64,000 nucleotides of DNA from Clostridia bacterium (GTDB lineage Bacteria; Bacillota; Clostridia; Oscillospirales; Acutalibacteraceae): positions 248,001-312,000 of the forward strand of contig JAKSQK010000001.1 in assembly GCA_024404145.1 (NCBI GenBank). The letters are read 5' to 3'. Below, piece after piece: positions 1 to 64,000 of this stretch. The notes under the pieces are model-generated. The model made no database searches and was not told the origin of the DNA. It worked only from the letters and a program-made list of their open reading frames with translations. The number at the start of each line of letters is the position of its first letter. Positions within the stretch are counted from its first letter, which is position 1. The position numbers and the translations under genes were made by a program.

Positions 1-1472
1 ATTCAAGAGAAGATTTAATCGCAAGACCCATACTTAAAGAGGTTAAAGAAAGACTTTCGTTTCTTTCAAGCGTAGGTCTTGAATACTTGTCGCTTTCCCG
101 TTCTGCCGGAACTCTTTCGGGCGGAGAAGCGCAGAGAATTCGTCTTGCAACCCAAATAGGTTCGGCTCTTTGCGGAGTTTTGTATATTCTGGATGAACCG
201 AGTATAGGTCTTCATCAAAGGGATAACGAGCGTCTTCTTGCTACCCTTAAAAAGTTAAGAGACCTCGGCAATACTCTGATAGTTGTAGAACACGACGAGG
301 ATACAATGCGAGAGGCGGATTTTATTGTCGATATAGGTCCCGGCGCCGGAATTCACGGCGGTGAGGTTGTATATACGGGAACTCCGGCTAATCTATTGAA
401 ATGTAAAAACTCCGTTACTGCCGATTATCTTACCGGAAGAAAGAAAATCCCCGTTCCCAAAACCCGAAGGCAGGGAAACGGAAACTTCCTTACGGTAAAG
501 GGCGCAAAAGAAAACAACCTTAAAAATATTGATGTTGATATTCCGCTTGGAAAACTTGTCTTGATAACGGGTGTTTCCGGAAGCGGAAAGTCATCTCTTG
601 TAAACGATATTCTTTATAATGTTCTGGCAAACAAACTTAACAAAGCAAAAACTATTGCGGGAGATTATAAGTCGATAGAAGGGGTAGAAAATTTAGATAA
701 GGTTATAAATATAGACCAGTCTCCGATAGGCAGAACTCCCCGAAGTAATCCGGCAACATATACCGGTGTTTTTACCGATATAAGAGAACTTTTTGCTTCA
801 ACAAAAGAGGCAAAAGCCAAAGGATATAATGCCGGTAGATTTTCCTTTAATGTTAAGGGCGGACGATGCGAAGCGTGTCAGGGCGACGGCATTGTGAAAA
901 TCGAGATGCATTTTTTACCGGATATTTATGTACCCTGCGATGTTTGCGAAGGTGCAAGGTATAACAAAGAAACTCTGGGAATTTTATTTAAGGGTAAAAG
1001 CATTTATGATGTTCTCGAAATGTCGGTTGAAGAAGGTATGCATTTCTTTGAAGCCCATCCAAGAATTTATAAAAAACTTAAAACCCTTTACGATGTCGGT
1101 CTTGGCTATATAAAAATCGGCCAACCTGCAACAACCCTTTCGGGCGGAGAAGCGCAGAGGGTTAAACTTGCAACCGAACTTTCAAAAAGGTCAACAGGAA
1201 AAACCATTTATATTCTTGATGAGCCGACTACGGGGCTTCATACCGCCGATGTTCACCGACTTGTTGAAATACTTGAACGCCTTGTTGATTCCGGCAATAC
1301 CGTTTTGGTAATCGAGCATAATCTTGATGTTATTAAGGTTGCAGATTATATTATCGATTTAGGGCCTGAGGGCGGTAATAACGGGGGAACGGTTGTTTGT
1401 TCGGGAACGCCCGAAGAGGTATGCAAATGCAAAAAATCTTATACGGGTCAATTCCTTAAAAAGATGTTATAA
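1..1472 (+). CDS. uvrA: UvrA excinuclease ABC subunit A, C-terminal half (5' end outside window)
   Basis: This is the damage-recognition ATPase of nucleotide excision repair, which works with UvrB and UvrC in the cytoplasm. The frame is open from base 3, giving 489 visible residues of a family that is usually about 940 long, so the N-terminal half lies upstream. Visible parts are the first ABC signature (LSGGEAQR, near base 115) with its Walker B ([11 protein letters not shown]), the second Walker A (GVSGSGKSS, near base 570), a zinc module with two CxxC pairs (CEAC and CDVC, near 870-950), and the second LSGGEAQR with [10 protein letters not shown]. The identification is secure. No terminator is evident before the next gene. 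Confidence 0.97.
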
Positions 1473-1537
1473 TTTACACATTATTAAACATTTCTAAATG
1501 TATTTTGATACAATATGATAAAGGCGGTGGGATAAAG

Positions 1538-2380
1538 GTGTTCGGTTATGTTAAAATTTCAAAAGGCGAATTAAAAATAAAAGAATATGACACCTATAAA
1601 GCCGTATACTGTTCTTTATGTAAACGGCTCGGAAAAAACTACGGCTTTTTATCTCGGCTGACGCTTAGTTATGACTTCACATTTTTGGCGCTTCTAAATA
1701 TGTCGCTTAAAGAAAAATGCGAGGGGTATAAACTCGGCAGATGCGCCTTTAACCCTATAAAAAAATGCAACTACTGTATTGATACCGATTTTTTGGAAAT
1801 GCCGAGTGCGGCTGCCATTATAATGCTTTATTATAAGATACTCGATAATATTTCCGATGAAAAAGGGCTTAAAAAGCTTGGGTTTATGCTTATTAAACCT
1901 ATTTACAAGAGAGCATATAATAAAGCGAAAAAAAGTTATCCCGAAATAAGCGAAATCATTTCGGAATATATACGGGCGCAATATGAACTCGAAAAGAGCA
2001 AATGTTTGTCGATTGATGAAATATGCGACCCGACGGCAAAGGCGCTTTCTGAAATTCTTGCTTTTTGCAGCGATGATGCTAATCAAAAAAGAATTCTCGA
2101 AAGACTTGGCTACTGCTTGGGCAAATACATTTATTTGATGGATGCTTTTTGCGATTTTCCGCAAGATAAACAAAATGGCAATTACAATATAATAAATCTT
2201 CTTGACGGCGAGGATTCCTTCGACAGAATAGAAAAGCAGATTTATTACTGTATAAACGAAGCCGCAAAGGCGTTTGAACTGCTTAGCGTTAAGCGGTATA
2301 AAACAATACTTGGAAATATTATCTATTTAGGACTTGAAGATACATACTTAAAGGAGAAAAACAATGAAAAATCCGTATGA
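1538..2380 (+). CDS. DUF5685-family protein
   Basis: This 280-residue protein resembles the uncharacterised DUF5685 family of Clostridia; no function is known to me. A GTG start at 1538 is chosen over an ATG at 1505 because an AAGGCGGTGGG ribosome site lies at 1521-1531 and the resulting N-terminus ([17 protein letters not shown]) is the family's usual opening. Conserved-looking cysteines occur in YCSLCKRLG near the start and in [12 protein letters not shown] around residue 70, which suggests metal binding but does not prove it. The end overlaps the next gene by 17 bases, so the two are probably translated together. The J-domain neighbour hints at a shared folding or assembly role; that is inference. 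Confidence 0.8.
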
Positions 2381-2966
2381 AGTTTTAGGTGTTTCGAAAA
2401 ATGCAAGTGAGGAGCAAATTAAGAATGCTTACCGTGAACTTGCGAGGAAGTACCACCCCGACAATTATGCCGATAATCCTCTTTCCGACCTTGCAAGTGA
2501 AAAGATGCAGGAAATAAACGATGCCTATGATTCAATAATGAATGAGCGCCGTTTCGGAAAGAAAAAGGCAAACGGCGGTTACAGCACCGAAAATTCCGAT
2601 TTCCCCGAAATTGTATCTCTTATTAACGGCGGAAGATACGAACAGGCGCAAGAGTTACTTGACGGCATCTCTCCCTCTTTGAGAAATGCAGAATGGTATT
2701 ATCTTAACGGCAGGGTGCTTTATGCACGAGGTTGGTTTGATCAGGCGTACACAAGCTATGCAACTGCTACAAGAATGGACCCATCAAACGCAGAATACCG
2801 CAATGCAATGCATAATGCCCAAAAGCAGAGCGGTTCGCAGTATAATCCATACCGTCCTTACGGTAATTCGGGCGGCGACTGTAATACCTGCGATATGTGT
2901 CAAACACTTATTTGCGCTGACTGTTGCTGTGAATGTATGGGCGGCGACCTTATACCTTGTTGCTGA
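2364..2966 (+). CDS. J-domain protein with TPR-like region and cysteine-rich tail
   Basis: This 200-residue protein is an Hsp70 co-chaperone candidate. Residues 1-63 form a J domain with the diagnostic HPD at 31-33 inside YHPDN. It lacks the G/F-rich region, zinc fingers and C-terminal beta domains of DnaJ itself, so it is not the housekeeping dnaJ. Residues about 75-150 read as tetratricopeptide helices (for example [20 protein letters not shown]). The last 30 residues hold ten cysteines, including CCCEC and a terminal CC, which could bind metal or be lipid-modified. It starts inside the upstream DUF5685 gene, and the next gene begins one base after its stop, so all three appear co-transcribed. 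Confidence 0.88.
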
Positions 2967-2967
2967 T

Positions 2968-3495
2968 ATGAAAAAGTCAAATAAAATCACTCTTTGCGCA
3001 ATATGTTCTGCGCTTTCGGTTGTTTTTATGATGCTCGGTTATTTTCCGTATTTAACCTATGCCGTTCCTGCGGTGGCGGGGATTATTGTTATGATTCCCT
3101 TTATCGAAATCGGAATGTCTTATGCCTTCTCATCGTATATTGTAAGTTCGGTATTGGTATTATTTTTTGCCGAGCCCGAAACAAAAGTTTTGTATATCGT
3201 TTTGTTCGGCTATTATCCTATTGTTAAGGCGATTATTGAAAAAATCGGCAAACAGGCAGTCGAGTGGATTATAAAAATCGCCGTTTTTAATTCGGCGGTT
3301 GCGATTTCATATTTTGCGCTTAAATTGTTGACTAATATAGATGTTGACGACTTCGGACCGTTAGGAAAATACGGAGCGGTTATTTTTGTTGCGGTTTGCA
3401 ATATTGCTTTTGTTCTTTACGATATTGCAATTTCAAGAATTTCGTTTGTTTATATTTACAGGTTCAGAAAGAAAATAAATTTTTTCTTTAAGTAG
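2968..3495 (+). CDS. conserved multi-pass membrane protein
   Basis: This 175-residue hydrophobic protein has about five predicted membrane spans. I do not recognise a characterised function. The start is the ATG at 2968, one base after the stop of the J-domain gene; the longer frame beginning at 2686 only overlaps that gene. The N-terminus (MKKSNKITLCAICSALSVV) resembles the first helix of ECF-transporter S components and related small membrane proteins of Clostridia, but no substrate motif is visible. The next gene begins 13 bases downstream behind a GGTGG ribosome site, so it belongs to the same transcript. Confidence 0.75.
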   Translation: MKKSNKITLCAICSALSVVFMMLGYFPYLTYAVPAVAGIIVMIPFIEIGMSYAFSSYIVSSVLVLFFAEPETKVLYIVLFGYYPIVKAIIEKIGKQAVEWIIKIAVFNSAVAISYFALKLLTNIDVDDFGPLGKYGAVIFVAVCNIAFVLYDIAISRISFVYIYRFRKKINFFFK

Positions 3496-3508
3496 CGGTG
3501 GTGAAATA

Positions 3509-4753
3509 ATGAGGAGAATAACTGTTATCGGCGGCGGTGCATCGGGGCTTATGGCGGCAATATCTGCGGCAGGTAATACGGGAAGTTTTGTAACTGTTAT
3601 CGAAAAAAACCAAAGACCTGCCAGAAAACTTATGATAACGGGCAAGGGCAGATGCAATGTAACTAATAACAGCGATGCCGATAATGTTATTAAAAATATC
3701 CCGAAAAACGGCAGATTTCTCTATTCCGTTTTTTCAAGGTTTTCGCCAAAGGATACAATGGAGTTTTTTGAAAACTGCGGAGTTCCCCTTAAAACCGAGA
3801 GAGGAAACCGAGTTTTTCCCGTTTCCGATAAAGCGGTCGATATTGTTGATGCGCTTGTCAATAAAGCCAAATCGTTAAATGTTAAAATAATCGAATCGTC
3901 GGCAACCGAGATTCTTTGTAAAAACGGCAGAGTTTTTGCCGTTAGATTAGAAGATAATACCGAGATTTCTTCCGATTCGGTTATAATTTCTACGGGCGGA
4001 ATGTCCTATCCGCTGACCGGCTCAACAGGTGATGGATACAAGTTTGCAAAAGATTTAGGGCATACCGTTACCGAGATTTATCCTTCGTTAGTTCCTCTCG
4101 AATGTCATGAAGGATTTTGCTCAAATCTTTCGGGGCTTTCGCTTAAAAACATAACGGCTTCTTTTTTTTATGAGGGCGATAAAAAGCCCGTTTTTGAGGA
4201 ACAAGGGGAACTTTTGTTTACTCATTTCGGAATATCCGGCCCTTTAACCCTTTCGGCATCTGCTCATTTAAGAGACATAAAAAACAAAAACTGTTATTGT
4301 TTAATCGACCTTAAACCGGCGCTTACGGCAGAGCAACTTGATAAACGGCTGATTAGAGATTTTTCGGACGAACTCAATAAAGATTTTTCAAATTCTCTCG
4401 GTGCTTTGTTGCCGAAAAGTTTAATTCCGATTATTGTTAAACTTTCGGGAATAGCGCCTGATATAAAGGTAAATCAAATAACAAAAGAGCAACGGCAAAT
4501 TCTCATAAAACTTATAAAACAATTCAAACTACATATAATAGGCACAAGACCAATAGAAGAAGCAATAATAACAAGCGGCGGTGTTTCGGTTAAGGAAATA
4601 GACCCGAAAACAATGCAGTCAAAACTGATAAACGGATTATTCTTTGCGGGTGAAGTAATTGATGTTGATGCATATACCGGCGGATATAATCTTCAAATTG
4701 CTTTTTCAACGGGTTATGTTGCGGGAATAAATGCAGCAAAAGAAAGGAATTAG
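3509..4753 (+). CDS. BaiN/HI0933-family FAD-dependent oxidoreductase
   Basis: This 414-residue flavoprotein is of the HI0933-like family, in which BaiN of bile-acid dehydroxylators is the named member. The N-terminus carries the dinucleotide-binding GGGASG motif (residues 8-13), then the family-typical KLMITGKGRCNVTN segment. The C-terminal flavin-binding segment (TGGYNLQIAFSTGYVAG) is intact. The family is widespread and mostly of unknown substrate, so bile-acid reduction should not be inferred from the name. The start ATG has a GCGGTGGTG ribosome site. The end abuts cmk, and occurrence just before cmk is common in Clostridia as far as I know. Confidence 0.88.
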   Translation: MRRITVIGGGASGLMAAISAAGNTGSFVTVIEKNQRPARKLMITGKGRCNVTNNSDADNVIKNIPKNGRFLYSVFSRFSPKDTMEFFENCGVPLKTERGNRVFPVSDKAVDIVDALVNKAKSLNVKIIESSATEILCKNGRVFAVRLEDNTEISSDSVIISTGGMSYPLTGSTGDGYKFAKDLGHTVTEIYPSLVPLECHEGFCSNLSGLSLKNITASFFYEGDKKPVFEEQGELLFTHFGISGPLTLSASAHLRDIKNKNCYCLIDLKPALTAEQLDKRLIRDFSDELNKDFSNSLGALLPKSLIPIIVKLSGIAPDIKVNQITKEQRQILIKLIKQFKLHIIGTRPIEEAIITSGGVSVKEIDPKTMQSKLINGLFFAGEVIDVDAYTGGYNLQIAFSTGYVAGINAAKERN

Positions 4754-4757
4754 AATT

Positions 4758-5429
4758 ATGATTTCAATAGCACTTGACGGCCCTGCCGGAGCAGGAAAAA
4801 GTACGGTTGCGAAGGGTGTTGCAAAGGAACTCGGATATATTTATGTTGATACCGGCGCACTTTACCGTGCGGTAGGCCTTCATTTTTTAAGAAAGGGAAT
4901 TGATACAAATCTCAACTGCGATGTTGAGGCAGAACTCAAAGAGATAAGTATTGATATAAAATTTGTTAAAAATGAGCAAAAGGTTTTTCTTAACGGAGAA
5001 GATGTTTCAAATGAAATCAGAACTCCCGATGCTTCAATGATGGCTTCTGCCGTTTCGGCTAAACCGCCTGTAAGAGCGTTCTTACTTGAAATGCAAAGGA
5101 AACTCGCAAGAGAAAATAATGTTCTTATGGACGGCAGAGATATAGGAACAGTTGTTTTGCCTAATGCAACACTTAAATTTTTCGTTACTGCATCGGCGGA
5201 AGAAAGAGCCAACAGAAGATATAAGGAACTGATAGAAAAGGGAATGAAAGTAGAATACAGCGAGGTTTATGACGATATCGTTACAAGGGATTATAACGAT
5301 TCTCATAGAGAAATTGCCCCCTTAAAACCTGCCGAAGATTCAATTATGTTTGATACGACGGGGAATACCCTCGAAGAATCTATCGAACTTCTTAAAACTG
5401 CTATAAACGAAAGGCTTGAAAGCAAGTGA
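4758..5429 (+). CDS. cmk: (d)CMP kinase
   Basis: Phosphorylates CMP and dCMP to the diphosphates with ATP, in pyrimidine salvage and DNA precursor supply. The protein is 223 residues, the family's normal length. The P-loop GPAGAGKST sits at residues 8-16, followed by YVDTGALYRAVG and MDGRDIGTVV, which bind the nucleotide. The ATG at 4758 is preferred over an upstream in-frame ATG at 4731 because AGAAAGGA lies just before it and the earlier one falls inside the preceding gene. The stop overlaps the GTG of ispH-rpsA (GTGA), which suggests translational coupling. Confidence 0.95.
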   Translation: MISIALDGPAGAGKSTVAKGVAKELGYIYVDTGALYRAVGLHFLRKGIDTNLNCDVEAELKEISIDIKFVKNEQKVFLNGEDVSNEIRTPDASMMASAVSAKPPVRAFLLEMQRKLARENNVLMDGRDIGTVVLPNATLKFFVTASAEERANRRYKELIEKGMKVEYSEVYDDIVTRDYNDSHREIAPLKPAEDSIMFDTTGNTLEESIELLKTAINERLESK

Positions 5430-7567
5430 AAATAACCGTTGCAAAAACCGCCGGATTTTGTTTTGGTGTTAACCGTGCGGTTACAACCGTATATGACCTT
5501 TTGGAAAGCGGAAAAAAGGTTTGTACGCTCGGGCCCATAATTCATAATCCTCAACTTGTTGAAGAACTCAGCAAAAAAGGAACGAGGATAGTTGATAATC
5601 CAAAAGAAGTTAAAAAAGACGAGGTTCTTGTTATCCGCTCCCATGGTGTTCCCGCCGAAACCTTAAAACTTGCAAACAGTATGGGTGTTGAAACAGTAGA
5701 TGCAACCTGCCCGTTTGTATCAAAAATTCATAATATCGTTTTTGAGCAGAGCCAAAAAGGCGATTTGATTTTTATTGCAGGAGATAAAAATCATAGTGAA
5801 GTTATAGGGATTATGGGGCATAGCAATACCGAAGTTTTTGTTTTTTCCGATATAGAAGAACTTGAAGAAATCGCAAAAAACAACCCCGAAATTTCCCAAA
5901 ATAGTATAACTGTGGTAGCTCAAACGACATTTAATGCAAAAAAATGGGCAGATATTCAAAAAATTTTCAAAAAACTATATACAAATGCAAAAATATTTGA
6001 TACAATATGTAATGCAACTTCGGCAAGACAAAACGAAGCGCTGATGCTTTCGAAAACAAACGATGCTATGGTCGTTATAGGGGGTAGGCAAAGTTCTAAT
6101 ACTGCAAAACTTTTTGAGGTTTGCAGTTCGTTTTGTAAGAAGACCTATCTAATTCAAACCGCCGATGAAATTTCATTTGACTGGTTTGAAGGTGTAAGGT
6201 CGGTCGGCGTTGTCGCTGGTGCTTCGACACCGGCGCGTATCATAAAGGAGGTAACTATTACCATGTCGGAAAATTTACAACTGGTAGACGAACAGACGGA
6301 GGGAATTGAAACTGTTCAAAAAAGCTTCGAGGAAATGACGGACGAGGAAGCATTTGAGGCTTCTCTCAGCAATTTAACGGGAGATCAAAAAGTAGTCGGA
6401 ACCGTACTTGCAGTAAATCCTACCGAAGTTCAAGTTGACTTTGGCAGAGGAATTACAGGTTACATAGCTGCATCTGAATTCTCACTTGATCCAGACGTTA
6501 AGCTTGAGGAAGAAGTTAAGATCGGAGATACTTATAATCTGATAATTATGAGAATTAACGATCAGGAAGGAACTGCAATGCTTTCAAAACGCCGCTTTGA
6601 TGCTATTGCCGGTTGGGATAATATAGTCGCAGCCAAAGAATCAGGCGAAGTTTTAACAGGCGTTGTTCGTGATGTTGTCAAGGGTGGCGTAGTTGTTTTT
6701 GTAAACAATGTTCGTGTATTTATCCCCGGCTCACAAGCAACAATGTCGAGAAATGATTCTCTTGAAGAATTAAAGGGCAAAGAGGTTTCTTTCCGCATTA
6801 TCGAAATCGGCAGAGGCCGCAGAGCACTCGGTTCTATCAAATCTGTTCTCAGAGAAGATCGCAAAGCCGCAGAAGAAAAGATTTGGAGTTCTATTGCTGT
6901 CGGCGACCGCTTTAAGGGCACGGTTCGTTCTATTACAACCTACGGTGCTTTCGTTGATTTAGGCGGAGTTGACGGAATGGTTCATATTTCCGAACTTTCT
7001 TGGTCAAGAATCAAAAATCCTTCGGAAGTTGTTTCTGTCGGCGATGAAATTGATGTTTATGTTAAGGCAATTGATGCCGAAAAGAGAAAAATATCATTGG
7101 GATATAAGGACCCCGCTGATAATCCTTGGACTAAGTTTACAACCGAATTCAATGTTGAAGATGTTGTTAAGGTTACAATAGTCAGTCTTACAACCTACGG
7201 TGCATTCGCAAGAATAATTCCCGGTGTTGACGGTCTTATCCATATTTCTCAAATTGCCGATAAACATATCGCCAAACCGCAGGACGAACTTACAGTAGGT
7301 CAAGAGGTTGATGCAAAGATTATCGCCATTGATACCGATAAGAAGCGTGTCAGTCTTTCAATTCGTGCTTTGATTCAAAAAGAAGCAGAAGAAAAAGCTG
7401 AGGGCGAAGATGAAGTTGTAGCAACAACTGAGGAAGCCCCGATAGAAGTTCCTGCCGAAACCGCAGAGGAAACCCCTGTTGAAGTTGTTGAGGAAACAGT
7501 AGCAGAAACCCCTGTTGAGGTTGCTGAGGAAGCAGTAGCAGAAACTACCGAAGAAACAGCAGAATAA
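5426..7567 (+). CDS. ispH-rpsA: IspH - ribosomal protein S1 fusion
   Basis: A single 713-residue frame joins two proteins. Residues 1-279 are IspH, the iron-sulfur enzyme that makes IPP and DMAPP from HMBPP at the end of the MEP pathway; cluster cysteines are C12, C95 and C195, with H40, H73, H123 and E125 also in place. Residues 280-713 are an S1-type protein with four S1 RNA-binding domains at about 321-390, 407-476, 494-562 and 578-648, then an acidic tail of VEE/AETP repeats. The fusion is known in Clostridia. A strong internal Shine-Dalgarno site (AAAGGAGGT, 6244-6252) precedes an in-frame ATG at 6263, exactly at the S1 boundary, so free S1 may also be made. Translation of the whole starts with GTG overlapping cmk. 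Confidence 0.95.
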   Translation: MKITVAKTAGFCFGVNRAVTTVYDLLESGKKVCTLGPIIHNPQLVEELSKKGTRIVDNPKEVKKDEVLVIRSHGVPAETLKLANSMGVETVDATCPFVSKIHNIVFEQSQKGDLIFIAGDKNHSEVIGIMGHSNTEVFVFSDIEELEEIAKNNPEISQNSITVVAQTTFNAKKWADIQKIFKKLYTNAKIFDTICNATSARQNEALMLSKTNDAMVVIGGRQSSNTAKLFEVCSSFCKKTYLIQTADEISFDWFEGVRSVGVVAGASTPARIIKEVTITMSENLQLVDEQTEGIETVQKSFEEMTDEEAFEASLSNLTGDQKVVGTVLAVNPTEVQVDFGRGITGYIAASEFSLDPDVKLEEEVKIGDTYNLIIMRINDQEGTAMLSKRRFDAIAGWDNIVAAKESGEVLTGVVRDVVKGGVVVFVNNVRVFIPGSQATMSRNDSLEELKGKEVSFRIIEIGRGRRALGSIKSVLREDRKAAEEKIWSSIAVGDRFKGTVRSITTYGAFVDLGGVDGMVHISELSWSRIKNPSEVVSVGDEIDVYVKAIDAEKRKISLGYKDPADNPWTKFTTEFNVEDVVKVTIVSLTTYGAFARIIPGVDGLIHISQIADKHIAKPQDELTVGQEVDAKIIAIDTDKKRVSLSIRALIQKEAEEKAEGEDEVVATTEEAPIEVPAETAEETPVEVVEETVAETPVEVAEEAVAETTEETAE
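6244..6265 (+). promoter_or_regulatory. internal ribosome binding site and start for free S1 protein
   Basis: AAAGGAGGT lies about 11 bases before an in-frame ATG (6263-6265) that encodes residue 280 of the IspH-S1 fusion. It is one of the best ribosome sites in the window and sits at the domain junction, so a separate 434-residue S1 product is plausible. Use of the site is inferred. Confidence 0.6.
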
Positions 7568-7590
7568 TTGTTTTGAAAAACAAATTTTAA

Positions 7591-7625
7591 GAGCCGAAAA
7601 CTTCCGAGTTTTCGGCTCTTTTTTT
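7591..7625 (+). terminator. intrinsic terminator after ispH-rpsA
   Basis: GAGCCGAAAA pairs with TTTTCGGCTC (7609-7618) across a short loop and is followed by a T run. It closes the upstream transcript. Confidence 0.92.
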
Positions 7626-7655
7626 ATCCGCAAAATTATTTTGCGGATTTTTTAT
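7626..7655 (+). terminator. second, back-to-back terminator
   Basis: ATCCGCAAAA and TTTTGCGGAT form a perfect 10-bp stem with a 3-base loop, followed by a T-rich stretch. It begins directly after the first terminator and insulates the division cluster from upstream transcription. Confidence 0.85.
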
Positions 7656-7672
7656 TTTTTTCTAAAAAACAC

Positions 7673-7701
7673 TTGATTTTTTGAGAAAAAGGTATTATAA
7701 T
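7673..7701 (+). promoter_or_regulatory. sigma-A promoter of the division and cell-wall cluster
   Basis: TTGATT (7673-7678) and TATAAT (7696-7701) are separated by 17 bases, about 90 bases before mraZ and right after two terminators. It is the only clear promoter before ftsZ. Confidence 0.85.
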
Positions 7702-7706
7702 ACAAT

Positions 7707-7762
7707 AAAAGTGTGGAAATGTGTAGCGAAATTCCATAAAAGTGGATAACTGTGTGGAAAAT
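7707..7762 (+). promoter_or_regulatory. candidate MraZ operator repeats
   Basis: Between promoter and mraZ lie three GTG-containing repeats: AAAAGTGTGGAAA (7707-7719), AAAAGTGGATAA (about 7738-7749) and TGTGTGGAAAA (7751-7761). MraZ proteins are known to bind tandem GTGG-type repeats ahead of their own gene, so autoregulation is the likely role. Binding is inferred from position and sequence only. Confidence 0.65.
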
Positions 7763-7790
7763 GTTGATAAATTAGAAAGAGGGTGGCAAA

Positions 7791-8216
7791 ATGCTTTACG
7801 GCGGATATCAACATAATATCGATAAGAAGGGCAGACTTGCCATTCCTGCAAAACTTCGTGAACAACTCGGCGAGTCATTTATGATTTGTCGCGGTATATA
7901 CGGCAAGAGATGTTTATGCGTTTATTCATCGGAAGAATGGGATAATCTTGTTGAAAAGATAGGCAGTCTTCCTAATGCAAAGTCAAGTGTTGTTAAGCGT
8001 TTTTTATATGACGGTGCATTTAATGTTGAATTTGATACGCAGGGAAGAATTCTTATTCCGGCAACTTTAAGAGAATATGCCAACCTTGATGGCGAAGCCC
8101 ATATTATAGGAATGGATACCAACCTTGAAATATGGAATACGGGCCTTTGGGAAGAAGAGAATGCGCAATATTCTCCCGAATCGGTTGCTTCTATTGTTGA
8201 AACTTTGGAGTTTTAA
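7791..8216 (+). CDS. mraZ: transcriptional regulator MraZ
   Basis: This 141-residue AbrB-like DNA-binding protein autoregulates the division and cell-wall cluster in bacteria where it has been studied. Two SpoVT/AbrB-type repeats are visible: HNIDKKGRLAIPAKLREQLG near residue 10 and FDTQGRILIPATLREYANLD near residue 85. Length is normal. It is the first gene after the cluster promoter and stands just behind GTG-rich repeats that look like its operator. The rsmH start follows its stop by two bases. Confidence 0.95.
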   Translation: MLYGGYQHNIDKKGRLAIPAKLREQLGESFMICRGIYGKRCLCVYSSEEWDNLVEKIGSLPNAKSSVVKRFLYDGAFNVEFDTQGRILIPATLREYANLDGEAHIIGMDTNLEIWNTGLWEEENAQYSPESVASIVETLEF

Positions 8217-8218
8217 CT

Positions 8219-9139
8219 ATGGAATTTGTGCATAAGTCGGTATTGCTCAATGAAACGGTAAATTCATTAAATATAAAACCTGACGGTATTTATGTTGACG
8301 GAACTGTCGGCGGAGCGGGTCATTCTTCCGAAATTGCAAAAAAACTTTCGAGCGGTCATTTATATGCTTTTGACCGTGATCCCGATGCCGTAAAAATTGC
8401 AACCGAAAGACTTTCGGGATATCCTGCAACTGTTATACACGGCAATTTCGATGAGATGGATAAAAAACTCAAAGAGTTTGGCATAGATTCGGTTGATGGA
8501 ATAATGCTTGATTTGGGGGTTTCCTCATACCAGCTTGATACAGCCGAGAGAGGTTTTTCCTTTCATAAAGATGCTCCGCTTGATATGAGAATGAGCAAGG
8601 AAGGAATAAGCGCAAAAGAAGTTGTGAATAATTACTCTCAAGATGAACTTACGAGAGTTTTGAGAGATTATGGCGAAGAAAAATTTGCATTCAGAATTGC
8701 AAAAGAGATAATAAGAGCAAGAAATATAAAGGAAATTGAAACAACCGCCGAATTAAGCGAAATAATTTCCGATTCGGTGCCTTCGTCTTACAGAAGGGAA
8801 GGCCATCCGGCAAGAAAAAGTTTTCAGGCAATAAGAATAGAGGTAAACGGGGAACTCGAAAGTTTATCGAAAGCCCTCGATAAGGCGTTTGACCTTTTGA
8901 AAAATGGCGGAGTTTTATCGGTGATTACCTTTCATTCGCTTGAAGACAGAATGGTAAAGCAAAAATTCAAAGAATATACAACCGGTTGCATTTGTCCCCC
9001 TGATATTCCGATTTGTGTTTGCGGAAGAACTCCGAAAGGAAAACTTGTAACAAGAAAACCGATAACCGCATCGCAAGAGGAATTGAATGAAAACAAGCGC
9101 AGCAGAAGCGCAAAACTGAGAACTGTATTAAAATTATAA
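8219..9139 (+). CDS. rsmH: 16S rRNA (cytosine-1402 N4)-methyltransferase
   Basis: Methylates N4 of C1402 in the decoding centre of 16S rRNA, using S-adenosylmethionine. At 306 residues it has the usual length. The N-terminal HKSVLLNETVNSL, the SAM-binding DGTVGGAGHSSEIA, the LDLGVSSYQLD block and the C-terminal TFHSLEDRMVKQ are all intact. The start lies two bases after mraZ, which is the conserved arrangement. Confidence 0.96.
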   Translation: MEFVHKSVLLNETVNSLNIKPDGIYVDGTVGGAGHSSEIAKKLSSGHLYAFDRDPDAVKIATERLSGYPATVIHGNFDEMDKKLKEFGIDSVDGIMLDLGVSSYQLDTAERGFSFHKDAPLDMRMSKEGISAKEVVNNYSQDELTRVLRDYGEEKFAFRIAKEIIRARNIKEIETTAELSEIISDSVPSSYRREGHPARKSFQAIRIEVNGELESLSKALDKAFDLLKNGGVLSVITFHSLEDRMVKQKFKEYTTGCICPPDIPICVCGRTPKGKLVTRKPITASQEELNENKRSRSAKLRTVLKL

Positions 9140-9155
9140 AATAAAGGAAAGAAAA

Positions 9156-9623
9156 ATGGATAATCTTAAATACTATAACGACAGCTTGGCTTATGATTTC
9201 AGTATGTTTATGCCGAGAAACGAAAAAAGTAAAAATACCGATAATATAGTAAAACTTCCGAAAGCTAAGGTAAGACCGAGGCAGAAGGCGGCAGCAAAAA
9301 GAGTATCTATGTCTGCTTTTGCGGTTATGACTGCTGTTTTTGTTTTAGCGGCGCTTTGCGGAAATATATTCCTTCGTTTGCAAATAAATGAAGTTAATTC
9401 CAAAATAAACGAAACAAAAACAAAGATAGAGGAGCTTGAAAGCGAAAAAACAAGCTTAGAGGTTGAATTCGAGCGCCGTATTTCTTATGCAAATATAGAA
9501 CTTGAAGCAACCGAAATGGGAATGCAAAAGAAAGATAAATCGCAAGTAAAGTATATAAGGATAAATAATAACAATACTGCCTCAACCGATAACGGAAAGA
9601 CAGTAGTTTCAAAAGATTACTAA
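9156..9623 (+). CDS. ftsL: FtsL-like cell-division protein
   Basis: This 155-residue bitopic protein occupies the ftsL position between rsmH and the division PBP. It has a basic cytoplasmic N-terminus of about 50 residues, one membrane span around residues 52-72 (MSAFAVMTAVFVLAALCGNI), and a coiled-coil stretch (residues about 77-110, NSKINETKTKIEELESEK). FtsL pairs with a DivIC-type partner and FtsQ to activate FtsW/PBP. Sequence conservation in the family is poor, so the call rests on architecture and gene order. An AAAGGAAAG ribosome site precedes the ATG. Confidence 0.82.
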   Translation: MDNLKYYNDSLAYDFSMFMPRNEKSKNTDNIVKLPKAKVRPRQKAAAKRVSMSAFAVMTAVFVLAALCGNIFLRLQINEVNSKINETKTKIEELESEKTSLEVEFERRISYANIELEATEMGMQKKDKSQVKYIRINNNNTASTDNGKTVVSKDY

Positions 9624-9663
9624 TATATAATATCAGGTAGTAATATACTTGTTATGTAATATC

Positions 9664-9694
9664 ACGAGAGTTAAGAGTACTTAGCTCTCGTTTT
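9664..9694 (+). terminator. hairpin between ftsL and the PBP gene
   Basis: ACGAGAGTTAAG (9664-9675) pairs with CTTAGCTCTCGT (9680-9691) around a 4-base loop, with one wobble, then TTT. The T run is short, so this may be a weak terminator or a pause/processing site inside the operon. Confidence 0.5.
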
Positions 9695-9737
9695 GACCTA
9701 TTATTTAAGGTATATTTTTTCAAAAAGAGGTGCCGAA

Positions 9738-11984
9738 ATGTCAATTAAACCGAATAAAATGATGCGTAGGCGAAGCGGTTTTGTTATGTTAATAATGATG
9801 CTTGTAATGGTAATCGTATCTACGGGCAGTTTAGTTGATGTTATGGTAATAAACGGCGAAAAATACCAGAGTATGGCATCTGAACAACAGCTGTATGATA
9901 CATTGATTTCGGCGCCGAGAGGCGATATATACGACCGAAATATGAAAACACTTGCTACTTCTTCTCCTGCATGGACCGTTTATATAACTCCAAACGGTTT
10001 CAAAAACCTTAAAGACGGCGAAGCCGAAACGGTGCGAAACAAAATCGCCGACGGTCTTTCGGAAATTTTGAAGCTCGAAAGAGAAGAAGTTTATGAGCTT
10101 ACCAAAAAATCAACCTATTATGTTATTGTTAAGAAAAAAATTGAAAAATCTGTTGCTGATCAGGTAAGAAAATTTATTACCGACAATAAGGATTTGAGTC
10201 TTTCAAATTATATCGGTCTTGATTCAACAACCAAAAGATATTATCCAAACGATTCTTTGGCTTCAACTGTTTTAGGTTTCGTAGGCGATGATAATCAAGG
10301 CCTCGCAGGGCTTGAAAGTTATTATAATAACGACCTTACGGGTGTATCCGGCAGAGTTGTTGCGGCTAAAAATGCCAAGGGAACCGATATGCCGTTTACC
10401 TATCAAATGCTTGAAGAAGCGCAAAAGGGAAACAGTATTGTAACAACGCTTGATTCCTATATTCAGTACACATGCGAAAAGTATTTGGACGATGCTGTTG
10501 CAGAAGAACAGGTTGCCGAGCGAGGCGCTGCAATAGTAATGAATGTAAAAAACGGCGAAATACTCGGTATGGCAGTTAGCGGAGATTTTAACCCAAATGA
10601 GCCGTTTACTCTTTCAAAGGCAGACCAATTAAAGGTCGATGCCGAAAAAAATGAAGAGAAAAAAACAAAACTTAAAACCGAACTTCTAAGTAGACAGTGG
10701 AGAAATAAGGCGGTTTCAGATACATACGAACCCGGCTCGGTTTTCAAGATTTTTACTGCGGCAACCGCTCTTGAAGAGGGTTTGGTAAATTCTAAAAGCA
10801 AATTCAGTTGTAACTATACTTATATGGTTGCAAGTAATACCTATCACTGCCATTTGCGGTCGGGACACGGTGTTCAGACCATGGCACAGGCAATATCAAA
10901 TTCATGCAACCCTGCTTTTATTAAAATAGGTCAGTTGATAGGTGCAACAACTTTTTCTAAATACTTTAAGGCATTTGGCTTAACCGAAAAAGTCGGCATA
11001 GATTTGCCGGGCGAGGCAGGAACAGAATATCATAGAGAAGAAAATATGGGACCTACTGAACTTGCTTCATCTTCATTCGGTCAAACATTTAATATAACAC
11101 CGCTTCATATGATTTCAATTGCCGCAGCTGCCGTTAACGGCGGATATTTAGTTCGCCCTCATGTTGCGCAAAAACTTATAGATGAAGAGGGAAATGTAGT
11201 TAAAACTATATCAACCGCATATAAAAGACAGGTAATTTCGAACGAAACTTCAAAAACACTCAGAACATTCCTCGAATATGTTATTGAGAACGGCGCAAAG
11301 AACGGTATCGTAGCAGGTTACCGTGTCGGCGGCAAAACCGGTACATCACAAAAGCTTTCGAAGATACTCTCAACCGGTAAAAATTCGTTATACATAGGTT
11401 CTTATGTTGGTATAGCTCCCATAAATAATCCTGATATTGCAGTATTTGTTATGCTTGATGAACCTATGTCCGGAAGGTATTACGGCGGTGCAATTTCAGC
11501 TCCGGTAGGCGCAAAGATAATGAAAGATGTTTTGCCGTATTTATGCCATGAACCGCAATATACAAAAGCCGAGTTATCTAAACTTTCCGTAACGGTTCCC
11601 GATGTTAAGGGCAATGATATCGCAACTGCGCGTGATAAAATGTCGGCGCATAAGATTTCTTATAAAATAGTCGGTAACGGCTCAAAAATCAAAAAACAAC
11701 TGCCGAGCGCCGGAACTACCATTTACAATGGCGGAACAGTAATACTTTATACCGATGAAGAAAAAGAATCAAATGTAACCGTTCCCGTTTTGACAGGACT
11801 TTCAGCCAATGATGTTACAAAAAGGGCTACGGATTCCAATATAAATATTGAGTTTTCGGGAAATGCTTCTTCAAGCGAGATAAAATCATCAACCCAAAGC
11901 ATACCTCCCGGAACAAGCGTTGCTCCCGGAACGGTAGTAACGGTGCATTTCTTTGATGAAGGAAATTCGGATTTAGCACAGTAA
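9738..11984 (+). CDS. class B penicillin-binding protein, FtsI/SpoVD type, with PASTA domains
   Basis: A septal peptidoglycan transpeptidase of 748 residues. The ATG at 9738 is used because AAAGAGG precedes it and it gives a short basic N-terminus followed by one membrane anchor (SGFVMLIMMLVMVIVSTGS); the frame is open further upstream without a ribosome site. The dimerisation domain begins at RGDIYDRN. The transpeptidase motifs are all present: SxxK in EPGSVFKIF, SxN in SNSCNP and KTG in GGKTGTSQK. The C-terminus holds two PASTA repeats (about residues 605-745, each with a VTVPDV/VTVPVL-like opening). With PASTA domains it could be the vegetative enzyme or the spore-cortex SpoVD paralogue; position favours cell division. 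Confidence 0.93.
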   Translation: MSIKPNKMMRRRSGFVMLIMMLVMVIVSTGSLVDVMVINGEKYQSMASEQQLYDTLISAPRGDIYDRNMKTLATSSPAWTVYITPNGFKNLKDGEAETVRNKIADGLSEILKLEREEVYELTKKSTYYVIVKKKIEKSVADQVRKFITDNKDLSLSNYIGLDSTTKRYYPNDSLASTVLGFVGDDNQGLAGLESYYNNDLTGVSGRVVAAKNAKGTDMPFTYQMLEEAQKGNSIVTTLDSYIQYTCEKYLDDAVAEEQVAERGAAIVMNVKNGEILGMAVSGDFNPNEPFTLSKADQLKVDAEKNEEKKTKLKTELLSRQWRNKAVSDTYEPGSVFKIFTAATALEEGLVNSKSKFSCNYTYMVASNTYHCHLRSGHGVQTMAQAISNSCNPAFIKIGQLIGATTFSKYFKAFGLTEKVGIDLPGEAGTEYHREENMGPTELASSSFGQTFNITPLHMISIAAAAVNGGYLVRPHVAQKLIDEEGNVVKTISTAYKRQVISNETSKTLRTFLEYVIENGAKNGIVAGYRVGGKTGTSQKLSKILSTGKNSLYIGSYVGIAPINNPDIAVFVMLDEPMSGRYYGGAISAPVGAKIMKDVLPYLCHEPQYTKAELSKLSVTVPDVKGNDIATARDKMSAHKISYKIVGNGSKIKKQLPSAGTTIYNGGTVILYTDEEKESNVTVPVLTGLSANDVTKRATDSNINIEFSGNASSSEIKSSTQSIPPGTSVAPGTVVTVHFFDEGNSDLAQ

Positions 11985-11997
11985 TAGAGGAATTAAA

Positions 11998-13425
11998 ATG
12001 ACAGTTAAAGATTTAATAGGCGGATACAACGGTCCGCTTGAAAACATTGAAATTAAAGGTGTTACCTGCGATTCAAGAAAGGTAAGAGAAGGATTTGCCT
12101 TTGTTTGTATCGACGGTGCAAGTGTTGACGGCCATAGGTTTGCAAAAAGCGCCGCTGATAACGGTGCGGCAGTAATAGTTTGCGAAAAAGATTTAGGTCT
12201 TTCTAATCAAATTATCTGCAAAAATACTCATAATGAGTTTTCGAGAATATGCGCTAAATGGTTCGGAAACCCCGCCGAAAAACTGCATTTAATCGGTGTA
12301 ACCGGAACAAACGGCAAAACATCTGTAACATATATGCTTAAATCAGTTCTTGAAAGCGCCGGTAATAAAGTAGGGCTTATCGGTACCATTCAGAATATGA
12401 TTTGCGATAAGGTTTTTGAGTCGCATAATACAACCCCCGGTCCTTATGAACTAAACGAACTGTTTGCCGAAATGGTTAAAAGCGGTTGCCGTTATGCAAT
12501 AATGGAAGTATCTTCCCATGCTCTTGAACAAGAGAGGGTGTATGGCTTAAACTTCGATGTTGCGATATTTACTAATCTTACGCAAGACCATCTTGATTAT
12601 CATAAATCTATGGAAAATTATCTACTTGCAAAAAAGAAACTTTTTTATATGTGCAAAACCGCAGTAATAAACAGTAGCGATGAATGGTCGCAAAAACTGA
12701 CCGATGGCTTAAACTGCAAAATTCTTACTTATTCCGATGAAAACAATTCGTCATTTTGCGCCAAAAGCATAAATTATCGACCCGACAGTATCGAATACGA
12801 ATTGTTGGGCAAAGGATTATTAAGTCATATTAAAGTTAAAACCGGAGGAAGATTTACCGTTTTTAATTCTCTTGCCGTTGTCGTATGCGCATTAGAACTC
12901 GGCATTTCCATAGAAGATATTAAGAACGGCTTAAATTCAATTTCAGGAGTTAAAGGCAGAGCTGAATCTGTTCCGACAGATAGGGATTTTACTGTTATTA
13001 TCGACTATGCCCATACTCCCGACGGTATAAAAAATATTCTTTCAACCTTCAAAGAATGCGAAAAAAACCGTCTTATTGTTCTCTTCGGATGCGGCGGCGA
13101 CAGAGATAAAACAAAACGGCCTATAATGGGCAGTATTGCGGTTCATAATGCGGATTATGTAATTGTAACAAGCGATAATCCGAGAAGCGAAGAGCCGATG
13201 AGTATTATTGAAGATATACTCGAAGGAACAAAGGGCAGTTCGGTTCCCGTAAAGGTTATTGAAAATCGTATAGAGGCAATAAGATTTGCCGTTAAAAACG
13301 CATTAAGTGGCGATATAATTGTCCTTGCAGGGAAAGGACACGAAACATATCAAATATTAAAAGATAAAACTATTCATCTTGATGAGCGTGAAATAGTTTA
13401 CGAAGCTTTGAAAGAAATAAAGTAA
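11998..13425 (+). CDS. murE: UDP-MurNAc-L-Ala-D-Glu:meso-diaminopimelate ligase
   Basis: Adds the third residue to the peptidoglycan stem peptide with ATP. The protein is 475 residues. The ATP-binding GVTGTNGKTSVTYML is near residue 100, and HTPDGI and GCGGDRDKTKRP follow. The substrate loop reads DNPRSEEP, and a DNPR motif marks enzymes that use meso-diaminopimelate rather than lysine, so the wall is expected to be DAP type. The C-terminal LAGKGHETYQ is intact. murF, which usually follows, is absent here. Confidence 0.95.
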   Translation: MTVKDLIGGYNGPLENIEIKGVTCDSRKVREGFAFVCIDGASVDGHRFAKSAADNGAAVIVCEKDLGLSNQIICKNTHNEFSRICAKWFGNPAEKLHLIGVTGTNGKTSVTYMLKSVLESAGNKVGLIGTIQNMICDKVFESHNTTPGPYELNELFAEMVKSGCRYAIMEVSSHALEQERVYGLNFDVAIFTNLTQDHLDYHKSMENYLLAKKKLFYMCKTAVINSSDEWSQKLTDGLNCKILTYSDENNSSFCAKSINYRPDSIEYELLGKGLLSHIKVKTGGRFTVFNSLAVVVCALELGISIEDIKNGLNSISGVKGRAESVPTDRDFTVIIDYAHTPDGIKNILSTFKECEKNRLIVLFGCGGDRDKTKRPIMGSIAVHNADYVIVTSDNPRSEEPMSIIEDILEGTKGSSVPVKVIENRIEAIRFAVKNALSGDIIVLAGKGHETYQILKDKTIHLDEREIVYEALKEIK

Positions 13426-13438
13426 AAGGGTGAAAAAT

Positions 13439-14458
13439 ATGGACAAATTTATACCAATAATTGCAGGTGTTGTTTCATTTGCTGTTACATCTTTGCTCGG
13501 TTTTATTGTTATTCCTTTTCTTCATAAACTGAAATTTGGTCAAACAATACTAGATATAGGCCCAAATTGGCATAAGAATAAACAGGGAACGCCGACGATG
13601 GGCGGAGTTATGATGATAGCGGGAGTTATTGTTTCGGTAATTGCCGCTTTGTCGATTTCGCTTTTAATAAACGGCAGATTTTCGTCAGAATTAAAAGATT
13701 CCTACCGCCTTTCGGTTTTTACCGCAGGTGTCGGAATGGCAATATGTATGTCGGCTATCGGTTTTATAGACGATTATATAAAGGTAGTTAAAAAAAGAAA
13801 TTTAGGTCTTACTGCAAAGCAAAAAACATTTTTGCAATTAGCCGTTTCGGCAGGATATCTTGTATGCCTTAATATTGCGGGTATGAAAACAACGAATATC
13901 CCGTTTGTCGGCGATATTGATATTTCCTCCGGTTTAGGTCTTATCTTTTGGCCTATTGCTCTTATGTTTATTTACGGCTTTACAAATGCCGTTAATTTAA
14001 CCGACGGTCTTGACGGTCTTGCATCGAGTGTTACTCTCGTTGTTTCTTGCGCATTTATGCTTGTTGCAGGAAGGTTAAATATAATTTCAACAAATGTTTT
14101 ATCGGCTATTCTTGCAGGTGCATGTGTCGGTTTTGTTGTTTGGAATGCCAAACCCGCAAAAGTATTCATGGGAGATACCGGCTCAATGTTCTTAGGCGGT
14201 ATGGTTGTTGCATTGTCCTTTGGGATAGGCCGACCGATTTTACTTATTCTTGCTGGTTGCCTTTATTTTATTGAAGCAATTTCGGTTATGCTTCAGGTTG
14301 CATATTTCAAAAAAACACAAAAGCGTTTATTCAAAATGGCTCCGCTTCACCATCATTTTGAAATGAGCGGTTGGAGTGAACAGTCGATAGTTTTGCTGTT
14401 TTCGGGCATATCTTTTTTAGGTTGCCTTATTATGTTTATCTTTGCAGTTTTCGGCTAA
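13439..14458 (+). CDS. mraY: phospho-MurNAc-pentapeptide transferase MraY
   Basis: Transfers phospho-MurNAc-pentapeptide from UDP to undecaprenyl phosphate, making lipid I in the membrane. The protein is 339 residues with about ten membrane spans. Family motifs are HKNKQGTPTMGG near the N-terminus, the catalytic aspartates in FIDDYIKV, NLTDGLDGLA, MGDTGSMFLGG and the histidine cluster in APLHHHFEMSGW. The ATG at 13439 is favoured over a GTG at 13430 because AAAAGGG at 13425-13430 is correctly spaced from it. Confidence 0.95.
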   Translation: MDKFIPIIAGVVSFAVTSLLGFIVIPFLHKLKFGQTILDIGPNWHKNKQGTPTMGGVMMIAGVIVSVIAALSISLLINGRFSSELKDSYRLSVFTAGVGMAICMSAIGFIDDYIKVVKKRNLGLTAKQKTFLQLAVSAGYLVCLNIAGMKTTNIPFVGDIDISSGLGLIFWPIALMFIYGFTNAVNLTDGLDGLASSVTLVVSCAFMLVAGRLNIISTNVLSAILAGACVGFVVWNAKPAKVFMGDTGSMFLGGMVVALSFGIGRPILLILAGCLYFIEAISVMLQVAYFKKTQKRLFKMAPLHHHFEMSGWSEQSIVLLFSGISFLGCLIMFIFAVFG

Positions 14459-14483
14459 TAATTATTAAAGGGAGGAAATTTCA

Positions 14484-15626
14484 ATGTCAAATACTAAAAC
14501 TGTTCGAAAAAAAAAGAACGGAATAATAATGCATGGGAAACTTGATGTTACCTTCCTTTCTTTTGTTTTAATATTACTTACATTCGGGCTTGTTATGCTG
14601 TTTTCTTCTAGCTATGCATATTCTTATGAATATTACGGAACAAGTTACAGATTTATTGTTCGCCAAGCCGCATTTGCAGCGTTTGGAATATTAGTTATGT
14701 TTGTATTTTCGAAAATTGACTATCATATTTGGAGAAAGTTTTCTTGGTTAATTTACTTTGGAACTATTATTTTGCTCGGAATACTTCTTATTTCAAAGCC
14801 GATGGTTGCTGGAACGGGAGTTAAGCGGTGGATAGTTATAGGCCCCATTAATTTCCAACCGTCAGAACTTGCAAAATTTGCGATAGTTCTCGTTTTTTCA
14901 AACTTAATTGCCGCAAATCAGGAGAAAATGAAAAGACTTAAATTTATAGGATTTCTCATTTTTATTCTTGGCCTGACCTGCGCTCTTGTAATACTCGAAC
15001 CGCATGTATCGGCTACCGTTTTAATCGGCTCTATCGGAGTTGTCCTTATGATAGTTGGCGGTTTGCAAATGCGTTATATAATTATAGGCGGAGCCGCCGC
15101 AGCAACGGTTGGTACAGTACTTGTTACAGGCGTTATAGGTTATGCTTCCGATAGAATTAAATATTGGAAAGACCCTTGGCTCGATGCTAAGGGAAAAGGA
15201 TTTCAAACTATTCAGTCGCTCTTGGCTATCGGTTCGGGCGGAATTCTCGGTAGGGGAATCGGTCAGTCAAGGCAAAAATACCTCTGGGTTCCCGAACCCC
15301 ATAACGATTTTATATTTGCCATTGTTTGTGAAGAATTAGGTTTGGTTGGCGCAGTCGCTATTGTTATTCTTTTTGCGCTTCTTGTTTGGAGAGGTTTCAA
15401 AATCGGAATGAGTGCCGCCGATAAATTCGGGTCGCTTTTAAGTATCGGTCTTACTTTTCAGGTCGGCCTTCAAGCAATGCTGAATATCTGGGTTGTTACA
15501 AATACAATTCCAAATACCGGTATCAGTTTGCCGTTTTTCAGTTACGGCGGAACTTCACTTTTAATCCTTTTGGCAGAAATGGGAATAGTACTTTCTGTTT
15601 CAAGAGGAGCAAATAATGAAGATTAA
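14484..15626 (+). CDS. ftsW: SEDS peptidoglycan glycosyltransferase FtsW
   Basis: Polymerises lipid II at the septum together with the class B PBP. This 380-residue protein has about ten membrane spans and the SEDS-family blocks FSSSYAYSYEYYGTSYRF, NFQPSELAKFAIVL, GYASDRIKYWKDPW, SRQKYLWVPEPHNDFIFAI and LPFFSYGGTSL. A GGGAGGA ribosome site stands at 14470-14476. Its place between mraY and murG, with a division PBP in the same cluster, marks it as FtsW rather than RodA or SpoVE, though those paralogues are very similar. Confidence 0.93.
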   Translation: MSNTKTVRKKKNGIIMHGKLDVTFLSFVLILLTFGLVMLFSSSYAYSYEYYGTSYRFIVRQAAFAAFGILVMFVFSKIDYHIWRKFSWLIYFGTIILLGILLISKPMVAGTGVKRWIVIGPINFQPSELAKFAIVLVFSNLIAANQEKMKRLKFIGFLIFILGLTCALVILEPHVSATVLIGSIGVVLMIVGGLQMRYIIIGGAAAATVGTVLVTGVIGYASDRIKYWKDPWLDAKGKGFQTIQSLLAIGSGGILGRGIGQSRQKYLWVPEPHNDFIFAIVCEELGLVGAVAIVILFALLVWRGFKIGMSAADKFGSLLSIGLTFQVGLQAMLNIWVVTNTIPNTGISLPFFSYGGTSLLILLAEMGIVLSVSRGANNED

Positions 15627-15638
15627 GGAGAGATAGTT

Positions 15639-16763
15639 TTGCATATTCTGTTTGCAGGTGGCGGAACGGCAGGGCATATAAATCCTGCTCTTGCTATCGC
15701 CGATTATATTAAAGAGCGCCATCCCGACGCCAAAATCAGTTATATTGGAACACCCGATAAACTTGAAAGCAAATTAGTTCCCGAAAAAGGATATGATTTT
15801 TATCCCATAGCCGTTGCAGGTTTTCAGAGGAAAATAAGTGCTAAAAACATTAAAAGAAATATTGATGCATTAACAAAGGCGGTTACAGCTTCGGTTAAGG
15901 CAAGAAATCTCTTAAAAGAATTGAAACCCGATATTGTTGTCGGAACCGGCGGTTATGTCAGCGGTCCCGTTTTAAGAGAAGCCGCAAAACTTGGAATTAA
16001 AACTGCGATTCATGAGCAAAATGCTTTTCCGGGCATTACAACAAAGATGCTTTCTGCAAATGCCGATGCGGTTATGCTCGCAATGTCGGAGGCGGAAAAA
16101 TATCTTAAATTAAAAAATAAACCGTATATAACCGGAAATCCCATAAGAACTGAGTTATCAAAAATAAATAAAGAAGAAGCAAGAAAAAAATTAGGTTTTG
16201 ATGATAGACCTATGATTTTATCGTTTGGCGGTTCTTTGGGAGCGCGTCATATAAACGAGGCATGTGAAGAACTAATTGCTTGGCATAACGGTACTAATAA
16301 GTTTTATCATATTCACGGAACCGGAAAAATCGGATATGAACCGATGTGCGACCACCTTAAAGAAAAAAATGTAAATCTTTCAAAAGAAATCCAAATTCGT
16401 GAATACATAAATGATATGGATGTTTGTTTGGCGGCTGCCGATTTGATTATTTGCCGTGCCGGAGCAATAACTCTCGGCGAACTCGCTTTATGCGGTAAAC
16501 CTTCGATTTTAATTCCTTCGCCGTTTGTTGCAGAAAACCATCAATTCCATAATGCGATGACTCTTAAAAGAGCAGGTGCTGCCGAAATCATAGAAGAAAA
16601 AGACCTTACAGGCGAAAAACTAATTGAAATCGCAAGTAAACTAATTGAGAATAAACCTAAGTTAGAGAAAATGTCGGACTCGGCAAAGAAATGCGCAATA
16701 CCCGACGCCAACGAGCGAATTTATAATGTAATAATGAAACTCTATACGGCTACAAAACTTTAA
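15639..16763 (+). CDS. murG: MurG, lipid II-forming GlcNAc transferase
   Basis: Adds GlcNAc from UDP-GlcNAc to lipid I on the cytoplasmic membrane face. The protein is 374 residues and starts at a TTG (15639) behind AAGGAGAG. The glycine-rich loop GGGTAGHINPALAIA is at residues 6-20, HEQNAFPG and LSFGGSLGARHIN follow, and the donor site motifs RAGAITLGEL and PFVAENHQFHNA are intact. Conserved order with ftsW and murA supports the call. Confidence 0.96.
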   Translation: MHILFAGGGTAGHINPALAIADYIKERHPDAKISYIGTPDKLESKLVPEKGYDFYPIAVAGFQRKISAKNIKRNIDALTKAVTASVKARNLLKELKPDIVVGTGGYVSGPVLREAAKLGIKTAIHEQNAFPGITTKMLSANADAVMLAMSEAEKYLKLKNKPYITGNPIRTELSKINKEEARKKLGFDDRPMILSFGGSLGARHINEACEELIAWHNGTNKFYHIHGTGKIGYEPMCDHLKEKNVNLSKEIQIREYINDMDVCLAAADLIICRAGAITLGELALCGKPSILIPSPFVAENHQFHNAMTLKRAGAAEIIEEKDLTGEKLIEIASKLIENKPKLEKMSDSAKKCAIPDANERIYNVIMKLYTATKL

Positions 16764-16769
16764 CATTAT

Positions 16770-16819
16770 TAAAATACCCTCATAGTATAAAGAGAATTGA
16801 ACTTTATGGGGGTATTTTA
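16770..16819 (+). promoter_or_regulatory. inverted repeat that encloses the murA ribosome site
   Basis: TAAAATACCCTCATA (16770-16784) and TATGGGGGTATTTTA (16805-16819) are reverse complements except for one T-G wobble. The right arm contains the GGGGG ribosome site and ends one base before the murA ATG. Folding would hide the start site. It could alternatively act as a weak terminator after murG. Confidence 0.6.
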
Positions 16820-18073
16820 ATGCCTGATATTCTTGTTGAAGGTACATATAAACTAAACGGAAGTGTTAAGGTGCAGGGCGCCAAAAATTCCGTTTTACCT
16901 ATAATTGCCGCAACCGTTCTTTGCGGTGGTGTTTGCCATATTGAAAACTGTCCCAAACTTTCAGATGTTGATGCCTCTGTTAAAATTTTAGAGCATCTCG
17001 GAGCAAAATGTCATTTTAGCGGTAATATTTTATCCATAGACCCAAGCGGTATAAACGATTATGTAATTCCCGATAATCTTATGAGGGAAATGAGGTCTTC
17101 TTCGTTATTTTTGGGTGCAATACTCGGCAGAATGGGCAAGGCAAGAATAAGCAGTCCCGGAGGTTGCGAATTAGGGCCGAGACCTATCGACCTTCATATT
17201 AAATCTCTTAAATGTTTGGGCGCAGATGTTATTGAGCATAACGGTTGCGTTTCGCTTGATGTCCAAAACGGCTTAATCGGAAAAGAAATTCATCTTTCGT
17301 TTCCTTCGGTCGGAGCAACCGAAAATACTATACTTGCCGCTGTTACCGCTAAAGGTGTTACAATAATTGATAATGCTGCCAAAGAGCCCGAAATTGAGGA
17401 TTTGGCAGATTTTCTCAAATCCGCAGGTGCTAAAATCTACGGAGCGGGTAATGACCGAATTATTGTTGAAGGAGTTAAAAGGCTTAGTTCGGCAACGCAT
17501 AAGATAATTCCCGATAGAATCGTTGCTGCAACATATATTTCCTGCGTTTCAAGTACAGGCGGGGATATTGAATTAAAAGATGTAAATCCGGCTCATATTC
17601 GTTCGATAATTTCGCTATATAAAGAAGCAGGTTGCGAATTTTCCGAAACGACTGATTCTATTAGAGTAAAATCTAATAGAAGACTTAAATCTGTTTCAAC
17701 CGTAAGGACACTTACTTATCCCGGTTTTCCGACCGATGCGGGACCGGCGCTTATATCGTCTCTTTCTATTGCAAAGGGTACAACCATATTTGTTGAAAAT
17801 ATATTTCAAAATCGTTTCAGATATATTGATGAGCTTAAAAGATTTGGCGCCAATGTCCAAACAGAAGACAGGGTTGCTATTATAAAAGGAGTAAAAAATT
17901 TAAGCGGTGCAGTTTGCGAATGTCCGGATCTTAGAGGCGGCTCGGCTTTGCTTGTTGCCGCTCTTGCCGCAAGAGGCAACTCGGTAATAAAGAAAACAGA
18001 ACATATTAAAAGAGGATATGAAGATATCGTTTTCGATATCTCAAATCTCGGAGGACACATATTATATATTTAA
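16820..18073 (+). CDS. murA: UDP-GlcNAc 1-carboxyvinyltransferase MurA
   Basis: Commits UDP-GlcNAc to peptidoglycan synthesis by adding enolpyruvate from PEP. The protein is 417 residues. The catalytic, fosfomycin-reactive cysteine is present (C116 in SSPGGCELGPRPIDLH), as are QGAKNSVLPI and the C-terminal GGSALLVAALAA. Low-GC Gram-positives often carry two MurA paralogues; which one this is cannot be told here. The start lies against an inverted repeat that includes its ribosome site, which may control translation. Confidence 0.95.
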   Translation: MPDILVEGTYKLNGSVKVQGAKNSVLPIIAATVLCGGVCHIENCPKLSDVDASVKILEHLGAKCHFSGNILSIDPSGINDYVIPDNLMREMRSSSLFLGAILGRMGKARISSPGGCELGPRPIDLHIKSLKCLGADVIEHNGCVSLDVQNGLIGKEIHLSFPSVGATENTILAAVTAKGVTIIDNAAKEPEIEDLADFLKSAGAKIYGAGNDRIIVEGVKRLSSATHKIIPDRIVAATYISCVSSTGGDIELKDVNPAHIRSIISLYKEAGCEFSETTDSIRVKSNRRLKSVSTVRTLTYPGFPTDAGPALISSLSIAKGTTIFVENIFQNRFRYIDELKRFGANVQTEDRVAIIKGVKNLSGAVCECPDLRGGSALLVAALAARGNSVIKKTEHIKRGYEDIVFDISNLGGHILYI

Positions 18074-18086
18074 GGAAGTGTAAAAA

Positions 18087-18872
18087 ATGGCTAATGATGA
18101 TGTAGCAAAGCGGAGAGCTTACAGAAGAAAAAAGGCAAGAAAGAAACATATGAAATCATTTTTTATTGTTTTTTTGTTGTTTTGCATAATACTCGGAATA
18201 ACATTATCATTAACTGTATTATTCCCGATAAAGAAGGTTTCAGCTTCCGGAAGCAAGTTATATGAACAAGTTCATTTAGAGCAGGATAGCGGACTTATCG
18301 GCGAAAATATTTTTACGGTTACAAATGGGTCCGTTGAGAAGAAACTAAGGGAAAGATACCCCTATGTCGACTCGGTTAAAATCACAAGAAAACTTCCCGA
18401 TACGGTTATATTAAAAGTCAGCGATGCCTCGGAATATTATTGCTATAATGTTGATGGAAAATTATATGCGGTAAGTAAAAAGGGAATAGTCCTTTGCGAA
18501 TATAAAAAGCAACCGAAAGATTTGATTATAATTAAGACAAAAGCCGTTAAATGCAGTATTGGAAAGGAAATCGAGTTCGAAAACGATAATCGCAAAAGCT
18601 TAGTAGATACATTGATTAACGAGTTGAAATCTTATAAAATAAAGATAAACAGTATTGATGTATCGGATAATAACGATATCAGATTAAAGGTAGCGGATAG
18701 GTTTGAAGTTATGCTTGGAACAAATACCTTTATTACGAATAAATGCGCTCATTTGAATGGCATGATAAATAACATTGGGAAAGATGAATCAGGTACGATA
18801 AATCTTACAATGTGGAGTAATGAAAAAAGTGAGGGAACGTTCATAAAAGGCTCAGAAAAATTAAAAAAATAA
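18087..18872 (+). CDS. ftsQ: FtsQ/DivIB-type division protein
   Basis: This 261-residue bitopic protein belongs to the FtsQ/DivIB group that links FtsL/DivIC to the septal synthase. The N-terminus is very basic (RRAYRRKKARKKHMK), one membrane span follows at about residues 28-48, and the external part opens with a POTRA domain (IKKVSASGSKLYEQVHLEQD) and a DivIB-like segment (REGYP-type RERYPYVDSVKITRKLPDTV). It stands between murA and ftsZ, the expected place. A GGAAGTG ribosome site precedes the ATG. Confidence 0.9.
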   Translation: MANDDVAKRRAYRRKKARKKHMKSFFIVFLLFCIILGITLSLTVLFPIKKVSASGSKLYEQVHLEQDSGLIGENIFTVTNGSVEKKLRERYPYVDSVKITRKLPDTVILKVSDASEYYCYNVDGKLYAVSKKGIVLCEYKKQPKDLIIIKTKAVKCSIGKEIEFENDNRKSLVDTLINELKSYKIKINSIDVSDNNDIRLKVADRFEVMLGTNTFITNKCAHLNGMINNIGKDESGTINLTMWSNEKSEGTFIKGSEKLKK

Positions 18873-18877
18873 AAAAA

Positions 18878-18895
18878 TATTACAATTTTGTAATA
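18878..18895. promoter_or_regulatory. palindrome upstream of the ftsZ promoter
   Basis: TATTACAA and TTGTAATA form a perfect 8-bp inverted repeat with a 2-base centre, ending six bases before the -35 box of ftsZ. It could be an operator; there is no T run to make it a terminator. Confidence 0.4.
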
Positions 18896-18901
18896 AAAGT
18901 G

Positions 18902-18930
18902 TTGAAATTTCAAAAATTATATGTTATTAT
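18902..18930 (+). promoter_or_regulatory. sigma-A promoter of ftsZ
   Basis: TTGAAA (18902-18907) and TATTAT (18925-18930) are 17 bases apart in the gap between ftsQ and ftsZ. It would allow ftsZ expression beyond that of the cluster. Confidence 0.75.
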
Positions 18931-18985
18931 TGTTGATACGACGACATTAAAAGAAAATTTTATATAAAAGTTGGAGGAAAAAAAT

Positions 18986-20050
18986 ATGCCATTTGATGTA
19001 GCAGAAGAATTAGAAGATGTTGTTCAAATTAAAGTAGTCGGTGTAGGTGGCGGCGGCGGAAATGCCGTTAACCGAATGGTTGCTGCCGGAGTAAGAGGAG
19101 TTGAATTTGTAGCAGTAAATACTGATAAAGCTGCTCTTTTCCTTTCGAAAGCCGATGTTAAAATTCAAATAGGAGATAAAACTACCGCCGGTATGGGTGC
19201 CGGAGGTAATCCTGATAATGGCCGTGCCGCAGCAGAAGAATCTCGTGATGAAATTGCTGCTGCTATTCGCAGTGCTGATATGATTTTTATTACTGCCGGT
19301 ATGGGTGGCGGAACCGGAACAGGTGCCGCTCCGGTTGTTGCTCAAATTGCTCAGGAACTTGGTATTCTTACCGTTGGTATCGTTACTAAGCCGTTCCCGT
19401 TCGAGGGTAAAAAGCGTATGGCTCAGGCAGAAGTCGGAATTGCTAATTTGAGTGATAATGTTGATAGTTTGGTTGTAATACCCAACGAAAGACTTAAATT
19501 TGTTTCGGAACAGAAGATTACATTCAAGAATGCATTTAACATTGCCGACGATGTTCTTCGTCAGGGTGTTCAGAGTATTTCAGAACTTATCAATGTTACT
19601 TCTCTTGTTAACCTCGACTTTGCCGATGTTAAATCTATCATGTCGGATGCCGGATATGCTCATATGGGTGTTGGTGTTGCAACCGGTCGTGATAAGGCAG
19701 AACAGGCAGCAAGAATGGCTATAACAAGTCCGCTTATTGAAACCAATATGGACAATGCCCGTGGTGTTATCATCAGCATCACCGGTTCTGACGATATCGG
19801 TCTTGAAGAGGTTGAACTTGCTTCTTCTATCATTTCCGATATGGCTCATCCCGATGCCACAATTATTTGGGGTGCTCAGCTTGATGACAGTCTTGAAGAT
19901 ACCATTCGTGTAACCGTTGTTGCAACCGGATTAGGCGACCAAAAGCGCGGTAAAAAGGGCGATGATTTGGCATCTCTTATAAGCAATGCTTCAGCCGATG
20001 ATGAAGATGATGCTTATAGCGATGTTATGAGCTTTTTCAAAAAAGACTAA
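18986..20050 (+). CDS. ftsZ: cell-division tubulin FtsZ
   Basis: The GTPase that forms the Z ring. The ATG at 18986 is chosen because GGAGG at 18973-18977 lies just ahead of it, giving 354 residues; a TTG at 18971 overlaps that site. The GTP-binding glycine loops ([14 protein letters not shown] and the tubulin signature [13 protein letters not shown]) and the T7-loop region ([11 protein letters not shown]) are intact. The C-terminal linker is short (about 25 residues), and the final peptide DVMSFFKKD lacks the proline of the usual D-I-P-x-F-L-R binding peptide for FtsA, SepF and ZapA partners. No ftsA precedes it. It has its own promoter and a good terminator. Confidence 0.97.
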
Positions 20051-20060
20051 TACATATTTT

Positions 20061-20090
20061 GCCCGAGAGTTATAATCTCTCGGGCTTTTT
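20061..20090 (+). terminator. terminator after ftsZ
   Basis: GCCCGAGAG and CTCTCGGGC make a perfect 9-bp stem around a TTATAAT loop, followed by five T. Confidence 0.93.
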
Positions 20091-20108
20091 ATCTTTTGAG
20101 GTTTTACG

Positions 20109-22457
20109 ATGACACTGAATGAATTAGAAATCGGGAAAAGTGGAATAATTACTGCTGTTGGCGGCGAAGGTGCTTTAAGACAGCATTTTCTTGATATGGG
20201 CGTAATTCCGGGAACTGAGGTTACGCTCATAAAGTATGCACCGATGGGCGACCCGATGCAGTTGATTGTCCATGGATATGAACTAACACTTAGGTTAGAT
20301 GATGCAAAGCATATTGAAATTGAAAAAATAGATAATGCCGATAAATCTTGCGATGATATTAGAAGGGTAAACCGTTTAGAACACCCGGGATTCGGAGAAG
20401 AGGGTAAATATCATGTCAAGGAAGGGGAAGACCCATATCCGAAAGGCACTGAACTTACTTTTGCGTTAGTCGGTAATCAAAACTGCGGAAAAACAACGCT
20501 CTTCAATGCTCTTACGGGTGCTAATCAGCATGTAGGAAATTTCCCCGGCGTAACGGTTGACCGCAAAAGCGGAATTATAAGGGGAAACTCCGATACGCTT
20601 GTAACAGACCTTCCGGGAATTTATTCGCTTTCGCCTTATACTTCGGAAGAAATTGTTTCAAGAAAATTTATTTTAGAAGAAAAACCGAAATGTATAATAA
20701 ATATTATTGATACGAATAATATTGAGCGTAATTTATACCTTACTATGCAACTTATGGAACTTGAAGTTCCCATAGTTCTTGCCCTTAATATGATGGATGA
20801 GGTTGAGGGTAACGGGGGAACGGTTTACATAAACGAAATGGAACAGGAACTCGGAATACCCGTTGTGCCGATTTCGGCGGCAAAAAATGAGGGTGTTGAT
20901 GAGCTTATCCGCCATGCAGTACATATAGCAAAATATAAAGAAAAGCCCGGCAGAACTGATTTTTGCGATAAAGATAATGCCGGTGGCGCAGTCCATAGAG
21001 CGCTTCACAGCATCATGCATTTGATAGAAGACCATGCTGTTTCTTCGGGCGTTCCCGTTCGTTTTGCGGCAAGTAAACTTATTGAGGGCGACCATCTTGT
21101 TTTGGAGGCGCTTGACCTTACCGAAAATGAGAAAGAAACCCTTGAACATATCATTATTCAAATGGAACACGAAAGAGGACTTGACCGTTCTGCAGCTATT
21201 GCAGATATGCGCTTTTCTTTCATTAAAGAACTGTGTGCCAAAACGGTTGTTAAACCGAAAATCAGTAAAGAACATATCAGAAGTAATAAAATAGATAAAA
21301 TTCTAACGGGGAAATATACCGCCATTCCATCATTTGTTCTTATTATGGCTCTCGTTTTCTACCTTACTTTTGATGTTATCGGTTCTTCTCTGCAACATTT
21401 GCTTGAACTCGGAATAATCGCTCTTACGAATTTTGTTGATTCGGCCATTACTTCGCTAAATGTCAATAAAGTACTACATTCTTTGGTTATCGACGGTATT
21501 TTCGGCGGAATCGGAAGTATAGTTTCCTTTGTTCCGATAATTGTAACATTATTTTTCTTTCTTTCCTTGCTTGAAGATAGCGGATATATGGCAAGAGTTG
21601 CCTTTATTATGGATAAATTGCTTAGAAAAATAGGTTTATCGGGCAGAAGCATAGTTCCTATGCTTATCGGTTTTGGATGTACCGTTCCGGGCGTTATGGC
21701 GAGTAGAACACTTCCAAGCGCAAGAGACCGTAAAATGACCATAATGCTTACACCGTTTATGAGCTGTTCGGCAAAACTTCCGATTTATGCCTTTTTTGCC
21801 GCTGCTTTTTTTGAAAATCATACGGCACTTGTTATGCTGTCGCTTTATTTGCTCGGTATTTTAGTTGCGATAATTACGGCGCTTATTTCAAAAAAATATG
21901 TTTTCAAAGGTGAAGCGGTTCCGTTTGTTATGGAACTTCCGAATTATAGGTTGCCAACTCCCAAAAATGTTTTACATCTTTTATGGGAAAAGGCAAAAGA
22001 CTTTTTGGAAAGAGCTTTTACGGTAATTTTAGTCGCTTCTATAATAGTTTGGTTCTTGCAAAGTTTTAATTTCAAATTAAACGCAGTTGACAATTCCAAA
22101 GACAGTATTTTAGCAACAATAGCAGGTTTAATTTCTCCCGTATTTTCACCGCTCGGATTTGGAAATTGGGAAATATCAACCGCTCTTATAGCAGGATTTA
22201 TGGCAAAAGAAAGCGTTGTTTCAACCCTTTCGGTTTTGCTCGGTTCCGTTCCTGTTACTGAATTTATAACGCCACTTTCTGCTATATCTCTTCTCGTATT
22301 TTGCCTTCTTTATACGCCTTGCGTTGCCGCTATCGCTTCAATTAAACGGGAACTTGGCGCAAAATGGGCAATAGGTACTGTTGTATTTCAATGTTTAGTT
22401 GCTTATGTTTGCGCATTGATAATACGAACGATTATTTTACTTTTAATGATGATATAG
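20109..22457 (+). CDS. feoB: FeoA-FeoB fused ferrous iron transporter
   Basis: A 782-residue ferrous iron uptake protein. Residues 1 to about 76 are an SH3-like FeoA domain (LRQHFLDMGVIPGTEVTL). Then comes the FeoB G-protein domain with G1 GNQNCGKTT (around residue 120), G3 DLPGIYSLSPY and G4 NMMD, a helical spacer domain, and about eight membrane spans with the Gate motifs (GFGCTVPGVMASRTL and LLYTPCVAAIASIKRE). FeoA and FeoB are separate genes in many bacteria, so this is a natural fusion. No promoter could be seen in the short gap after the ftsZ terminator, so read-through from ftsZ is possible. Confidence 0.95.
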   Translation: MTLNELEIGKSGIITAVGGEGALRQHFLDMGVIPGTEVTLIKYAPMGDPMQLIVHGYELTLRLDDAKHIEIEKIDNADKSCDDIRRVNRLEHPGFGEEGKYHVKEGEDPYPKGTELTFALVGNQNCGKTTLFNALTGANQHVGNFPGVTVDRKSGIIRGNSDTLVTDLPGIYSLSPYTSEEIVSRKFILEEKPKCIINIIDTNNIERNLYLTMQLMELEVPIVLALNMMDEVEGNGGTVYINEMEQELGIPVVPISAAKNEGVDELIRHAVHIAKYKEKPGRTDFCDKDNAGGAVHRALHSIMHLIEDHAVSSGVPVRFAASKLIEGDHLVLEALDLTENEKETLEHIIIQMEHERGLDRSAAIADMRFSFIKELCAKTVVKPKISKEHIRSNKIDKILTGKYTAIPSFVLIMALVFYLTFDVIGSSLQHLLELGIIALTNFVDSAITSLNVNKVLHSLVIDGIFGGIGSIVSFVPIIVTLFFFLSLLEDSGYMARVAFIMDKLLRKIGLSGRSIVPMLIGFGCTVPGVMASRTLPSARDRKMTIMLTPFMSCSAKLPIYAFFAAAFFENHTALVMLSLYLLGILVAIITALISKKYVFKGEAVPFVMELPNYRLPTPKNVLHLLWEKAKDFLERAFTVILVASIIVWFLQSFNFKLNAVDNSKDSILATIAGLISPVFSPLGFGNWEISTALIAGFMAKESVVSTLSVLLGSVPVTEFITPLSAISLLVFCLLYTPCVAAIASIKRELGAKWAIGTVVFQCLVAYVCALIIRTIILLLMMI

Positions 22458-22474
22458 GAATTTTTTATAAAAAA

Positions 22475-22503
22475 ACGAGCTTAGAAATTTCTAAGCTCGT
22501 TTT
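22475..22503. terminator. bidirectional terminator between feoB and the fumarase gene
   Basis: ACGAGCTTAGAAA and TTTCTAAGCTCGT are perfect reverse complements with A and T runs on both sides, so the hairpin can end both convergent transcripts. Confidence 0.92.
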
Positions 22504-22505
22504 AA

Positions 22506-23033
22506 TTATCTTTTGAAGATGTTGCCGCCGCAACAATCAATGCCGACTATTAGCGGAAAACTGTCGAATAGCAGTTTTTTAATCGATTCGCAACCCAAAT
22601 CATCGAAGGCGATTACTTCGCATTTTTTGATATGACTTGCCGCAAGAGCACCGGCACCGCCTATGGCACAAAGGTAAACCGATTTGTTGCGGATAATTGC
22701 ATCAATAACATCTTTGTTCCTTTCTCCCTTACCGATGGTAGCGCAAAGCCCCATATCAAGAAGCAGGGGAGTATAAGTATCCATTCGGCAGGAAGTTGTA
22801 GGTCCGCAACTTCCTATCGGAAGATTATCGGGAGCGGGTGTCGGTCCGGCATAGTATATTACCGAATTTTTAAGGTCGAATGGAAGATTTTTTCCCTCTT
22901 TTATTAGTTCGAATATTCGCTTATGCGCCGCATCTCGGGCAGTATAAACAGTACCCGATAAAATAACTCTATCGCCAAATTTAAGGTTTGGCGATAGTTT
23001 TTTAAGTTCTTTTACATCAATATTATAAGTCAT
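22506..23033 (-). CDS. class I fumarate hydratase/tartrate dehydratase beta subunit, orphan
   Basis: This 175-residue protein matches the beta subunit (C-terminal domain) of iron-sulfur fumarases and L(+)-tartrate dehydratase. Typical blocks are LSGTVYTARDAAHKRI, YYAGPTPA, GSCGPTTSCRMD, IGKG and KKCEVIAFDDLGCESI. The catalytic iron-sulfur cluster is held by the alpha subunit, which normally lies directly upstream; here the upstream gene encodes a DivIVA-like protein instead. So the partner must lie elsewhere, or this subunit has another role. The ATG at 23033 follows the upstream stop by two bases; a TTG at 23039 is a less likely start. Confidence 0.87.
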   Translation of the reverse strand: MTYNIDVKELKKLSPNLKFGDRVILSGTVYTARDAAHKRIFELIKEGKNLPFDLKNSVIYYAGPTPAPDNLPIGSCGPTTSCRMDTYTPLLLDMGLCATIGKGERNKDVIDAIIRNKSVYLCAIGGAGALAASHIKKCEVIAFDDLGCESIKKLLFDSFPLIVGIDCCGGNIFKR

Positions 23034-23035
23034 AA

Positions 23036-23584
23036 TCAAACTTTAAGACTCTTAACAAGCTCTTCATATTCTTCGATTTTTTTCTCGCCAAATAAATCGT
23101 TTTGATAAATATCGGCTTTTGCCTTGTTAAGAGATGCCATAAGGGACTGGATTTTTGCTGAAAATTCGGCAGAAGTTTTTTCAATTTCTTCTCTAAGCGA
23201 AGAAAGGGAAGAATATGTATTATCGGCGCAGGATATGTTTCTTGTAACCTCTTCTGCGGAAATATCTCTGTTCTGCTTAGCCGATTCAATAATTGCGGCG
23301 GCATTGTTTTCGGCAACTAAATATAATCTGCCGATATTTTGAGATAAGCGCTCAATTTCGTCATATTTATCAGTATATTCTTTAAGCTCACTTTCGATAG
23401 TTTCTTTTTCAGCCAAAGTTTGACTGAGCTGAGATTTTGTACTATTGAGAAGAGCAGATAATTGGTCAATTTTTTCGTTCAAAACGGTTTCTTTTTCAAC
23501 AAAATCCTTATGGGTTTTTTCGATGTAATTCATAACATCATCGCTGTTAAATCCAAATAAACTTTTTCTGAAACCTACCGACAT
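23036..23584 (-). CDS. DivIVA-like coiled-coil protein
   Basis: This 182-residue protein begins with a short DivIVA-type N-terminal segment (FRKSLFGFNSDDVMNYIEK), in which the FGF/DDV pattern resembles the lipid-binding part of DivIVA and GpsB. The rest is heptad-rich coiled coil (residues about 25-90 and 115-160). It may localise to division sites or poles; the target is unknown. It has its own promoter and a strong ribosome site (AAAAGGGATGATAAA before ATG). Its two-gene unit with the fumarase subunit is odd. Confidence 0.78.
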   Translation of the reverse strand: MSVGFRKSLFGFNSDDVMNYIEKTHKDFVEKETVLNEKIDQLSALLNSTKSQLSQTLAEKETIESELKEYTDKYDEIERLSQNIGRLYLVAENNAAAIIESAKQNRDISAEEVTRNISCADNTYSSLSSLREEIEKTSAEFSAKIQSLMASLNKAKADIYQNDLFGEKKIEEYEELVKSLKV

Positions 23585-23614
23585 TTTATCATCCCTTTTG
23601 TCATATATATTGTT

Positions 23615-23643
23615 ATTATATCAAAGTTGGAAGTAATATACAA
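23615..23643 (-). promoter_or_regulatory. promoter of the DivIVA-like gene
   Basis: On the reverse strand TTGTAT and TATAAT are separated by 17 bases, about 30 bases before the gene. Confidence 0.8.
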
Positions 23644-23681
23644 GTATTTGTTGCAAATATCTTGAAAAGTCGAGTTTTCTA

Positions 23682-23710
23682 TTGACATTTTAAGAGCTTT
23701 ATTGTAAAAT
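23682..23710 (+). promoter_or_regulatory. promoter of tRNA-Arg
   Basis: TTGACA (23682-23687) and TAAAAT (23705-23710), 17 bases apart, 17 bases before the tRNA. Confidence 0.85.
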
Positions 23711-23726
23711 CTTTAAGGTCATATAT

Positions 23727-23801
23727 GCCCCTGTAGTTAAATGGATATAACAAGGTCCTCCTAAGACTTAGTTATCGGTTCGATTCCGGTCAGGGGTGCC
23801 A
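23727..23801 (+). tRNA. tRNA-Arg (anticodon CCT)
   Basis: A 75-base cloverleaf with CCA encoded. The acceptor stem pairs GCCCCTG with CAGGGGT (one G-T end pair), the anticodon loop is CTCCTAA with anticodon CCT, and the T loop is GGTTCGATTCC. It reads AGG. Confidence 0.93.
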
Positions 23802-23837
23802 AAAAACATAATTAAAAGTGATTTTATATCTAATAGG

Positions 23838-23866
23838 AAAACCCGCTCTCTGAGCGGGTTTTTTTA
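23838..23866. terminator. terminator between tRNA-Arg and nth
   Basis: AAAACCCGCTC and GAGCGGGTTTT form an 11-bp stem with a 3-base loop and a T run on the + side. It can also serve the convergent nth transcript. Confidence 0.9.
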
Positions 23867-23876
23867 TAAATAAATT

Positions 23877-24503
23877 TCAAATTAACTTTGGGCAAAAATC
23901 GTTTAATGGACATTTTTCGCAGTATGCTTTTCTTGCCGTACAGATATCTCTGCCGAAAAGAACGGCTCTATGGCAAAAATCGGAAGATTTAACCTCGGGC
24001 AAAAGCTTTCGCATAGCTTCTTCAACCTTTTTAGGGTCCTTTGTTTTAACAAGTCCCAATCGGTTACAAAGGCGGATAAAATGGGTGTCGGTTACAACGG
24101 CAGGTTTGCCGTAAATATCTCCGCAAATGAGATTTGCGGTTTTTCTTCCAACGCCGGGGAGCTTGGTAAGCTCTTCAATACTGTCGGGAACGGTATTGTT
24201 ATACTTTTCGGTTATCATTTTTCCGATACCTATTAAATCTTTCGCTTTTGTCTTATAAAGACCGCAAGTTCTAATAAGTACCTCAACATCGCATAAATTT
24301 GCATCTGCCAAAGATTTGGCATCGGGAAAAGTCTTGAACAAATCGGTCGTTACGATATTTACTCTTGCATCAGTGCATTGCGCCGAAAGTCTAGTTGCTA
24401 TTAAAAGCTCAAAAGCATTTTTATATTTTAGTGAGCAAATTGCTTCGGGATATAGTTTTTCGAGCGCATCAACGGCTTTGAGGGTGAGTTCCGATTTACG
24501 CAT
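23877..24503 (-). CDS. nth: endonuclease III
   Basis: A DNA glycosylase/AP lyase that removes oxidised pyrimidines in base excision repair. The protein is 208 residues. The helix-hairpin-helix LPGVGRKTAN carries the catalytic lysine (K121), and D139 in VTDTHFIRLCNRLG is the second catalytic residue. The C-terminal iron-sulfur cluster has the canonical spacing C-x6-C-x2-C-x5-C. Its ATG overlaps the end of the upstream permease gene by eight bases. Confidence 0.96.
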   Translation of the reverse strand: MRKSELTLKAVDALEKLYPEAICSLKYKNAFELLIATRLSAQCTDARVNIVTTDLFKTFPDAKSLADANLCDVEVLIRTCGLYKTKAKDLIGIGKMITEKYNNTVPDSIEELTKLPGVGRKTANLICGDIYGKPAVVTDTHFIRLCNRLGLVKTKDPKKVEEAMRKLLPEVKSSDFCHRAVLFGRDICTARKAYCEKCPLNDFCPKLI

Positions 24504-25551
24504 GTGAGGCGTCTCCGAGTTTCATATCTCCGGTTTTTATTAGGTTGAGTTTTCTCATTGCCTCGGCAATGCCAAAACAGAGAATAGCCGGTAAAACAAA
24601 CTGCATAACGCCTATTTCAATAAGCGCTTTTGCAGATGAAAATCCCGATTCAGTCATTGCCTGATAGCTCATAAATTGACCGACAAGACCGGCAGAGCCC
24701 ATACCCGAGCCAACGGGGTTGCTGACCATTTTAAGCAGGGCAGAGGAAATAGGGCCTAAAATGGCGCTCGAAATAATTGAAGGCAACCAAATAAGCGGAT
24801 GTTTAATGATATTCGGTACTTGAAGCATAGAAGTTCCTATACCCTGAGCTATAAGACCGCCAACTTTATTTTCACGGTAACTTATTACGGCAAAACCGAC
24901 CATATTGCAACAGCAACCAATTGTTGCGGCACCTGCCGCCAGTCCCGTAAGTCCCATTGAAATACCTATGGCGGCGGAGGAAATGGGAAGCGTTAGCAAA
25001 ATTCCCATAACTACTGATACAACCATACCGCCTATAATCGGGCTGTTTTCTACATTGATGTTAACAAGTTGACCGAGCCATTTCATAGCTTCGGAAATAT
25101 ACGGGCCGACAAAGTATCCTGCTGCCGCTCCGACAAGTATGCAACAAAGCGGAGTTACGATAATTTCAAGCTGGGTTTTGCCCGAAACAAGACGGCCGAT
25201 TTCTATCGCAACATAAGCGGCAATAAAAGCGCCTAACGGTTCGCCGGGCTTTCCAACGGCAAAATTTTGAATATCTAAACTCGGAAAAGCGCCTATCATA
25301 CCGCAAACCGCCGCCGAAACAGCGGTAAGGGGAGAGGCCTTGAGTTTTACCGCAACGCCGACACCTATTCCGGCACCGGTAAGAGTTTTGGCGATATTTC
25401 CGATTGCGGTTATGTAGCTGCCTATCGCAAGTGTTCCGAACAGACTGCCGATTTGACATATAATTGTGCCTATAATCAGCGTTGAAAATAATCCAAGCGC
25501 CATGCCCGAAAGTCCGTCAATAAACAAACGATTCAAATACTTTTTAATCAT
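24496..25551 (-). CDS. PTS EIIC-like membrane permease
   Basis: This 351-residue membrane protein is rich in glycine and alanine and has about eight to ten spans (for example IGSYITAIGNIAKTLTGAGIG). It resembles the stand-alone PTS_EIIC_2 family found in many Firmicutes. No EIIA or EIIB domain lies nearby, so sugar phosphorylation through this protein is unproven and the substrate is unknown. The ATG at 25551 is used because GGGTGATGAT precedes it; a TTG at 25569 lies upstream. It is co-transcribed with nth. Confidence 0.8.
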   Translation of the reverse strand: MIKKYLNRLFIDGLSGMALGLFSTLIIGTIICQIGSLFGTLAIGSYITAIGNIAKTLTGAGIGVGVAVKLKASPLTAVSAAVCGMIGAFPSLDIQNFAVGKPGEPLGAFIAAYVAIEIGRLVSGKTQLEIIVTPLCCILVGAAAGYFVGPYISEAMKWLGQLVNINVENSPIIGGMVVSVVMGILLTLPISSAAIGISMGLTGLAAGAATIGCCCNMVGFAVISYRENKVGGLIAQGIGTSMLQVPNIIKHPLIWLPSIISSAILGPISSALLKMVSNPVGSGMGSAGLVGQFMSYQAMTESGFSSAKALIEIGVMQFVLPAILCFGIAEAMRKLNLIKTGDMKLGDASHA

Positions 25552-25571
25552 ATCATCACCCGTAAGCAAAT

Positions 25572-25609
25572 ATTATAGGTATTATACTATATTTTTTCAA
25601 TATTTACAA
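25572..25609 (-). promoter_or_regulatory. two overlapping promoters for the PTS-IIC/nth unit
   Basis: On the reverse strand, TTGTAA-17-TATAAT (25604-25609 and 25581-25586) and TTGAAA-17-TATAAT (25595-25600 and 25572-25577) overlap with a 9-base offset. Confidence 0.75.
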
Positions 25610-25687
25610 TGTTTTTTAACTCTTTATTAACAAATTTACCGATTATTGCAGTATAATATAATAAAATGAGTAAATGAGGATAAATCT

Positions 25688-26095
25688 ATGAATTTCAGAT
25701 ATAAACTTATGCAATTTATGAGCGGTAGGTACGGTGTTGATAGAACATTCTATGTTCTGTTTGTTATCGGCGCATTTTTTGCTCTGCTTAACTGCTTTTT
25801 AAGACTTATTTGGATTCAGCTGATAGTTTATGCCATAATAATTGTTGCATTTTTAAGGTTTTTTTCAAAAAACATTGATAAAAGAATAAAAGAAAACGAA
25901 ATCGTTACAGGTTGGATTTATAAAGTTTCGCAAAGTATCAATAAGAGAAAACAACGAACAAACGATACAACCCATATATATAAAAAATGCCCTAACTGTA
26001 AAGCGGTTTTGCGTTTGCCGAGAACAAAAGGCATTCATACTACCGTTTGTCCGAGATGTCATAAAAGCTTTAAGGTAAGGGTTTTCAGAGGATAA
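25688..26095 (+). CDS. small membrane protein with C-terminal zinc ribbon
   Basis: This 135-residue protein has two membrane spans (about residues 21-60) and a C-terminal zinc-ribbon-like module with two CxxC pairs (CPNC and CPRC, separated by about 20 residues). The linker between them is basic. I do not recognise a characterised family. A TATAAT box stands at 25652-25657 and GAGG precedes the ATG. It is transcribed alone, divergently from the PTS-IIC/nth unit. Confidence 0.78.
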   Translation: MNFRYKLMQFMSGRYGVDRTFYVLFVIGAFFALLNCFLRLIWIQLIVYAIIIVAFLRFFSKNIDKRIKENEIVTGWIYKVSQSINKRKQRTNDTTHIYKKCPNCKAVLRLPRTKGIHTTVCPRCHKSFKVRVFRG

Positions 26096-26102
26096 AAAAC
26101 AG

Positions 26103-26131
26103 TTGACTTTTTTTTCAAAATAATATAGAAT
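26103..26131 (+). promoter_or_regulatory. promoter of tRNA-Leu
   Basis: TTGACT (26103-26108) and TAGAAT (26126-26131), 17 bases apart, ten bases before the tRNA. Confidence 0.8.
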
Positions 26132-26140
26132 TACTGTTAT

Positions 26141-26224
26141 GCGGGTGTGGCGGAATTGGCAGACGCGCTAGCCTTAGGAGCTAGTGTCTTCGATGTGCAG
26201 GTTCAAGTCCTGTCACCCGCACCA
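26141..26224 (+). tRNA. tRNA-Leu (anticodon TAG)
   Basis: An 84-base class II tRNA with CCA encoded. The acceptor stem pairs GCGGGTG with CACCCGC, the anticodon loop is CTTAGGA with anticodon TAG, there is a long variable arm (TGTCTTCGATGTG region) and a normal T loop (GGTTCAAGTCC). It reads CUA. Confidence 0.95.
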
Positions 26225-26233
26225 AAGCAATGG

Positions 26234-26279
26234 AACCCGAACCTTTTACCAATCGGTGAAACGTTCGGGTTTTCTTTTT
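26234..26279 (+). terminator. terminator after tRNA-Leu
   Basis: AACCCGAAC (26234-26242) pairs with GTTCGGGTT (26263-26271), with extra inner pairing, followed by TTCTTTTTA. Confidence 0.8.
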
Positions 26280-26281
26280 AT

Positions 26282-26863
26282 TTTGACTTTTGCTGCTCTT
26301 TCCATTCTTCAAACTCTTTCTTGCCTTCTTCGGATTCAAAGAAGCTCAGATGTCCGGCAAGAATGTTGCAGCAAGGGATTCGATTACATCATGCGGAACA
26401 TTGCAAGTGGCTTTTTTACTGAGAAGCAACGATTTTATATATACTCTTATGTACTCTCTATCGGAAATTATTTTTCCGCTTTCATCGAAATCAACGAATT
26501 TTTCATAAATTCTTGAAAAACCAGAAGTATAGTTGAAACAAGATTTGTTGAATTTCTCAACAATTTCACGGCTTAAATACATTTTTCCTGAAGGAGATGT
26601 AGCGTAAGTCTTAGTAGAACTTTCCTTGAAGTTGTTAGAATATGTAACTTCTGCTTTACCAACTACTTTTCCGTTAGAATCATATGATTCTGTGGTGCTT
26701 TTATTAAATGGCTGTTCATCAAAGTTACAGAGAACATCAAAAGCATTCGGATACTCTACAACCGATTTTTTAACGAGCTTTTTATTTGAATTAAACTCTT
26801 CGATAGTTACTTTTGCAGTTTTGTCGCAAATTATTGCAGTAAGTTTTTTATCATTTACAAATC
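26282..26863 (-). pseudogene. decayed gene remnant, unknown family
   Basis: On the reverse strand a frame runs from a stop near 26865 to a TGA at 26346 and encodes about 170 residues of normal-looking, lysine-rich protein, including TTESYDSNGKVVGKAEVTYS and FVDFDESGKIISDREYIRVY. It has no ATG, GTG or TTG before 26582 and no ribosome site, so the 5' end is missing. At the 3' end a shift of one frame reads on as HLSFFESEEGKKEFEEWKEQ before a TAA near 26282, which looks like the original C-terminus after a frameshift. I do not recognise the family. The only shorter intact reading (26346-26582, 78 residues) would be the tail alone. It ends beside tRNA-Leu, a frequent insertion place. Nothing else is visible between 26280 and 26960. 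Confidence 0.6.
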
Positions 26864-26963
26864 ATAATAATTATGTTATCATAGTTTTAAATTATTGGAT
26901 AAAATAAGACCTTGTTATCAAAATGTTATTTTTATGTACATATTTCAAAAGAGGTTTACTTAG

Positions 26964-28154
26964 ATGAAAAAGATACTCCTTCTCGGCGGTTCTGAACAGC
27001 AGGTTATCGCCATTGATACTGCAAAAAAATTAGGGTATTATACAATATTATGCGATTATCTTCCGGATAATCCGGGCCAGTATCATGCCGATAAGTTTTA
27101 TCAGGTCAGTACTACGGATATGAATGCCGTATTAACGGTTGCAAAAGAAAACGGGATAGACGGTGTGTTGGCGTATGCCTCCGACCCTGCTGCGCCTACT
27201 GCCGCATTCGTTGCAGAGCAACTTAACCTGCCTACTAATCCTTTTGTTTCGGTTAATACCTTATGCAACAAAGATTCTTTGCGCATATTTCTTAAAGAAA
27301 ACGGTTTTGCAGTTCCGTTTTCAAAAGGTTTTACTTCGTTAGAAGATGTACTAAAATTTCAAGATAGTTTTGACTATCCGATTATTATTAAACCGGTTGA
27401 TTCATCGGGTTCAAAAGGCATTACGGTTTTGCAAAACAAGAGCGGTCTTAAAGAAGCGGTGGAATTTGCCTTATCTTTTTCAAGAGGCAAGAGAATCATA
27501 GTTGAAGAATTTATCGTGAGAGACCATCGTTATTTAATCGGCGGAGATATATTTGTAATTGACGGCAAAGTTAAAATTTGGGGTTTGCTTAACTGCCATA
27601 GAGACAGCAATGCCAACCCGTTGGTTCCGGTCGGCAAGAGTTATCCGTTGGCTTTGAATGACAGCCAGACAAAGCTTGTTAAAGAAACACTTCAAGAACT
27701 TGTTAATAAACTCGAAATTCGTTTCGGAGCAATGAATGTTGAACTTATTATTTCTCAAAACGGCAAATGTTATTTAATTGATGCAGGGCCGAGGGCAGGG
27801 GGAAATATGATTCCCGATTTGCTTCAAATGATAACCGGCGTTAATATTGTTGAAATGGCTGTTAAGACAGCGATGGGAGAGTCGATTAAATGTTCGCCCG
27901 ATACAAGAATCAGTTATTATGCAACGCATAATCTCCACAGTACAAAAAACGGTATTTATAAAAGTATTATTTTTGATGAAAAAATTGAAAAGTTTATTGT
28001 TAAAAAATGCCTGTATAAAAAGAAGGGCGATAAAGTCGAGTTTTTCGATAATGCAAGTAAAGCTCTGGGCATTGTTTTTATGAAATTTGAAAATGCAGAG
28101 CAACAAAACATTTTAGAAGACATCTATAATCATATAAAGGTTGAATTAGAATGA
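26964..28154 (+). CDS. ATP-grasp ligase (first of two)
   Basis: This 396-residue protein has the fold of ATP-grasp carboxylate-amine ligases, in the carbamoyl-phosphate-synthase/PurT-like group. Residues 1-110 are a Rossmann-like N-terminal domain (KKILLLGGSEQQVIAIDTAKKLG). The ATP-grasp core has YPIIIKPVDSSGSKGITVL, the hinge VEEFI, and the metal-binding end AMNVELI...YLIDAGPRAGGNMIP. Such enzymes join a carboxylate to an amine through an acyl-phosphate; the substrates are unknown. AAAAGAGG precedes the ATG. The stop overlaps the next start (ATGA), so it is coupled to the PLP protein. Relatives occur in cell-surface polysaccharide and peptide-like metabolite clusters. Confidence 0.85.
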   Translation: MKKILLLGGSEQQVIAIDTAKKLGYYTILCDYLPDNPGQYHADKFYQVSTTDMNAVLTVAKENGIDGVLAYASDPAAPTAAFVAEQLNLPTNPFVSVNTLCNKDSLRIFLKENGFAVPFSKGFTSLEDVLKFQDSFDYPIIIKPVDSSGSKGITVLQNKSGLKEAVEFALSFSRGKRIIVEEFIVRDHRYLIGGDIFVIDGKVKIWGLLNCHRDSNANPLVPVGKSYPLALNDSQTKLVKETLQELVNKLEIRFGAMNVELIISQNGKCYLIDAGPRAGGNMIPDLLQMITGVNIVEMAVKTAMGESIKCSPDTRISYYATHNLHSTKNGIYKSIIFDEKIEKFIVKKCLYKKKGDKVEFFDNASKALGIVFMKFENAEQQNILEDIYNHIKVELE

Positions 28155-29116
28155 AAGAAATAGGCGGTTATTTTGGACTGGAAAGTTTTAAGAACAACGG
28201 CGGCGAATATTATAAAGATTTAATAGCGCTAAATACTGCTCGAAATGCGCTGGTATATTTTGTTAAAGTCCAAAAAATCAAAAAGATTTTTATTCCGTAT
28301 CTTCTTTGCAATTCGGTTTCTCTTGTTTGCGACAGGGAAAACATTGAGTATGAATATTATAATATTGACGAGAATTTTCTTCCCGTTTTCGACCGTCAGT
28401 TAAAGAATGATGAATACCTTTATGTTGTCAATCTTTACGGGCAAATTGCAAATGCAAAATTAGAGGAGTTAAAAAACAAGTATAAAAATATTATTGTAGA
28501 TAATATTCATGCGTTTTTTGAAGAACCGATAAAGGATACAGCTACAATTTACTCTTGCAGAAAGTTTTTTGGTGTTCCTGATGGCGCTTATCTGTCATCG
28601 AAATCGGTTTTAAGCGATGATTTGCCCAATGATAATTCTTCGGGCAGAATGGCGCATATTTACGGAAGAATTAAAGACGGCGCTTCGGCGCACTATGCGG
28701 AATTCAAAGCCAATGATGAATCGTTTAAGTCGCTTCCGCTTATGAAAATGTCGGAGCTTACCCATAAATTGCTTTCGGAAATTGACTATAAAAGGATTAT
28801 AGCAGTAAGAGAACAAAATTATTCCTATTTATATAATAAACTCGGCGGGTTTAATAAACTTAAATTATGTATTCCAAAGGGTCCTTATGCCTATCCTTTC
28901 TATTGCGAGAACGGTTTGGAAATCAAGAAAAAACTTGCCCAAAAGAAGATATATATTGCAACGCTTTGGCCTAATGTATCCGACTCGGGACAAGCCCTTG
29001 AAAAAGATTATGCAGAGAACATTCTGCCGTTGCCTATCGACCAACGATACGGCATTGACGAGATGAATTTTATATGTAAAGAAATAATGTCTATCTTGCA
29101 AAATAACGATATGTGA
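28151..29116 (+). CDS. DegT/DnrJ/EryC1/StrS-like PLP-dependent protein
   Basis: This 321-residue protein resembles the DegT aminotransferase superfamily, shorter than usual (about 370). The N-terminal ALNTARNALVYFVKVQKIKKIFIPYLLCNSV matches the family's opening substrate and cofactor segment, IIVDNIHAFFE the aspartate that contacts the PLP ring nitrogen, and YSCRKFFGVPDGAYL the segment where the PLP lysine would be (the K of RK is the candidate). It may make an amino sugar or amino acid for the ligase encoded upstream, but an inactive or altered enzyme cannot be excluded. It overlaps the first ATP-grasp gene by four bases. Confidence 0.75.
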   Translation: MKEIGGYFGLESFKNNGGEYYKDLIALNTARNALVYFVKVQKIKKIFIPYLLCNSVSLVCDRENIEYEYYNIDENFLPVFDRQLKNDEYLYVVNLYGQIANAKLEELKNKYKNIIVDNIHAFFEEPIKDTATIYSCRKFFGVPDGAYLSSKSVLSDDLPNDNSSGRMAHIYGRIKDGASAHYAEFKANDESFKSLPLMKMSELTHKLLSEIDYKRIIAVREQNYSYLYNKLGGFNKLKLCIPKGPYAYPFYCENGLEIKKKLAQKKIYIATLWPNVSDSGQALEKDYAENILPLPIDQRYGIDEMNFICKEIMSILQNNDM

Positions 29117-29124
29117 GGTAAGTT

Positions 29125-30078
29125 ATGGATGTAGAAAAAATCGGAAAGGCGATAAAGGAACTGCGCCAAAAAGCAGGCTATACTCAGGCGGAGTTAGCGC
29201 AATGTTTGGAAGTAACGGATAAAGCAATATCCCGATGGGAGAGGTGCCTTGGCATTCCCGATACATCTTTACTTGCAAAACTTTGCGACTTGCTTAATGC
29301 CGATATAGACAATCTTTTAGAGGGCAACATAGCATATCTTGAACATTCTTGGAAGGGTGTGCTTATATTAAAAGAAAACGAAGCGGAAATTATGCCCGAT
29401 ACAAGATTCGGCGGTAAATGTTCCGTTTACTTTCCCATAAGTTATTTTCTTTTGGCGGGTATTAAAAACATAACTGTTGTCGGAAGTGAAAAGTATATAA
29501 ATTCTGCAAAAAATATCCTTTCAGACGGAAAGAATTACGGAGTCGATATATCTTATTCGCTCGACGAAAGCGAAGCTTTTAATAACAACGAGCCATGTAT
29601 GGTTGTTTCTTCTGATGTTTTTATATACGGTTCTAATCTTACAAGATGTTTTCAAAGGGCAATAGCCGGAAACGGCGATGTAACATATATTGTTATACCG
29701 CAGTCAAAGTGCAGTAACATGGTTTATTTTGATAATTCGCATATCGTTAAAAATTATTGCCATATGTCTGAAAAGTTTGAAAGAATACCGATAACATTCT
29801 ATAAAAATGCCAATATGTATCTTAAAAACAACGGCAAAAAAACAAACCCCATTGTTATGGCGCAACGGCTTAGCAGGGGAATGATATACCGAAAAATTGA
29901 AACATGGAAAGATGTAAACGATGTTTCAAATTTCATTTACTTTACCGAAGAAAATACGGGAGATTATATGTATTGTCTTGAAGAAATTGCCCTAAACAGA
30001 GGACTGATTTCAAAATCACAACTTCAAAGTTTGGCTGATGAAAATACAAAATACGGCAAATATCTTTTATCGTTATAA
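29125..30078 (+). CDS. XRE-family HTH fused to a degenerate RmlA-like nucleotidyltransferase domain
   Basis: This 317-residue protein has two parts. Residues 1-68 are an XRE/Cro helix-turn-helix (YTQAELAQCLEVTDKAISRW). Residues from about 78 align by eye with sugar-1-phosphate nucleotidylyltransferases such as RmlA: YFPISYFLLAGIKNITVV, then NILSDGKNYGVDISYSLDES, then VVSSDVFIYGSNL, where D164 matches the metal-binding aspartate. The nucleotide loop GGxGTR of active enzymes is replaced by KENEAE (83-88), and the following QLLPV-type segment is missing, so catalysis is doubtful. It may sense a nucleotide or sugar-phosphate and control its own cluster. A GAGG ribosome site and nine-base gap link it to the PLP gene. 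Confidence 0.78.
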   Translation: MDVEKIGKAIKELRQKAGYTQAELAQCLEVTDKAISRWERCLGIPDTSLLAKLCDLLNADIDNLLEGNIAYLEHSWKGVLILKENEAEIMPDTRFGGKCSVYFPISYFLLAGIKNITVVGSEKYINSAKNILSDGKNYGVDISYSLDESEAFNNNEPCMVVSSDVFIYGSNLTRCFQRAIAGNGDVTYIVIPQSKCSNMVYFDNSHIVKNYCHMSEKFERIPITFYKNANMYLKNNGKKTNPIVMAQRLSRGMIYRKIETWKDVNDVSNFIYFTEENTGDYMYCLEEIALNRGLISKSQLQSLADENTKYGKYLLSL

Positions 30079-30090
30079 TATTTTTTACTA

Positions 30091-30127
30091 AAACACCGCA
30101 ATCCAAAGAGGGATTGCGGTGTTTTTT
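30091..30127 (+). terminator. terminator after the HTH-NTase gene
   Basis: AAACACCGCAATCC and GGATTGCGGTGTTT form a perfect 14-bp stem with a 6-base loop and a T run. It splits the cluster into two transcripts. Confidence 0.94.
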
Positions 30128-30144
30128 TGTAAATGCAACATCGG

Positions 30145-30173
30145 TTGAAAATGCGATTAAAAAAAAGTAAACT
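30145..30173 (+). promoter_or_regulatory. promoter of the second ATP-grasp/TRAP transcript
   Basis: TTGAAA (30145-30150) and TAAACT (30168-30173) are 17 bases apart, just after the terminator and about 30 bases before the ATG. Confidence 0.65.
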
Positions 30174-30204
30174 AATAGTGTTAAAAATAAAGGAGGAAAA
30201 TGCC

Positions 30205-31479
30205 ATGTATGAAGATTTAATTGGCAAGAAACTTTTAATAATTGGTTCCGAAAAGGTCGATGCAAGTATTGTTACTGCGGCAAAAAGTCTTGGAATTTAT
30301 ACAATAGCCGTTGACGGCAATAAAAAGTCGGCATCAACATTTGCAAAAAATGAGGCAGATGAATCTTGGGATATAGATTATCGCTTGACAGATGAAATAT
30401 GTGAAAAATGCCGTCAAGCTGAGGTTGACGGTGTAATAGCGGGATATAGCGAATACCGTGTTGCTGCTGCATGTGAAATTGCAAATAAACTCGGAAAACC
30501 TTTTTATGCAACCCAAAAGCAAATCGAACTTACAAGAAACAAAAGAACTTTTAAGGATGAATGTATTAAATATGGAATAAATGTTCCGCATGATTATTGT
30601 TTTAATCATGCTCCTTTCGATGAAGAAATCGAATCCATGCGTTTTCCGCTTATCGTTAAGCCGACTGATTACGGCGGAAGAAAAGGAATAACGGTATGTT
30701 TCAAAAAAGAAGAATTGAAAAATGCCGTTGAGTATGCGCTTTCCTTGTCGAAAAGCAAAACAATAATTGTTGAAGAATATATTATAGGAAAAGAATTTAC
30801 GGCGGTTTATTCGCTTTCAAACGGAGAAATGGCACTTACCTGTTTGAATGAAAAATATATAAATGAATCGCAGGAGAGAATGACGGGATTATGTGATTTA
30901 ACTATTGCTCCTTCTAAAAGTGTAGATTTGTTTGTTAAGAGTGTTGACAAAAAAATCAAAGATTTTTTAAGGGGAATAGGTGCCGAAAACGGAGTTGCAT
31001 TTTTTCAGGGCATTGAAAAAGACGGCGAATTCTATATTTTTGAAATGGGATATAGATTAAACGGCGGAAACGACTATTTTTTAGTTGAGCAAGAGCATGG
31101 TATCAGTTATATGAAAATGCTGATTTCCTATGCTTTAACCGGAAAAATGGGCGACGATATAAAGAAAAATAATCCGTTTTTCAATTCCTACCATGCAAAT
31201 TATTTAATTTATGCTCATGAAGGTACGGTTAAGGATATAGAATATCCAAAACCGGGCGAAATTGCAGGAATAGACGAATCAACGCCAAATATGGTTTCGG
31301 GTTGCAAAATCAAAGAAGACGGCTCAACCGGTCAAAAAGCATTTTCTTTCAAGATCACTTCAAATTCACTCGACCAAATAAAACAAACGATAACTCAAAT
31401 CAACCGCAGCGTTAAATTTACTGATTCGCAAGGAAATAATATGCTGTTTGAACCGTTTGATGTTAATAAAATATCATAA
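30205..31479 (+). CDS. ATP-grasp ligase (second of two)
   Basis: This 424-residue protein is a second ATP-grasp enzyme, clearly diverged from the first. The start is the ATG at 30205, seven bases after AAAGGAGGA; an in-frame ATG at 30133 lacks a ribosome site. Domains are an N-terminal Rossmann-like part (KKLLIIGSEKVDASIVTAAKSLG), the ATP-binding FPLIVKPTDYGGRKGITV, the hinge VEEYI and the metal-site end FFQGIEKDG...YIFEMGYRLNGGNDY. A C-terminal domain of about 90 residues follows. Substrates are unknown. Two different ATP-grasp ligases close together suggest two successive couplings in one pathway. Confidence 0.85.
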   Translation: MYEDLIGKKLLIIGSEKVDASIVTAAKSLGIYTIAVDGNKKSASTFAKNEADESWDIDYRLTDEICEKCRQAEVDGVIAGYSEYRVAAACEIANKLGKPFYATQKQIELTRNKRTFKDECIKYGINVPHDYCFNHAPFDEEIESMRFPLIVKPTDYGGRKGITVCFKKEELKNAVEYALSLSKSKTIIVEEYIIGKEFTAVYSLSNGEMALTCLNEKYINESQERMTGLCDLTIAPSKSVDLFVKSVDKKIKDFLRGIGAENGVAFFQGIEKDGEFYIFEMGYRLNGGNDYFLVEQEHGISYMKMLISYALTGKMGDDIKKNNPFFNSYHANYLIYAHEGTVKDIEYPKPGEIAGIDESTPNMVSGCKIKEDGSTGQKAFSFKITSNSLDQIKQTITQINRSVKFTDSQGNNMLFEPFDVNKIS

Positions 31480-31509
31480 CAATAATTTTTTTTGTAAAGG
31501 AGCAAAATA

Positions 31510-32868
31510 ATGACATCTGCTTTAATTTATTTAGGAATTATGATAGCCGTAATTCTTATATGGTTTACGGTTATAAAGCGACCGATTTATGAATCGATTT
31601 TAGTCAGCTTTTTACTACTTGTCATTATCAGCGGTAATATATCGCATATTTGGGATTATATTTATTCGGGCCTTTCAACATCGCTTTTGTATTCGATGAC
31701 CGTTTTCGTTGCTATGTCGATTATTCTGACAAAAACTAAGATTATCGACGGCGCAATAGAAATAATTTTGGCGCTTTTAGGCAGAATACCGGGAGGCGCC
31801 GGATATGTTGCGGTGATAGCGAGTAGTTTTATGGGAGCGCTTTCGGGCTCGGGTCCCGGAAATGTTATGGCAACCGGAACAATTACTATTCCGGCAATGA
31901 AAAAATCGGGATTTTCCGATGAACTTTCCGCAAATATTACCAGTGCTTCAAGCTGTCTTGGAAATATGATACCGCCGTCATCAACTATTGTTGCCGCTTT
32001 GGGTTTGCTTACGGGATTATATCCCGAAATGAATATCTCAACCGGTAAATTTTGGATAGTATGTTGGGGCTGTTCGCTATGGTTTATTCTTTTAAGACTT
32101 ATACTTGTTTTTATTTTCTGCAAACGAGATAAGGTAAAACCGATGGCGAAAGATGATATTCCACCGCTGAAAAAAGTAATAAAAGACGGTTGGAGAGGAC
32201 TGCTTTTGCCTATTATCATCTTTCTTCCTTTCTTATTGGACTATCTTTATAAGGATTCATTCTTTACAAAAAGATTAGGCGAAACCGGTGCTAAAAATAT
32301 GTCAAGTTCGCTGCTTTACTTCATCGCCGGTCTTGCTACCATTTATGCAATGGCGGTTATTAAGGATAAAAAGCAGGTAAGGTTAACAGAAATTGCAAAG
32401 ACCTTCGGCGAGAAACTTAAAAGTATCGTTCCTACTATTGCCGTTTGCTTATTCGGATATATGTTCGGCGCTTTGTTTAACGATATGAATGTTGCCGAAG
32501 GCATTGAATCGGGAATTGCAGCATTAGATATAGGAAAGGTCGGTTTATGCATCGTTGTTCCGCTTCTTACTTGTATTCTCGGCATAGCCATAGTCGGCTC
32601 GTCTATGGTTGTTGTATTCGGCGGAATGTTTATATCAATGTTTGCGGCTGTCGGAGTAAATCCTTTGCTTATTGCGGCAATGCTTCCGTGTATTTGCGGA
32701 GTAATGTCAAATATGGTACCCCCGATTGCACCGGCATTTTTGGCAGGAGTAAGTCTTTCGGGTGCAGATTTCTCAAAAGCGGTTAAAAACGATTTTTGGT
32801 GGATAATAACGCAATATTTACTTGAAATTGTTGTACTTCTCGGATGGCTTCCGATACTTGGAATGTGA
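31510..32868 (+). CDS. TRAP-type transporter large permease (DctM family)
   Basis: This 452-residue membrane protein has about 12 spans and the internal repeat pattern of TRAP/DctM permeases: GALSGSGPGNVMATGTITIPAMKKSGFSDEL and SSCLGNMIPPSS in the first half, and CGVMSNMVPPIAPAFLAGVSL in the second. TRAP systems are sodium-driven importers of organic acids that need an extracytoplasmic binding protein; none is encoded here. The only partner is the next, two-helix protein. So direction and substrate are open; a carboxylate or N-acyl sugar would suit the ligase neighbours. An AAAGGAGC ribosome site precedes the ATG. Confidence 0.82.
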   Translation: MTSALIYLGIMIAVILIWFTVIKRPIYESILVSFLLLVIISGNISHIWDYIYSGLSTSLLYSMTVFVAMSIILTKTKIIDGAIEIILALLGRIPGGAGYVAVIASSFMGALSGSGPGNVMATGTITIPAMKKSGFSDELSANITSASSCLGNMIPPSSTIVAALGLLTGLYPEMNISTGKFWIVCWGCSLWFILLRLILVFIFCKRDKVKPMAKDDIPPLKKVIKDGWRGLLLPIIIFLPFLLDYLYKDSFFTKRLGETGAKNMSSSLLYFIAGLATIYAMAVIKDKKQVRLTEIAKTFGEKLKSIVPTIAVCLFGYMFGALFNDMNVAEGIESGIAALDIGKVGLCIVVPLLTCILGIAIVGSSMVVVFGGMFISMFAAVGVNPLLIAAMLPCICGVMSNMVPPIAPAFLAGVSLSGADFSKAVKNDFWWIITQYLLEIVVLLGWLPILGM

Positions 32869-32878
32869 GGTGGGATAA

Positions 32879-33139
32879 TTGAAAAAAATATTACAGAAAA
32901 CAGCCGATGTTATAAAGGTTATATTCGGATATGGAATTATGATTTGCCTTTTGACAGGAGGCCTTACATTTTTCGGATATCTCGCCGCCGTTTTTATCGG
33001 TGGAAGTACAGCCGAAATGATTTGCGATGTTATCTATAATCATATTTATCCCGTTCTTGTAATTATTTCAACTTCTATGATTCTTTTGGGACTTATAAGA
33101 ATGTATATAGTAGGAGAATCGGATTTTTCATCTAAATAA
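32879..33139 (+). CDS. two-helix membrane protein, candidate small subunit of the TRAP-like permease
   Basis: This 86-residue protein starts at a TTG behind GAGGTGGGA, ten bases after the permease stop. It has two predicted membrane spans (about residues 17-41 and 53-76). Normal TRAP small subunits (DctQ) have four spans and about 160 residues, so this would be a reduced version. Its position after the large permease is the main evidence for a joint role. Confidence 0.6.
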   Translation: MKKILQKTADVIKVIFGYGIMICLLTGGLTFFGYLAAVFIGGSTAEMICDVIYNHIYPVLVIISTSMILLGLIRMYIVGESDFSSK

Positions 33140-33144
33140 AAAAA

Positions 33145-33165
33145 CCGAGCTCATTTTAAGCTCGG
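33145..33165. terminator. terminator hairpin after the TRAP-like unit
   Basis: CCGAGCT and AGCTCGG form a 7-bp stem. The run of seven A on its left means it works best for the reverse strand; on the + strand it lacks a T run. Confidence 0.55.
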
Positions 33166-33174
33166 CACATAAAT

Positions 33175-33209
33175 AGTGAATAGTGAATAGGTAAAAGTGA
33201 ATAGGTAAA
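33175..33209. repeat. 14-bp tandem repeat, 2.5 copies
   Basis: AGTGAATAGGTAAA occurs twice in tandem (33182-33195 and 33196-33209), preceded by a half copy AGTGAAT (33175-33181). It lies between two hairpins in a gene-free stretch. Confidence 0.8.
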
Positions 33210-33212
33210 AAG

Positions 33213-33244
33213 AAAAATCCTCATTTGTAAAAATGAGGATTTTT
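33213..33244. terminator. bidirectional terminator
   Basis: AAAAATCCTCAT (33213-33224) and ATGAGGATTTTT (33233-33244) form a perfect 12-bp stem with an 8-base loop and A/T runs on both sides. Confidence 0.85.
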
Positions 33245-33291
33245 GTTATGAATAGTCGGAATGTTTTTATAAGTTTATTTAATAAACGGCA

Positions 33292-33473
33292 TTACTTTTT
33301 CGCCGAACGGAGTTTGACTTTATTAAGCATATTTATTCTGTCCGAAGAAAGAACGAGCTCACACTGGCGAAGCGCCGTATCAAATCCCGTACTTGTAAAG
33401 TCGGCAAAAATAACACAGGGGACGGTTCTGTGTGTTCCCAAACCTACTCCGTACATAATTAAACAAAAATCAA
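33292..33473 (-). pseudogene. possible gene fragment carrying a GGGGACGGTTCT palindrome
   Basis: The reverse strand between 33292 and about 33473 reads as protein-like sequence (ADFTSTGFDTALRQCELVLS, then SSDRINMLNKVKLRSAKK) up to a stop, followed by the terminator at 33213-33244. It has no ribosome site, and its 5' part is interrupted by an imperfect palindrome at 33412-33436 (AACACAG, GGGACGGTT, CTGTGTGTT). Palindromes with this GGGGACGGTTCT core are, as far as I recall, dispersed in many Firmicutes genomes. I read the stretch as a decayed gene end plus a mobile repeat. Nothing else is visible between 33245 and 33473. Confidence 0.35.
33412..33436. repeat. imperfect palindrome with GGGGACGGTT core
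   Basis: AACACAG is followed by GGGACGGTT and CTGTGTGTT, so the arms AACACAG and CTGTGTT are inverted apart from a two-base insertion. It looks like a small dispersed palindromic element rather than a terminator, as no T run follows. Confidence 0.5.
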
Positions 33474-33504
33474 GCGGATATAACCTCAAATCCGTTATAT
33501 CCAC
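33474..33504 (-). terminator. terminator of tRNA-fMet
   Basis: On the reverse strand GTGGATATAAC and GTTATATCCGC form an 11-bp stem with one mismatch around a 9-base loop, followed by TTGATTTTTG. Confidence 0.65.
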
Positions 33505-33510
33505 TCGATA

Positions 33511-33586
<76 letters not shown>

Positions 33587-33616
33587 ATATCTTAGTTTTC
33601 CTTAGAAAGCTTTGTA

Positions 33617-33645
33617 ATTATACTACAATTTCTTTTTAATGTCAA
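33617..33645 (-). promoter_or_regulatory. promoter of tRNA-fMet
   Basis: Consensus TTGACA and TATAAT with a 17-base spacer on the reverse strand, 30 bases before the tRNA. Confidence 0.9.
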
Positions 33646-33667
33646 GCAAAAAATAAGAAAATAACAT

Positions 33668-33696
33668 TTGATGATGATGCAAAAATATGTTAAAAT
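33668..33696 (+). promoter_or_regulatory. promoter of the HAD gene
   Basis: TTGATG (33668-33673) and TAAAAT (33691-33696), 17 bases apart. Confidence 0.6.
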
Positions 33697-33729
33697 AAAT
33701 TGTAATCATATCAGAAAGATGATGATAAT

Positions 33730-34347
33730 TTGCTTGATAATTTCATTTTTGATTTTGGCAATGTTTTAGTGCGGTTTGATGAGGAAAACATTGCAAAACC
33801 TTACTTATCTCTTGTTCAAGACGAAACAAAAGCCGAACTTATTAAAACTGTTTTTGACCGAAAATACTGGGATAGACTTGATGACGGCTCTTTAACCGAG
33901 ACGGATGTCTGCGCACTAATCAAATCGCAGGTTCCAAATACTTATTATTCATCTTGTTGCGATATTCTCGAAAATTGGTATAAAGATTTGCCCATAGATA
34001 ATAATATGCTGAATCTCATAAAATATTTGAAATCAAAAAACAAAAAAATATATTTGCTTTCAAACATAAGTCTTGAATTTGCGGAAAACTACTCAAAAGT
34101 TAAGGCATTAAACGAGTTGTTTTCTTATTTTGACGGGCTTGTATTTTCGGCGAGTTGCCGTTTGGTAAAACCAAATAAGGAAATATTTTTACTCTTGTTG
34201 GAAAAATATAAAATTCAACCCCAAAACTCTATATTTATTGATGATAGGTTGGCGAATATCAATACGGCAAAGAGTCTTGATATAAATACGTTTCTCTACC
34301 AAAAAAATTTTGATGAATTAAATAAAACAATAATGGAAAATTTATAA
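33730..34347 (+). CDS. HAD-superfamily hydrolase (subfamily IA)
   Basis: This 205-residue phosphatase candidate has all four HAD motifs: FDFGNVLV (nucleophile D8; the second acid position is G, as in YihX-like members), YLLSNIS (motif II), the lysine in LVKPNKEIF (motif III), and SIFIDDRLANI (motif IV). The substrate is unknown; sugar phosphates and similar metabolites are typical. The start is a TTG at 33730 with only a weak AGAAAGATGATGA ribosome site, the best choice in frame. It is transcribed alone. Confidence 0.87.
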   Translation: MLDNFIFDFGNVLVRFDEENIAKPYLSLVQDETKAELIKTVFDRKYWDRLDDGSLTETDVCALIKSQVPNTYYSSCCDILENWYKDLPIDNNMLNLIKYLKSKNKKIYLLSNISLEFAENYSKVKALNELFSYFDGLVFSASCRLVKPNKEIFLLLLEKYKIQPQNSIFIDDRLANINTAKSLDINTFLYQKNFDELNKTIMENL

Positions 34348-34355
34348 ATCTCCAC

Positions 34356-34384
34356 TTGCCATTACATTGCCGTTATGTTATATT
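34356..34384 (+). promoter_or_regulatory. promoter of fhs
   Basis: TTGCCA (34356-34361) and TATATT (34379-34384), 17 bases apart. Confidence 0.65.
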
Positions 34385-34446
34385 TTTTATAACGAATGAA
34401 AAAGTTTATACCATTTTTTGCATCTAAGAAAGAAAAGGTGAACATT

Positions 34447-36123
34447 ATGTCTTATAAAACCGATATAGAAATTGCTCAGGAATGTAAACTCAAACATATT
34501 TCGGATATAGCCGAGTATGCCGGAGTTGGTGCGCAGTATGTTGAGCAGTACGGCAACTACAAAGCAAAAATCGACCCTAAACTTATTAAAGATTCAAAAA
34601 AAGAAAACGGAAAACTTATTTTAGTTACCGCAATTACTCCAACACCGGCAGGTGAAGGCAAAACGACAACTACCATTGGTCTTGCCGACGGACTGAAAAG
34701 GATAGGCAAGAAAGTAACCGTTGCCCTTCGTGAACCGTCGTTAGGCCCCGTTTTCGGCGTTAAGGGTGGCGCCGCAGGTGGCGGATATGCTCAGGTTGTT
34801 CCGATGGAGGATATAAATCTTCATTTTACCGGAGATTTTCACGCAATAGGCGCTGCAAATAATCTTCTTGCCGCAATGCTTGATAATCATATTCAGCAGG
34901 GCAATAAACTCGGAATTGATGTCAGAAAGATAACTTGGAAAAGATGCGTTGATATGAATGACCGTCAGCTCAGATTTATTGTTGACGGTATGGGCGGAAA
35001 GGCAAACGGCGTTCCGAGAGAAGACGGATTTGATATTACCGTTGCAAGTGAAATAATGGCGGTATTTTGTCTGGCAAATTCAATAACCGACCTAAAAGAC
35101 AGGTTGTCAAGAATTATCGTAGGATATACCTTTGATGATAAACCCGTAACGGCAGGGGACTTGAATGCCGTAGGCGCAATGACGGCGCTGTTAAAGGACG
35201 CCATTAAACCGAATCTTGTTCAAACCCTTGAAGGAACACCTGCGTTTGTTCACGGCGGACCTTTCGCTAATATTGCTCATGGCTGCAACTCTGTTATGGC
35301 AACAAAAATGGCTCTTAAAATGGGTGATTATACTGTAACCGAAGCAGGTTTTGGCGCTGACCTCGGTGCAGAAAAGTTTTTAGATATCAAATGCCGAATG
35401 GCAGGTCTTGCCCCCGATGCAGTTGTTATGGTTGCAACTGTAAGAGCCCTCAAAATGCATGGCGGTCTTGATAAAAAGCAACTTGATAAAGAAGATTTAA
35501 CGGCGCTTGAAAAAGGTATTCCAAATCTTTTAAGGCATGTTTCAAACATAATAAATGTTTATAAATTGCCCTGCGTTGTTGCAATAAACCGTTTCCCGAC
35601 CGATACCGATAACGAAATAGATTTTATTATTAAAAAATGCCGAGAACTCGGTGTTAATACCGTTTTGTCAACCGTTTGGGCAGACGGCGGAAAGGGCGGG
35701 GAAGAACTCGCAAAAGAGGTTGTCCGATTATGTGATAACGAAAAGGGTAACTTTACATTTTCATATTCTGACGATTTGTCTATTACCGAAAAAATCGAGT
35801 CGGTTGTTAAGAAGGTTTACGGCGGAGATGGAATTATTATTTTGCCAAATGCAAAAAAACAAATAGAACAACTCGAAAATCTCGGATTTTCAAAATGCCC
35901 CGTTTGTATTGCAAAAACGCAGTACAGTTTTTCCGATGACCCATCAAAACTCGGTGCGCCGACTGATTTTAAGGTAACCGTTAAAAATGTCAAGGTTTCG
36001 GCTGGTGCAGGTTTTGTTGTAGTTTTAACCGGCGATATTTTAACAATGCCCGGTCTTCCGAAGGTACCGGCAGCGGAGAATATCGATGTTGATGAAAACG
36101 GAAAAATCAGCGGTCTTTTCTAA
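34447..36123 (+). CDS. fhs: formate-tetrahydrofolate ligase
   Basis: Makes 10-formyl-tetrahydrofolate from formate, ATP and THF in one-carbon metabolism; in acetogens it is part of the Wood-Ljungdahl methyl branch. The ATG at 34447 gives 558 residues, the family length; an upstream in-frame ATG at 34396 would add 17 atypical residues. The P-loop [16 protein letters not shown] is near residue 60, and the conserved [19 protein letters not shown] and [14 protein letters not shown] are intact. No other Wood-Ljungdahl genes are nearby, so a biosynthetic role is the safe reading. Confidence 0.97.
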
Positions 36124-36145
36124 TTGAAAATTAAATTAAAACTTA

Positions 36146-36178
36146 AAAAATCCCTCATAAATTGAGGGATTTTTCTTT
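36146..36178 (+). terminator. terminator after fhs
   Basis: AAAAATCCCTCA and TGAGGGATTTTT form a perfect 12-bp stem with a 5-base loop, followed by CTTTT. Confidence 0.9.
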
Positions 36179-36215
36179 TGGTTAATTTTTACAAAAAAAT
36201 GGAAAATATTACAGC

Positions 36216-36244
36216 TTGATAAATAATTAACAATCTCCTATAAT
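36216..36244 (+). promoter_or_regulatory. promoter of the surface-protein gene
   Basis: TTGATA (36216-36221) and TATAAT (36239-36244), 17 bases apart, with AGAGGAG before the ATG. Confidence 0.85.
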
Positions 36245-36297
36245 TATATTGTTTTCAAAAAGAAAATAATTTCGAAGATGATTAGAGGAGAATTTTT

Positions 36298-37524
36298 ATG
36301 GAAAAAATCACAGTAAAAACATTAAAAACTGTAAAGACGGCATTACTCTGTTTTATACTGACACTTTTGGTTGTCGGTATGAGCGGATATAAGGTAAATG
36401 CGGCGATACATAGATTTGATGAAGGCGAAGTATTTGAAATACCTATCGGTGGTATTCTGCAAGAAAAAGCCGAATTGAACAGTATAAAAAACATTGCGGT
36501 TGATACTGAAACGACAACGGCGAATGTTAAAGTGCTTAGCATAAAACAAGCCGATGACTCCGAAAATGTTATAGTTAAATGTAAAGCGCTGAGTTACGGT
36601 TATTTCAGACTTAATTACCAAAGGTACGGCTATAGTTTCGATAGCAACGGCAGTTGGGAAGACAGATGGAATGCTCTTTATATTACACCGATCGTCGGCG
36701 CAAAAGAAGAAAGAACATTAACTTTGAAAAATGTTAAACTAAGCAATGAAAATGTTCCGAATAACATTAAAGACATTAAGTCCGCCAACCCCGATATTCT
36801 CGAATTTCTTTCGGCAAAGAATGTAAAAGACGGTGTTGAGGTTACAGTAAGAGCAAAATCTGCCGGTATGACATATTTGACTTATAAGTCATATTTTGAA
36901 GATAATTGGTATAACGATATATTCGAAATCAAAACTGTAAGCGGTTTAATAAGCGAAGATATAAAAATTACCGCAAATGATATTAAAATCGGAACTGATA
37001 AAAAAGATATAAAATTAAGCGGATACAATAGTTCCGATATGGATTTGGAAAATGTTTATCTTCTGAACTCCAAGGGCGATAAAACGGACAAGGTTGATTC
37101 CAAAGGAACATATACATTAGTTGCCGTTTTTAAGGCAAAGGGTGCTATGAGTTTTAAGGAAAGCAACGATACTCAAAATGAATATGCAGGAAAAATAACG
37201 GTAAATGCGATAAGCGAAAAAGGATATATCGGTTTAAGTGCAACCGATAAGCCGTCGGTTGTATATGATTTTGAGGGCGAATACAAGTACCTCTTGGTTG
37301 AACATAAATTTGAAGTAAAAGGGGAAAGTGAAACAACAAAAACCCCCGAAAAGAATGACGACAGCGCCAAAAACGAAGGAAACCCCGTAATAAACAAAAC
37401 ACAAAAGCCAACCGTTTCTCCGAAAACAGGCGATAACGGAAATATTTATTTTTGGGCTTTTGCGTCAGGTTTCAGTATGTTAGCCATTGCTTTTTTCATA
37501 GCAAAAAGAAAACATGAAAACTAA
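36298..37524 (+). CDS. secreted surface protein with LPxTG-like sorting signal
   Basis: This 408-residue protein has a signal peptide (residues 1-36, hydrophobic LLCFILTLLVVGM then VNAA) and a C-terminal cell-wall sorting signal: SPKTGD, a membrane span (FWAFASGFSMLAIAFFIA) and KRKHEN. The motif is SPKTG rather than LPxTG, which is a common variant. The body is beta-rich and has no domain I recognise; about 40 residues before the anchor are rich in T, K, E and N and look like a wall-spanning linker. No sortase gene is in the window. It is a single-gene unit with promoter and terminator. Confidence 0.82.
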   Translation: MEKITVKTLKTVKTALLCFILTLLVVGMSGYKVNAAIHRFDEGEVFEIPIGGILQEKAELNSIKNIAVDTETTTANVKVLSIKQADDSENVIVKCKALSYGYFRLNYQRYGYSFDSNGSWEDRWNALYITPIVGAKEERTLTLKNVKLSNENVPNNIKDIKSANPDILEFLSAKNVKDGVEVTVRAKSAGMTYLTYKSYFEDNWYNDIFEIKTVSGLISEDIKITANDIKIGTDKKDIKLSGYNSSDMDLENVYLLNSKGDKTDKVDSKGTYTLVAVFKAKGAMSFKESNDTQNEYAGKITVNAISEKGYIGLSATDKPSVVYDFEGEYKYLLVEHKFEVKGESETTKTPEKNDDSAKNEGNPVINKTQKPTVSPKTGDNGNIYFWAFASGFSMLAIAFFIAKRKHEN

Positions 37525-37527
37525 TGA

Positions 37528-37563
37528 AAAATATCCACCCATTTAGCGGGTGGATATTTTTTT
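37528..37563 (+). terminator. terminator after the surface-protein gene
   Basis: AAAATATCCACCC and GGGTGGATATTTT form a 13-bp stem with a 7-base loop and further T. Confidence 0.92.
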
Positions 37564-37583
37564 GAAAATATACGATTTTTGTC

Positions 37584-37612
37584 TTTACAAAAAGCATATT
37601 ATATGGTATATT
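37584..37612 (+). promoter_or_regulatory. promoter of the beta-helix/PHP/STAS-kinase operon
   Basis: TTTACA (37584-37589) and TATATT (37607-37612), 17 bases apart, about 50 bases before the first gene. Confidence 0.65.
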
Positions 37613-37662
37613 ATTAAAATAAATAACACAATTTATTGTGGTTTGGAAAACGAGATGTATTT

Positions 37663-39018
37663 ATGCGCTATACTGTAAACAGTTCTGGATATGATTATAC
37701 AAAAAAAATTAAAGGTTGTTGCCAAGATAAAGCAGACAACCTGAAAAATAAAATACTTAATTCTGTAAATACAGAAGAAATATATGATATAAAAGGGAAA
37801 AAATATTATATTGCCAAGGATATGAGAATAGAAGATATTCCTGCCGAGTTAAAAGAAGGCGATGCCGTTCTTTTTGAACGGGGCGGTTTATGGAGAATAT
37901 CTTATGGCAACGGTATTGTGTTACCAAACGGTGTTACCATAGGGGCTTACGGTACGGGTGATAAACCTAAGTTTTACGGCTCAACAAAAAACTATGCCGA
38001 TAATAACATTTGGGAAAAAGTTGAATGCAATTTATATAAAACTTTTTTGCCCGGCGGTAATCCCGGAATTATCGTTTTTGATGACGAAGCATGTCTCGGC
38101 GTTAAAAAATGGACTCTCGATGATGTTAAATCAAACTACGATTTCTTTTACGAATATGAAACGGAATATATTTATTTTTATTACGAGGGCAATATCGGCG
38201 AAGATTTTAATTCTATAGAAATAGGGCAGAGAGGAAACCTTATAACAATAAATTCAAATTGTGTTGCAGATAACCTATGCGTTAAATATACGGGTTCCCA
38301 TGGTATAGTTGTTAACACTTCTTGCGAAAATGTTTCGATTACCAACAATGAAATCGGCTGTTTGGGCGGTTCTATGCAGTTTGGTACAACCCGTTTCGGC
38401 AACGGCATTGAAATTCAACTCGGCTCTGTAAATTCTCTTGTAAAAAACAACTATGTTTATGAATGTTATGATGCCGGAATAACCTTCCAAACCTGGACAA
38501 GCGCAAATTTAGAAACAAGTTATCATAATGTAAACTTTATCGAAAACCTAATCGAAAACTGCTCTTATGGTATTGAATTCTTTACCACAAATAAGGACGA
38601 TAACGGGTTATACAGCGACTATAAAGACATAACTTTTGAAAGTAATATTATTCGCTTTTCGGGATATGAATGGTCGCAACTTCAGCGGCCTGACCCTTGG
38701 ATGAATTCGCATATCAGAGGCGGAAACTGGGCTTATGTTCCGGACTGCGAAAACTTTAATATTGTAAATAACATTTTTGATATTTCAAGAGCTTCTATGA
38801 TTTTCTGGTGGTGGCATGATGAAAAGAAAGGATATTTACATCCCGTTAAACACCCCGGTCTTACGGTAAAACACAACTGTTTTTATCAGGCAAAAACTGC
38901 CGATGGCAGGGTTATGAACTTCTATGAAAATGTCCCTGTTTATGCCGAAACAAAAGAAGATTATATAAAAGCGGTCAAATCGTTTGATTCAAATCCCAAT
39001 GAAGTTGTATGGTTTTGA
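37663..39018 (+). CDS. right-handed parallel beta-helix protein
   Basis: This 451-residue protein has no signal peptide, so it appears cytoplasmic. The ATG at 37663 is preferred over a GTG at 37636. After an N-terminal domain, the middle reads as successive beta-helix turns rich in N, V and I (NCVADNLCVKYTGSHGIVV, NVSITNNEIG, SLVKNNYVYECYDAGITF, NVNFIENLIENCSYGIEF, DITFESNIIRFSGY, NFNIVNNIFDIS). Such folds are typical of polysaccharide lyases, epimerases and glycoside hydrolases. I cannot name a substrate or catalytic residues. Its operon partners are a PHP phosphoesterase and a STAS-kinase. Confidence 0.75.
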   Translation: MRYTVNSSGYDYTKKIKGCCQDKADNLKNKILNSVNTEEIYDIKGKKYYIAKDMRIEDIPAELKEGDAVLFERGGLWRISYGNGIVLPNGVTIGAYGTGDKPKFYGSTKNYADNNIWEKVECNLYKTFLPGGNPGIIVFDDEACLGVKKWTLDDVKSNYDFFYEYETEYIYFYYEGNIGEDFNSIEIGQRGNLITINSNCVADNLCVKYTGSHGIVVNTSCENVSITNNEIGCLGGSMQFGTTRFGNGIEIQLGSVNSLVKNNYVYECYDAGITFQTWTSANLETSYHNVNFIENLIENCSYGIEFFTTNKDDNGLYSDYKDITFESNIIRFSGYEWSQLQRPDPWMNSHIRGGNWAYVPDCENFNIVNNIFDISRASMIFWWWHDEKKGYLHPVKHPGLTVKHNCFYQAKTADGRVMNFYENVPVYAETKEDYIKAVKSFDSNPNEVVWF

Positions 39019-39035
39019 TAATAAGGTGAGTTAAA

Positions 39036-40037
39036 TTGGCTAAAAAATATATATTATGTAAAAACGGTAATGATTATAAAGCAAATATGCATTGTCATTC
39101 AACAGTTTCCGACGGCATATTTACTCCTTGTGAACTTAAAGAAATGTATATGCAAGAGGGTTACAGCATCATTGCTTATACCGACCATGATTTGTTTGTT
39201 CCGCATTTAGACCTTTGCGATGAAAATTTTTTGGCGTTGAGCGGATATGAGATGGAATTCTACGATTATGATACTACCGAAGATTTTAATATTATGAGAA
39301 CTACTCATCTTAATATGATTGCGCTTGACCCTAATTTGGATTTACAGCCATTTTATCATAGAAAAAGATATTTTATCGGCAACGGTGTTAATAATAAGCA
39401 TATGATTAAATATGATGAATCCAAACCCGATTTTGTGAGATCTTATACGCCGGAATGCGTTAATATGGTTATGCGCGAATGTAAAAAACTCGGCTTTTTC
39501 GTTACATATAATCATCCCCGCTGGTCGCTCGAAAACTATGAGATTTACAGCAAATATGACGAAATGAACGCTCTTGAAATTCTAAACGGCAGTTCACTTG
39601 CCGAAGGATACATAGAAAATTGTTTTCAAGCGTATGATGACCTTCTTTTACAAGGTAAAAAAGTTTTTGCAATAGCAGGAGACGACAACCATTCAAAACG
39701 AGATTCATTCTGGTGTTGGACAGTTATCAGAGCCAAAGATTTGGCATACGAATCTGTTGCAAAAGCGCTCAAAAACGGCGATTTTTATGCCACAAACGGT
39801 CCCGCATTCAACGAGATTTATATTGAAGACAATGAACTTGTTGCAAAAACAAGTGATGTTAAAAGCATAACATTCTCAACTAATTGCCGCCATGCGGGAA
39901 TTTCTATTGACAGAGCAAATAATAAGCCGGTAAACGAGGGTAGATTTAAGCTCAATAAATATGATAAATATGTTAGAATTACCGCTTTCGGTATGGACGG
40001 TACCATAGCATATTCTAATCCGTATTTTATTAAATAA
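39036..40037 (+). CDS. PHP-domain metal-dependent phosphoesterase
   Basis: This 333-residue protein has a PHP-type domain with the metal-binding signatures NMHCHSTVSDG near residue 18, AYTDHDLF near residue 48, YNHPRWS near residue 165 and GDDNHS near residue 223. PHP enzymes hydrolyse phosphoesters such as histidinol phosphate or nucleotides; this one is not HisK-like in length and its substrate is unknown. A C-terminal region of about 70 residues may be a small beta domain. The start is a TTG at 39036 behind AAGGTGAG, 17 bases after the beta-helix gene. Confidence 0.82.
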   Translation: MAKKYILCKNGNDYKANMHCHSTVSDGIFTPCELKEMYMQEGYSIIAYTDHDLFVPHLDLCDENFLALSGYEMEFYDYDTTEDFNIMRTTHLNMIALDPNLDLQPFYHRKRYFIGNGVNNKHMIKYDESKPDFVRSYTPECVNMVMRECKKLGFFVTYNHPRWSLENYEIYSKYDEMNALEILNGSSLAEGYIENCFQAYDDLLLQGKKVFAIAGDDNHSKRDSFWCWTVIRAKDLAYESVAKALKNGDFYATNGPAFNEIYIEDNELVAKTSDVKSITFSTNCRHAGISIDRANNKPVNEGRFKLNKYDKYVRITAFGMDGTIAYSNPYFIK

Positions 40038-40052
40038 ATAACGAGGTGCATT

Positions 40053-41234
40053 ATGGAAATTGTTACATCAAAAATCGAAGGTAAAGTTTTATTTATTATT
40101 CTGAAAGGCAGAATAGATTCTCAAAATGCCGCAGATGTTGAAAACAAAATTACAACTATCAAAGGCGAAAATAATTTTGAGGACATTATTATTGATGCCG
40201 AAAGTCTTGAATATATTTCAAGCGCCGGACTTAGAATTATTTTACGGCTTCGCAAGGAATATCCAAACATTAAAATTATAAATGTTTCAAGCGATGTTTA
40301 TGAAATTTTCGATATGACCGGTTTTACCGAAATGATTAAACTTGAAAAGGCATACAGAAAACTTTCGGTAGATGGTTGCGAAATTATCGGAAGAGGTGCT
40401 AACGGAGAGGTTTACCGCCTCGACCCCGATACAATTATTAAGGTATATCTTAACCCCGATTCTTTGGACGATATCCACAGAGAAAGAGAACTTGCAAGAA
40501 GAGCATTCGTTTTAGGTATTCCTACGGCAATTCCTTATGATGTTGTTAAGGTTGGAAACAGCTACGGTTCGGTTTTCGAACTTCTTAACGCACAGTCTTT
40601 TTCAAAAATCATAAATGCCGACCCGTCAAAAATCGATGAAGTTGTAAAAATGTTTGTAGACCTTCTTAAAAAAATTCATTCTACCGAAGTTTTGCCGGAA
40701 GATATGCCCGATATGAAGGCGGTTGCTCTCGACTGGGCAGATTTCTTAAAAGATTATTTGCCTTCGGATAAATGGCAGAAATTGTATAACCTTATTAAAG
40801 CCGTACCGGAATCTAATATGATGATGCACGGCGACTATCATACAAAAAATGTTATGCTTCAAAACGGCGAAGTTTTACTTATTGATATGGATACTCTCTG
40901 TCATGGCTACCCGATATTTGAATTTGCCTCGATTTTTAATGCTTATATCGGCTTTAACAAGCTTCAAGAAGATAACGCTCCGTCTTTTCTCGGAATACCC
41001 GATGAACTTTTAGTACCTTTCTGGGAGAAAACCATTACGGCTTATTTTGAAACTGATGATAAAGAGTATCTTGATTCCGTTACCGATAAAGCATCACTCA
41101 TAGGATATACAAGACTAATGAGAAGACTTATCAGAAGAAATGGACTTGAAGACGAAAAGGGCAGAGCCAAAATTGAGTTCTATAAAGAACAAATTTTAAC
41201 TCTGCTTGACCGTGTTGATTCATTAGAATTGTAA
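40053..41234 (+). CDS. STAS domain fused to an aminoglycoside-phosphotransferase-type kinase
   Basis: This 393-residue protein joins two modules. Residues 1-105 are a STAS domain as in anti-sigma-factor antagonists (VLFIILKGRIDSQNAADVE and IDAESLEYISSAGLRIIL, where the serines before AGL mark the usual phosphorylation site). Residues about 110-393 are an APH/ChoK-like kinase: EIIGRGANGEVYRLDPDTIIKVY, the catalytic HGDYHTKN (Brenner motif) and LLIDMDTL for metal. The kinase may phosphorylate a small molecule, and the STAS part may link it to a signalling switch; both are inferences. It is the last gene of the beta-helix/PHP operon. Confidence 0.85.
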   Translation: MEIVTSKIEGKVLFIILKGRIDSQNAADVENKITTIKGENNFEDIIIDAESLEYISSAGLRIILRLRKEYPNIKIINVSSDVYEIFDMTGFTEMIKLEKAYRKLSVDGCEIIGRGANGEVYRLDPDTIIKVYLNPDSLDDIHRERELARRAFVLGIPTAIPYDVVKVGNSYGSVFELLNAQSFSKIINADPSKIDEVVKMFVDLLKKIHSTEVLPEDMPDMKAVALDWADFLKDYLPSDKWQKLYNLIKAVPESNMMMHGDYHTKNVMLQNGEVLLIDMDTLCHGYPIFEFASIFNAYIGFNKLQEDNAPSFLGIPDELLVPFWEKTITAYFETDDKEYLDSVTDKASLIGYTRLMRRLIRRNGLEDEKGRAKIEFYKEQILTLLDRVDSLEL

Positions 41235-41246
41235 TTTAGGTATAAT

Positions 41247-41284
41247 AAAAACGGCTTCCTTTAATTAAAGGAAGCCGTTTTTTA
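41247..41284. terminator. bidirectional terminator after the STAS-kinase gene
   Basis: AAAAACGGCTTCCTTT and AAAGGAAGCCGTTTTT make a perfect 16-bp stem with a 4-base loop. It ends the operon and the convergent ileS unit. Confidence 0.95.
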
Positions 41285-41291
41285 ATCTTTA

Positions 41292-41657
41292 TTATTGCAT
41301 TTTTCTCAGTCTTGAAATTATTTCATTGTTTTGGCAAATTGCATGGCCCAAACCGTAGATAATAAAAAGCAAGATAACCGAAATAATTGTTCCTACAAGA
41401 ACGATAGCGGCGGCAATTGTCATAAAAAGTGCGTTAAATGAAAAGATGAAATATGCCGCAACAAAACTGATTATTATTGTTGTAAAGCAAACAACGAAGG
41501 CGATAAATTTGATTATGTTTCCAATATTTTTGAAAATAGCGTTTTCGTATTCCTCAACATATTCACCCGCTTTTGTTTTGGCGGTGCTTTTTGGCTGTGA
41601 AGAAGAAACGATATCAATATAATCATCGGGAATATAGTTTCTATTTTCGTTATCCAT
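41292..41657 (-). CDS. small two-span membrane protein downstream of ileS
   Basis: This 121-residue protein has an acidic, hydrophilic N-terminus of about 45 residues, then two membrane spans (IIKFIAFVVCFTTIIISFVAA and FMTIAAAIVLVGTIISVILL) and a short tail. I do not recognise a family. It follows ileS by five bases with a GAAAGG ribosome site, so the T-box should also govern it. Confidence 0.72.
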   Translation of the reverse strand: MDNENRNYIPDDYIDIVSSSQPKSTAKTKAGEYVEEYENAIFKNIGNIIKFIAFVVCFTTIIISFVAAYFIFSFNALFMTIAAAIVLVGTIISVILLFIIYGLGHAICQNNEIISRLRKMQ

Positions 41658-41662
41658 AGTTT

Positions 41663-44600
41663 CTAAATCCTTTCTACACCTATTGTTAGTTTTTCGCCGT
41701 TAATATCCCATTCTTTAACAAAACCTTCGGGAGATGAATTGCTAAGAGAATCGCAAAGTGTATCCCCGACTATTTCATTTTCCATTTCCAGCGCAATTTG
41801 GACAACTTTATTTGAGCCTTCAATAGTAACTTTGATATGGTCGGTAACATTAAAATCAGCGTCTTTTCGCATAGTCTGGATTTTGCTTACGATTTCTCTT
41901 ACAAAGCCCTCTTTGATTAAATCTTCGGTAAGAGTTGTATCAATAGCAACGGTAATGCCGTTATCGGTAAGGGTGAAAAATCCGTCTTTTTGCTTTGTTT
42001 CAATGAGCAAATCGTCAATACCGAGTTCAACTTTTCCGCTATCAAAATCAAAAGTTAAAACGCCGTTTTTGTCAAGTTCGGCTTTTGCCTTCATACCGTC
42101 AATATCCGAAAGAGCGGTGCGGATTTCTCCGAGCTGTTTGCCGTATTTAGGGCCAACGGTTTTAAGTTGCGGTTTGAAATTATATGATACAAAATCGGAT
42201 ACATTATCAGTAAATACAACATTCTTGATATTCAGTTCATCTCTGATTATATCGGAATAAAGGTTGTCGAGTGAACTGTCGCATTTAACATACATTGTAT
42301 TAAGCGGCTGTCTGTTTTTAAGGTTTGCTCCGTTTCTTGAAGCACGGCCCAAAACAACAATTTCAAGCACACTGTCCATTTTGGATTCGAGTTCTGTATT
42401 TATTTTGCTTTCGTCAACCGTCGGAAAATCGCATAAGTGAATCGAAACAGGGGCATTTTTATCGACATTTCTTACGATATTTTGATAAATTGATTCGGTC
42501 ATAAACGGAATCATCGGAGCGGCGGTAAGCGAAGTTTTAACAAGAGCCGTATAAAGTGTCATATATGCGGCAATTTTATCGTCGGTAAGTTCGATGCCCC
42601 AATAACGCTCACGGCCACGGCGAACATACCAGTTACTCATACCGTCAACAAAATCCTGTAAAGCACGGGCGGCTTCGGGAATGCGGTAATTTTCGAGGTT
42701 TTCGTCAACCGCTTTAATGCAGGAATTGAGTTTCGATAAAAGCCATTTATCCATTATGGTAAGTTTGCAGTCTTCGAGTTTGTATTTTGATGGGTCGAAT
42801 TTATCTATTTCGGCATACAAACAGTAGAAAGCATAGGTATTCCATAATGTTCCCATAAATTTGCGCTGACCTTCTGTAACGGCTTTGCCATGGAATCGGT
42901 TAGGAAGCCAAGGGGCAGAGTTAGTATAGAAATACCAGCGAATAGCATCGGCGCCGTAACTTTCAAGAGCGTCAAACGGGTCAACGGCATTGCCTTTTGA
43001 TTTGCTCATTTTTTGACCGTTTTCGTCTTGAACATGACCTAAAACGATAACATTTTTATATGGCGCTTTATTGAAGATTAAGGTTGAAATTGCAAGAAGC
43101 GAATAGAACCAACCTCTTGTTTGGTCAACCGCCTCGGAAATAAAGTCGGCAGGGAATTGCGATTCAAATAATTCTTTATTTTCAAAAGGATAATGATGCT
43201 GAGCAAAAGGCATAGAGCCGGAATCAAACCAACAGTCAATAACCTCGGGAACCCTATGCATATCTTTTCCGCATTGCGGACATTTTATGGTAACATTATC
43301 TATATAAGGTCTGTGAAGTTCGATATTATCGGGACAGTTGTCAGACATCGACTTTAATTCTTCTATGGAACCTATCGAGTGCATATGACCGCATTCGCAG
43401 GTCCAAATATTTAGCGGAGTTCCCCAATATCTGTTACGGGAAATACCCCAGTCCTGAACATTATTAAGCCAATCGCCGAATCTGCCTTTTCCTATTGAAT
43501 CGGGAATCCAATTTATAGTGTTGTTATTTCTGATTAAGTCTTCCTTAACATCGGTCATTTTAATAAACCAGGACTCTCTCGCATAGTAAATAAGCGGAGT
43601 ATCGCAACGCCAACAGAAAGGATAATCATGCTCAAATTTCGGAGCATCAAACAGTAAACCTTTCTTATCGAGGTCGGTAAGAACTAACGGGTCGGCATCT
43701 TTAACAAATTTTCCGCCATAAGGGGTTTCGTCTGTTAACTCGCCTTTGCCGTCAACAAATTGAACAAACGGCAGGTCGTATCTTCTGCCAACCTTTGAGT
43801 CATCTTCACCGAAGGCAGGAGCAATATGAACAATACCTGTACCGTCAGACATGGTAACATAAGTGTCGCAGGTTACGAAATGAGCTTTTTTATGTTGTTG
43901 CTCGGCTTTTTTTCCGGCGCATTCAAATAACGGCTCATATTCCTTATATTCGAGTTCACTTCCCTTGAATGTCTTTATTACGCTGTAAGCGGGTGTATCG
44001 TTTTCCGAAAGTTTAGAGAGAACTTTTGAAAGAAGAGCGGTTGCCATATAGTAAGTATAACCGTCTTTTGCCTTTACAAGCGAATATTCTTCATCGGGAT
44101 TTACGCAAAGAGCAACATTCGACGGCAATGTCCAAGGAGTTGTTGTCCAGGCAAGGAAATATGCATCTTCGCCCTTGACCTTAAATCTTACAATAGCCGA
44201 ACGCTCTTTTACATTCTTATATCCTTGCGCAACTTCGTGAGACGAAAGCGGAGTTCCGCAACGGGGACAGTAGGGAACAATTTTGAAACCTTTATATAAA
44301 AGACCTTTATCAAAAATTTGCTTTAATGCCCACCATTCTGACTCGATAAAATTATTATCATAGGTAACATAAGGGTTATCCATATCAGCCCAAAAGCCGA
44401 CGGTTTTTGAAAAATCTTCCCACATTCCCTTATATTTCCAAACACTTTCTTTGCAATGGTCAATAAACGGCTCCAAACCGTATTCTTCGATTTGTTCCTT
44501 GCCATCAAGACCTAAAAGTTTTTCAACTTCAAGTTCAACAGGAAGCCCATGGGTATCCCAACCGGCTTTTCTCGGAACCATGCAGCCCTTCATAGTACGG

Positions 44601-44815
44601 TAACGGGGAATCATATCTTTGATTACTCGTGTCAATACATGGCCTATATGCGGTTTGCCGTTTGCAGTAGGGGGACCGTCATAAAATACATAAGGAGTGC
44701 CTTTGGCTTTTTCTTCAATGCTTTTCTTGAAGATTTCCTCCTTATCCCAAAACTCTTTAATTCTTTTCTCTTGTTCAACGAAGTTAAGATTTGGCGAAAT
44801 GCTGTCGTACATCAT
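41663..44815 (-). CDS. ileS: isoleucyl-tRNA synthetase
   Basis: Charges tRNA-Ile with isoleucine. The protein is about 1050 residues. The class I signature HIGH is in KPHIGHVLTR, and KMSKS in GQKMSKSKGNAVDP. The long form without a C-terminal zinc finger but with a MCM-like anticodon domain is the eukaryote-like type (IleS2), which often resists mupirocin; the length above 1000 supports this but I could not test it. The start is the first ATG of a double ATG-ATG behind AAAGAGG. A T-box leader precedes it. Confidence 0.96.
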   Translation of the reverse strand: MMYDSISPNLNFVEQEKRIKEFWDKEEIFKKSIEEKAKGTPYVFYDGPPTANGKPHIGHVLTRVIKDMIPRYRTMKGCMVPRKAGWDTHGLPVELEVEKLLGLDGKEQIEEYGLEPFIDHCKESVWKYKGMWEDFSKTVGFWADMDNPYVTYDNNFIESEWWALKQIFDKGLLYKGFKIVPYCPRCGTPLSSHEVAQGYKNVKERSAIVRFKVKGEDAYFLAWTTTPWTLPSNVALCVNPDEEYSLVKAKDGYTYYMATALLSKVLSKLSENDTPAYSVIKTFKGSELEYKEYEPLFECAGKKAEQQHKKAHFVTCDTYVTMSDGTGIVHIAPAFGEDDSKVGRRYDLPFVQFVDGKGELTDETPYGGKFVKDADPLVLTDLDKKGLLFDAPKFEHDYPFCWRCDTPLIYYARESWFIKMTDVKEDLIRNNNTINWIPDSIGKGRFGDWLNNVQDWGISRNRYWGTPLNIWTCECGHMHSIGSIEELKSMSDNCPDNIELHRPYIDNVTIKCPQCGKDMHRVPEVIDCWFDSGSMPFAQHHYPFENKELFESQFPADFISEAVDQTRGWFYSLLAISTLIFNKAPYKNVIVLGHVQDENGQKMSKSKGNAVDPFDALESYGADAIRWYFYTNSAPWLPNRFHGKAVTEGQRKFMGTLWNTYAFYCLYAEIDKFDPSKYKLEDCKLTIMDKWLLSKLNSCIKAVDENLENYRIPEAARALQDFVDGMSNWYVRRGRERYWGIELTDDKIAAYMTLYTALVKTSLTAAPMIPFMTESIYQNIVRNVDKNAPVSIHLCDFPTVDESKINTELESKMDSVLEIVVLGRASRNGANLKNRQPLNTMYVKCDSSLDNLYSDIIRDELNIKNVVFTDNVSDFVSYNFKPQLKTVGPKYGKQLGEIRTALSDIDGMKAKAELDKNGVLTFDFDSGKVELGIDDLLIETKQKDGFFTLTDNGITVAIDTTLTEDLIKEGFVREIVSKIQTMRKDADFNVTDHIKVTIEGSNKVVQIALEMENEIVGDTLCDSLSNSSPEGFVKEWDINGEKLTIGVERI

Positions 44816-44834
44816 AATACCTCTTTTTAACAAA

Positions 44835-45062
44835 ATATCCCCTTATCCATAATAGGACAAGGGAACTTGTTTTACCACCTATTACAAGGGACATCCATTT
44901 ATCCCCGAACCTGATAACGAAGGTAAATCGGCGCATCTTAATAGGCAAATTGCTTTTCGGATTTGCAGCTTCCGAGTGATTTTCGCTTTTTATTGATATC
45001 GGACTTCCACTATAACCGACTCGCTTAAATCAAAGTATAAAAAGTTACTCTCCCGTTCACAG
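44835..45062 (-). ncRNA. T-box leader controlling ileS
   Basis: On the reverse strand, the leader runs from GAACGGGAGAGTAAC near 45060 to a terminator at 44836-44866 (TTCCCTTGTCC against GGATAAGGGGA, then TATTTT). The T-box sequence AATAGGTGGTAAAAC lies at about 44871-44885. A candidate specifier ATC (Ile) is at 44995-44997 within GTCCGATATCAATA. Uncharged tRNA-Ile would stabilise the antiterminator and turn on ileS. The exact 5' end and folding are inferred. Confidence 0.85.
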
Positions 45063-45080
45063 CCATTAAATATTATATTA

Positions 45081-45109
45081 AATATAACATAAATAAAACA
45101 AAAAATCAA
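45081..45109 (-). promoter_or_regulatory. promoter of the T-box/ileS transcript
   Basis: TTGATT and TATATT with a 17-base spacer on the reverse strand, about 20 bases before the leader. Confidence 0.75.
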
Positions 45110-45167
45110 GTGTGCGTTATAAAATAAGCAGTTTTAGGCAAGAATAGTAAAAAAAGGAGAGATAAAA

Positions 45168-46499
45168 ATGGTAAAAAAGAGTACGGTTATCAGGATAATT
45201 TCATTTGCAGCCGCCATATCAATGGTGGGCTTTGGCTTTTTTATTAAAGAAAAGCAGGTTTCAAACGGTTATAAGCAAATGGTTGAAAACGAATATGCAA
45301 AAAGTTTGAACAGTCTTAATTCTTCGGTAAACGACATTACAGAAACGCTTAATAAGGTTGTGTATATGAGCGGGGGAAGCGATATGCTTTCGCTTTCAAC
45401 AAAGCTTTTTGCAGACGGAGAACTTGCCAAAGATTCGCTCTCGAATCTTCCTAACGGAAATAAAAGTTCAAGTACGGTTTATAAGTTTTTGTCGCAGGTG
45501 GGCAACTATGCAATGTCGCTTTCGAAAAGCGCATTAAATGAGGATATGCTAAGCAAAGAAGAAACACAAAAACTTGTAAATTTATTTGATACTTCCAAAA
45601 AGATTTCTGGCGCAATAAGAGAAGTAAATTTAACCTATGAAAATTTAGATGATTTTTCGGATATTGTCGATAAAAAAATTAAAAAAGATGTTGATAAAAA
45701 CAGCTTGGCTGATTCGCTTGATAATTTGGAAGAGGATTTGAGCGATTATCCCGTTTTAATTTATGACGGACCGTTTTCAGACCACATTCTTGAAAAAGAA
45801 CCGCTTATGTTGAAAAATCAAAAACTTTTTTCTAAGCAGGAATGTAGGAAAAAAGCAGAAAAAACCTTCGGACTAAAAGAAAATTCGCTTCAATTTGACG
45901 GCATTGAAGACGGAAAAATAGAATGCTATCGTTTTAGTAACGACAGCATTACGGTTTCGGTTTCAAAATACGGTTGTTATATTGTTTATATGCGCAAGAA
46001 CAGAACAGTTGATAATACAAAAATTTCCTGCAAAAATGCGGTTGAATTTGCAAAAAGGTTTATGAGCGGTCTTGAACTCGAAAATATGATAGAAAACTAC
46101 TATTTTTCAGACGAGGGCGTTTGCGTTATAAACTTTAACTACCTTGACGGAAAAACCTTTTGTTATACCGATTTAATAAAGGTCGGAGTTGCCGTAGATA
46201 CAGGAGAAATAATGCTTTTTGAAGCCAAAGGATATCTTACAAATCATACGAAAAGGTCATTTGAAAAACCGAAGTTTACTGCCGAACAGGCAAAAAAGAA
46301 AATCAGCAGTTTATTGAGCGTAAAATCGGTCGCATTAGCGCTGATTCCAAGCGACGGCGGTAAAGAAGTAAGATGTTATGAATTTACCTGCGAAACGGCA
46401 GAAAAGCAAGAGGTACTTGTCTATATAGATGTTGATACTCTTGCCACACAAAATATAATGATTTTAACCAAATCAGATGCCGGAACATTAGTCAAATAA
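45168..46499 (+). CDS. ypeB: germination protein YpeB
   Basis: In spore formers YpeB is needed to place the cortex-lytic enzyme SleB in the spore. This 443-residue protein has an N-terminal membrane anchor (residues 7-26), a helical region with the family-like YKFLSQVGNYAMSLSKSAL, and PepSY-like repeats in the C-terminal half (VEFAKRFMSGLELENMIENYYFSDEGVCVINF and TAEQAKKKISSLLSV). sleB is normally adjacent but is not here. AAAAGGAGAG precedes the ATG. No sigma-A promoter stands out upstream, consistent with a forespore sigma factor, which I cannot show. Confidence 0.88.
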   Translation: MVKKSTVIRIISFAAAISMVGFGFFIKEKQVSNGYKQMVENEYAKSLNSLNSSVNDITETLNKVVYMSGGSDMLSLSTKLFADGELAKDSLSNLPNGNKSSSTVYKFLSQVGNYAMSLSKSALNEDMLSKEETQKLVNLFDTSKKISGAIREVNLTYENLDDFSDIVDKKIKKDVDKNSLADSLDNLEEDLSDYPVLIYDGPFSDHILEKEPLMLKNQKLFSKQECRKKAEKTFGLKENSLQFDGIEDGKIECYRFSNDSITVSVSKYGCYIVYMRKNRTVDNTKISCKNAVEFAKRFMSGLELENMIENYYFSDEGVCVINFNYLDGKTFCYTDLIKVGVAVDTGEIMLFEAKGYLTNHTKRSFEKPKFTAEQAKKKISSLLSVKSVALALIPSDGGKEVRCYEFTCETAEKQEVLVYIDVDTLATQNIMILTKSDAGTLVK

Positions 46500-46853
46500 T
46501 TCCCAAAAATACTTTCTCCGAGAAGGCGGAAAATCATCGAGAATACCAAATTCCGGATCGTAGATTTTCCCCTTGAAAAACAACGACCAATGCCAACATT
46601 TAGGCGTTTCAAGACTAAGTAAAGCAATGTTTGGAAGGTCGGATATACTTTCTGCTTCTTTGCGCTCATTTCCAATTTTTATTTCGAGAAATTCAAGGGC
46701 ATTTTTCATATCTTTAAGGGTTGTTTCTTTTTCTGTTTTTACGATTTTGAAAATGTCGCCGAAATCAAGCCCTGAGAGCATCGAAAGAACCGCTTGACCA
46801 CAGGCGAGAGGATTTATTTCAAATTTGTGAGTTACTTCTTTAACTATCGGCAT
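46488..46853 (-). CDS. small papain-fold (peptidase C39-like) protein
   Basis: This 121-residue protein reads like a minimal C39-type papain fold: NPLACGQAVLSMLSG near the N-terminus, with C18 as candidate nucleophile preceded by a polar/backbone position, and CWHWSLFFKGKIYDPEFG near residue 86 supplying the histidine and aspartate. There is no signal peptide. It might be a protease, amidase or inactive relative; no target is known. It has a strong promoter and a GGAGG ribosome site and overlaps the end of ypeB by 12 bases from the opposite strand. Confidence 0.68.
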   Translation of the reverse strand: MPIVKEVTHKFEINPLACGQAVLSMLSGLDFGDIFKIVKTEKETTLKDMKNALEFLEIKIGNERKEAESISDLPNIALLSLETPKCWHWSLFFKGKIYDPEFGILDDFPPSRRKYFWELFD

Positions 46854-46880
46854 ATTTACCTCCGAAATAAATATGTTAAG

Positions 46881-46909
46881 AATATAGCATATAAAAACTC
46901 TAATGTCAA
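46881..46909 (-). promoter_or_regulatory. promoter of the C39-like gene
   Basis: TTGACA and TATATT with a 17-base spacer on the reverse strand. Confidence 0.85.
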
Positions 46910-46923
46910 ACGATAAAAAATAC

Positions 46924-46952
46924 TTGTCTTAACATAAAAAATGTGATAATAT
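46924..46952 (+). promoter_or_regulatory. promoter of dut
   Basis: TTGTCT (46924-46929) and TAATAT (46947-46952), 17 bases apart; divergent from the C39-like promoter. Confidence 0.6.
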
Positions 46953-46981
46953 ATTATTATCTATTGTTTGGGGGTATGGAT

Positions 46982-47425
46982 ATGCCGTTTTTTAATTACA
47001 AAAAACTAAACGAAAATGCTGTTGTTCCAACCTACGGAACTGAATTTTCCGCTGGTGCGGATTTATATGCGTTGATAGAAGACGGCAATATTCAAATCGC
47101 TCCTAATGAAACATATCTTGTTCATACCGGAATCGCTCTTGAAATACCGAAAGGTTTTGGCGGTTTTATATTTGCAAGAAGCGGGCTGTCAACTAAAAAG
47201 GGTCTTGCTCCTGCAAATAAGGTCGGTGTTATCGACAGCGATTACCGTGGTGAAATAATGGTTCCGCTTTATAATCAGTCGAAATCCATTCAAACGGTTG
47301 AAAACGGCGAAAGAATAGCGCAAATCGTTTTTCTGCCGTTTGTAAAAGCGGATTTTATCGAAACCGATGAGCTGGGCGATACAAAGCGCAGTGTCGGCGG
47401 TTTCGGTTCAACGGGGACTAAATAA
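46982..47425 (+). CDS. dut: dUTP diphosphatase
   Basis: Hydrolyses dUTP to dUMP, keeping uracil out of DNA. The ATG at 46982 lies seven bases after GGGGG and gives 147 residues, the trimeric dUTPase length; earlier in-frame starts (46943, 46976) sit before or against that site. The five family motifs are visible: SAGADLYA, RSGLSTKKGL, GVIDSDYRGEI, GERIAQIVF and GGFGSTG. Confidence 0.95.
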   Translation: MPFFNYKKLNENAVVPTYGTEFSAGADLYALIEDGNIQIAPNETYLVHTGIALEIPKGFGGFIFARSGLSTKKGLAPANKVGVIDSDYRGEIMVPLYNQSKSIQTVENGERIAQIVFLPFVKADFIETDELGDTKRSVGGFGSTGTK

Positions 47426-47621
47426 TCACCTTTGCAGTTGGTGGTTATAAAAATAAAATTTTTATGTAATAGGAGGTTTAGCGTGAAAATTCACGCTGAC
47501 AAATTATAAAGGCACTTGTTTTCCGCCGTTTATACGGCAACTAAAAAAGATGCGATATAAAAATCGCATTTTGGCGAATTTTCATCGCAGTTTGTGTCTT
47601 TAAGAAAGAAATGGTGATTTT
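47426..47621 (+). promoter_or_regulatory. structured leader of the RNase J gene, with a possible 8-codon leader peptide
   Basis: This 196-base gap has three clear hairpins: AGCGTGA/TCACGCT (47480-47497), GCCGT/ACGGC (47524-47537) and ATGCGAT/ATCGCAT (47549-47568, followed by TTT). A strong ribosome site, AGGAGG at 47471-47476, precedes a GTG at 47483 whose frame (GTG to TAA, 47483-47509) would encode MKIHADKL and overlaps the first hairpin. I match it to no known riboswitch class. It may be an autoregulatory RNase J leader or an attenuator. Confidence 0.45.
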
Positions 47622-49484
47622 ATGTCAGAACCAAAGCAGAAAAGACCAAACGGTTCTTCTGCAAAGAAAAAGTATTATAATAATCGTGCTAATCAGAAGT
47701 CGGCAAAAAGCGATAATGAGAGCAAAAGCGGTCAGAGGAAGACTGGCGGTAAGAATTATAAACAGAACGGCAAAAGCTTTGCAAAAAAGAATTATAATTA
47801 TGAGCAAAAAAGTAAAAAAAATCCGTCAAAACCGATTAAAATCATACCGCTCGGCGGTTTAGATGAGATAGGGAAAAACATTACTCTTTATGAATACGAC
47901 GGAGATATGATGCTCGTCGATTGCGGAATGAGTTTTCCGGACGAAGAAACTCCGGGAATTGATATTGTAATTCCCGATTTTTCCTATATTCTTGAATGCA
48001 AAGAAAAAATCAAAGGTCTTGTTATAACCCACGGTCATGAAGACCATATCGGAGCAATTCCTTATCTCTTGAAAGAGTTTAATGTTCCGATTTTCGCAAC
48101 CCGTCTTACGGTTGCGCTTATTTCGGAAAAATTAAAAGAACACCGTTTGCTCGGTGATGCAAAACTTAATGTTGTAAATGCCGGAGAAACGGTTAATATC
48201 GGCAAATTTGCGGTCGAATTCATTCATGTTAATCATTCAATACCCGATGCGGTCGGATTTGCGATAACAACACCTGCCGGAACCGTGATACAAACGGGCG
48301 ATTTTAAGATTGATACAACGCCAATCGACGATAAAATGATAGATTTGGCTCGTTTTGCCGAACTTGGTAAAAAGGGTGTTTTGGCGCTTCTTTCCGACTC
48401 GACAAATGCCGAAAGGCCCGGCTATACACCCTCAGAAAGACTTGTCGGTTCATCGCTTGAAACATTTTTCAGCAGGGCAGACGGCAAACGCATAGTTGTT
48501 GCAACCTTTTCTTCAAATATTCATCGTATTCAGCAGATAATAAATCAGGCAGTAAAATGCGGCAGGAAGGTTGCGGTATCGGGCAGAAGCATGCTTAATG
48601 TTGTTAAGGTTGCTTCGGAACTCGGATACCTTAATGTTCCCGAGGGCGTTTTAATCGAAATTGAAACAATAAAAAACTATCCGCCCGAAAAAATCGTTAT
48701 TGTAACGACCGGAAGTCAGGGCGAACCTCTTTCGGCTCTGCACCGTATTGCTTTTTCTGAGCATAGGCAGGTAGAGATAATCCCCGGCGATATGTTTATT
48801 ATTTCGGCAACGCCGATTCCCGGGAACGAAAAGACGGTAAGCAATGTTGTCAACGAACTCATAAAACGGGGCGCAAATGTCGTTTACGAAAGAATGTATG
48901 ATGTTCATGTTTCGGGACATGCGTGTCAAGAAGAGTTAAAAACTATGTTGAGCATAGTGAAACCGAAGTATTTTATCCCCGTTCACGGCGAACAAAAACA
49001 TCTTTACAAACATTCTTTGCTGGGTCTTTCAATGGGTATGGACCGAGATAACATAATCCTTGCCGGTAACGGTAATGTAATAGAACTTACCAAAAACGGA
49101 GTTAAAACTTCCGATTATGTTCAAGCCGGAAGGGTTCTGGTTGACGGTCTCGGCATCGGCGATGTAGGTTCAATAGTGCTTAGAGATCGTAAGCATTTGG
49201 CTGAGGGCGGTATAATAGTAGTTACAGTCGTAGTAGATGCTACAACAAGAGAAGTATTATCAAGGCCCGAAATTGTTTCAAGAGGATTTGTTTTTGTAAA
49301 AGAATCCGAAGAACTTATGCTTCAAATTGAAGGTGAAGTTTACAACATTCTTGAAGCTTGTTACAGAGGAAATATAAGAGACTGGAATGTTTATAAGACC
49401 CGTATTAAAGACGGGGTTGGAAAATTCCTTTACAATAAAACCCATAGAAGTCCTATGGTTTTACCTATCGTAATTGAGATATAA
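47622..49484 (+). CDS. rnj: ribonuclease J
   Basis: A metallo-beta-lactamase-fold RNase with 5'-exo and endo activity that drives mRNA decay in Gram-positives. The 620 residues exceed the usual 555 because of a 70-residue N-terminal extension rich in K, N, Q, S and G ([20 protein letters not shown]), probably disordered and RNA-binding. The core begins at [15 protein letters not shown] and has the zinc motif [17 protein letters not shown], and the C-terminal [10 protein letters not shown] and VHGEQKHL. It leads an operon with rplI, dnaB, tilS, hpt and ftsH. Confidence 0.95.
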
Positions 49485-49498
49485 GGGGGATTCAGAGT

Positions 49499-49939
49499 AT
49501 GAAAGTTATTTTACTTGCCGATGTCAAAGGCAAAGGCAAAAAAGGTGAACTTTGCAATGTTTCAGATGGATATGCCAGAAACTTTTTGTTCCCTAAAAAC
49601 TTGGCAAAAGAAGCGGATAATGCCGCTTTGGGCGAACTTAAAAGCAGAAACGAATCGGCGGCTCATCATAAGAAGGAAGAGATAGATGCTGCGAAAGAAA
49701 CCGCAAACAAACTTAACGGAAAGACTGTCAATATGACCGCCAAAGCAGGTTCTAACGGCAGACTTTTCGGCAGCATAACTTCAAAAGAAATTGCCGCCGA
49801 AATTGAAAAACAAATAGGAATTAAAGTTGACCGCAAAAAAATGACCGTCGCCGATATTAAGAATTTCGGCGAATATAATGCGGAAATTAAACTTTATAAC
49901 GGTATAACCGCTTGTGTTACCGTTAAGGTAAATGAATAA
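49499..49939 (+). CDS. rplI: 50S ribosomal protein L9
   Basis: A 146-residue L9, with the N-terminal rRNA-binding domain [33 protein letters not shown], a connecting helix and a C-terminal domain ([14 protein letters not shown] and [19 protein letters not shown]). Its stop overlaps the dnaB start as TAATG. Order rplI-dnaB is conserved in Firmicutes. Confidence 0.97.
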
Positions 49940-51321
49940 TGGCTAATAACGAATATATTAACGATTTTTCCCGTCAGCCCTATTCTCTTGAAGCCGAACA
50001 GGCAGTTTTAGGTTCTGTAATCATTGACCCTAAATGCTTAAATGATGTTGCTGTTTTACTTAAAACCGAATATTTTTATCTGCCTCAACATCGGGATATC
50101 TATAACGCAATTTCGGTTATGTTCGAGTTTAATCAGGTTATTGATTTTGTATCACTGCTCGAATCGCTCAAAAAGAGCGGTACATACGATGAGGACGGCG
50201 GAAAGGCATATTTAACTCAACTTGTTCAGTGCGTTCCGTCTTCGGCAAATGTTCTCGAATATGTTGCAATTATCAGAGAGCATTATTATTCAAGAGCGCT
50301 TATGGCGGCTGCTAAGGATATACTTAAAGATATTGACGAGAATATACTTGATTCAAGCAAACTTATCGACAATGCCGAACAGAGAATTTATGAAATCCGC
50401 TCCGGCAGAGAGGTCAGCGGTCTTACTCATATAAAGCAGGTTATCGAAACCGAAACTTATGATAGACTGAATAAAATGACCGACCCCGAAACCGCCGATG
50501 ATTATAAGGGTATCCCCAGCGGTATTTCTGGCCTTGACAGGGTTATTACGGGGCTTAATAAGTCCGATTTGATTATTCTCGGCGCCCGTCCCGGTATGGG
50601 AAAAACGGCTTTTGCGCTTAATATTGCAAGAAATGTTGCGGTAAATTCGAAAAAGACGGTTTGTTTCTTCTCTCTTGAAATGACGAGAGACCAGTTGGCA
50701 CAAAGACTTTTATCGAGTGAGGCGGCAATCAGCAGCGATAAACTTAGAACGGCAGACCTTCAAAGCGACGACTGGACACGACTTGCCCAAGCCGGAGAAC
50801 AGCTTTCGAAAGCGGAATTGTATTTTGATGAAACATCTTCGATAACCGTTCCCGAAATGAAAGCAAAACTTCGCAGAATGGGTAAAGTAGACCTTGTTGT
50901 TGTAGATTATTTGGGACTTATGCATACACCAAGGCAGATAGACAACCGAGTTCAGGAAATTTCGGAAATTACCCGCAGTCTTAAAATTATGGCAAAGGAA
51001 TTAAAAGTTCCGGTTATTGTTTGCGCTCAGTTGTCCCGTGCTACCGAGCAAAAGGGAAAATCCCATAAACCGGCTCTTGCAGACCTTCGTGATTCTGGCT
51101 CTATTGAGCAGGATGCCGATATCGTATTATTCCTTTACAGAGAGGGATATTACGATAACGAAAAAGGAAACGATGATGATATTTCCGACCCGAATAAAGC
51201 CGAATGTATAGTAGCTAAAAACCGCCATGGCGAAACCGGCTCCATCGAACTTTATTGGGATAGTAAATATACGAGATATACCGGAGTTAACCGAATAGAT
51301 TATGGTAATGAAAATGCTTGA
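49939..51321 (+). CDS. dnaB: replicative DNA helicase
   Basis: The hexameric fork helicase, 460 residues. The N-terminal domain opens PYSLEAEQAVLGSVIIDP. The RecA-like domain has the Walker A GARPGMGKTAFALN, SLEMTRDQLAQRLLSSEA, the Walker B VDLVVVDYLGLM and the C-terminal ADLRDSGSIEQDADIVLFLYRE. No intein or insertion is present. It is coupled to rplI and tilS by overlapping ends. Confidence 0.97.
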   Translation: MANNEYINDFSRQPYSLEAEQAVLGSVIIDPKCLNDVAVLLKTEYFYLPQHRDIYNAISVMFEFNQVIDFVSLLESLKKSGTYDEDGGKAYLTQLVQCVPSSANVLEYVAIIREHYYSRALMAAAKDILKDIDENILDSSKLIDNAEQRIYEIRSGREVSGLTHIKQVIETETYDRLNKMTDPETADDYKGIPSGISGLDRVITGLNKSDLIILGARPGMGKTAFALNIARNVAVNSKKTVCFFSLEMTRDQLAQRLLSSEAAISSDKLRTADLQSDDWTRLAQAGEQLSKAELYFDETSSITVPEMKAKLRRMGKVDLVVVDYLGLMHTPRQIDNRVQEISEITRSLKIMAKELKVPVIVCAQLSRATEQKGKSHKPALADLRDSGSIEQDADIVLFLYREGYYDNEKGNDDDISDPNKAECIVAKNRHGETGSIELYWDSKYTRYTGVNRIDYGNENA

Positions 51322-52639
51322 TAAGGTTATAAAAGCCAATAATCTATACGGGCTTTTGGATAATCAAAAAGAGATAACGGTTGCCTTTTCGGGCGGTGCT
51401 GATTCCGTTTGCCTTTTGCATTTGCTTAATTCTCTTAAAGATGAGTTCGGTTTCAAACTTTATGCCGCTCATTATAATCACGGTATAAGAGGGGAAGAGG
51501 CCGATAACGACCAAAAGTTTGCCCGTGATTTTTGCAAAAAACTTTCGGTTCCGTTTATTACAGAAAAGGGCGATGTTATAACCTTTGCAAAAAACAATAA
51601 AATGAGCATTGAACTTGCTGCAAGGCAGAAGAGATATGAATTTTTAAGCAGTGTTGCAAAGGGTGTAATCGCTACTGCTCATACTGCCTCCGATAATCTT
51701 GAAACAATGATTTTTAATCTTGTAAGGGGTACTTCGCTTGACGGTATAAAAGGCATTCCTCCAAAAAGGGACAATATTATAAGACCGCTTATTTTTTGCA
51801 CAAGAGATGAAATTGAAAGTTACTGCCTTTGTAACGGTTTGTCTTATGTTACCGATTCAACAAATTCGGATGACGACTGTTCGAGAAACATTATAAGGCA
51901 TAAAATTATCCCTGTTCTTAAAGAAATAAATTCGGCTTCGACCGAAAATGCTTCAAGACTGTCTGTAATTTTATCGGAAGACGGAACTTTCCTTAACGAT
52001 TTGGCAAAAAAAGAATTTTCCGAGCGCCTTCATAACGGCAAACTTTTATTAGATGGATTTAATTTGCTTAAACCTTCGATATCAAAAAGAGTTTTATCAC
52101 TTTATTATAAGGAAAATTTTGACAGAGAGTTAGATTCAAAGCATATCGAAGAAATGTTAAATGTTTGCTTAAAAAATTCTAAGCGGACAAGTCTTTTTGA
52201 TGATATTTGTGCTGAAAACGAAAATGGGTATTTGGTTTTCTCAAAAACAAATCAGCCCGATACTGAATTTTTTTTGCAAACAGAATTAATGAGTATTTCT
52301 AAATTCAACCGAAACAAAAAAATTCATAATTTGTTATTAAATTGCGCGATAGATTGTGATAAGATAGTAGGCAATCTAAGAAGGATTAACAGAAATTCCT
52401 CAGACAAAATCAAACTTGCCAATTCAAATTCGACAAAAACGATTAAAAAACTTTTAACCGAAAAGGCAGTTTCTGTCAGCGAAAGAAAAAATTTACCTAT
52501 TTATTCCGATGATTTAGGTGTTGTATGGGCATATAAAATCGGAACTGCCGATAGGGTAAAAATTGATAATAAAACAAAGACGGTTTTATATTTTAAAACC
52601 GAAAAAATAGGGGAGAATAAGAATTATGGCGATATGTGA
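51302..52639 (+). CDS. tilS: tRNA(Ile)-lysidine synthetase
   Basis: Modifies C34 of tRNA-Ile (CAT) to lysidine so that it reads AUA. The 445-residue protein has the PP-loop AFSGGADSVCLLH near residue 28, HYNHGIRGEEADND and IATAHTASDNLETMIFNLVRGT. The start lies inside dnaB; ATG codons at 51302, 51308 and 51314 are all in frame and none has a clear ribosome site, so the first is given and translational coupling is likely. Pairing with hpt and ftsH is the classic Firmicutes order. Confidence 0.94.
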   Translation: MVMKMLDKVIKANNLYGLLDNQKEITVAFSGGADSVCLLHLLNSLKDEFGFKLYAAHYNHGIRGEEADNDQKFARDFCKKLSVPFITEKGDVITFAKNNKMSIELAARQKRYEFLSSVAKGVIATAHTASDNLETMIFNLVRGTSLDGIKGIPPKRDNIIRPLIFCTRDEIESYCLCNGLSYVTDSTNSDDDCSRNIIRHKIIPVLKEINSASTENASRLSVILSEDGTFLNDLAKKEFSERLHNGKLLLDGFNLLKPSISKRVLSLYYKENFDRELDSKHIEEMLNVCLKNSKRTSLFDDICAENENGYLVFSKTNQPDTEFFLQTELMSISKFNRNKKIHNLLLNCAIDCDKIVGNLRRINRNSSDKIKLANSNSTKTIKKLLTEKAVSVSERKNLPIYSDDLGVVWAYKIGTADRVKIDNKTKTVLYFKTEKIGENKNYGDM

Positions 52640-53171
52640 TGACATTAAAGAAGTTTTGGTATCTGAGGAAGAACTTGCAAAAATCTGCAAAGATTTAGGC
52701 AAACGCATTTCAAAAGATTACGAGGGTAAAAATCTTCTGCTTGTAAGTGTATTAAAGGGTGCGGTAGTGTTTATGTCCGACCTGCTCAAAGAGATAACCT
52801 GCGATTGCAAAATAGATTTTATGGCTGTTTCTTCATACTCGGGAACAAAAACAACCGGAGTTGTTAAGTTCAAGAAAGACCTCGATGTAAATCCGGACGG
52901 CCATGATATTCTTATTGTTGAGGATATACTTGATTCCGGAATAACCCTTTCTTATCTCAAAAAAGTTTTAATGGATAGAAATGCAAACAGCTTGAAAATA
53001 TGCACTTTGCTTGACAAACCTGCTAACAGAAAAGCCGATATCAAAGCGGATTATTACGGAAGAGTAATTCCGGACCATTTTGTTGTCGGATACGGTCTTG
53101 ACTATGATGAAAAATACAGAAATCTTCCGTATGTAGGTATTCTTTCTCCGAAGGTTTACGAAGAAAACTAA
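52626..53171 (+). CDS. hpt: hypoxanthine phosphoribosyltransferase
   Basis: Salvages hypoxanthine and guanine to IMP and GMP with PRPP. The 181-residue protein has the N-terminal DLGKRISKDYEGKNLLLVSVLKGAVVFM, the flexible-loop region SSYSGTKTTG and the PRPP-binding VEDILDSGITLSYL. It overlaps tilS by 14 bases, with GGGGAG upstream of the ATG. Confidence 0.96.
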   Translation: MAICDDIKEVLVSEEELAKICKDLGKRISKDYEGKNLLLVSVLKGAVVFMSDLLKEITCDCKIDFMAVSSYSGTKTTGVVKFKKDLDVNPDGHDILIVEDILDSGITLSYLKKVLMDRNANSLKICTLLDKPANRKADIKADYYGRVIPDHFVVGYGLDYDEKYRNLPYVGILSPKVYEEN

Positions 53172-53204
53172 GATTTATAATTTCCATATAAAGGAGTCCT
53201 ATAA

Positions 53205-55040
53205 TTGAATAAAAACTTAAAGAATGTTTTGCTGTTTATCGGCATTCCGATAATACTTATCTTGTCATTTGTTGCGGTTTCAAATCTTGCAAACCGAAGC
53301 GAACAGACAAAATATTATGAGATAGTTGAAAAAATCGTAAATAATGATGTTAAAGAATTCAGTCTTAATCTTTATTCCGGCGATTTAACCTATGTTCAGC
53401 GAAACGACGGTAAAACATACCATTATACTGTTGCCGATGCTACCATGTTCTATAACGATGTAAATACAACCGTTATGGAAATAAACTCTAAAAACAAAGG
53501 CACCGAAAATGTAATAAAGTATGACTATAAGAGTGGCGGTCAGGCATCGTGGTTTATGAGTATGCTTCCGACGATTATTATGGTCGTTTTGATGATAGTA
53601 TTCGGCATCTTTATAATTAAACGAATGAATTCGGCAATGGGCGCCGATAAAACTATGGGATTCGGCAAGGCAAAAGTTAAAAAAGCCGACGATAAGAAGA
53701 AAACAACCTTTGCCGATGTTGCCGGTGCCGACGAAGAAAAGGAAGAAATGACCGAAATCGTTGATTTTCTTAAAGACCCCAAAAAGTTTAATGAACTCGG
53801 CGCAAGAATACCGAAAGGTGTTTTGTTAGTCGGCCCTCCGGGAACAGGTAAAACATTACTTGCCCGTGCCGTTGCCGGTGAGGCGGGAGTTCCTTTCTTT
53901 TCAATTTCCGGTTCCGATTTTGTTGAGATGTTTGTCGGTGTCGGTGCTTCCAGAGTTCGTGATTTGTTCGGAGAAGCAAAGAAAAATGCACCCGCTATAA
54001 TCTTCATTGATGAAATTGATGCCGTTGGCCGTCAGCGTGGCGCAGGTCTCGGCGGCGGACACGATGAAAGAGAACAAACTCTTAATCAGTTGCTGGTTGA
54101 AATGGACGGTTTCGGCGAAAATGAGGGTGTTATTGTAATGGCAGCAACTAACCGCCCCGATATTCTCGATAAAGCCCTTCTCCGTCCGGGAAGATTTGAT
54201 AGGCAGATTACCGTTAATTACCCAGATGTTAAGGGCAGAGAAGAAATATTAAAAGTTCATTCGCGAGGTAAACCGTTAGGACCCGATGTTAATCTTGCAA
54301 CTATCGCAAAATCAACAGCAGGATTTACCGGAGCAGACCTCGAAAATCTCCTAAATGAAGCAGCGCTTTTGACGGTAAGAAGAACTAAAAAAGCAATAAC
54401 ACAAGAGGAAATAGAAGAAGCAACCCTTAAAGTTATCGGCGGACCCGAAAAGAAGAGTTGGGTTATTAAAGACTCCGAGAAGAAAAATACCGCTTATCAC
54501 GAAGCCGGTCATGCCATTACGGGATATTTCCTCCCGACTCAGGACGAAATCCATTATATTACGATTATCCCGAGGGGCAGGGCATTAGGGCTTACCGTTT
54601 CTTTGCCGAGTGAAGATAAATTCAGCAAATACAAAACCGAAATGGAAGAAGAAATCGTTATGCTTCTCGGCGGTAGAATAGCTGAAAAACTGTGCAATTC
54701 CGATATCTCAACCGGTGCTTCTAACGATATTGAAAGAGCAACAAAACTTGCTCGGGATATGGTTGTTAAATACGGTATGAGCGAGGAATTAGGCCCGATT
54801 TTATATGCTAATTCCAACGATGAAGTTTTTCTCGGCCGTGATTACGGTCATGTTGAAAACTGCTCGGAATCGGTTAACACTTTAATTGATAAAGAAATTC
54901 ATCGCATAATCGATGAGGCATATAAAAAAGGCGAAAAAATTCTCAGCGATAATATTGGTAAGCTTCACGAAGTTGCAAAAGCTCTCTTCGAAAAAGAAAA
55001 AATCGACGGCGAAGAGTTTAAGGCAATTATGGAGCAGTAA
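53205..55040 (+). CDS. ftsH: ATP-dependent zinc metalloprotease FtsH
   Basis: A membrane AAA protease that degrades damaged membrane proteins and regulators. The 611-residue protein starts at a TTG (53205) behind AAAGGAG. Two membrane spans (about residues 7-25 and 105-127) flank an external domain. The AAA module has [25 protein letters not shown] and RPGRFDRQI. The protease zinc motif HEAGH is near residue 432. A terminator closes the operon. Confidence 0.97.
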
Positions 55041-55049
55041 TTATTGTAA

Positions 55050-55084
55050 AAAAAGCAACATCTTTTTAAGGTGTTGCTTTTTGT
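55050..55084 (+). terminator. terminator after ftsH
   Basis: AAAAAGCAACATC and GGTGTTGCTTTTT form a 13-bp stem (one wobble) with a T-rich end. Confidence 0.9.
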
Positions 55085-55113
55085 AATATATAGTAATATT
55101 TATACATTTTTGA

Positions 55114-55142
55114 TTGACATTTATATTTTTGGGTATTATAAT
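55114..55142 (+). promoter_or_regulatory. consensus promoter of pckG
   Basis: TTGACA (55114-55119) and TATAAT (55137-55142), exactly 17 bases apart; a perfect match to the sigma-A consensus. Confidence 0.93.
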
Positions 55143-55156
55143 GTATAAGGCGAGAA

Positions 55157-55177
55157 TTTGGGACAATTTGTCCCAAA
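55157..55177. promoter_or_regulatory. palindromic operator candidate in the pckG leader
   Basis: A perfect inverted repeat of the core TTGGGACA-ATT-TGTCCCAA begins about 14 bases after the -10 box, around the expected transcription start. It is placed where a repressor would block a consensus promoter. The GGGAC/GTCCC half-sites recall SorC/CggR-type sites, but spacing differs; the regulator is unknown. There is no T run, so termination is unlikely. Confidence 0.65.
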
Positions 55178-55196
55178 ACATTAGGAGGAAATTATA

Positions 55197-56984
55197 ATGA
55201 CTGAAAACAAGACAGTTATTAAATGGCTTGAAGAAATGAAGACATTGCTTTGTCCTGACAAGGTAATGTGGATTGACGGAAGCGAAGAACAGCTTGAAGA
55301 TTTGAGAAAAGAAGCCGTTGCTACCGGCGAAATGATTAAACTTAATGAGGAAAAACTTCCCGGCTGTTATCTGCATAGAACTCAGCCGAACGATGTTGCT
55401 CGTGTTGAAGACAGAACATTTATTTGTACTCGTGATAAGGAAACTGCCGGTCCCACAAACAACTGGTGCGATCCTGACGAAATGTACAAAAAATTATATA
55501 ATATTGCTAAGGGCACATATAAGGGCAGAACTATGTATATCATTCCGTATTCTATGGGACCTGTTGGTTCTCCTCTTGCTAAGATAGGTATTGAAGTTAC
55601 CGATTCTATATATGTTGTTCTTAATATGGCGATTATGACCCGTGTAGGAACCGAAGTTCTAAAAGTATTGGGCGATTCTGATGATTGGGTAAGAGGTCTT
55701 CATGCAAAATGCGATGTTAACCCCGATAACCGTTATATCTGCCATTTCCCTGAGGATAATACAATTATTTCTGTAAATTCTGCATACGGCGGAAATGTTC
55801 TTCTCGGTAAGAAATGCTTTGCTTTGCGTATCGCATCTTTCCAAGGTTGGAAAGAGGGCTGGATGGCAGAACATATGCTTATCTTAGGTCTTGAAAACCC
55901 GAAGGGTGAGATTAAATATGTTGCCGCTGCTTTCCCGTCGGCTTGTGGAAAAACAAACCTCGCAATGCTTATTCCGCCTGAGTATTTGAAGAAAAAGGGC
56001 TATAAGGTTTGGACTGTTGGCGACGATATTTCTTGGATGAAGATAGGTCCCGACGGCAGACTTTATGCCATTAACCCCGAAAACGGTTTCTTCGGCGTTG
56101 CCCCCGGTACTAACGCTAAATCTAACTTCAATGCTCTCGAAAGCACAAAGAAAAACACTATATTTACAAATGTTTGCCATAACCTTGATGATAACACTGT
56201 TTGGTGGGAAGGTCTTGACAATAATCCGCCTACCAATGCTCTTAACTGGAAGGGTGAAAAGTGGGATTATACAAAGTATGACAAAGCAAATAAAATCGCA
56301 ACATCAGGCGCTCATCCTAATTCGAGATTTACTGCTCCGGCAAAGAATTGTCCCTGCATATCAGATGAATTTGATAAAGGTCAGGGTGTGCCGATTTCCG
56401 CAATTATATTCGGCGGTCGCCGTGCAAAATGCGCTCCGCTCGTATATCAGTCGAAGGACTGGGTTAACGGTGTATTTATCGGCTCTGCGATGGCTTCCGA
56501 AACAACAGCTGCCGCTGCCGGCGCGTTAGGTGTTGTCCGCCGTGATCCTATGGCTATGCTTCCGTTCTGCGGTTATAATATGGGCGAATACTTTGAGCAT
56601 TGGCTCGAAATGGGCAAAAAACTCGGTGATAAAGCTCCTAAAATCTTCAATGTTAACTGGTTCCGTACCGATGATGACGGCAACTTCATCTGGCCCGGTT
56701 ACGGTGATAATGCCCGAGTTCTTAACTGGATTATCGACCGTTGCGAAGGCAAAACAGATGCCGTTGAAACCGCTATCGGTTATCTTCCGAAACCTGAGGA
56801 TATCGACCTTACCGACCTTGATATTGATTTAGAAACTCTTAAATCAATTCTTAAAGTCGATAAAGATGTTTGGGAAAAGGAAGCTGCCGAAATTGAAGAA
56901 CATTATAAGAAGTTCGGCGACAAATTGCCCAAAGAACTTCGTGAACAACTTAATAATCTTAAAGCAAATCTTGCAAAGATGTAA
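55197..56984 (+). CDS. pckG: phosphoenolpyruvate carboxykinase (GTP)
   Basis: Interconverts oxaloacetate and PEP with GTP/GDP. The 595-residue protein is the GTP-type enzyme: the P-loop-like FPSACGKTNLAM, the metal-site region KVWTVGDDISWMKIG, GVAPGTNAKSNFNAL and the guanine-binding C-terminal part with NWFRTDDDGNFIWPGYGDN are intact. In fermenters such as this one it may work toward oxaloacetate (CO2 fixation to succinate) as well as gluconeogenesis. AGGAGGAA precedes the ATG. A consensus promoter plus a palindrome in the leader suggests strong but repressible expression. Confidence 0.96.
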   Translation: MTENKTVIKWLEEMKTLLCPDKVMWIDGSEEQLEDLRKEAVATGEMIKLNEEKLPGCYLHRTQPNDVARVEDRTFICTRDKETAGPTNNWCDPDEMYKKLYNIAKGTYKGRTMYIIPYSMGPVGSPLAKIGIEVTDSIYVVLNMAIMTRVGTEVLKVLGDSDDWVRGLHAKCDVNPDNRYICHFPEDNTIISVNSAYGGNVLLGKKCFALRIASFQGWKEGWMAEHMLILGLENPKGEIKYVAAAFPSACGKTNLAMLIPPEYLKKKGYKVWTVGDDISWMKIGPDGRLYAINPENGFFGVAPGTNAKSNFNALESTKKNTIFTNVCHNLDDNTVWWEGLDNNPPTNALNWKGEKWDYTKYDKANKIATSGAHPNSRFTAPAKNCPCISDEFDKGQGVPISAIIFGGRRAKCAPLVYQSKDWVNGVFIGSAMASETTAAAAGALGVVRRDPMAMLPFCGYNMGEYFEHWLEMGKKLGDKAPKIFNVNWFRTDDDGNFIWPGYGDNARVLNWIIDRCEGKTDAVETAIGYLPKPEDIDLTDLDIDLETLKSILKVDKDVWEKEAAEIEEHYKKFGDKLPKELREQLNNLKANLAKM

Positions 56985-56997
56985 ATTTATTTTCTCG

Positions 56998-57030
56998 GCT
57001 GCACATAATTTTTTATGTGCAGCTTTTTTT
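56998..57030 (+). terminator. terminator after pckG
   Basis: GCTGCACATAA pairs with TTATGTGCAGC, followed by TTTTTTT. Confidence 0.93.
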
Positions 57031-57040
57031 ATTTTATCTA

Positions 57041-57069
57041 TTGACATTTTGGAATAGGGGAATTATAAT
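57041..57069 (+). promoter_or_regulatory. consensus promoter of the ctsR operon
   Basis: TTGACA (57041-57046) and TATAAT (57064-57069), 17 bases apart, a perfect sigma-A consensus. Confidence 0.93.
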
Positions 57070-57072
57070 AAA

Positions 57073-57104
57073 GGTCAGAGAAAGTCAAAAGGTCAAAAAG
57101 TCAA
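57073..57104 (+). promoter_or_regulatory. CtsR operator
   Basis: Direct heptad-type repeats GGTCA, AAAGTCAAAA, GGTCAAAA and AGTCA follow the -10 box immediately. CtsR binds tandem GGTCAAA heptads, so the operon represses itself until heat or protein stress. Confidence 0.88.
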
Positions 57105-57120
57105 TAATTTGGGGGACAAT

Positions 57121-57573
57121 ATGAAAATAAGTGATTTAATTACAGCAGAGATAATAAGAATGCTAAACGAAAGCGAGGAAAATACAGCTGAAATTCAGCG
57201 CAATGAATTTGCAAACGCTTTTGGTTGTGCGCCGAGTCAGATAAACTATGTTTTATCTTCAAGATTTACTCCGGAACACGGTTATATTATAGATAGCCGA
57301 AGAGGTGGCGGAGGATATATAAGAATTCAAAGGGTTATTATGAATCACTCGTCTGCCATTATGCATATTATAAATTCAATCGGAAATTCGATTGATGCGC
57401 TTAGTACCAGAGTTTTGATTGAAAACTGCATCGAATCGGGGCTTATTGATAAAACTAACGCAAAGCTTATGCTATCGGCAGTAAACAATAATGTTATGCA
57501 TGGGGTTTCAGCCGAATCTCGAGATATATTAAGAGCCAGAATTCTTAAAGAAATGTTTTTAGTTTTACTATAA
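57121..57573 (+). CDS. ctsR: heat-shock repressor CtsR
   Basis: Represses the class III heat-shock genes clpC and clp partners. The ATG at 57121 follows GGGGGA by a normal distance and gives 150 residues. The N-terminal winged HTH (NEFANAFGCAPSQINYVLSSRFTPEHGYIIDSRRGGGG) includes the glycine-rich RGGGG wing with the arginine that McsB phosphorylates in relatives. The C-terminal dimer domain follows. Promoter and CtsR box lie just upstream. Confidence 0.96.
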   Translation: MKISDLITAEIIRMLNESEENTAEIQRNEFANAFGCAPSQINYVLSSRFTPEHGYIIDSRRGGGGYIRIQRVIMNHSSAIMHIINSIGNSIDALSTRVLIENCIESGLIDKTNAKLMLSAVNNNVMHGVSAESRDILRARILKEMFLVLL

Positions 57574-57586
57574 AGGAAATGATTTT

Positions 57587-58066
57587 ATGCTTTGTCAAAA
57601 ATGCAATAAAAATGTAGCAACTATGCATATTAAGACGGTTGTTAACGGCAAAACGGATGAAAAGCATTTATGCTCAAAATGTTATGCCGATAACGACTTT
57701 AACTTTACGGATTTTTCGATACCGAATATTTTTTCTTCGCTTATTGAAAATGAATTTCCCCCAAAAAACAAAACAATACAAAAATGTTCCGTTTGCGGAA
57801 CAACGCTAAATGAAATATTAACAAACGGCAAACCCGGTTGCCCTAAATGTTATGAAACATTCAAAAACAACCTAATTCCGTATATAAGAAGAATACAAAA
57901 GAGCGATAATCATATCGGAAAAATTCCCGAAGGATTTTCAAAATCAAACAACAACGAAGAAGAGGAACTGAAAAATAAATTAAAACTTTTGATAGCAGAA
58001 GAAAATTTTGAAGAAGCCGCAATTATACGCGATAAATTAAAGGCGCTGCAAGGAGATGCAAAGTAA
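57587..58066 (+). CDS. mcsA: McsA, activator of the McsB kinase
   Basis: This 159-residue protein has four CxxC zinc motifs (CQKC, CSKC, CSVC, CPKC) and a C-terminal UVR motif (LKLLIAEENFEEAAIIRDKLKAL). In Bacillus McsA activates McsB and tunes ClpC. It overlaps nothing; mcsB begins one base after its stop. Confidence 0.94.
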   Translation: MLCQKCNKNVATMHIKTVVNGKTDEKHLCSKCYADNDFNFTDFSIPNIFSSLIENEFPPKNKTIQKCSVCGTTLNEILTNGKPGCPKCYETFKNNLIPYIRRIQKSDNHIGKIPEGFSKSNNNEEEELKNKLKLLIAEENFEEAAIIRDKLKALQGDAK

Positions 58067-58067
58067 T

Positions 58068-59072
58068 ATGGGATATTGGTATAACGAAAATTACGGCAAA
58101 GATAATATTGTTATAAGTACCCGTGTTCGTCTTGCAAGAAATATTGAGAATTTGCCATTTCCTTCCAAAATGACCGATTTGCAGATGAAAGAACTGTACG
58201 AAAAAGTAAGTTCGGCAACTAAGGATAATGTTTGCCTTAAATTTATTCTGATGAAAGATATACCCGAAAACGAAAGATTTGCGCTTGTGGAAAGGCATAT
58301 TATAAGCAAAGAATTTGCAACAAATACTGAAAATCGGGCAATAATTATATCGGAAGATGAAAGTATCGCAATTATGATAGGCGAGGAAGACCATATAAGA
58401 ATACAGGTTATTTCTTCGGGATTTTCGCCTGAAAAAGCATATGAAACTGCTGACAAAATTGATAATGAATTATCTCGCAAATTGCCGATATCATTCGATG
58501 AGCAGTTAGGATATATTACCGAATGTCTAACAAATCTCGGAACGGGTTTAAGGGTATCTGCAATGTTACATTTACCGCTTCTTGAAGCAAACGGCAAGAT
58601 AAACGAATTAGCCGAAACACTCGGAAAAATCGGTCTTACCATTAGGGGTATGTACGGCGAAGGAAGTAAAGCGCTATCTTCTTTCTATCAAATTTCAAAT
58701 CAAATTACTCTCGGTTTAACCGAAAAGGAAGCAATAACTACATTAAATAATATTACCGCAAAAATTATTGATGCCGAAATGAATTTACGAAAAAGACTTG
58801 ACAGACTGCAAATTGAAGATAGGGCATCAAGAGCGCTTTATATATTAAAAGGTGCGAAAATTTTGAGCAGCAGCGAAGCGATGAAACTTTTAAGCGATAT
58901 TATGATAGGACAGTCATTGGAACTTCTAAGCAAAGAGGCGATAATGCCGATAAAAGCGCTTATAACAACGGGACCGTTTATGCTAATGAGTAAATACGGC
59001 GATATTCCGCCTACGGAGAGGGATATAAAAAGGGCGGAAATACTGAATAATCAAATTACTTTTACAGAATAA
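58068..59072 (+). CDS. mcsB: protein arginine kinase McsB
   Basis: Phosphorylates arginines, marking proteins for ClpCP and inactivating CtsR. The 334-residue protein has the phosphagen-kinase fold: ISTRVRLARNIENLPFP, IISEDESIAIMIGEEDHIRIQ and GYITECLTNLGTGLRVSAMLHLP, the last with the catalytic cysteine region. The ATG at 58068 follows AAGGAG by about 12 bases; an in-frame ATG at 58056 touches that site and is rejected. Confidence 0.95.
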   Translation: MGYWYNENYGKDNIVISTRVRLARNIENLPFPSKMTDLQMKELYEKVSSATKDNVCLKFILMKDIPENERFALVERHIISKEFATNTENRAIIISEDESIAIMIGEEDHIRIQVISSGFSPEKAYETADKIDNELSRKLPISFDEQLGYITECLTNLGTGLRVSAMLHLPLLEANGKINELAETLGKIGLTIRGMYGEGSKALSSFYQISNQITLGLTEKEAITTLNNITAKIIDAEMNLRKRLDRLQIEDRASRALYILKGAKILSSSEAMKLLSDIMIGQSLELLSKEAIMPIKALITTGPFMLMSKYGDIPPTERDIKRAEILNNQITFTE

Positions 59073-59083
59073 GGTGAATTTTA

Positions 59084-61516
59084 ATGAAATATAATTTTGA
59101 CGGATTTACCGAAAAGGCAAATATAAGTCTTAATAATGCGGTTGTCTGCGCAGAGGAGTTGGGCCATACTTATATAGGCAGCGAACATCTTTTGTTGGGA
59201 CTTCTTAAAACGGGCAGTGGCCTTGCATTTGAAGTTCTGAACGAGAAGGGCATAACCGCCGAAAGCATAGAAGAACTCATAGGCACCGAAATAGGTGTAG
59301 GAACACCGACAAGGCTGACCCCCGACCATTTTACACCGAGAGCAAAAAGAGTTGTTGAAAATGCAATTGCCGGCGCTCGTAATTTAGGCAAAAAATTCAT
59401 AGGTACAGAGCATATTTTGCTTGGTATTTTAAGCGAGGGCGATAATTACGCCATAAGATTTATAAATGAGCTTGATATTGATATTGCTTTACTGACGGCC
59501 GATGTTGCAGAAAAAGCAGGGATAAAGACCAACGATATGAACAACAATGCCTTTTCCGCCGAGAATACGGAAAAAACCGAAAGTCTCGAAAAATTCGGCA
59601 GAGATTTAACAAAGGAAGCCAAAAGCGGAAAAATCGATCCGGTTATCGGCAGAGATAAAGAGATAGAAAGGGTTGTTCAAATTCTATGCAGAAGAACAAA
59701 GAATAATCCTTGCCTTATAGGTGAGCCCGGTGTAGGAAAGACGGCAATTATCGAAGGTCTTGCGATGAAAATCGCAAATGCAGATGTTCCGGATATTCTC
59801 ATAGGCAAAAAGGTGTTTTCTCTCGACCTTACGGGAATGGTTGCAGGAACAAAATACAGAGGAGATTTTGAGGAAAGAATAAAAGCGGTTATAGAAGAAG
59901 TTACCGCTTCTGATAATGTTATCTTGTTTATTGATGAGGTTCATACGATTATGGGCGCCGGTTCCGCTGAGGGTTCAACCGATGCCGCAAACATTCTAAA
60001 ACCGTCTCTTGCAAGAGGAGATTTCCAGTTAATCGGAGCTACAACTATAACCGAATACCGAAAAAATATAGAAAAAGATGCAGCGCTTGAAAGGCGTTTT
60101 CAACCCGTTATGGTTGCCGAGCCGAGCATAGATGATACGATAGAAATTCTAAAAGGTTTGCGGGAAAAGTACGAGATGCATCATAAGGTTCAGATTACCG
60201 ATGAAGCGATAATTTCAGCCGTTAAACTTTCTTCAAGATATATCGCCGACAGATTTTTGCCCGATAAGGCGATAGACCTTATCGACGAGGCATCTTCAAG
60301 AGTTCGGCTTTCCTGCAATAAAGCTCCCGATGAACTTAAAGAAATCGAAGATAAAATTACAGATATCCGTTCTCAAAAAGAAAAAGCCATATCATCTCAG
60401 GATTTTGAAAATGCGGCAACTTTAAGGGATAAAGAAAGAAACTTAAAAGAGCAAAGGGATTCATTAAAGGAAAATTGGCAGGAGAAAAATGCGAGAAGTA
60501 AAAAAACGGTAACCGAAAAAGATATTGCCGAAATTGTATCAAATTCGACGGGCATACCGGTTCAAAGTCTTACAAAAGAGGAAAGTGAGCGTCTGCTTAA
60601 ACTCGAAGATGAACTTCATAAAAGAATAATCGGTCAGGAGGAAGCCGTTACTGCCGTATCAAGGGCGATAAGAAGGGGAAGGGTCGGCCTTAAAGACCCG
60701 AAAAGACCGGTTGGCTCATTTATCTTTTTAGGACCGACCGGTGTCGGCAAAACCGAACTATGCAAAGCACTTGCCGCTTCAATGTTCGGAAGCGAAGATA
60801 TGCTTGTTCGCCTCGATATGTCGGAATATATGGAAAAGCATACCGTTTCACGGTTAATAGGTTCTCCTCCGGGTTATGTCGGCTTTGATGAGGGCGGACA
60901 GCTGACCGAAAAAGTCAGAAGAAAACCTTATTGCGTTATTCTGTTTGATGAAATAGAAAAGGCGCATCCCGATGTATTCAATATCCTTCTTCAAATTCTT
61001 GAAGACGGTATTCTTACCGATTCGCAGGGCAGAAAAGTGGATTTCAAAAACACCGTTGTTATTATGACATCAAATATCGGAGCTCGTCTTATTACTGAAA
61101 AAAAGATGGCATTCGGTTTCGGCGATTCAAATGAAAACAATGAAAATGAATCAATAAAGGAAAAGGTATTAGAAGAACTAAAAGCCGATTTCAGACCTGA
61201 ATTTCTTAACCGAGTTGATGATATTATTGTCTTTAATAAACTCAAAAAAGATGAGATAAAACTAATTGCCCGTAATATGCTTTCTAATCTTCTTAAACGG
61301 CTCGAATCCTTGGAAATAAAAATCGAAATCAGCGAAAAAGCCATTGATAAACTTGCCGAAGTCGGTTTTGACCCCGTTTACGGTGCAAGACCGTTAAGGC
61401 GAGTAATACAAACAAGAATTGAAGACCCGTTAAGCGAAAAAATACTTGATTCAACCATCAAAAACGGCCAAAATGTTAAATGCGATTTTGATGGCGAAAA
61501 CTTTATTTTTGAGTAA
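59084..61516 (+). CDS. clpC: ClpC ATPase
   Basis: The Hsp100 unfoldase that feeds ClpP, 810 residues. It has two N-terminal Clp repeats (FTEKANISLNNAVVCAEELGHTYIGSEHLLLGLL and FTPRAKRVVENAIAGARNLGKKFIGTEHILLGIL), D1 with GEPGVGKTAIIEGLA, a UVR-containing middle domain (SQDFENAATLRDKERN) and D2 with GPTGVGKTELCKALA. The middle domain marks it as ClpC, not ClpB. clpP is not in the window. It ends the CtsR operon. Confidence 0.96.
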   Translation: MKYNFDGFTEKANISLNNAVVCAEELGHTYIGSEHLLLGLLKTGSGLAFEVLNEKGITAESIEELIGTEIGVGTPTRLTPDHFTPRAKRVVENAIAGARNLGKKFIGTEHILLGILSEGDNYAIRFINELDIDIALLTADVAEKAGIKTNDMNNNAFSAENTEKTESLEKFGRDLTKEAKSGKIDPVIGRDKEIERVVQILCRRTKNNPCLIGEPGVGKTAIIEGLAMKIANADVPDILIGKKVFSLDLTGMVAGTKYRGDFEERIKAVIEEVTASDNVILFIDEVHTIMGAGSAEGSTDAANILKPSLARGDFQLIGATTITEYRKNIEKDAALERRFQPVMVAEPSIDDTIEILKGLREKYEMHHKVQITDEAIISAVKLSSRYIADRFLPDKAIDLIDEASSRVRLSCNKAPDELKEIEDKITDIRSQKEKAISSQDFENAATLRDKERNLKEQRDSLKENWQEKNARSKKTVTEKDIAEIVSNSTGIPVQSLTKEESERLLKLEDELHKRIIGQEEAVTAVSRAIRRGRVGLKDPKRPVGSFIFLGPTGVGKTELCKALAASMFGSEDMLVRLDMSEYMEKHTVSRLIGSPPGYVGFDEGGQLTEKVRRKPYCVILFDEIEKAHPDVFNILLQILEDGILTDSQGRKVDFKNTVVIMTSNIGARLITEKKMAFGFGDSNENNENESIKEKVLEELKADFRPEFLNRVDDIIVFNKLKKDEIKLIARNMLSNLLKRLESLEIKIEISEKAIDKLAEVGFDPVYGARPLRRVIQTRIEDPLSEKILDSTIKNGQNVKCDFDGENFIFE

Positions 61517-61545
61517 CAAAGCATTATGTTTGCATATTGTAAACA

Positions 61546-61580
61546 GCAAGTCATCTGATATTCAGATGGCTTGTTTTTTT
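61546..61580 (+). terminator. terminator after clpC
   Basis: CAAGTCATCTGA pairs with TCAGATGGCTTG (one wobble) across a 3-base loop, followed by a run of seven T. Confidence 0.9.
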
Positions 61581-61633
61581 AACATAAAATGCTGGTATTA
61601 TTTGTAAAATCTGCTAAAATGCCATTCAATATA

Positions 61634-61661
61634 TTGACAATTTTTGAAAATATGATATGAT
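61634..61661 (+). promoter_or_regulatory. promoter of the branched-chain amino-acid type transporter
   Basis: TTGACA (61634-61639) and TATGAT (61656-61661), 16 bases apart; about 50 bases before the ATG, which has a GGAGG ribosome site. Confidence 0.75.
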
Positions 61662-61715
61662 ATACACAGTACACTTTTTTGCATTAGTGTATAAAATTGT
61701 TAATGGAGGAAAATT

Positions 61716-62984
61716 ATGAAAAAAATCATTGCTACTTTATTATCTATGCTTTTAATCGTTGCATGTTTTGCCGGTTGCGGAAGCAAAGATAACAAAACAA
61801 CATTAAAAAGAGCTTATATTTTAGCCGAAAAAGGCGATACCTATTCTCTTGGACTTTCAAGTAATTTTCAGAGAGCTTTTGAAGACATGGGCGGTTCTGT
61901 AATAATGGAAACCTTCCCCAAAAACACTACCAATTTTTCTGACTATTTGCAGAAAGCCATTGATAAGGATGCAGATGTAATTTTTGCTCCTAACTCAACC
62001 GCCGTTGCTGCAAATCTTCTTAAAAATGCAGATGACTTAGGTATTGAATGCCCTATTATGGCAGGAGATACTTGGGAACATTCCGTAATTCTTGATGCCG
62101 TTAAGGGAACAGACCTCGAAGTTTACTGTTCAACCTTCTTTGATGAATCCGATACATCTACTGCGGCCGCAGGTGATTTTGTTAAAGGATTTAAGGACTT
62201 CTTAAATAACAATAACGAATATAAAACCATGAACGGCGGAAATGATATCGTTGCCGCTGTATCTGCTCTCGGTTTTGATGCATACAATGTTGCCATGAGC
62301 GCAATTCGTGCCGCTGCTGATAAAAAGGGTGCTGACCTTACATCGGTTGATGTTGCAAATGCGCTTTGGGATATGGATTACGAAAACGGCGTTACCGGTA
62401 AAATCACCTTTGACAGTAACGGTGATGCTATAAAGGACAGCGCTTATATTAAGAAAGCTAACGACGGAAAGTTTGAATTCATCAAAAAGCAAACTATCGC
62501 CAATAATGCTTCAAAAGGAACTGCTCCCGCATATGCAAATGCAAAGGGCGTTAAACTTGATACAAAGAACAAGAAAATTGTTGTTGGTGTTTATGAGCCG
62601 ACTTCCGGTGATAACGCCGCGGGCGGTAAGCAGGAAGTTATAGGCATAAGATATGCAAACAGTCTTGATAATAAGATTAAAATCGGCTCTGATGAATACA
62701 CTGTTGAACTTTATGTTTCTGATAACGGCTCGGTTGATGAACAGGCAGTTACCGCCGCTTCCAACATCGTTAATCAGAATGCTTTGATTTCTCTCGGTTC
62801 TTACGGTTCCGGTGTTTCTATCGCCGCCGCCGATACATTTGCAAATGCAAATATTCCCGCTATCGGTGTTTCCTGCACAAATGCTTCCGTTACAGAAGGA
62901 CACGACTGGTATTTCCGTACCTGTTTCCTTGATCCTTTCCAGGGCTCGGTAATGGCTCAATTTGCTTGGGATACTATTAAGTAA
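61716..62984 (+). CDS. branched-chain amino-acid type substrate-binding lipoprotein, circularly permuted
   Basis: A 422-residue extracellular binding protein for the adjacent LivH/LivM-type ABC transporter. A lipoprotein signal peptide ends in FAGC with C21 as lipid anchor. The mature part has the LivJ-family blocks in the wrong order. Residues about 31-262 (KRAYILAEKGDTYSLGLSSN to DSAYIKKANDGKFEFIKK) match what is normally the C-terminal two thirds. After a 23-residue linker (263-285), residues 286-421 (KKIVVGVYEPTSGDNAAGG to RTCFLDPFQGSVMAQFAW) match the normal N-terminal third, and the protein stops exactly where the first block would usually continue. The frame is open and clean, so this looks like a genuine circular permutation at the first inter-lobe crossover. 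The ligand is likely an amino acid or peptide, unproven. Confidence 0.85.
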   Translation: MKKIIATLLSMLLIVACFAGCGSKDNKTTLKRAYILAEKGDTYSLGLSSNFQRAFEDMGGSVIMETFPKNTTNFSDYLQKAIDKDADVIFAPNSTAVAANLLKNADDLGIECPIMAGDTWEHSVILDAVKGTDLEVYCSTFFDESDTSTAAAGDFVKGFKDFLNNNNEYKTMNGGNDIVAAVSALGFDAYNVAMSAIRAAADKKGADLTSVDVANALWDMDYENGVTGKITFDSNGDAIKDSAYIKKANDGKFEFIKKQTIANNASKGTAPAYANAKGVKLDTKNKKIVVGVYEPTSGDNAAGGKQEVIGIRYANSLDNKIKIGSDEYTVELYVSDNGSVDEQAVTAASNIVNQNALISLGSYGSGVSIAAADTFANANIPAIGVSCTNASVTEGHDWYFRTCFLDPFQGSVMAQFAWDTIK

Positions 62985-63004
62985 TTTATTAAAATAATAC
63001 TATT

Positions 63005-63037
63005 AGTACGGCAGGCGAATAACCTGCCGTACTTTTG
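63005..63037 (+). terminator. intercistronic terminator between the binding protein and livH
   Basis: AGTACGGCAGG and CCTGCCGTACT form a perfect 11-bp stem with a 7-base loop and TTTTG. It would lower permease expression relative to the binding protein. Confidence 0.82.
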
Positions 63038-63057
63038 TAATTGAAAGGTTTTTTGAT

Positions 63058-63939
63058 ATGAATATTATGCCATATCTGATTCGAGGCCTTGCAACCGGCG
63101 GACAGTTTGCTTTGGTTGCTATCGGATATACAATGGTTTACGGTATCTTGAAACTTATAAATTTCGCTCACGGCGATTTGTTTATGGTTTCGGGAATGTT
63201 ACTTATTTATTTAGTAGCAGATTTTCCGACTATGCCGATATATTTTTCGATACTTATAATGATAGTTATAACAGTAGTCATCGGTTATTTAATCGAAAAG
63301 TGCGCCTATTCTCCTTTAAGACAGGCGCCGAGAATGTCGGTAATGATTTCCGCAATAGGTGTTTCCTATCTTTTGCAAAATCTTGTTGCCTATCTAACGG
63401 GCGGTATTTCCAAACAATTCCCCGAACTGCCGTTTTTGAGCGAAAATATTAGACTGTTTGGCGTTAAGGATAAAATTTCTGTATTTTTATCTCCGATACT
63501 CGCAATTTTGCTCACGGTGGCTTTGGTTTTTGTTATCAATAAAACAAAATTCGGTATGTCAATGAGGGCAGTATCCCGTGATTTTGAAACTTCTCAGCTT
63601 ATGGGAATAAAAATCAACTGGGTTATTTCGGTTACTTTTGCCATAGGCGCATTTCTTGCTGCCGCAGGTTCTCTTTTATATTTTTCAAAGAATACCGGAA
63701 TAAATCACTTGGCAGGTTCAACTCCCGGAATTAAGGCGTTTATTGCTGCCGTTGTCGGTGGTATCGGCTCTGTACCCGGTGCCGTGGTCGGTGCGCTTAT
63801 TATCGGTGTTGTCGAGAGTCTTGCCCGTGCGTTTGACCTTGCCGATTTTGCCGATGTAATTTCGTTTGCGCTTTTGATTATAATATTGGTCGTTAAGCCG
63901 ACAGGTTTATTTGGCGAACAGGTCAGAGAGAAGGTGTAA
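63058..63939 (+). CDS. livH: branched-chain amino-acid ABC transporter permease LivH
   Basis: A 293-residue membrane permease with about eight spans. The family pattern is GLATGGQFALVAIGYTMVYGILKLINFAHGDLFMV at the N-terminus and AGSTPGIKAFIAAVVGGIGSVPGAVVGALIIGVVE near the C-terminus. It pairs with LivM and the ATPases LivG and LivF, which should follow outside the window. GAAAGG precedes the ATG. Its sequence order is normal, unlike the binding protein. Confidence 0.95.
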   Translation: MNIMPYLIRGLATGGQFALVAIGYTMVYGILKLINFAHGDLFMVSGMLLIYLVADFPTMPIYFSILIMIVITVVIGYLIEKCAYSPLRQAPRMSVMISAIGVSYLLQNLVAYLTGGISKQFPELPFLSENIRLFGVKDKISVFLSPILAILLTVALVFVINKTKFGMSMRAVSRDFETSQLMGIKINWVISVTFAIGAFLAAAGSLLYFSKNTGINHLAGSTPGIKAFIAAVVGGIGSVPGAVVGALIIGVVESLARAFDLADFADVISFALLIIILVVKPTGLFGEQVREKV

Positions 63940-63941
63940 GT

Positions 63942-64000
63942 ATGAAATTTTGGGATAAGAATAAAAGACTGATTTGCAACCTTTGTTTTATACTTCTGCT
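63942..64000 (+). CDS. livM: LivM-type permease, 5' end only
   Basis: The ATG at 63942 follows the livH stop by two bases, behind AGAGAAGGTG. Nineteen codons are visible (MKFWDKNKRLICNLCFILL), a basic start leading into a hydrophobic helix. The LivM call rests on position after livH. Confidence 0.6.
   Translation, partial: MKFWDKNKRLICNLCFILL

Follow-up and report, generated by a model that had tools for sequence, protein, structure and literature searches.

Enzymes, or enzyme-like domains, serve as transcription factors or are joined to them in NadR, BirA, GabR and PurR. The described system whose build is nearest to that of the protein treated here is BzdR of Azoarcus sp. CIB, in which an XRE helix-turn-helix (HTH) is combined with a shikimate-kinase-like sensor; this sensor has a P-loop kinase fold with benzoyl-CoA as its ligand, and the regulatory role was judged to require that the activity of the ancestral enzyme be lost (PMC3602430). 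Enzyme-derived regulators also include HutC and FarR, which carry chorismate-lyase-like sensors, and Gal80 (PMC3602430).

The window, that is, the whole stretch of 64,000 nucleotides of a Clostridia bacterium that was analysed, encodes a protein (P0001) in which an XRE domain is fused to a domain homologous to RmlA, the glucose-1-phosphate thymidylyltransferase. Its parts are the following:

29125..30078, + strand: gene of the XRE-RmlA-like fusion P0001, 317 aa; intact ORF, with a homologous fusion in genome G627
29140..29322, + strand: XRE/HTH_3 domain, putatively DNA-binding, residues 6-66; PF01381, 8.4e-10, with the G627 HTH 57% identical and the model pLDDT in agreement
29350..30075, + strand: RmlA-like domain, in all probability catalytically dead, residues 76-317; TIGR01207 at 4.5e-20, VIA Z 25.5 to 3pkp_L
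29371..29388, + strand: KENEAE replacing the GGxGTR nucleotide loop, residues 83-88; alignment to 80 RmlAs
29395..29430, + strand: residues 91-102, PDT..(8-residue deletion)..GGKCSVY for PxTxxxSKQLLPxYDKPMIY; alignment, with PDT..xGKxSVY common to G627
29905..30075, + strand: C-terminal helices, residues 261-317, the best-kept RmlA part of P0001; 11/14 columns

The first-pass annotation, made from the letters alone, had placed an XRE DNA-binding domain at the N-terminus, and Pfam indeed assigns residues 10-62 to HTH_3 (PF01381, 8.4e-10) with 39 bits against a gathering score of 23, a score that the fusion of G627 also exceeds with 50.6 bits. The two HTHs share 57% identity over residues 1-67, and in the predicted model this region has a pLDDT of mostly 88-98. 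NF006015, the BzdR-type model, matches P0001 weakly and only through its HTH part (residues 4-68). From this family assignment the XRE domain is predicted to bind DNA.

Homology of the C-terminal part to RmlA is evident from profile searches. Residues 98-316 match RmlA: TIGR01207 in two stretches (E 4.5e-20), PRK15480 at 1.9e-15, and crystal structures of the enzyme from 1.7e-14, the value for 1lvw, which is matched separately by residues 98-150 and 246-316. Alignment with seven and then with 80 RmlAs shows that the homology starts at W76-K77-G78, which corresponds to the M-K-G of RmlA, and extends to the C-terminus; the segments LAGIKNITVV, DGKNYGVDISY and SSDVFIYG line up with RmlA as had been proposed. 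With 71.9 bits for P0001 and 30.1 bits for the G627 fusion, both miss the TIGR01207 equivalog cut-off of 360.65. Folding of P0001 as a single sequence gave a pLDDT of 38, and a second model, built from an alignment of 15 XRE and 80 RmlA sequences, reached a pLDDT of 79.7 and a pTM of 0.69. Its top structural matches in Foldseek and VIA-align 2 are all RmlA (Z 22-25.5, up to 241 residues, rmsd of about 2.5-3.4 A), led in VIA-align 2 by 3pkp_L (Z 25.5, 237 aligned residues, 2.7 A), and UDP-glucose pyrophosphorylases score a Z of about 15 (15.6 for GalU). A nucleotidyltransferase match thus runs across the domain, and the outcome named beforehand as contrary to the reading, a C-terminal part with no structural match to this fold, did not occur. 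The model agrees with the sequence searches and is supporting rather than independent proof, because its alignment consists largely of RmlAs whose N-termini were misplaced onto the HTH columns, so that the fold match draws chiefly on the part of the protein from about residue 118 onward.

The catalytic apparatus of RmlA has largely disappeared from this domain. The replacement of the GGxGTR loop by KENEAE and the shortening of the next segment had been recognised at first reading, and the alignments bear out both, with eight residues around SKQLLP missing. The damage goes further than was described then: when 80 RmlAs from many phyla are aligned, 113 columns reach a conservation of at least 90%, and in P0001 39 of these are intact, 54 substituted and 20 deleted, so that 74/113 strongly conserved columns are lost. 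The losses comprise the GLAQAF nucleobase segment, GE(L/I)EIT, the Asp of AWLDTG and the Lys of SKQLLP. Retention is uneven, at 4/18 columns from the nucleotide loop to the Lys, 1/9 in the nucleobase segment, 2/11 in the GRGxAWLDTGT part, 7/31 in the middle part, 8/17 in the region of the YYPLS..LAGI helix and 11/14 in the C-terminal helices. The first member of the metal-binding Asp pair (LGDN, AWLDTG) is present as D164 and the second has become K257; in the G627 fusion the second is also changed and BLAST aligns the first to L. With KENEAE in the loop, no SKQLLP segment and most of the invariant RmlA residues gone, catalysis by this domain is very unlikely. Every deletion relative to RmlA removes complete codons, and the reading frame stays open; for random codons of matching composition, an open frame over the RmlA part has a chance below 3e-6.

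A survey for the same fusion and its neighbours, proposed together with the first description, yielded one homologue among 398 genomes drawn from the phylum (G627:C98:4731-5576, 282 aa, 2e-38). It belongs to another class than the window genome and is 34% identical to P0001 over 307 aligned columns (BLASTP, E 3e-55), with the conserved stretch lying at residues 73-182. The eight-residue deletion at the SKQLLP segment is common to both proteins, as are the non-RmlA residues E73, S75, W76, D92, G97, S100 and V101, followed by Y107, T117, G120, A128, N130 and S133; the loop itself differs (KENEAE in P0001, NYKDG in G627), and the G627 protein ends at RGM, so that its final helices are missing, as is the EE of CLEEIA. 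These shared derived residues, together with the same deletion, argue for a single origin of the XRE-RmlA fusion and for selection, rather than decay, of the remodelled RmlA domain in two distant genomes. A maximum-likelihood tree groups both fusions (100/100), with both branches at the length limit, so that it is silent on their place of origin within RmlA.

The fusion was not seen in 98 relatives of the host, 60 of them of the same genus, and no further one appeared in draws of 391 genomes from the class and 394 from the order; these draws overlap, and in the large ones scoring was limited to the top candidates of each genome. It did not turn up in phage, plasmid or viral records either, where the plasmid and phage matches listed were plain RmlA or plain XRE proteins throughout. 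Pattern scans of genome contigs and viral contigs found no close relatives of P0001; the genome-contig scan, guided by an RmlA alignment, returned at least 80 plain RmlAs and does not thereby bound the size of the family. The XRE-RmlA family is thus rare in the genomes searched, a statement that sets no limit to its size.

The fusion is the last gene of a three-gene co-directional operon, closed by a terminator, beyond which a second unit lies:

26964..28154, + strand: ATP-grasp ligase-like protein, operon gene 1; Pfam PF02786 and PF13535, 34% to the G627 ATP-grasp protein
28151..29116, + strand: diverged DegT-like (PLP aminotransferase-fold) protein, operon gene 2; weak DegT profile match
30090..30132, + strand: intrinsic terminator with a perfect 15-bp inverted repeat, a 6-nt loop and a T run, 11 bases past the fusion gene
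30205..31479, + strand: second ATP-grasp protein, in a separate unit past the terminator; Pfam, 32% to an ATP-grasp protein of genome G044
31510..32868, + strand: DctM-type permease beside the second ATP-grasp; PF06808 at 6.8e-47, 44% to the G044 permease

The DegT-like gene shares 4 bases with the ATP-grasp gene and stops 8 bases short of the fusion. Its product has no convincing Pfam match, is only weakly related to the DegT profile (E 0.0024, probability 12%) and was not found in any of the 98 relatives; an Asp (VDNIHA) and a Lys (SCRKFFG), judged by eye, presumably occupy the corresponding positions of PLP enzymes. The operon contains no glycosyltransferase gene. Upstream of it, the best candidate for an operator palindrome, 26901-26932, sits between a promoter-like site and the start codon of the operon, and it is equalled by 57% of shuffles and so is not significant.

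Other features of the surroundings may be recorded here. In G044, a genome of the same genus, homologues of the second ATP-grasp protein (32%) and of the permease (44%) lie beside a sugar transferase and a DegT aminotransferase. This pair of an ATP-grasp and a DctM-type permease recurs in glycan clusters (L053 1230-3872 in G044; 30205-32868 in the window), where TRAP partner genes were not seen. The region with both ATP-grasp units is flanked by tRNA-Leu and tRNA-Met genes (26141-26224 and 33511-33586), and its G+C content is slightly lower (36.1% vs 38-39%); an acquired island would fit these flanks, this composition and the absence of the DegT-like gene from relatives. Between tRNA-Leu and the operon, at 26300-26870 on the minus strand, runs a long open stretch with no proper start, which is interrupted close to its end (...TFLPDI*, with KKEFEEWKEQQKSK following in a different frame) and looks, from its sequence, like a decayed gene. 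Farther on, positions 36298-41234 encode an LPXTG-anchored surface protein and a beta-helix protein, after which come a PHP-like protein and a STAS-domain/kinase-like fusion, both recognised by eye; this may be another surface module.

The second fusion lies in a surface-polysaccharide cluster with the gene order glycosyltransferase, EpsG-type polymerase, glycosyltransferase, flippase, fusion, aminotransferase, ATP-grasp and epimerase, where both glycosyltransferases are our assignments by eye. The fusion gene is directly upstream of the aminotransferase gene, which the ATP-grasp gene follows. The best model for this aminotransferase is DesI, that of the dTDP-4-dehydro-6-deoxyglucose (dTDP-4-keto-6-deoxyglucose) aminotransferase, at 9.9e-86 and 288 bits, below the cut-off of 650. 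The DegT-like protein of the window gives no BLAST alignment with it. Compared with the product of the first operon gene in the window, the G627 ATP-grasp protein shows 34% identity over its full length, and with the window's second ATP-grasp protein it shares only 22%; the linkage of ATP-grasp and fusion in 2/2 cases is only suggestive, because ATP-grasp genes of similar likeness are also present without a fusion. In genome G070 a relative of the G627 aminotransferase is followed by rmlA and rmlB. A locus of that genome (L005) considered as a further fusion was rejected, as it is an ordinary rmlA beside rmlB and a DesI-like gene.

The host genome encodes a normal RmlA of 292 aa about 105 kb from the fusion on the same contig (G000:C1:171794, L016), only 23% identical to the RmlA-like domain of P0001, and an RmlB (469 bits; G000:C6:15942, L161), while RmlC and RmlD above the cut-off were not found there. 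The two genes occupy separate, non-clustered places. With RmlA and RmlB present and RmlC and RmlD not, dTDP-4-keto-6-deoxyglucose would be makeable and dTDP-rhamnose would not, at least by the usual route, and the former could be going to an amino sugar.

The reading that we prefer, with a probability of roughly 60%, makes P0001 a transcription factor of the one-component kind: its dead RmlA domain would detect a sugar nucleotide or sugar phosphate from surface-glycan synthesis, and the protein would thereby adjust its own cluster. In this model the N-terminal XRE helix-turn-helix would sit on DNA, and the C-terminal RmlA, its catalysis lost, would act as a dimerisation or oligomerisation domain and as the ligand sensor. 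The ligand would be a sugar nucleotide or a sugar phosphate of the surface-glycan pathway, with a dTDP-sugar as first candidate, and transcription of the cluster in which the fusion lies would be adjusted to it. Both ligand and autoregulation are what we infer for P0001; a dTDP-4-amino-sugar or a related compound is suggested by the RmlA and RmlB complement of the host together with the DesI-like neighbour in G627. The choice of ligand is a guess, as the nucleobase segment is gone and the metal-binding Asp residues are gone or not conserved in G627. The initial proposal of an enzyme fold reused as a sensor within the cluster that it may control stands as far as the RmlA fold, the catalytic loss, the operon with its sugar-nucleotide-type genes and the second lineage are concerned, and is weakened on the side of control by the lack of a significant operator palindrome. 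BzdR provides a precedent for the preferred reading; counting against it are that only two members are known, that glycosyltransferase genes are missing from the window operon, and that its DegT-like protein and the G627 aminotransferase give no BLAST alignment.

Where the ligand would bind is a matter on which the conservation patterns pull in two directions. The feedback site of RmlA, rather than a remodelled active site, might have been kept, with the ligand in the old allosteric pocket between monomers. In P. aeruginosa RmlA this pocket lies at the monomer-monomer interface, with Leu45, Glu255 and Ile256 among its named residues, where control of RmlA is thought to act, and dTDP-L-rhamnose inhibits RmlA (PMC8613358). 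In our own residue mapping P0001 keeps these three as L110, E287 and I288, and its C-terminal helices retain 11/14 conserved columns against 28/99 elsewhere (Fisher p 0.0004, for a region chosen after the fact); however, that choice of region was post hoc, the pocket's Arg259 and His119 have become N and T, and G627 is without much of the region, the conservation between the fusions being that of residues 73-182. We consider such a site quite improbable and favour the remodelled active-site cleft, which houses the parts that the two fusions have in common. RmlA is a tetramer, and the domain could instead assemble with the true RmlA of the cell; it would then read how much of the enzyme is present or in which state, or else modulate it as a pseudo-subunit. 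The normal RmlA encoded on the same contig would provide the partner, and the C-terminal helices and the YYPLS..LAGI helix of P0001 are better kept than its catalytic parts, but the early end of the G627 fusion, which takes away its final helices together with the EE of CLEEIA, and the identity of only 23% between partner and domain make this assembly improbable too, if a shade less so.

The remaining explanations deny the domain a sensory role or leave it an enzymatic one. A functionless relic, formed by chance fusion with a decaying rmlA, would explain why nearly all genomes searched lack the fusion and why the C-terminal part has a low G+C of 34%; the open frame over that part, hardly attainable by chance, and a second member with shared derived residues and an identical deletion render this highly improbable. 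A bifunctional regulator with residual nucleotidylyltransferase activity, similar to NadR, would be in keeping with the RmlA fold retained in the model and with D164 at the position of the LGD Asp, yet that Asp is not conserved in G627, and P0001 has none of the GGxGTR loop, the SKQ Lys, GLAQAF or the AWLDTG Asp, so that we give it hardly any credence. The one-component sensor thus remains our preferred reading. Its more ambitious extension, an undescribed and sparse family in which a dead RmlA directly reads a dTDP-sugar or sugar-1-phosphate and sets glycan modules with an ATP-grasp and a DegT-type aminotransferase, is put forward tentatively and is rather doubtful as a whole.

There are few cases in which the steps from an enzyme to a transcription factor are readable from sequence, and here the nucleotide loop region of RmlA has been remodelled in one specific way in both of two diverged fusions. 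This ancestor is among the best-studied sugar enzymes, its active-site and allosteric complexes having been solved in many structures, and existing RmlA ligands and inhibitors would make testing quick. If P0001 is a nucleotide-sugar sensor, it would be a direct feedback switch on surface-sugar synthesis.

In comparison with known systems, P0001 resembles RmlA/RfbA (TIGR01207) by the full-length homology and the fold of residues 76-317, and differs from it by the loss of the catalytic loop and metal ligands and the addition of an HTH. BzdR shares with it an N-terminal XRE HTH, a linker and a C-terminal enzyme-derived domain, although its sensor is shikimate-kinase-like whereas that of P0001 has the RmlA fold. 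The early statement that no regulator of this build has been described holds for the RmlA type, of which none was found, and not for the general architecture of an XRE HTH with an enzyme-derived sensor, which BzdR already represents (PMC3602430). A literature search found no XRE-nucleotidyltransferase regulator. We know of no enzyme-derived regulator with an RmlA-type domain, and HutC, FarR, Gal80, NadR, BirA, GabR and PurR have other folds and ligands. The pairing of an XRE with an RmlA domain is thus rare and undescribed, and it adds to the known enzyme-derived regulators without introducing a new principle.

Follow-up and report, generated by a model that had tools for sequence, protein, structure and literature searches.

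A circularly permuted LivJ-type substrate-binding lipoprotein encoded with livHMGF in a Clostridia bacterium

A Clostridia bacterium encoded, directly before livH, a LivJ-type substrate-binding lipoprotein in which the two sequence blocks of the family occur in swapped order (here called cpLivJ). The protein is very probably a working receptor of an amino-acid ABC importer that was permuted once. The gene lies in a 64,000-nt stretch of DNA (the window; positions 248,001–312,000 of contig JAKSQK010000001.1) from a 12-contig draft genome of a gut-type Bacillota (GCA_024404145.1). The features of the region are, in window coordinates:

61634–61661, + strand: promoter-like site upstream of cpLivJ, TTGACA-16-TATGAT, 11/12 matches with an extended -10 (consensus scan; by itself no evidence of function)
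61705–61709, + strand: ribosome-binding site GGAGG, 6 bases 5' of the ATG (sequence)
61716–62984, + strand: cpLivJ, complete ORF of 422 aa, circularly permuted LivJ-type substrate-binding lipoprotein (sequence, Pfam, phmmer)
61716–61778, + strand: lipoprotein signal peptide with lipobox FAGC and lipid Cys21, codon 61776–61778 (sequence)
61803–62501, + strand: residues 30–262, the C-terminal block of ordinary LivJ, beginning with the first strand of lobe 2 (Pfam, phmmer, models)
62502–62570, + strand: residues 263–285, 23-residue linker from the old C-terminus to the old N-terminus (alignment, AlphaFold2)
62571–62981, + strand: residues 286–422, the N-terminal block of ordinary LivJ, finishing at the first helix of lobe 2 (NCBIfam, phmmer, models)
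62982–62984, + strand: stop codon, directly 3' of the N-block (sequence)
63005–63033, + strand: 11-pair hairpin between cpLivJ and livH, z -5.0 (sequence and folding score)
63058–63939, + strand: livH permease, BPD_transp_2 (Pfam, BLAST)
63942–64000, + strand: start of livM (contig ORFs); livM (311942–313024), livG and livF reach beyond the window, at approximately 311942–314575 of the contig

The PF13458 (Peripla_BP_6) profile matched cpLivJ in two stretches (E 8e-30; 105 bits, cut-off 31.7), so that both blocks were covered; in the better stretch, residues 31–251 matched profile positions 136–342. The NCBIfam model NF011933 matched the N-block only (45.6 bits, cut-off 477). In a phmmer comparison with LivK (PDB 3td9), residues 286–420 aligned to chain residues 15–146 and residues 30–255 to chain residues 149–356, and from these inverted matches the order of cpLivJ was read as C-block, linker, N-block. 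Only two residues of the 3td9 chain lie between the swapped blocks, which means that almost no sequence was lost at the cut. The collinear domain order normal for LivJ/HAAT proteins is therefore not the one found in cpLivJ. Two alignments with 45–60% identity, spanning 134 and 230 residues, again had the order inverted; a pair of this length and identity is far beyond chance. The original prediction had claimed the ORF, stop codon, blocks and linker at these positions, which the sequence and Pfam confirmed, and had proposed aligning the blocks separately with LivJ/LivK proteins, a comparison in which they fell in inverted order on 3td9. Its assignment of the signal peptide and lipid cysteine to the new N-terminus agreed with the lipobox and Cys21. 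An alignment of the permuted orthologues described below showed the signal peptide in the same position and the proteins terminating in the same loop as cpLivJ.

AlphaFold2 produced a confident model of cpLivJ (pLDDT 92.0, pTM 0.87) and of a normal-order relative used as a control (L132; pLDDT 91.9, pTM 0.90). After rotation, the elements of the control corresponded to those of cpLivJ (E137–143 = E32–38, E355–363 = E252–260, E2–7 = E287–292, H121–132 = H406–421); the structural alignment combined permuted proteins and unpermuted blocks, a mixture biased towards the known fold. In the models, the new ends fall in lobe 2, within the loop that runs from its first helix to its first strand. This differs from the original prediction, which had put the cut at the first crossover between the lobes: the modelled cut falls in the loop after it (H121–132 / E137–143 of L132), approximately 20 residues past the crossover, and the three native crossovers consequently remain intact. 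In sequential alignment with 3td9, the control model scored Z 45.4 and TM 0.87 and the permuted model Z 16.1 and TM 0.45, a low score that is expected because the chain order differs. The best sequential structure matches of the permuted model had approximately 9–14% identity, and we infer that these are lobe-swapped alignments permitted by the pseudo-symmetry of the fold. An ordinary LivJ chain starts in lobe 1 and finishes in lobe 2. Since the old termini lie in different lobes, the linker (pLDDT ~90), which is predicted to be ordered, would make a fourth inter-lobe connection.

With LivJ/LivK of HAAT importers (PF13458; PDB 3td9, 4gnr), cpLivJ shares the sequence family, the livJHMGF operon, the lipoprotein signal, the pocket residues and the predicted secondary-structure elements, but it is permuted at the lobe-2 loop that joins the first helix to the first strand, carries the additional 23-residue linker and has its anchor on lobe 2. 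Among type I binding proteins, TpMglB-2 (Tp0684; ‘type Ic / cluster Bc’; PDB 5JX2) and its relatives are described as naturally permuted; TpMglB-2 binds D-glucose, changes shape on binding and has its cut within the N-lobe sheet, the first three strands of which now come at the C-terminal end (PMC4990184). Cluster Bc, which occurs in spirochaetes and gut Gram-positives, and cpLivJ have in common the natural permutation, the lipid tether and the fourth inter-lobe connection (a predicted one in cpLivJ), as well as a linker joining the old C- and N-termini, which in cpLivJ is predicted to be ordered. They differ in that cluster Bc belongs to a sugar-binding branch and that in cpLivJ the entire N-block has moved, together with crossover 1 and the first helix of lobe 2. 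Neither structure search run with the permuted model had TpMglB-2 among the 50 matches listed, an absence that has no bearing either way. Glycine-betaine binding proteins have the type II fold. Circularly permuted members of these are known (CPSARST family: 2b4l, 1r9l, 1sw1; PMC2395249), and they resemble cpLivJ as ABC importer binding proteins permuted in nature; however, their sequences are unrelated to it and their structural relation is at <24% identity, compared with approximately 45–60% between the two orders here. No earlier report of a permuted LivJ/HAAT protein was found in the open-access literature searched, a search that mostly excluded subscription journals. The original prediction that such a fold change would be unusual stands for LivJ-type proteins but not for type I binding proteins in general, given the TpMglB-2 precedent (PMC4990184). 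cpLivJ differs from the known permuted type I cases in family and in cut site; it would be the second natural case among type I binding proteins, in another branch and at another site, and the naturally tested cut site may be usable in sensor engineering.

A contig scan with the single protein was too specific and gave no match; a profile of the N-block, run against GTDB species genomes, then recovered orthologues among at least 80 loci. Permuted order was present in four of the loci listed (L121, JAFZQU010000004.1; L122, JAFSXE010000052.1; L123, DCHA01000020.1; L128, SVQJ01000131.1), which were collinear with cpLivJ end to end and 57–74% identical to it. Five more (L222, L223, L249, L250 and L251) came from searches around those genomes, giving ten permuted proteins including cpLivJ; all nine others were full-length collinear with it and had the same order and cut site, with 55–75% identity to cpLivJ. 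The loci compared included approximately 156 normal-order relatives. In samples of 70 genomes from the genus, 300 and 398 from the family, 394 from the order and 391 from the class, searched with score limits rather than as a full census, no other permuted copy was found, which indicates that the permutation is sparse around the source genome. Likewise, none was found in IMG/VR or in genomes related to those of L122 and L123. A close relative of cpLivJ occurred in only two of the 70 genus genomes, the source genome (permuted) and G010 (normal order), and this patchy distribution perhaps reflects horizontal transfer.

The draft state of the source genome (12 contigs) and the single, normal-order relative in its genus could be taken as signs of an assembly or binning artefact, in which a normal or tandem livJ was mis-joined and the swapped order is absent from the cell. 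The recurrence of order, cut and linker in nine other genomes, at 55–75% identity, in full-length open frames and with a differing GC content (41–61% in the five measured), excludes an assembly join for practical purposes and leaves the chance of an artefact negligible. The search of related genomes for the same order, which had been proposed as a check, was in this way productive, and it favoured an evolved arrangement over an assembly join as originally predicted.

Trees built after re-ordering placed the permuted proteins on one side of a branch with a support of 100. In these quick trees, which do not fix the root, they form a real group, though not necessarily a strictly monophyletic one. 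The dN/dS was approximately 0.06–0.12 in both blocks among clade-A members with estimable dS, a rough value as dS was saturated in many comparisons. cpLivJ kept 76 of the 83 positions conserved at ≥90% in 125 normal relatives. Residues Y43, D118, S365 and T388, which we take to be the positions binding the alpha-amino and carboxylate groups in E. coli LivJ/LBP, were kept and were invariant among five permuted members; the retention of these pocket residues makes an alpha-amino acid the likely ligand. The mean pairwise identity of the linker was 45% across the ten members, compared with 17.5% for the lipid tether, and its pattern GTAPxYxxxGIxLDTxNKK was kept. The linker was also considered as a remnant signal peptide, to which it showed no similarity. 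The claim of a circular permutation is upheld by the nine orthologues, this purifying-type conservation and the confident predicted fold. That cpLivJ is merely the decaying or functionless remnant of a duplication is exceedingly improbable: such a fate would suit the orphan genes described below, which are without an adjacent livH and of which three of four have lost a conserved motif, but it is at odds with the intactness of all ten frames, a low dN/dS in the two blocks, a conserved pocket and linker, six genes directly before livH-livM, and the status of cpLivJ as the only SBP match of its kind in the source genome.

On the source contig, cpLivJ was followed by livH, livM, livG and livF (ORFs, BLAST), leaving the importer gene set intact, and no second SBP match of its kind was found in the source genome at E 0.001. 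The hairpin between cpLivJ and livH is possibly an attenuator or a 3'-end stabiliser, perhaps setting the ratio of SBP to permease. Six of the ten permuted genes were located directly before livH-livM, and four, a second branch, were orphans beside unrelated genes (L128:1831-3123, L249:888-2168, L250:~451-1743, L251:1501-2775). The conserved DPFQG motif was altered in three of these four, suggesting from their sequences an altered role. The orphans raise the question of whether cpLivJ itself has a sensing or receptor role unrelated to transport while another SBP serves livHMGF. We consider this quite improbable, in view of the single SBP match in the source genome and of the six genomes in which the permuted gene immediately precedes livH.

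The permeases LivH and LivM of the permuted operons form a long lineage of their own; LivG does not. LivH and LivM of the source operon had 76–84% identity to those of the L121–L123 operons, in contrast to approximately 55–61% to normal-order operons. LivG, on the other hand, was about equally close to normal-order relatives from its own genus and family (83%) and to the permuted operons (80–82%). The stem of the permuted operons was 0.93 changes per site long in the LivHM tree and 0.067 in the LivG tree, the LivG comparison including eight normal sequences of a protein that generally evolves more slowly. Conserved positions changed in all permuted operons numbered 13 of 128 in LivH and 9 of 141 in LivM. 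As a lead only, the long LivHM stem points either to a receptor and permeases that diverged together or to the exchange of a J-H-M module. The contrast between LivHM and LivG is the one hint at the altered hinge motion or docking on LivH/LivM that the original prediction had put forward as possible.

We propose that cpLivJ is the membrane-tethered receptor of a LivJ-H-M-G-F importer (HAAT) for branched-chain or other amino acids. It would adopt the two-lobed Venus flytrap fold, bind an alpha-amino acid between the lobes and hand it to LivH/LivM. The lipid anchor would pull on lobe 2, and the linker, as a fourth link between the lobes, may affect the hinge. A more detailed scenario, in which an independent permutation lineage with its anchor on lobe 2 co-diverged with LivH/LivM, altered docking or gating, and gave rise to an orphan branch recruited elsewhere, is possible rather than probable. 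The close normal-order relatives (approximately 45–60% identity) and matching permease operons make the roles of the anchor and the inter-lobe link in opening and docking testable.

For the origin of cpLivJ, we favour a single ancestral event in which two livJ genes, duplicated in tandem, would have fused, after which the leading N-block and the trailing C-block would have been lost. The new start would thereby lie in the lobe-2 loop that separates the first helix from the first strand, with the ordered 23-residue linker bridging the former ends. Another route, such as repeat recombination or a split into separately encoded halves that later fused again, is an unlikely but serious contender. 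A fused N-C-N-C intermediate was not found in the genomes searched, and the linker resembles neither a signal peptide nor the usual post-lipobox spacer, both of which fit these other routes; conversely, the searches found no genome with separate halves, and tandem livJ copies exist in a relative. The alternatives concern the origin only and are compatible with a functional cpLivJ. The tandem copies precede livH in G427 (L084:2641-3969 and 4186-5451, - strand) and are both in normal order. This livJ-livJ-livH arrangement shows the first step of the duplication route in nature, and the pair is a possible model for the duplicated intermediate.
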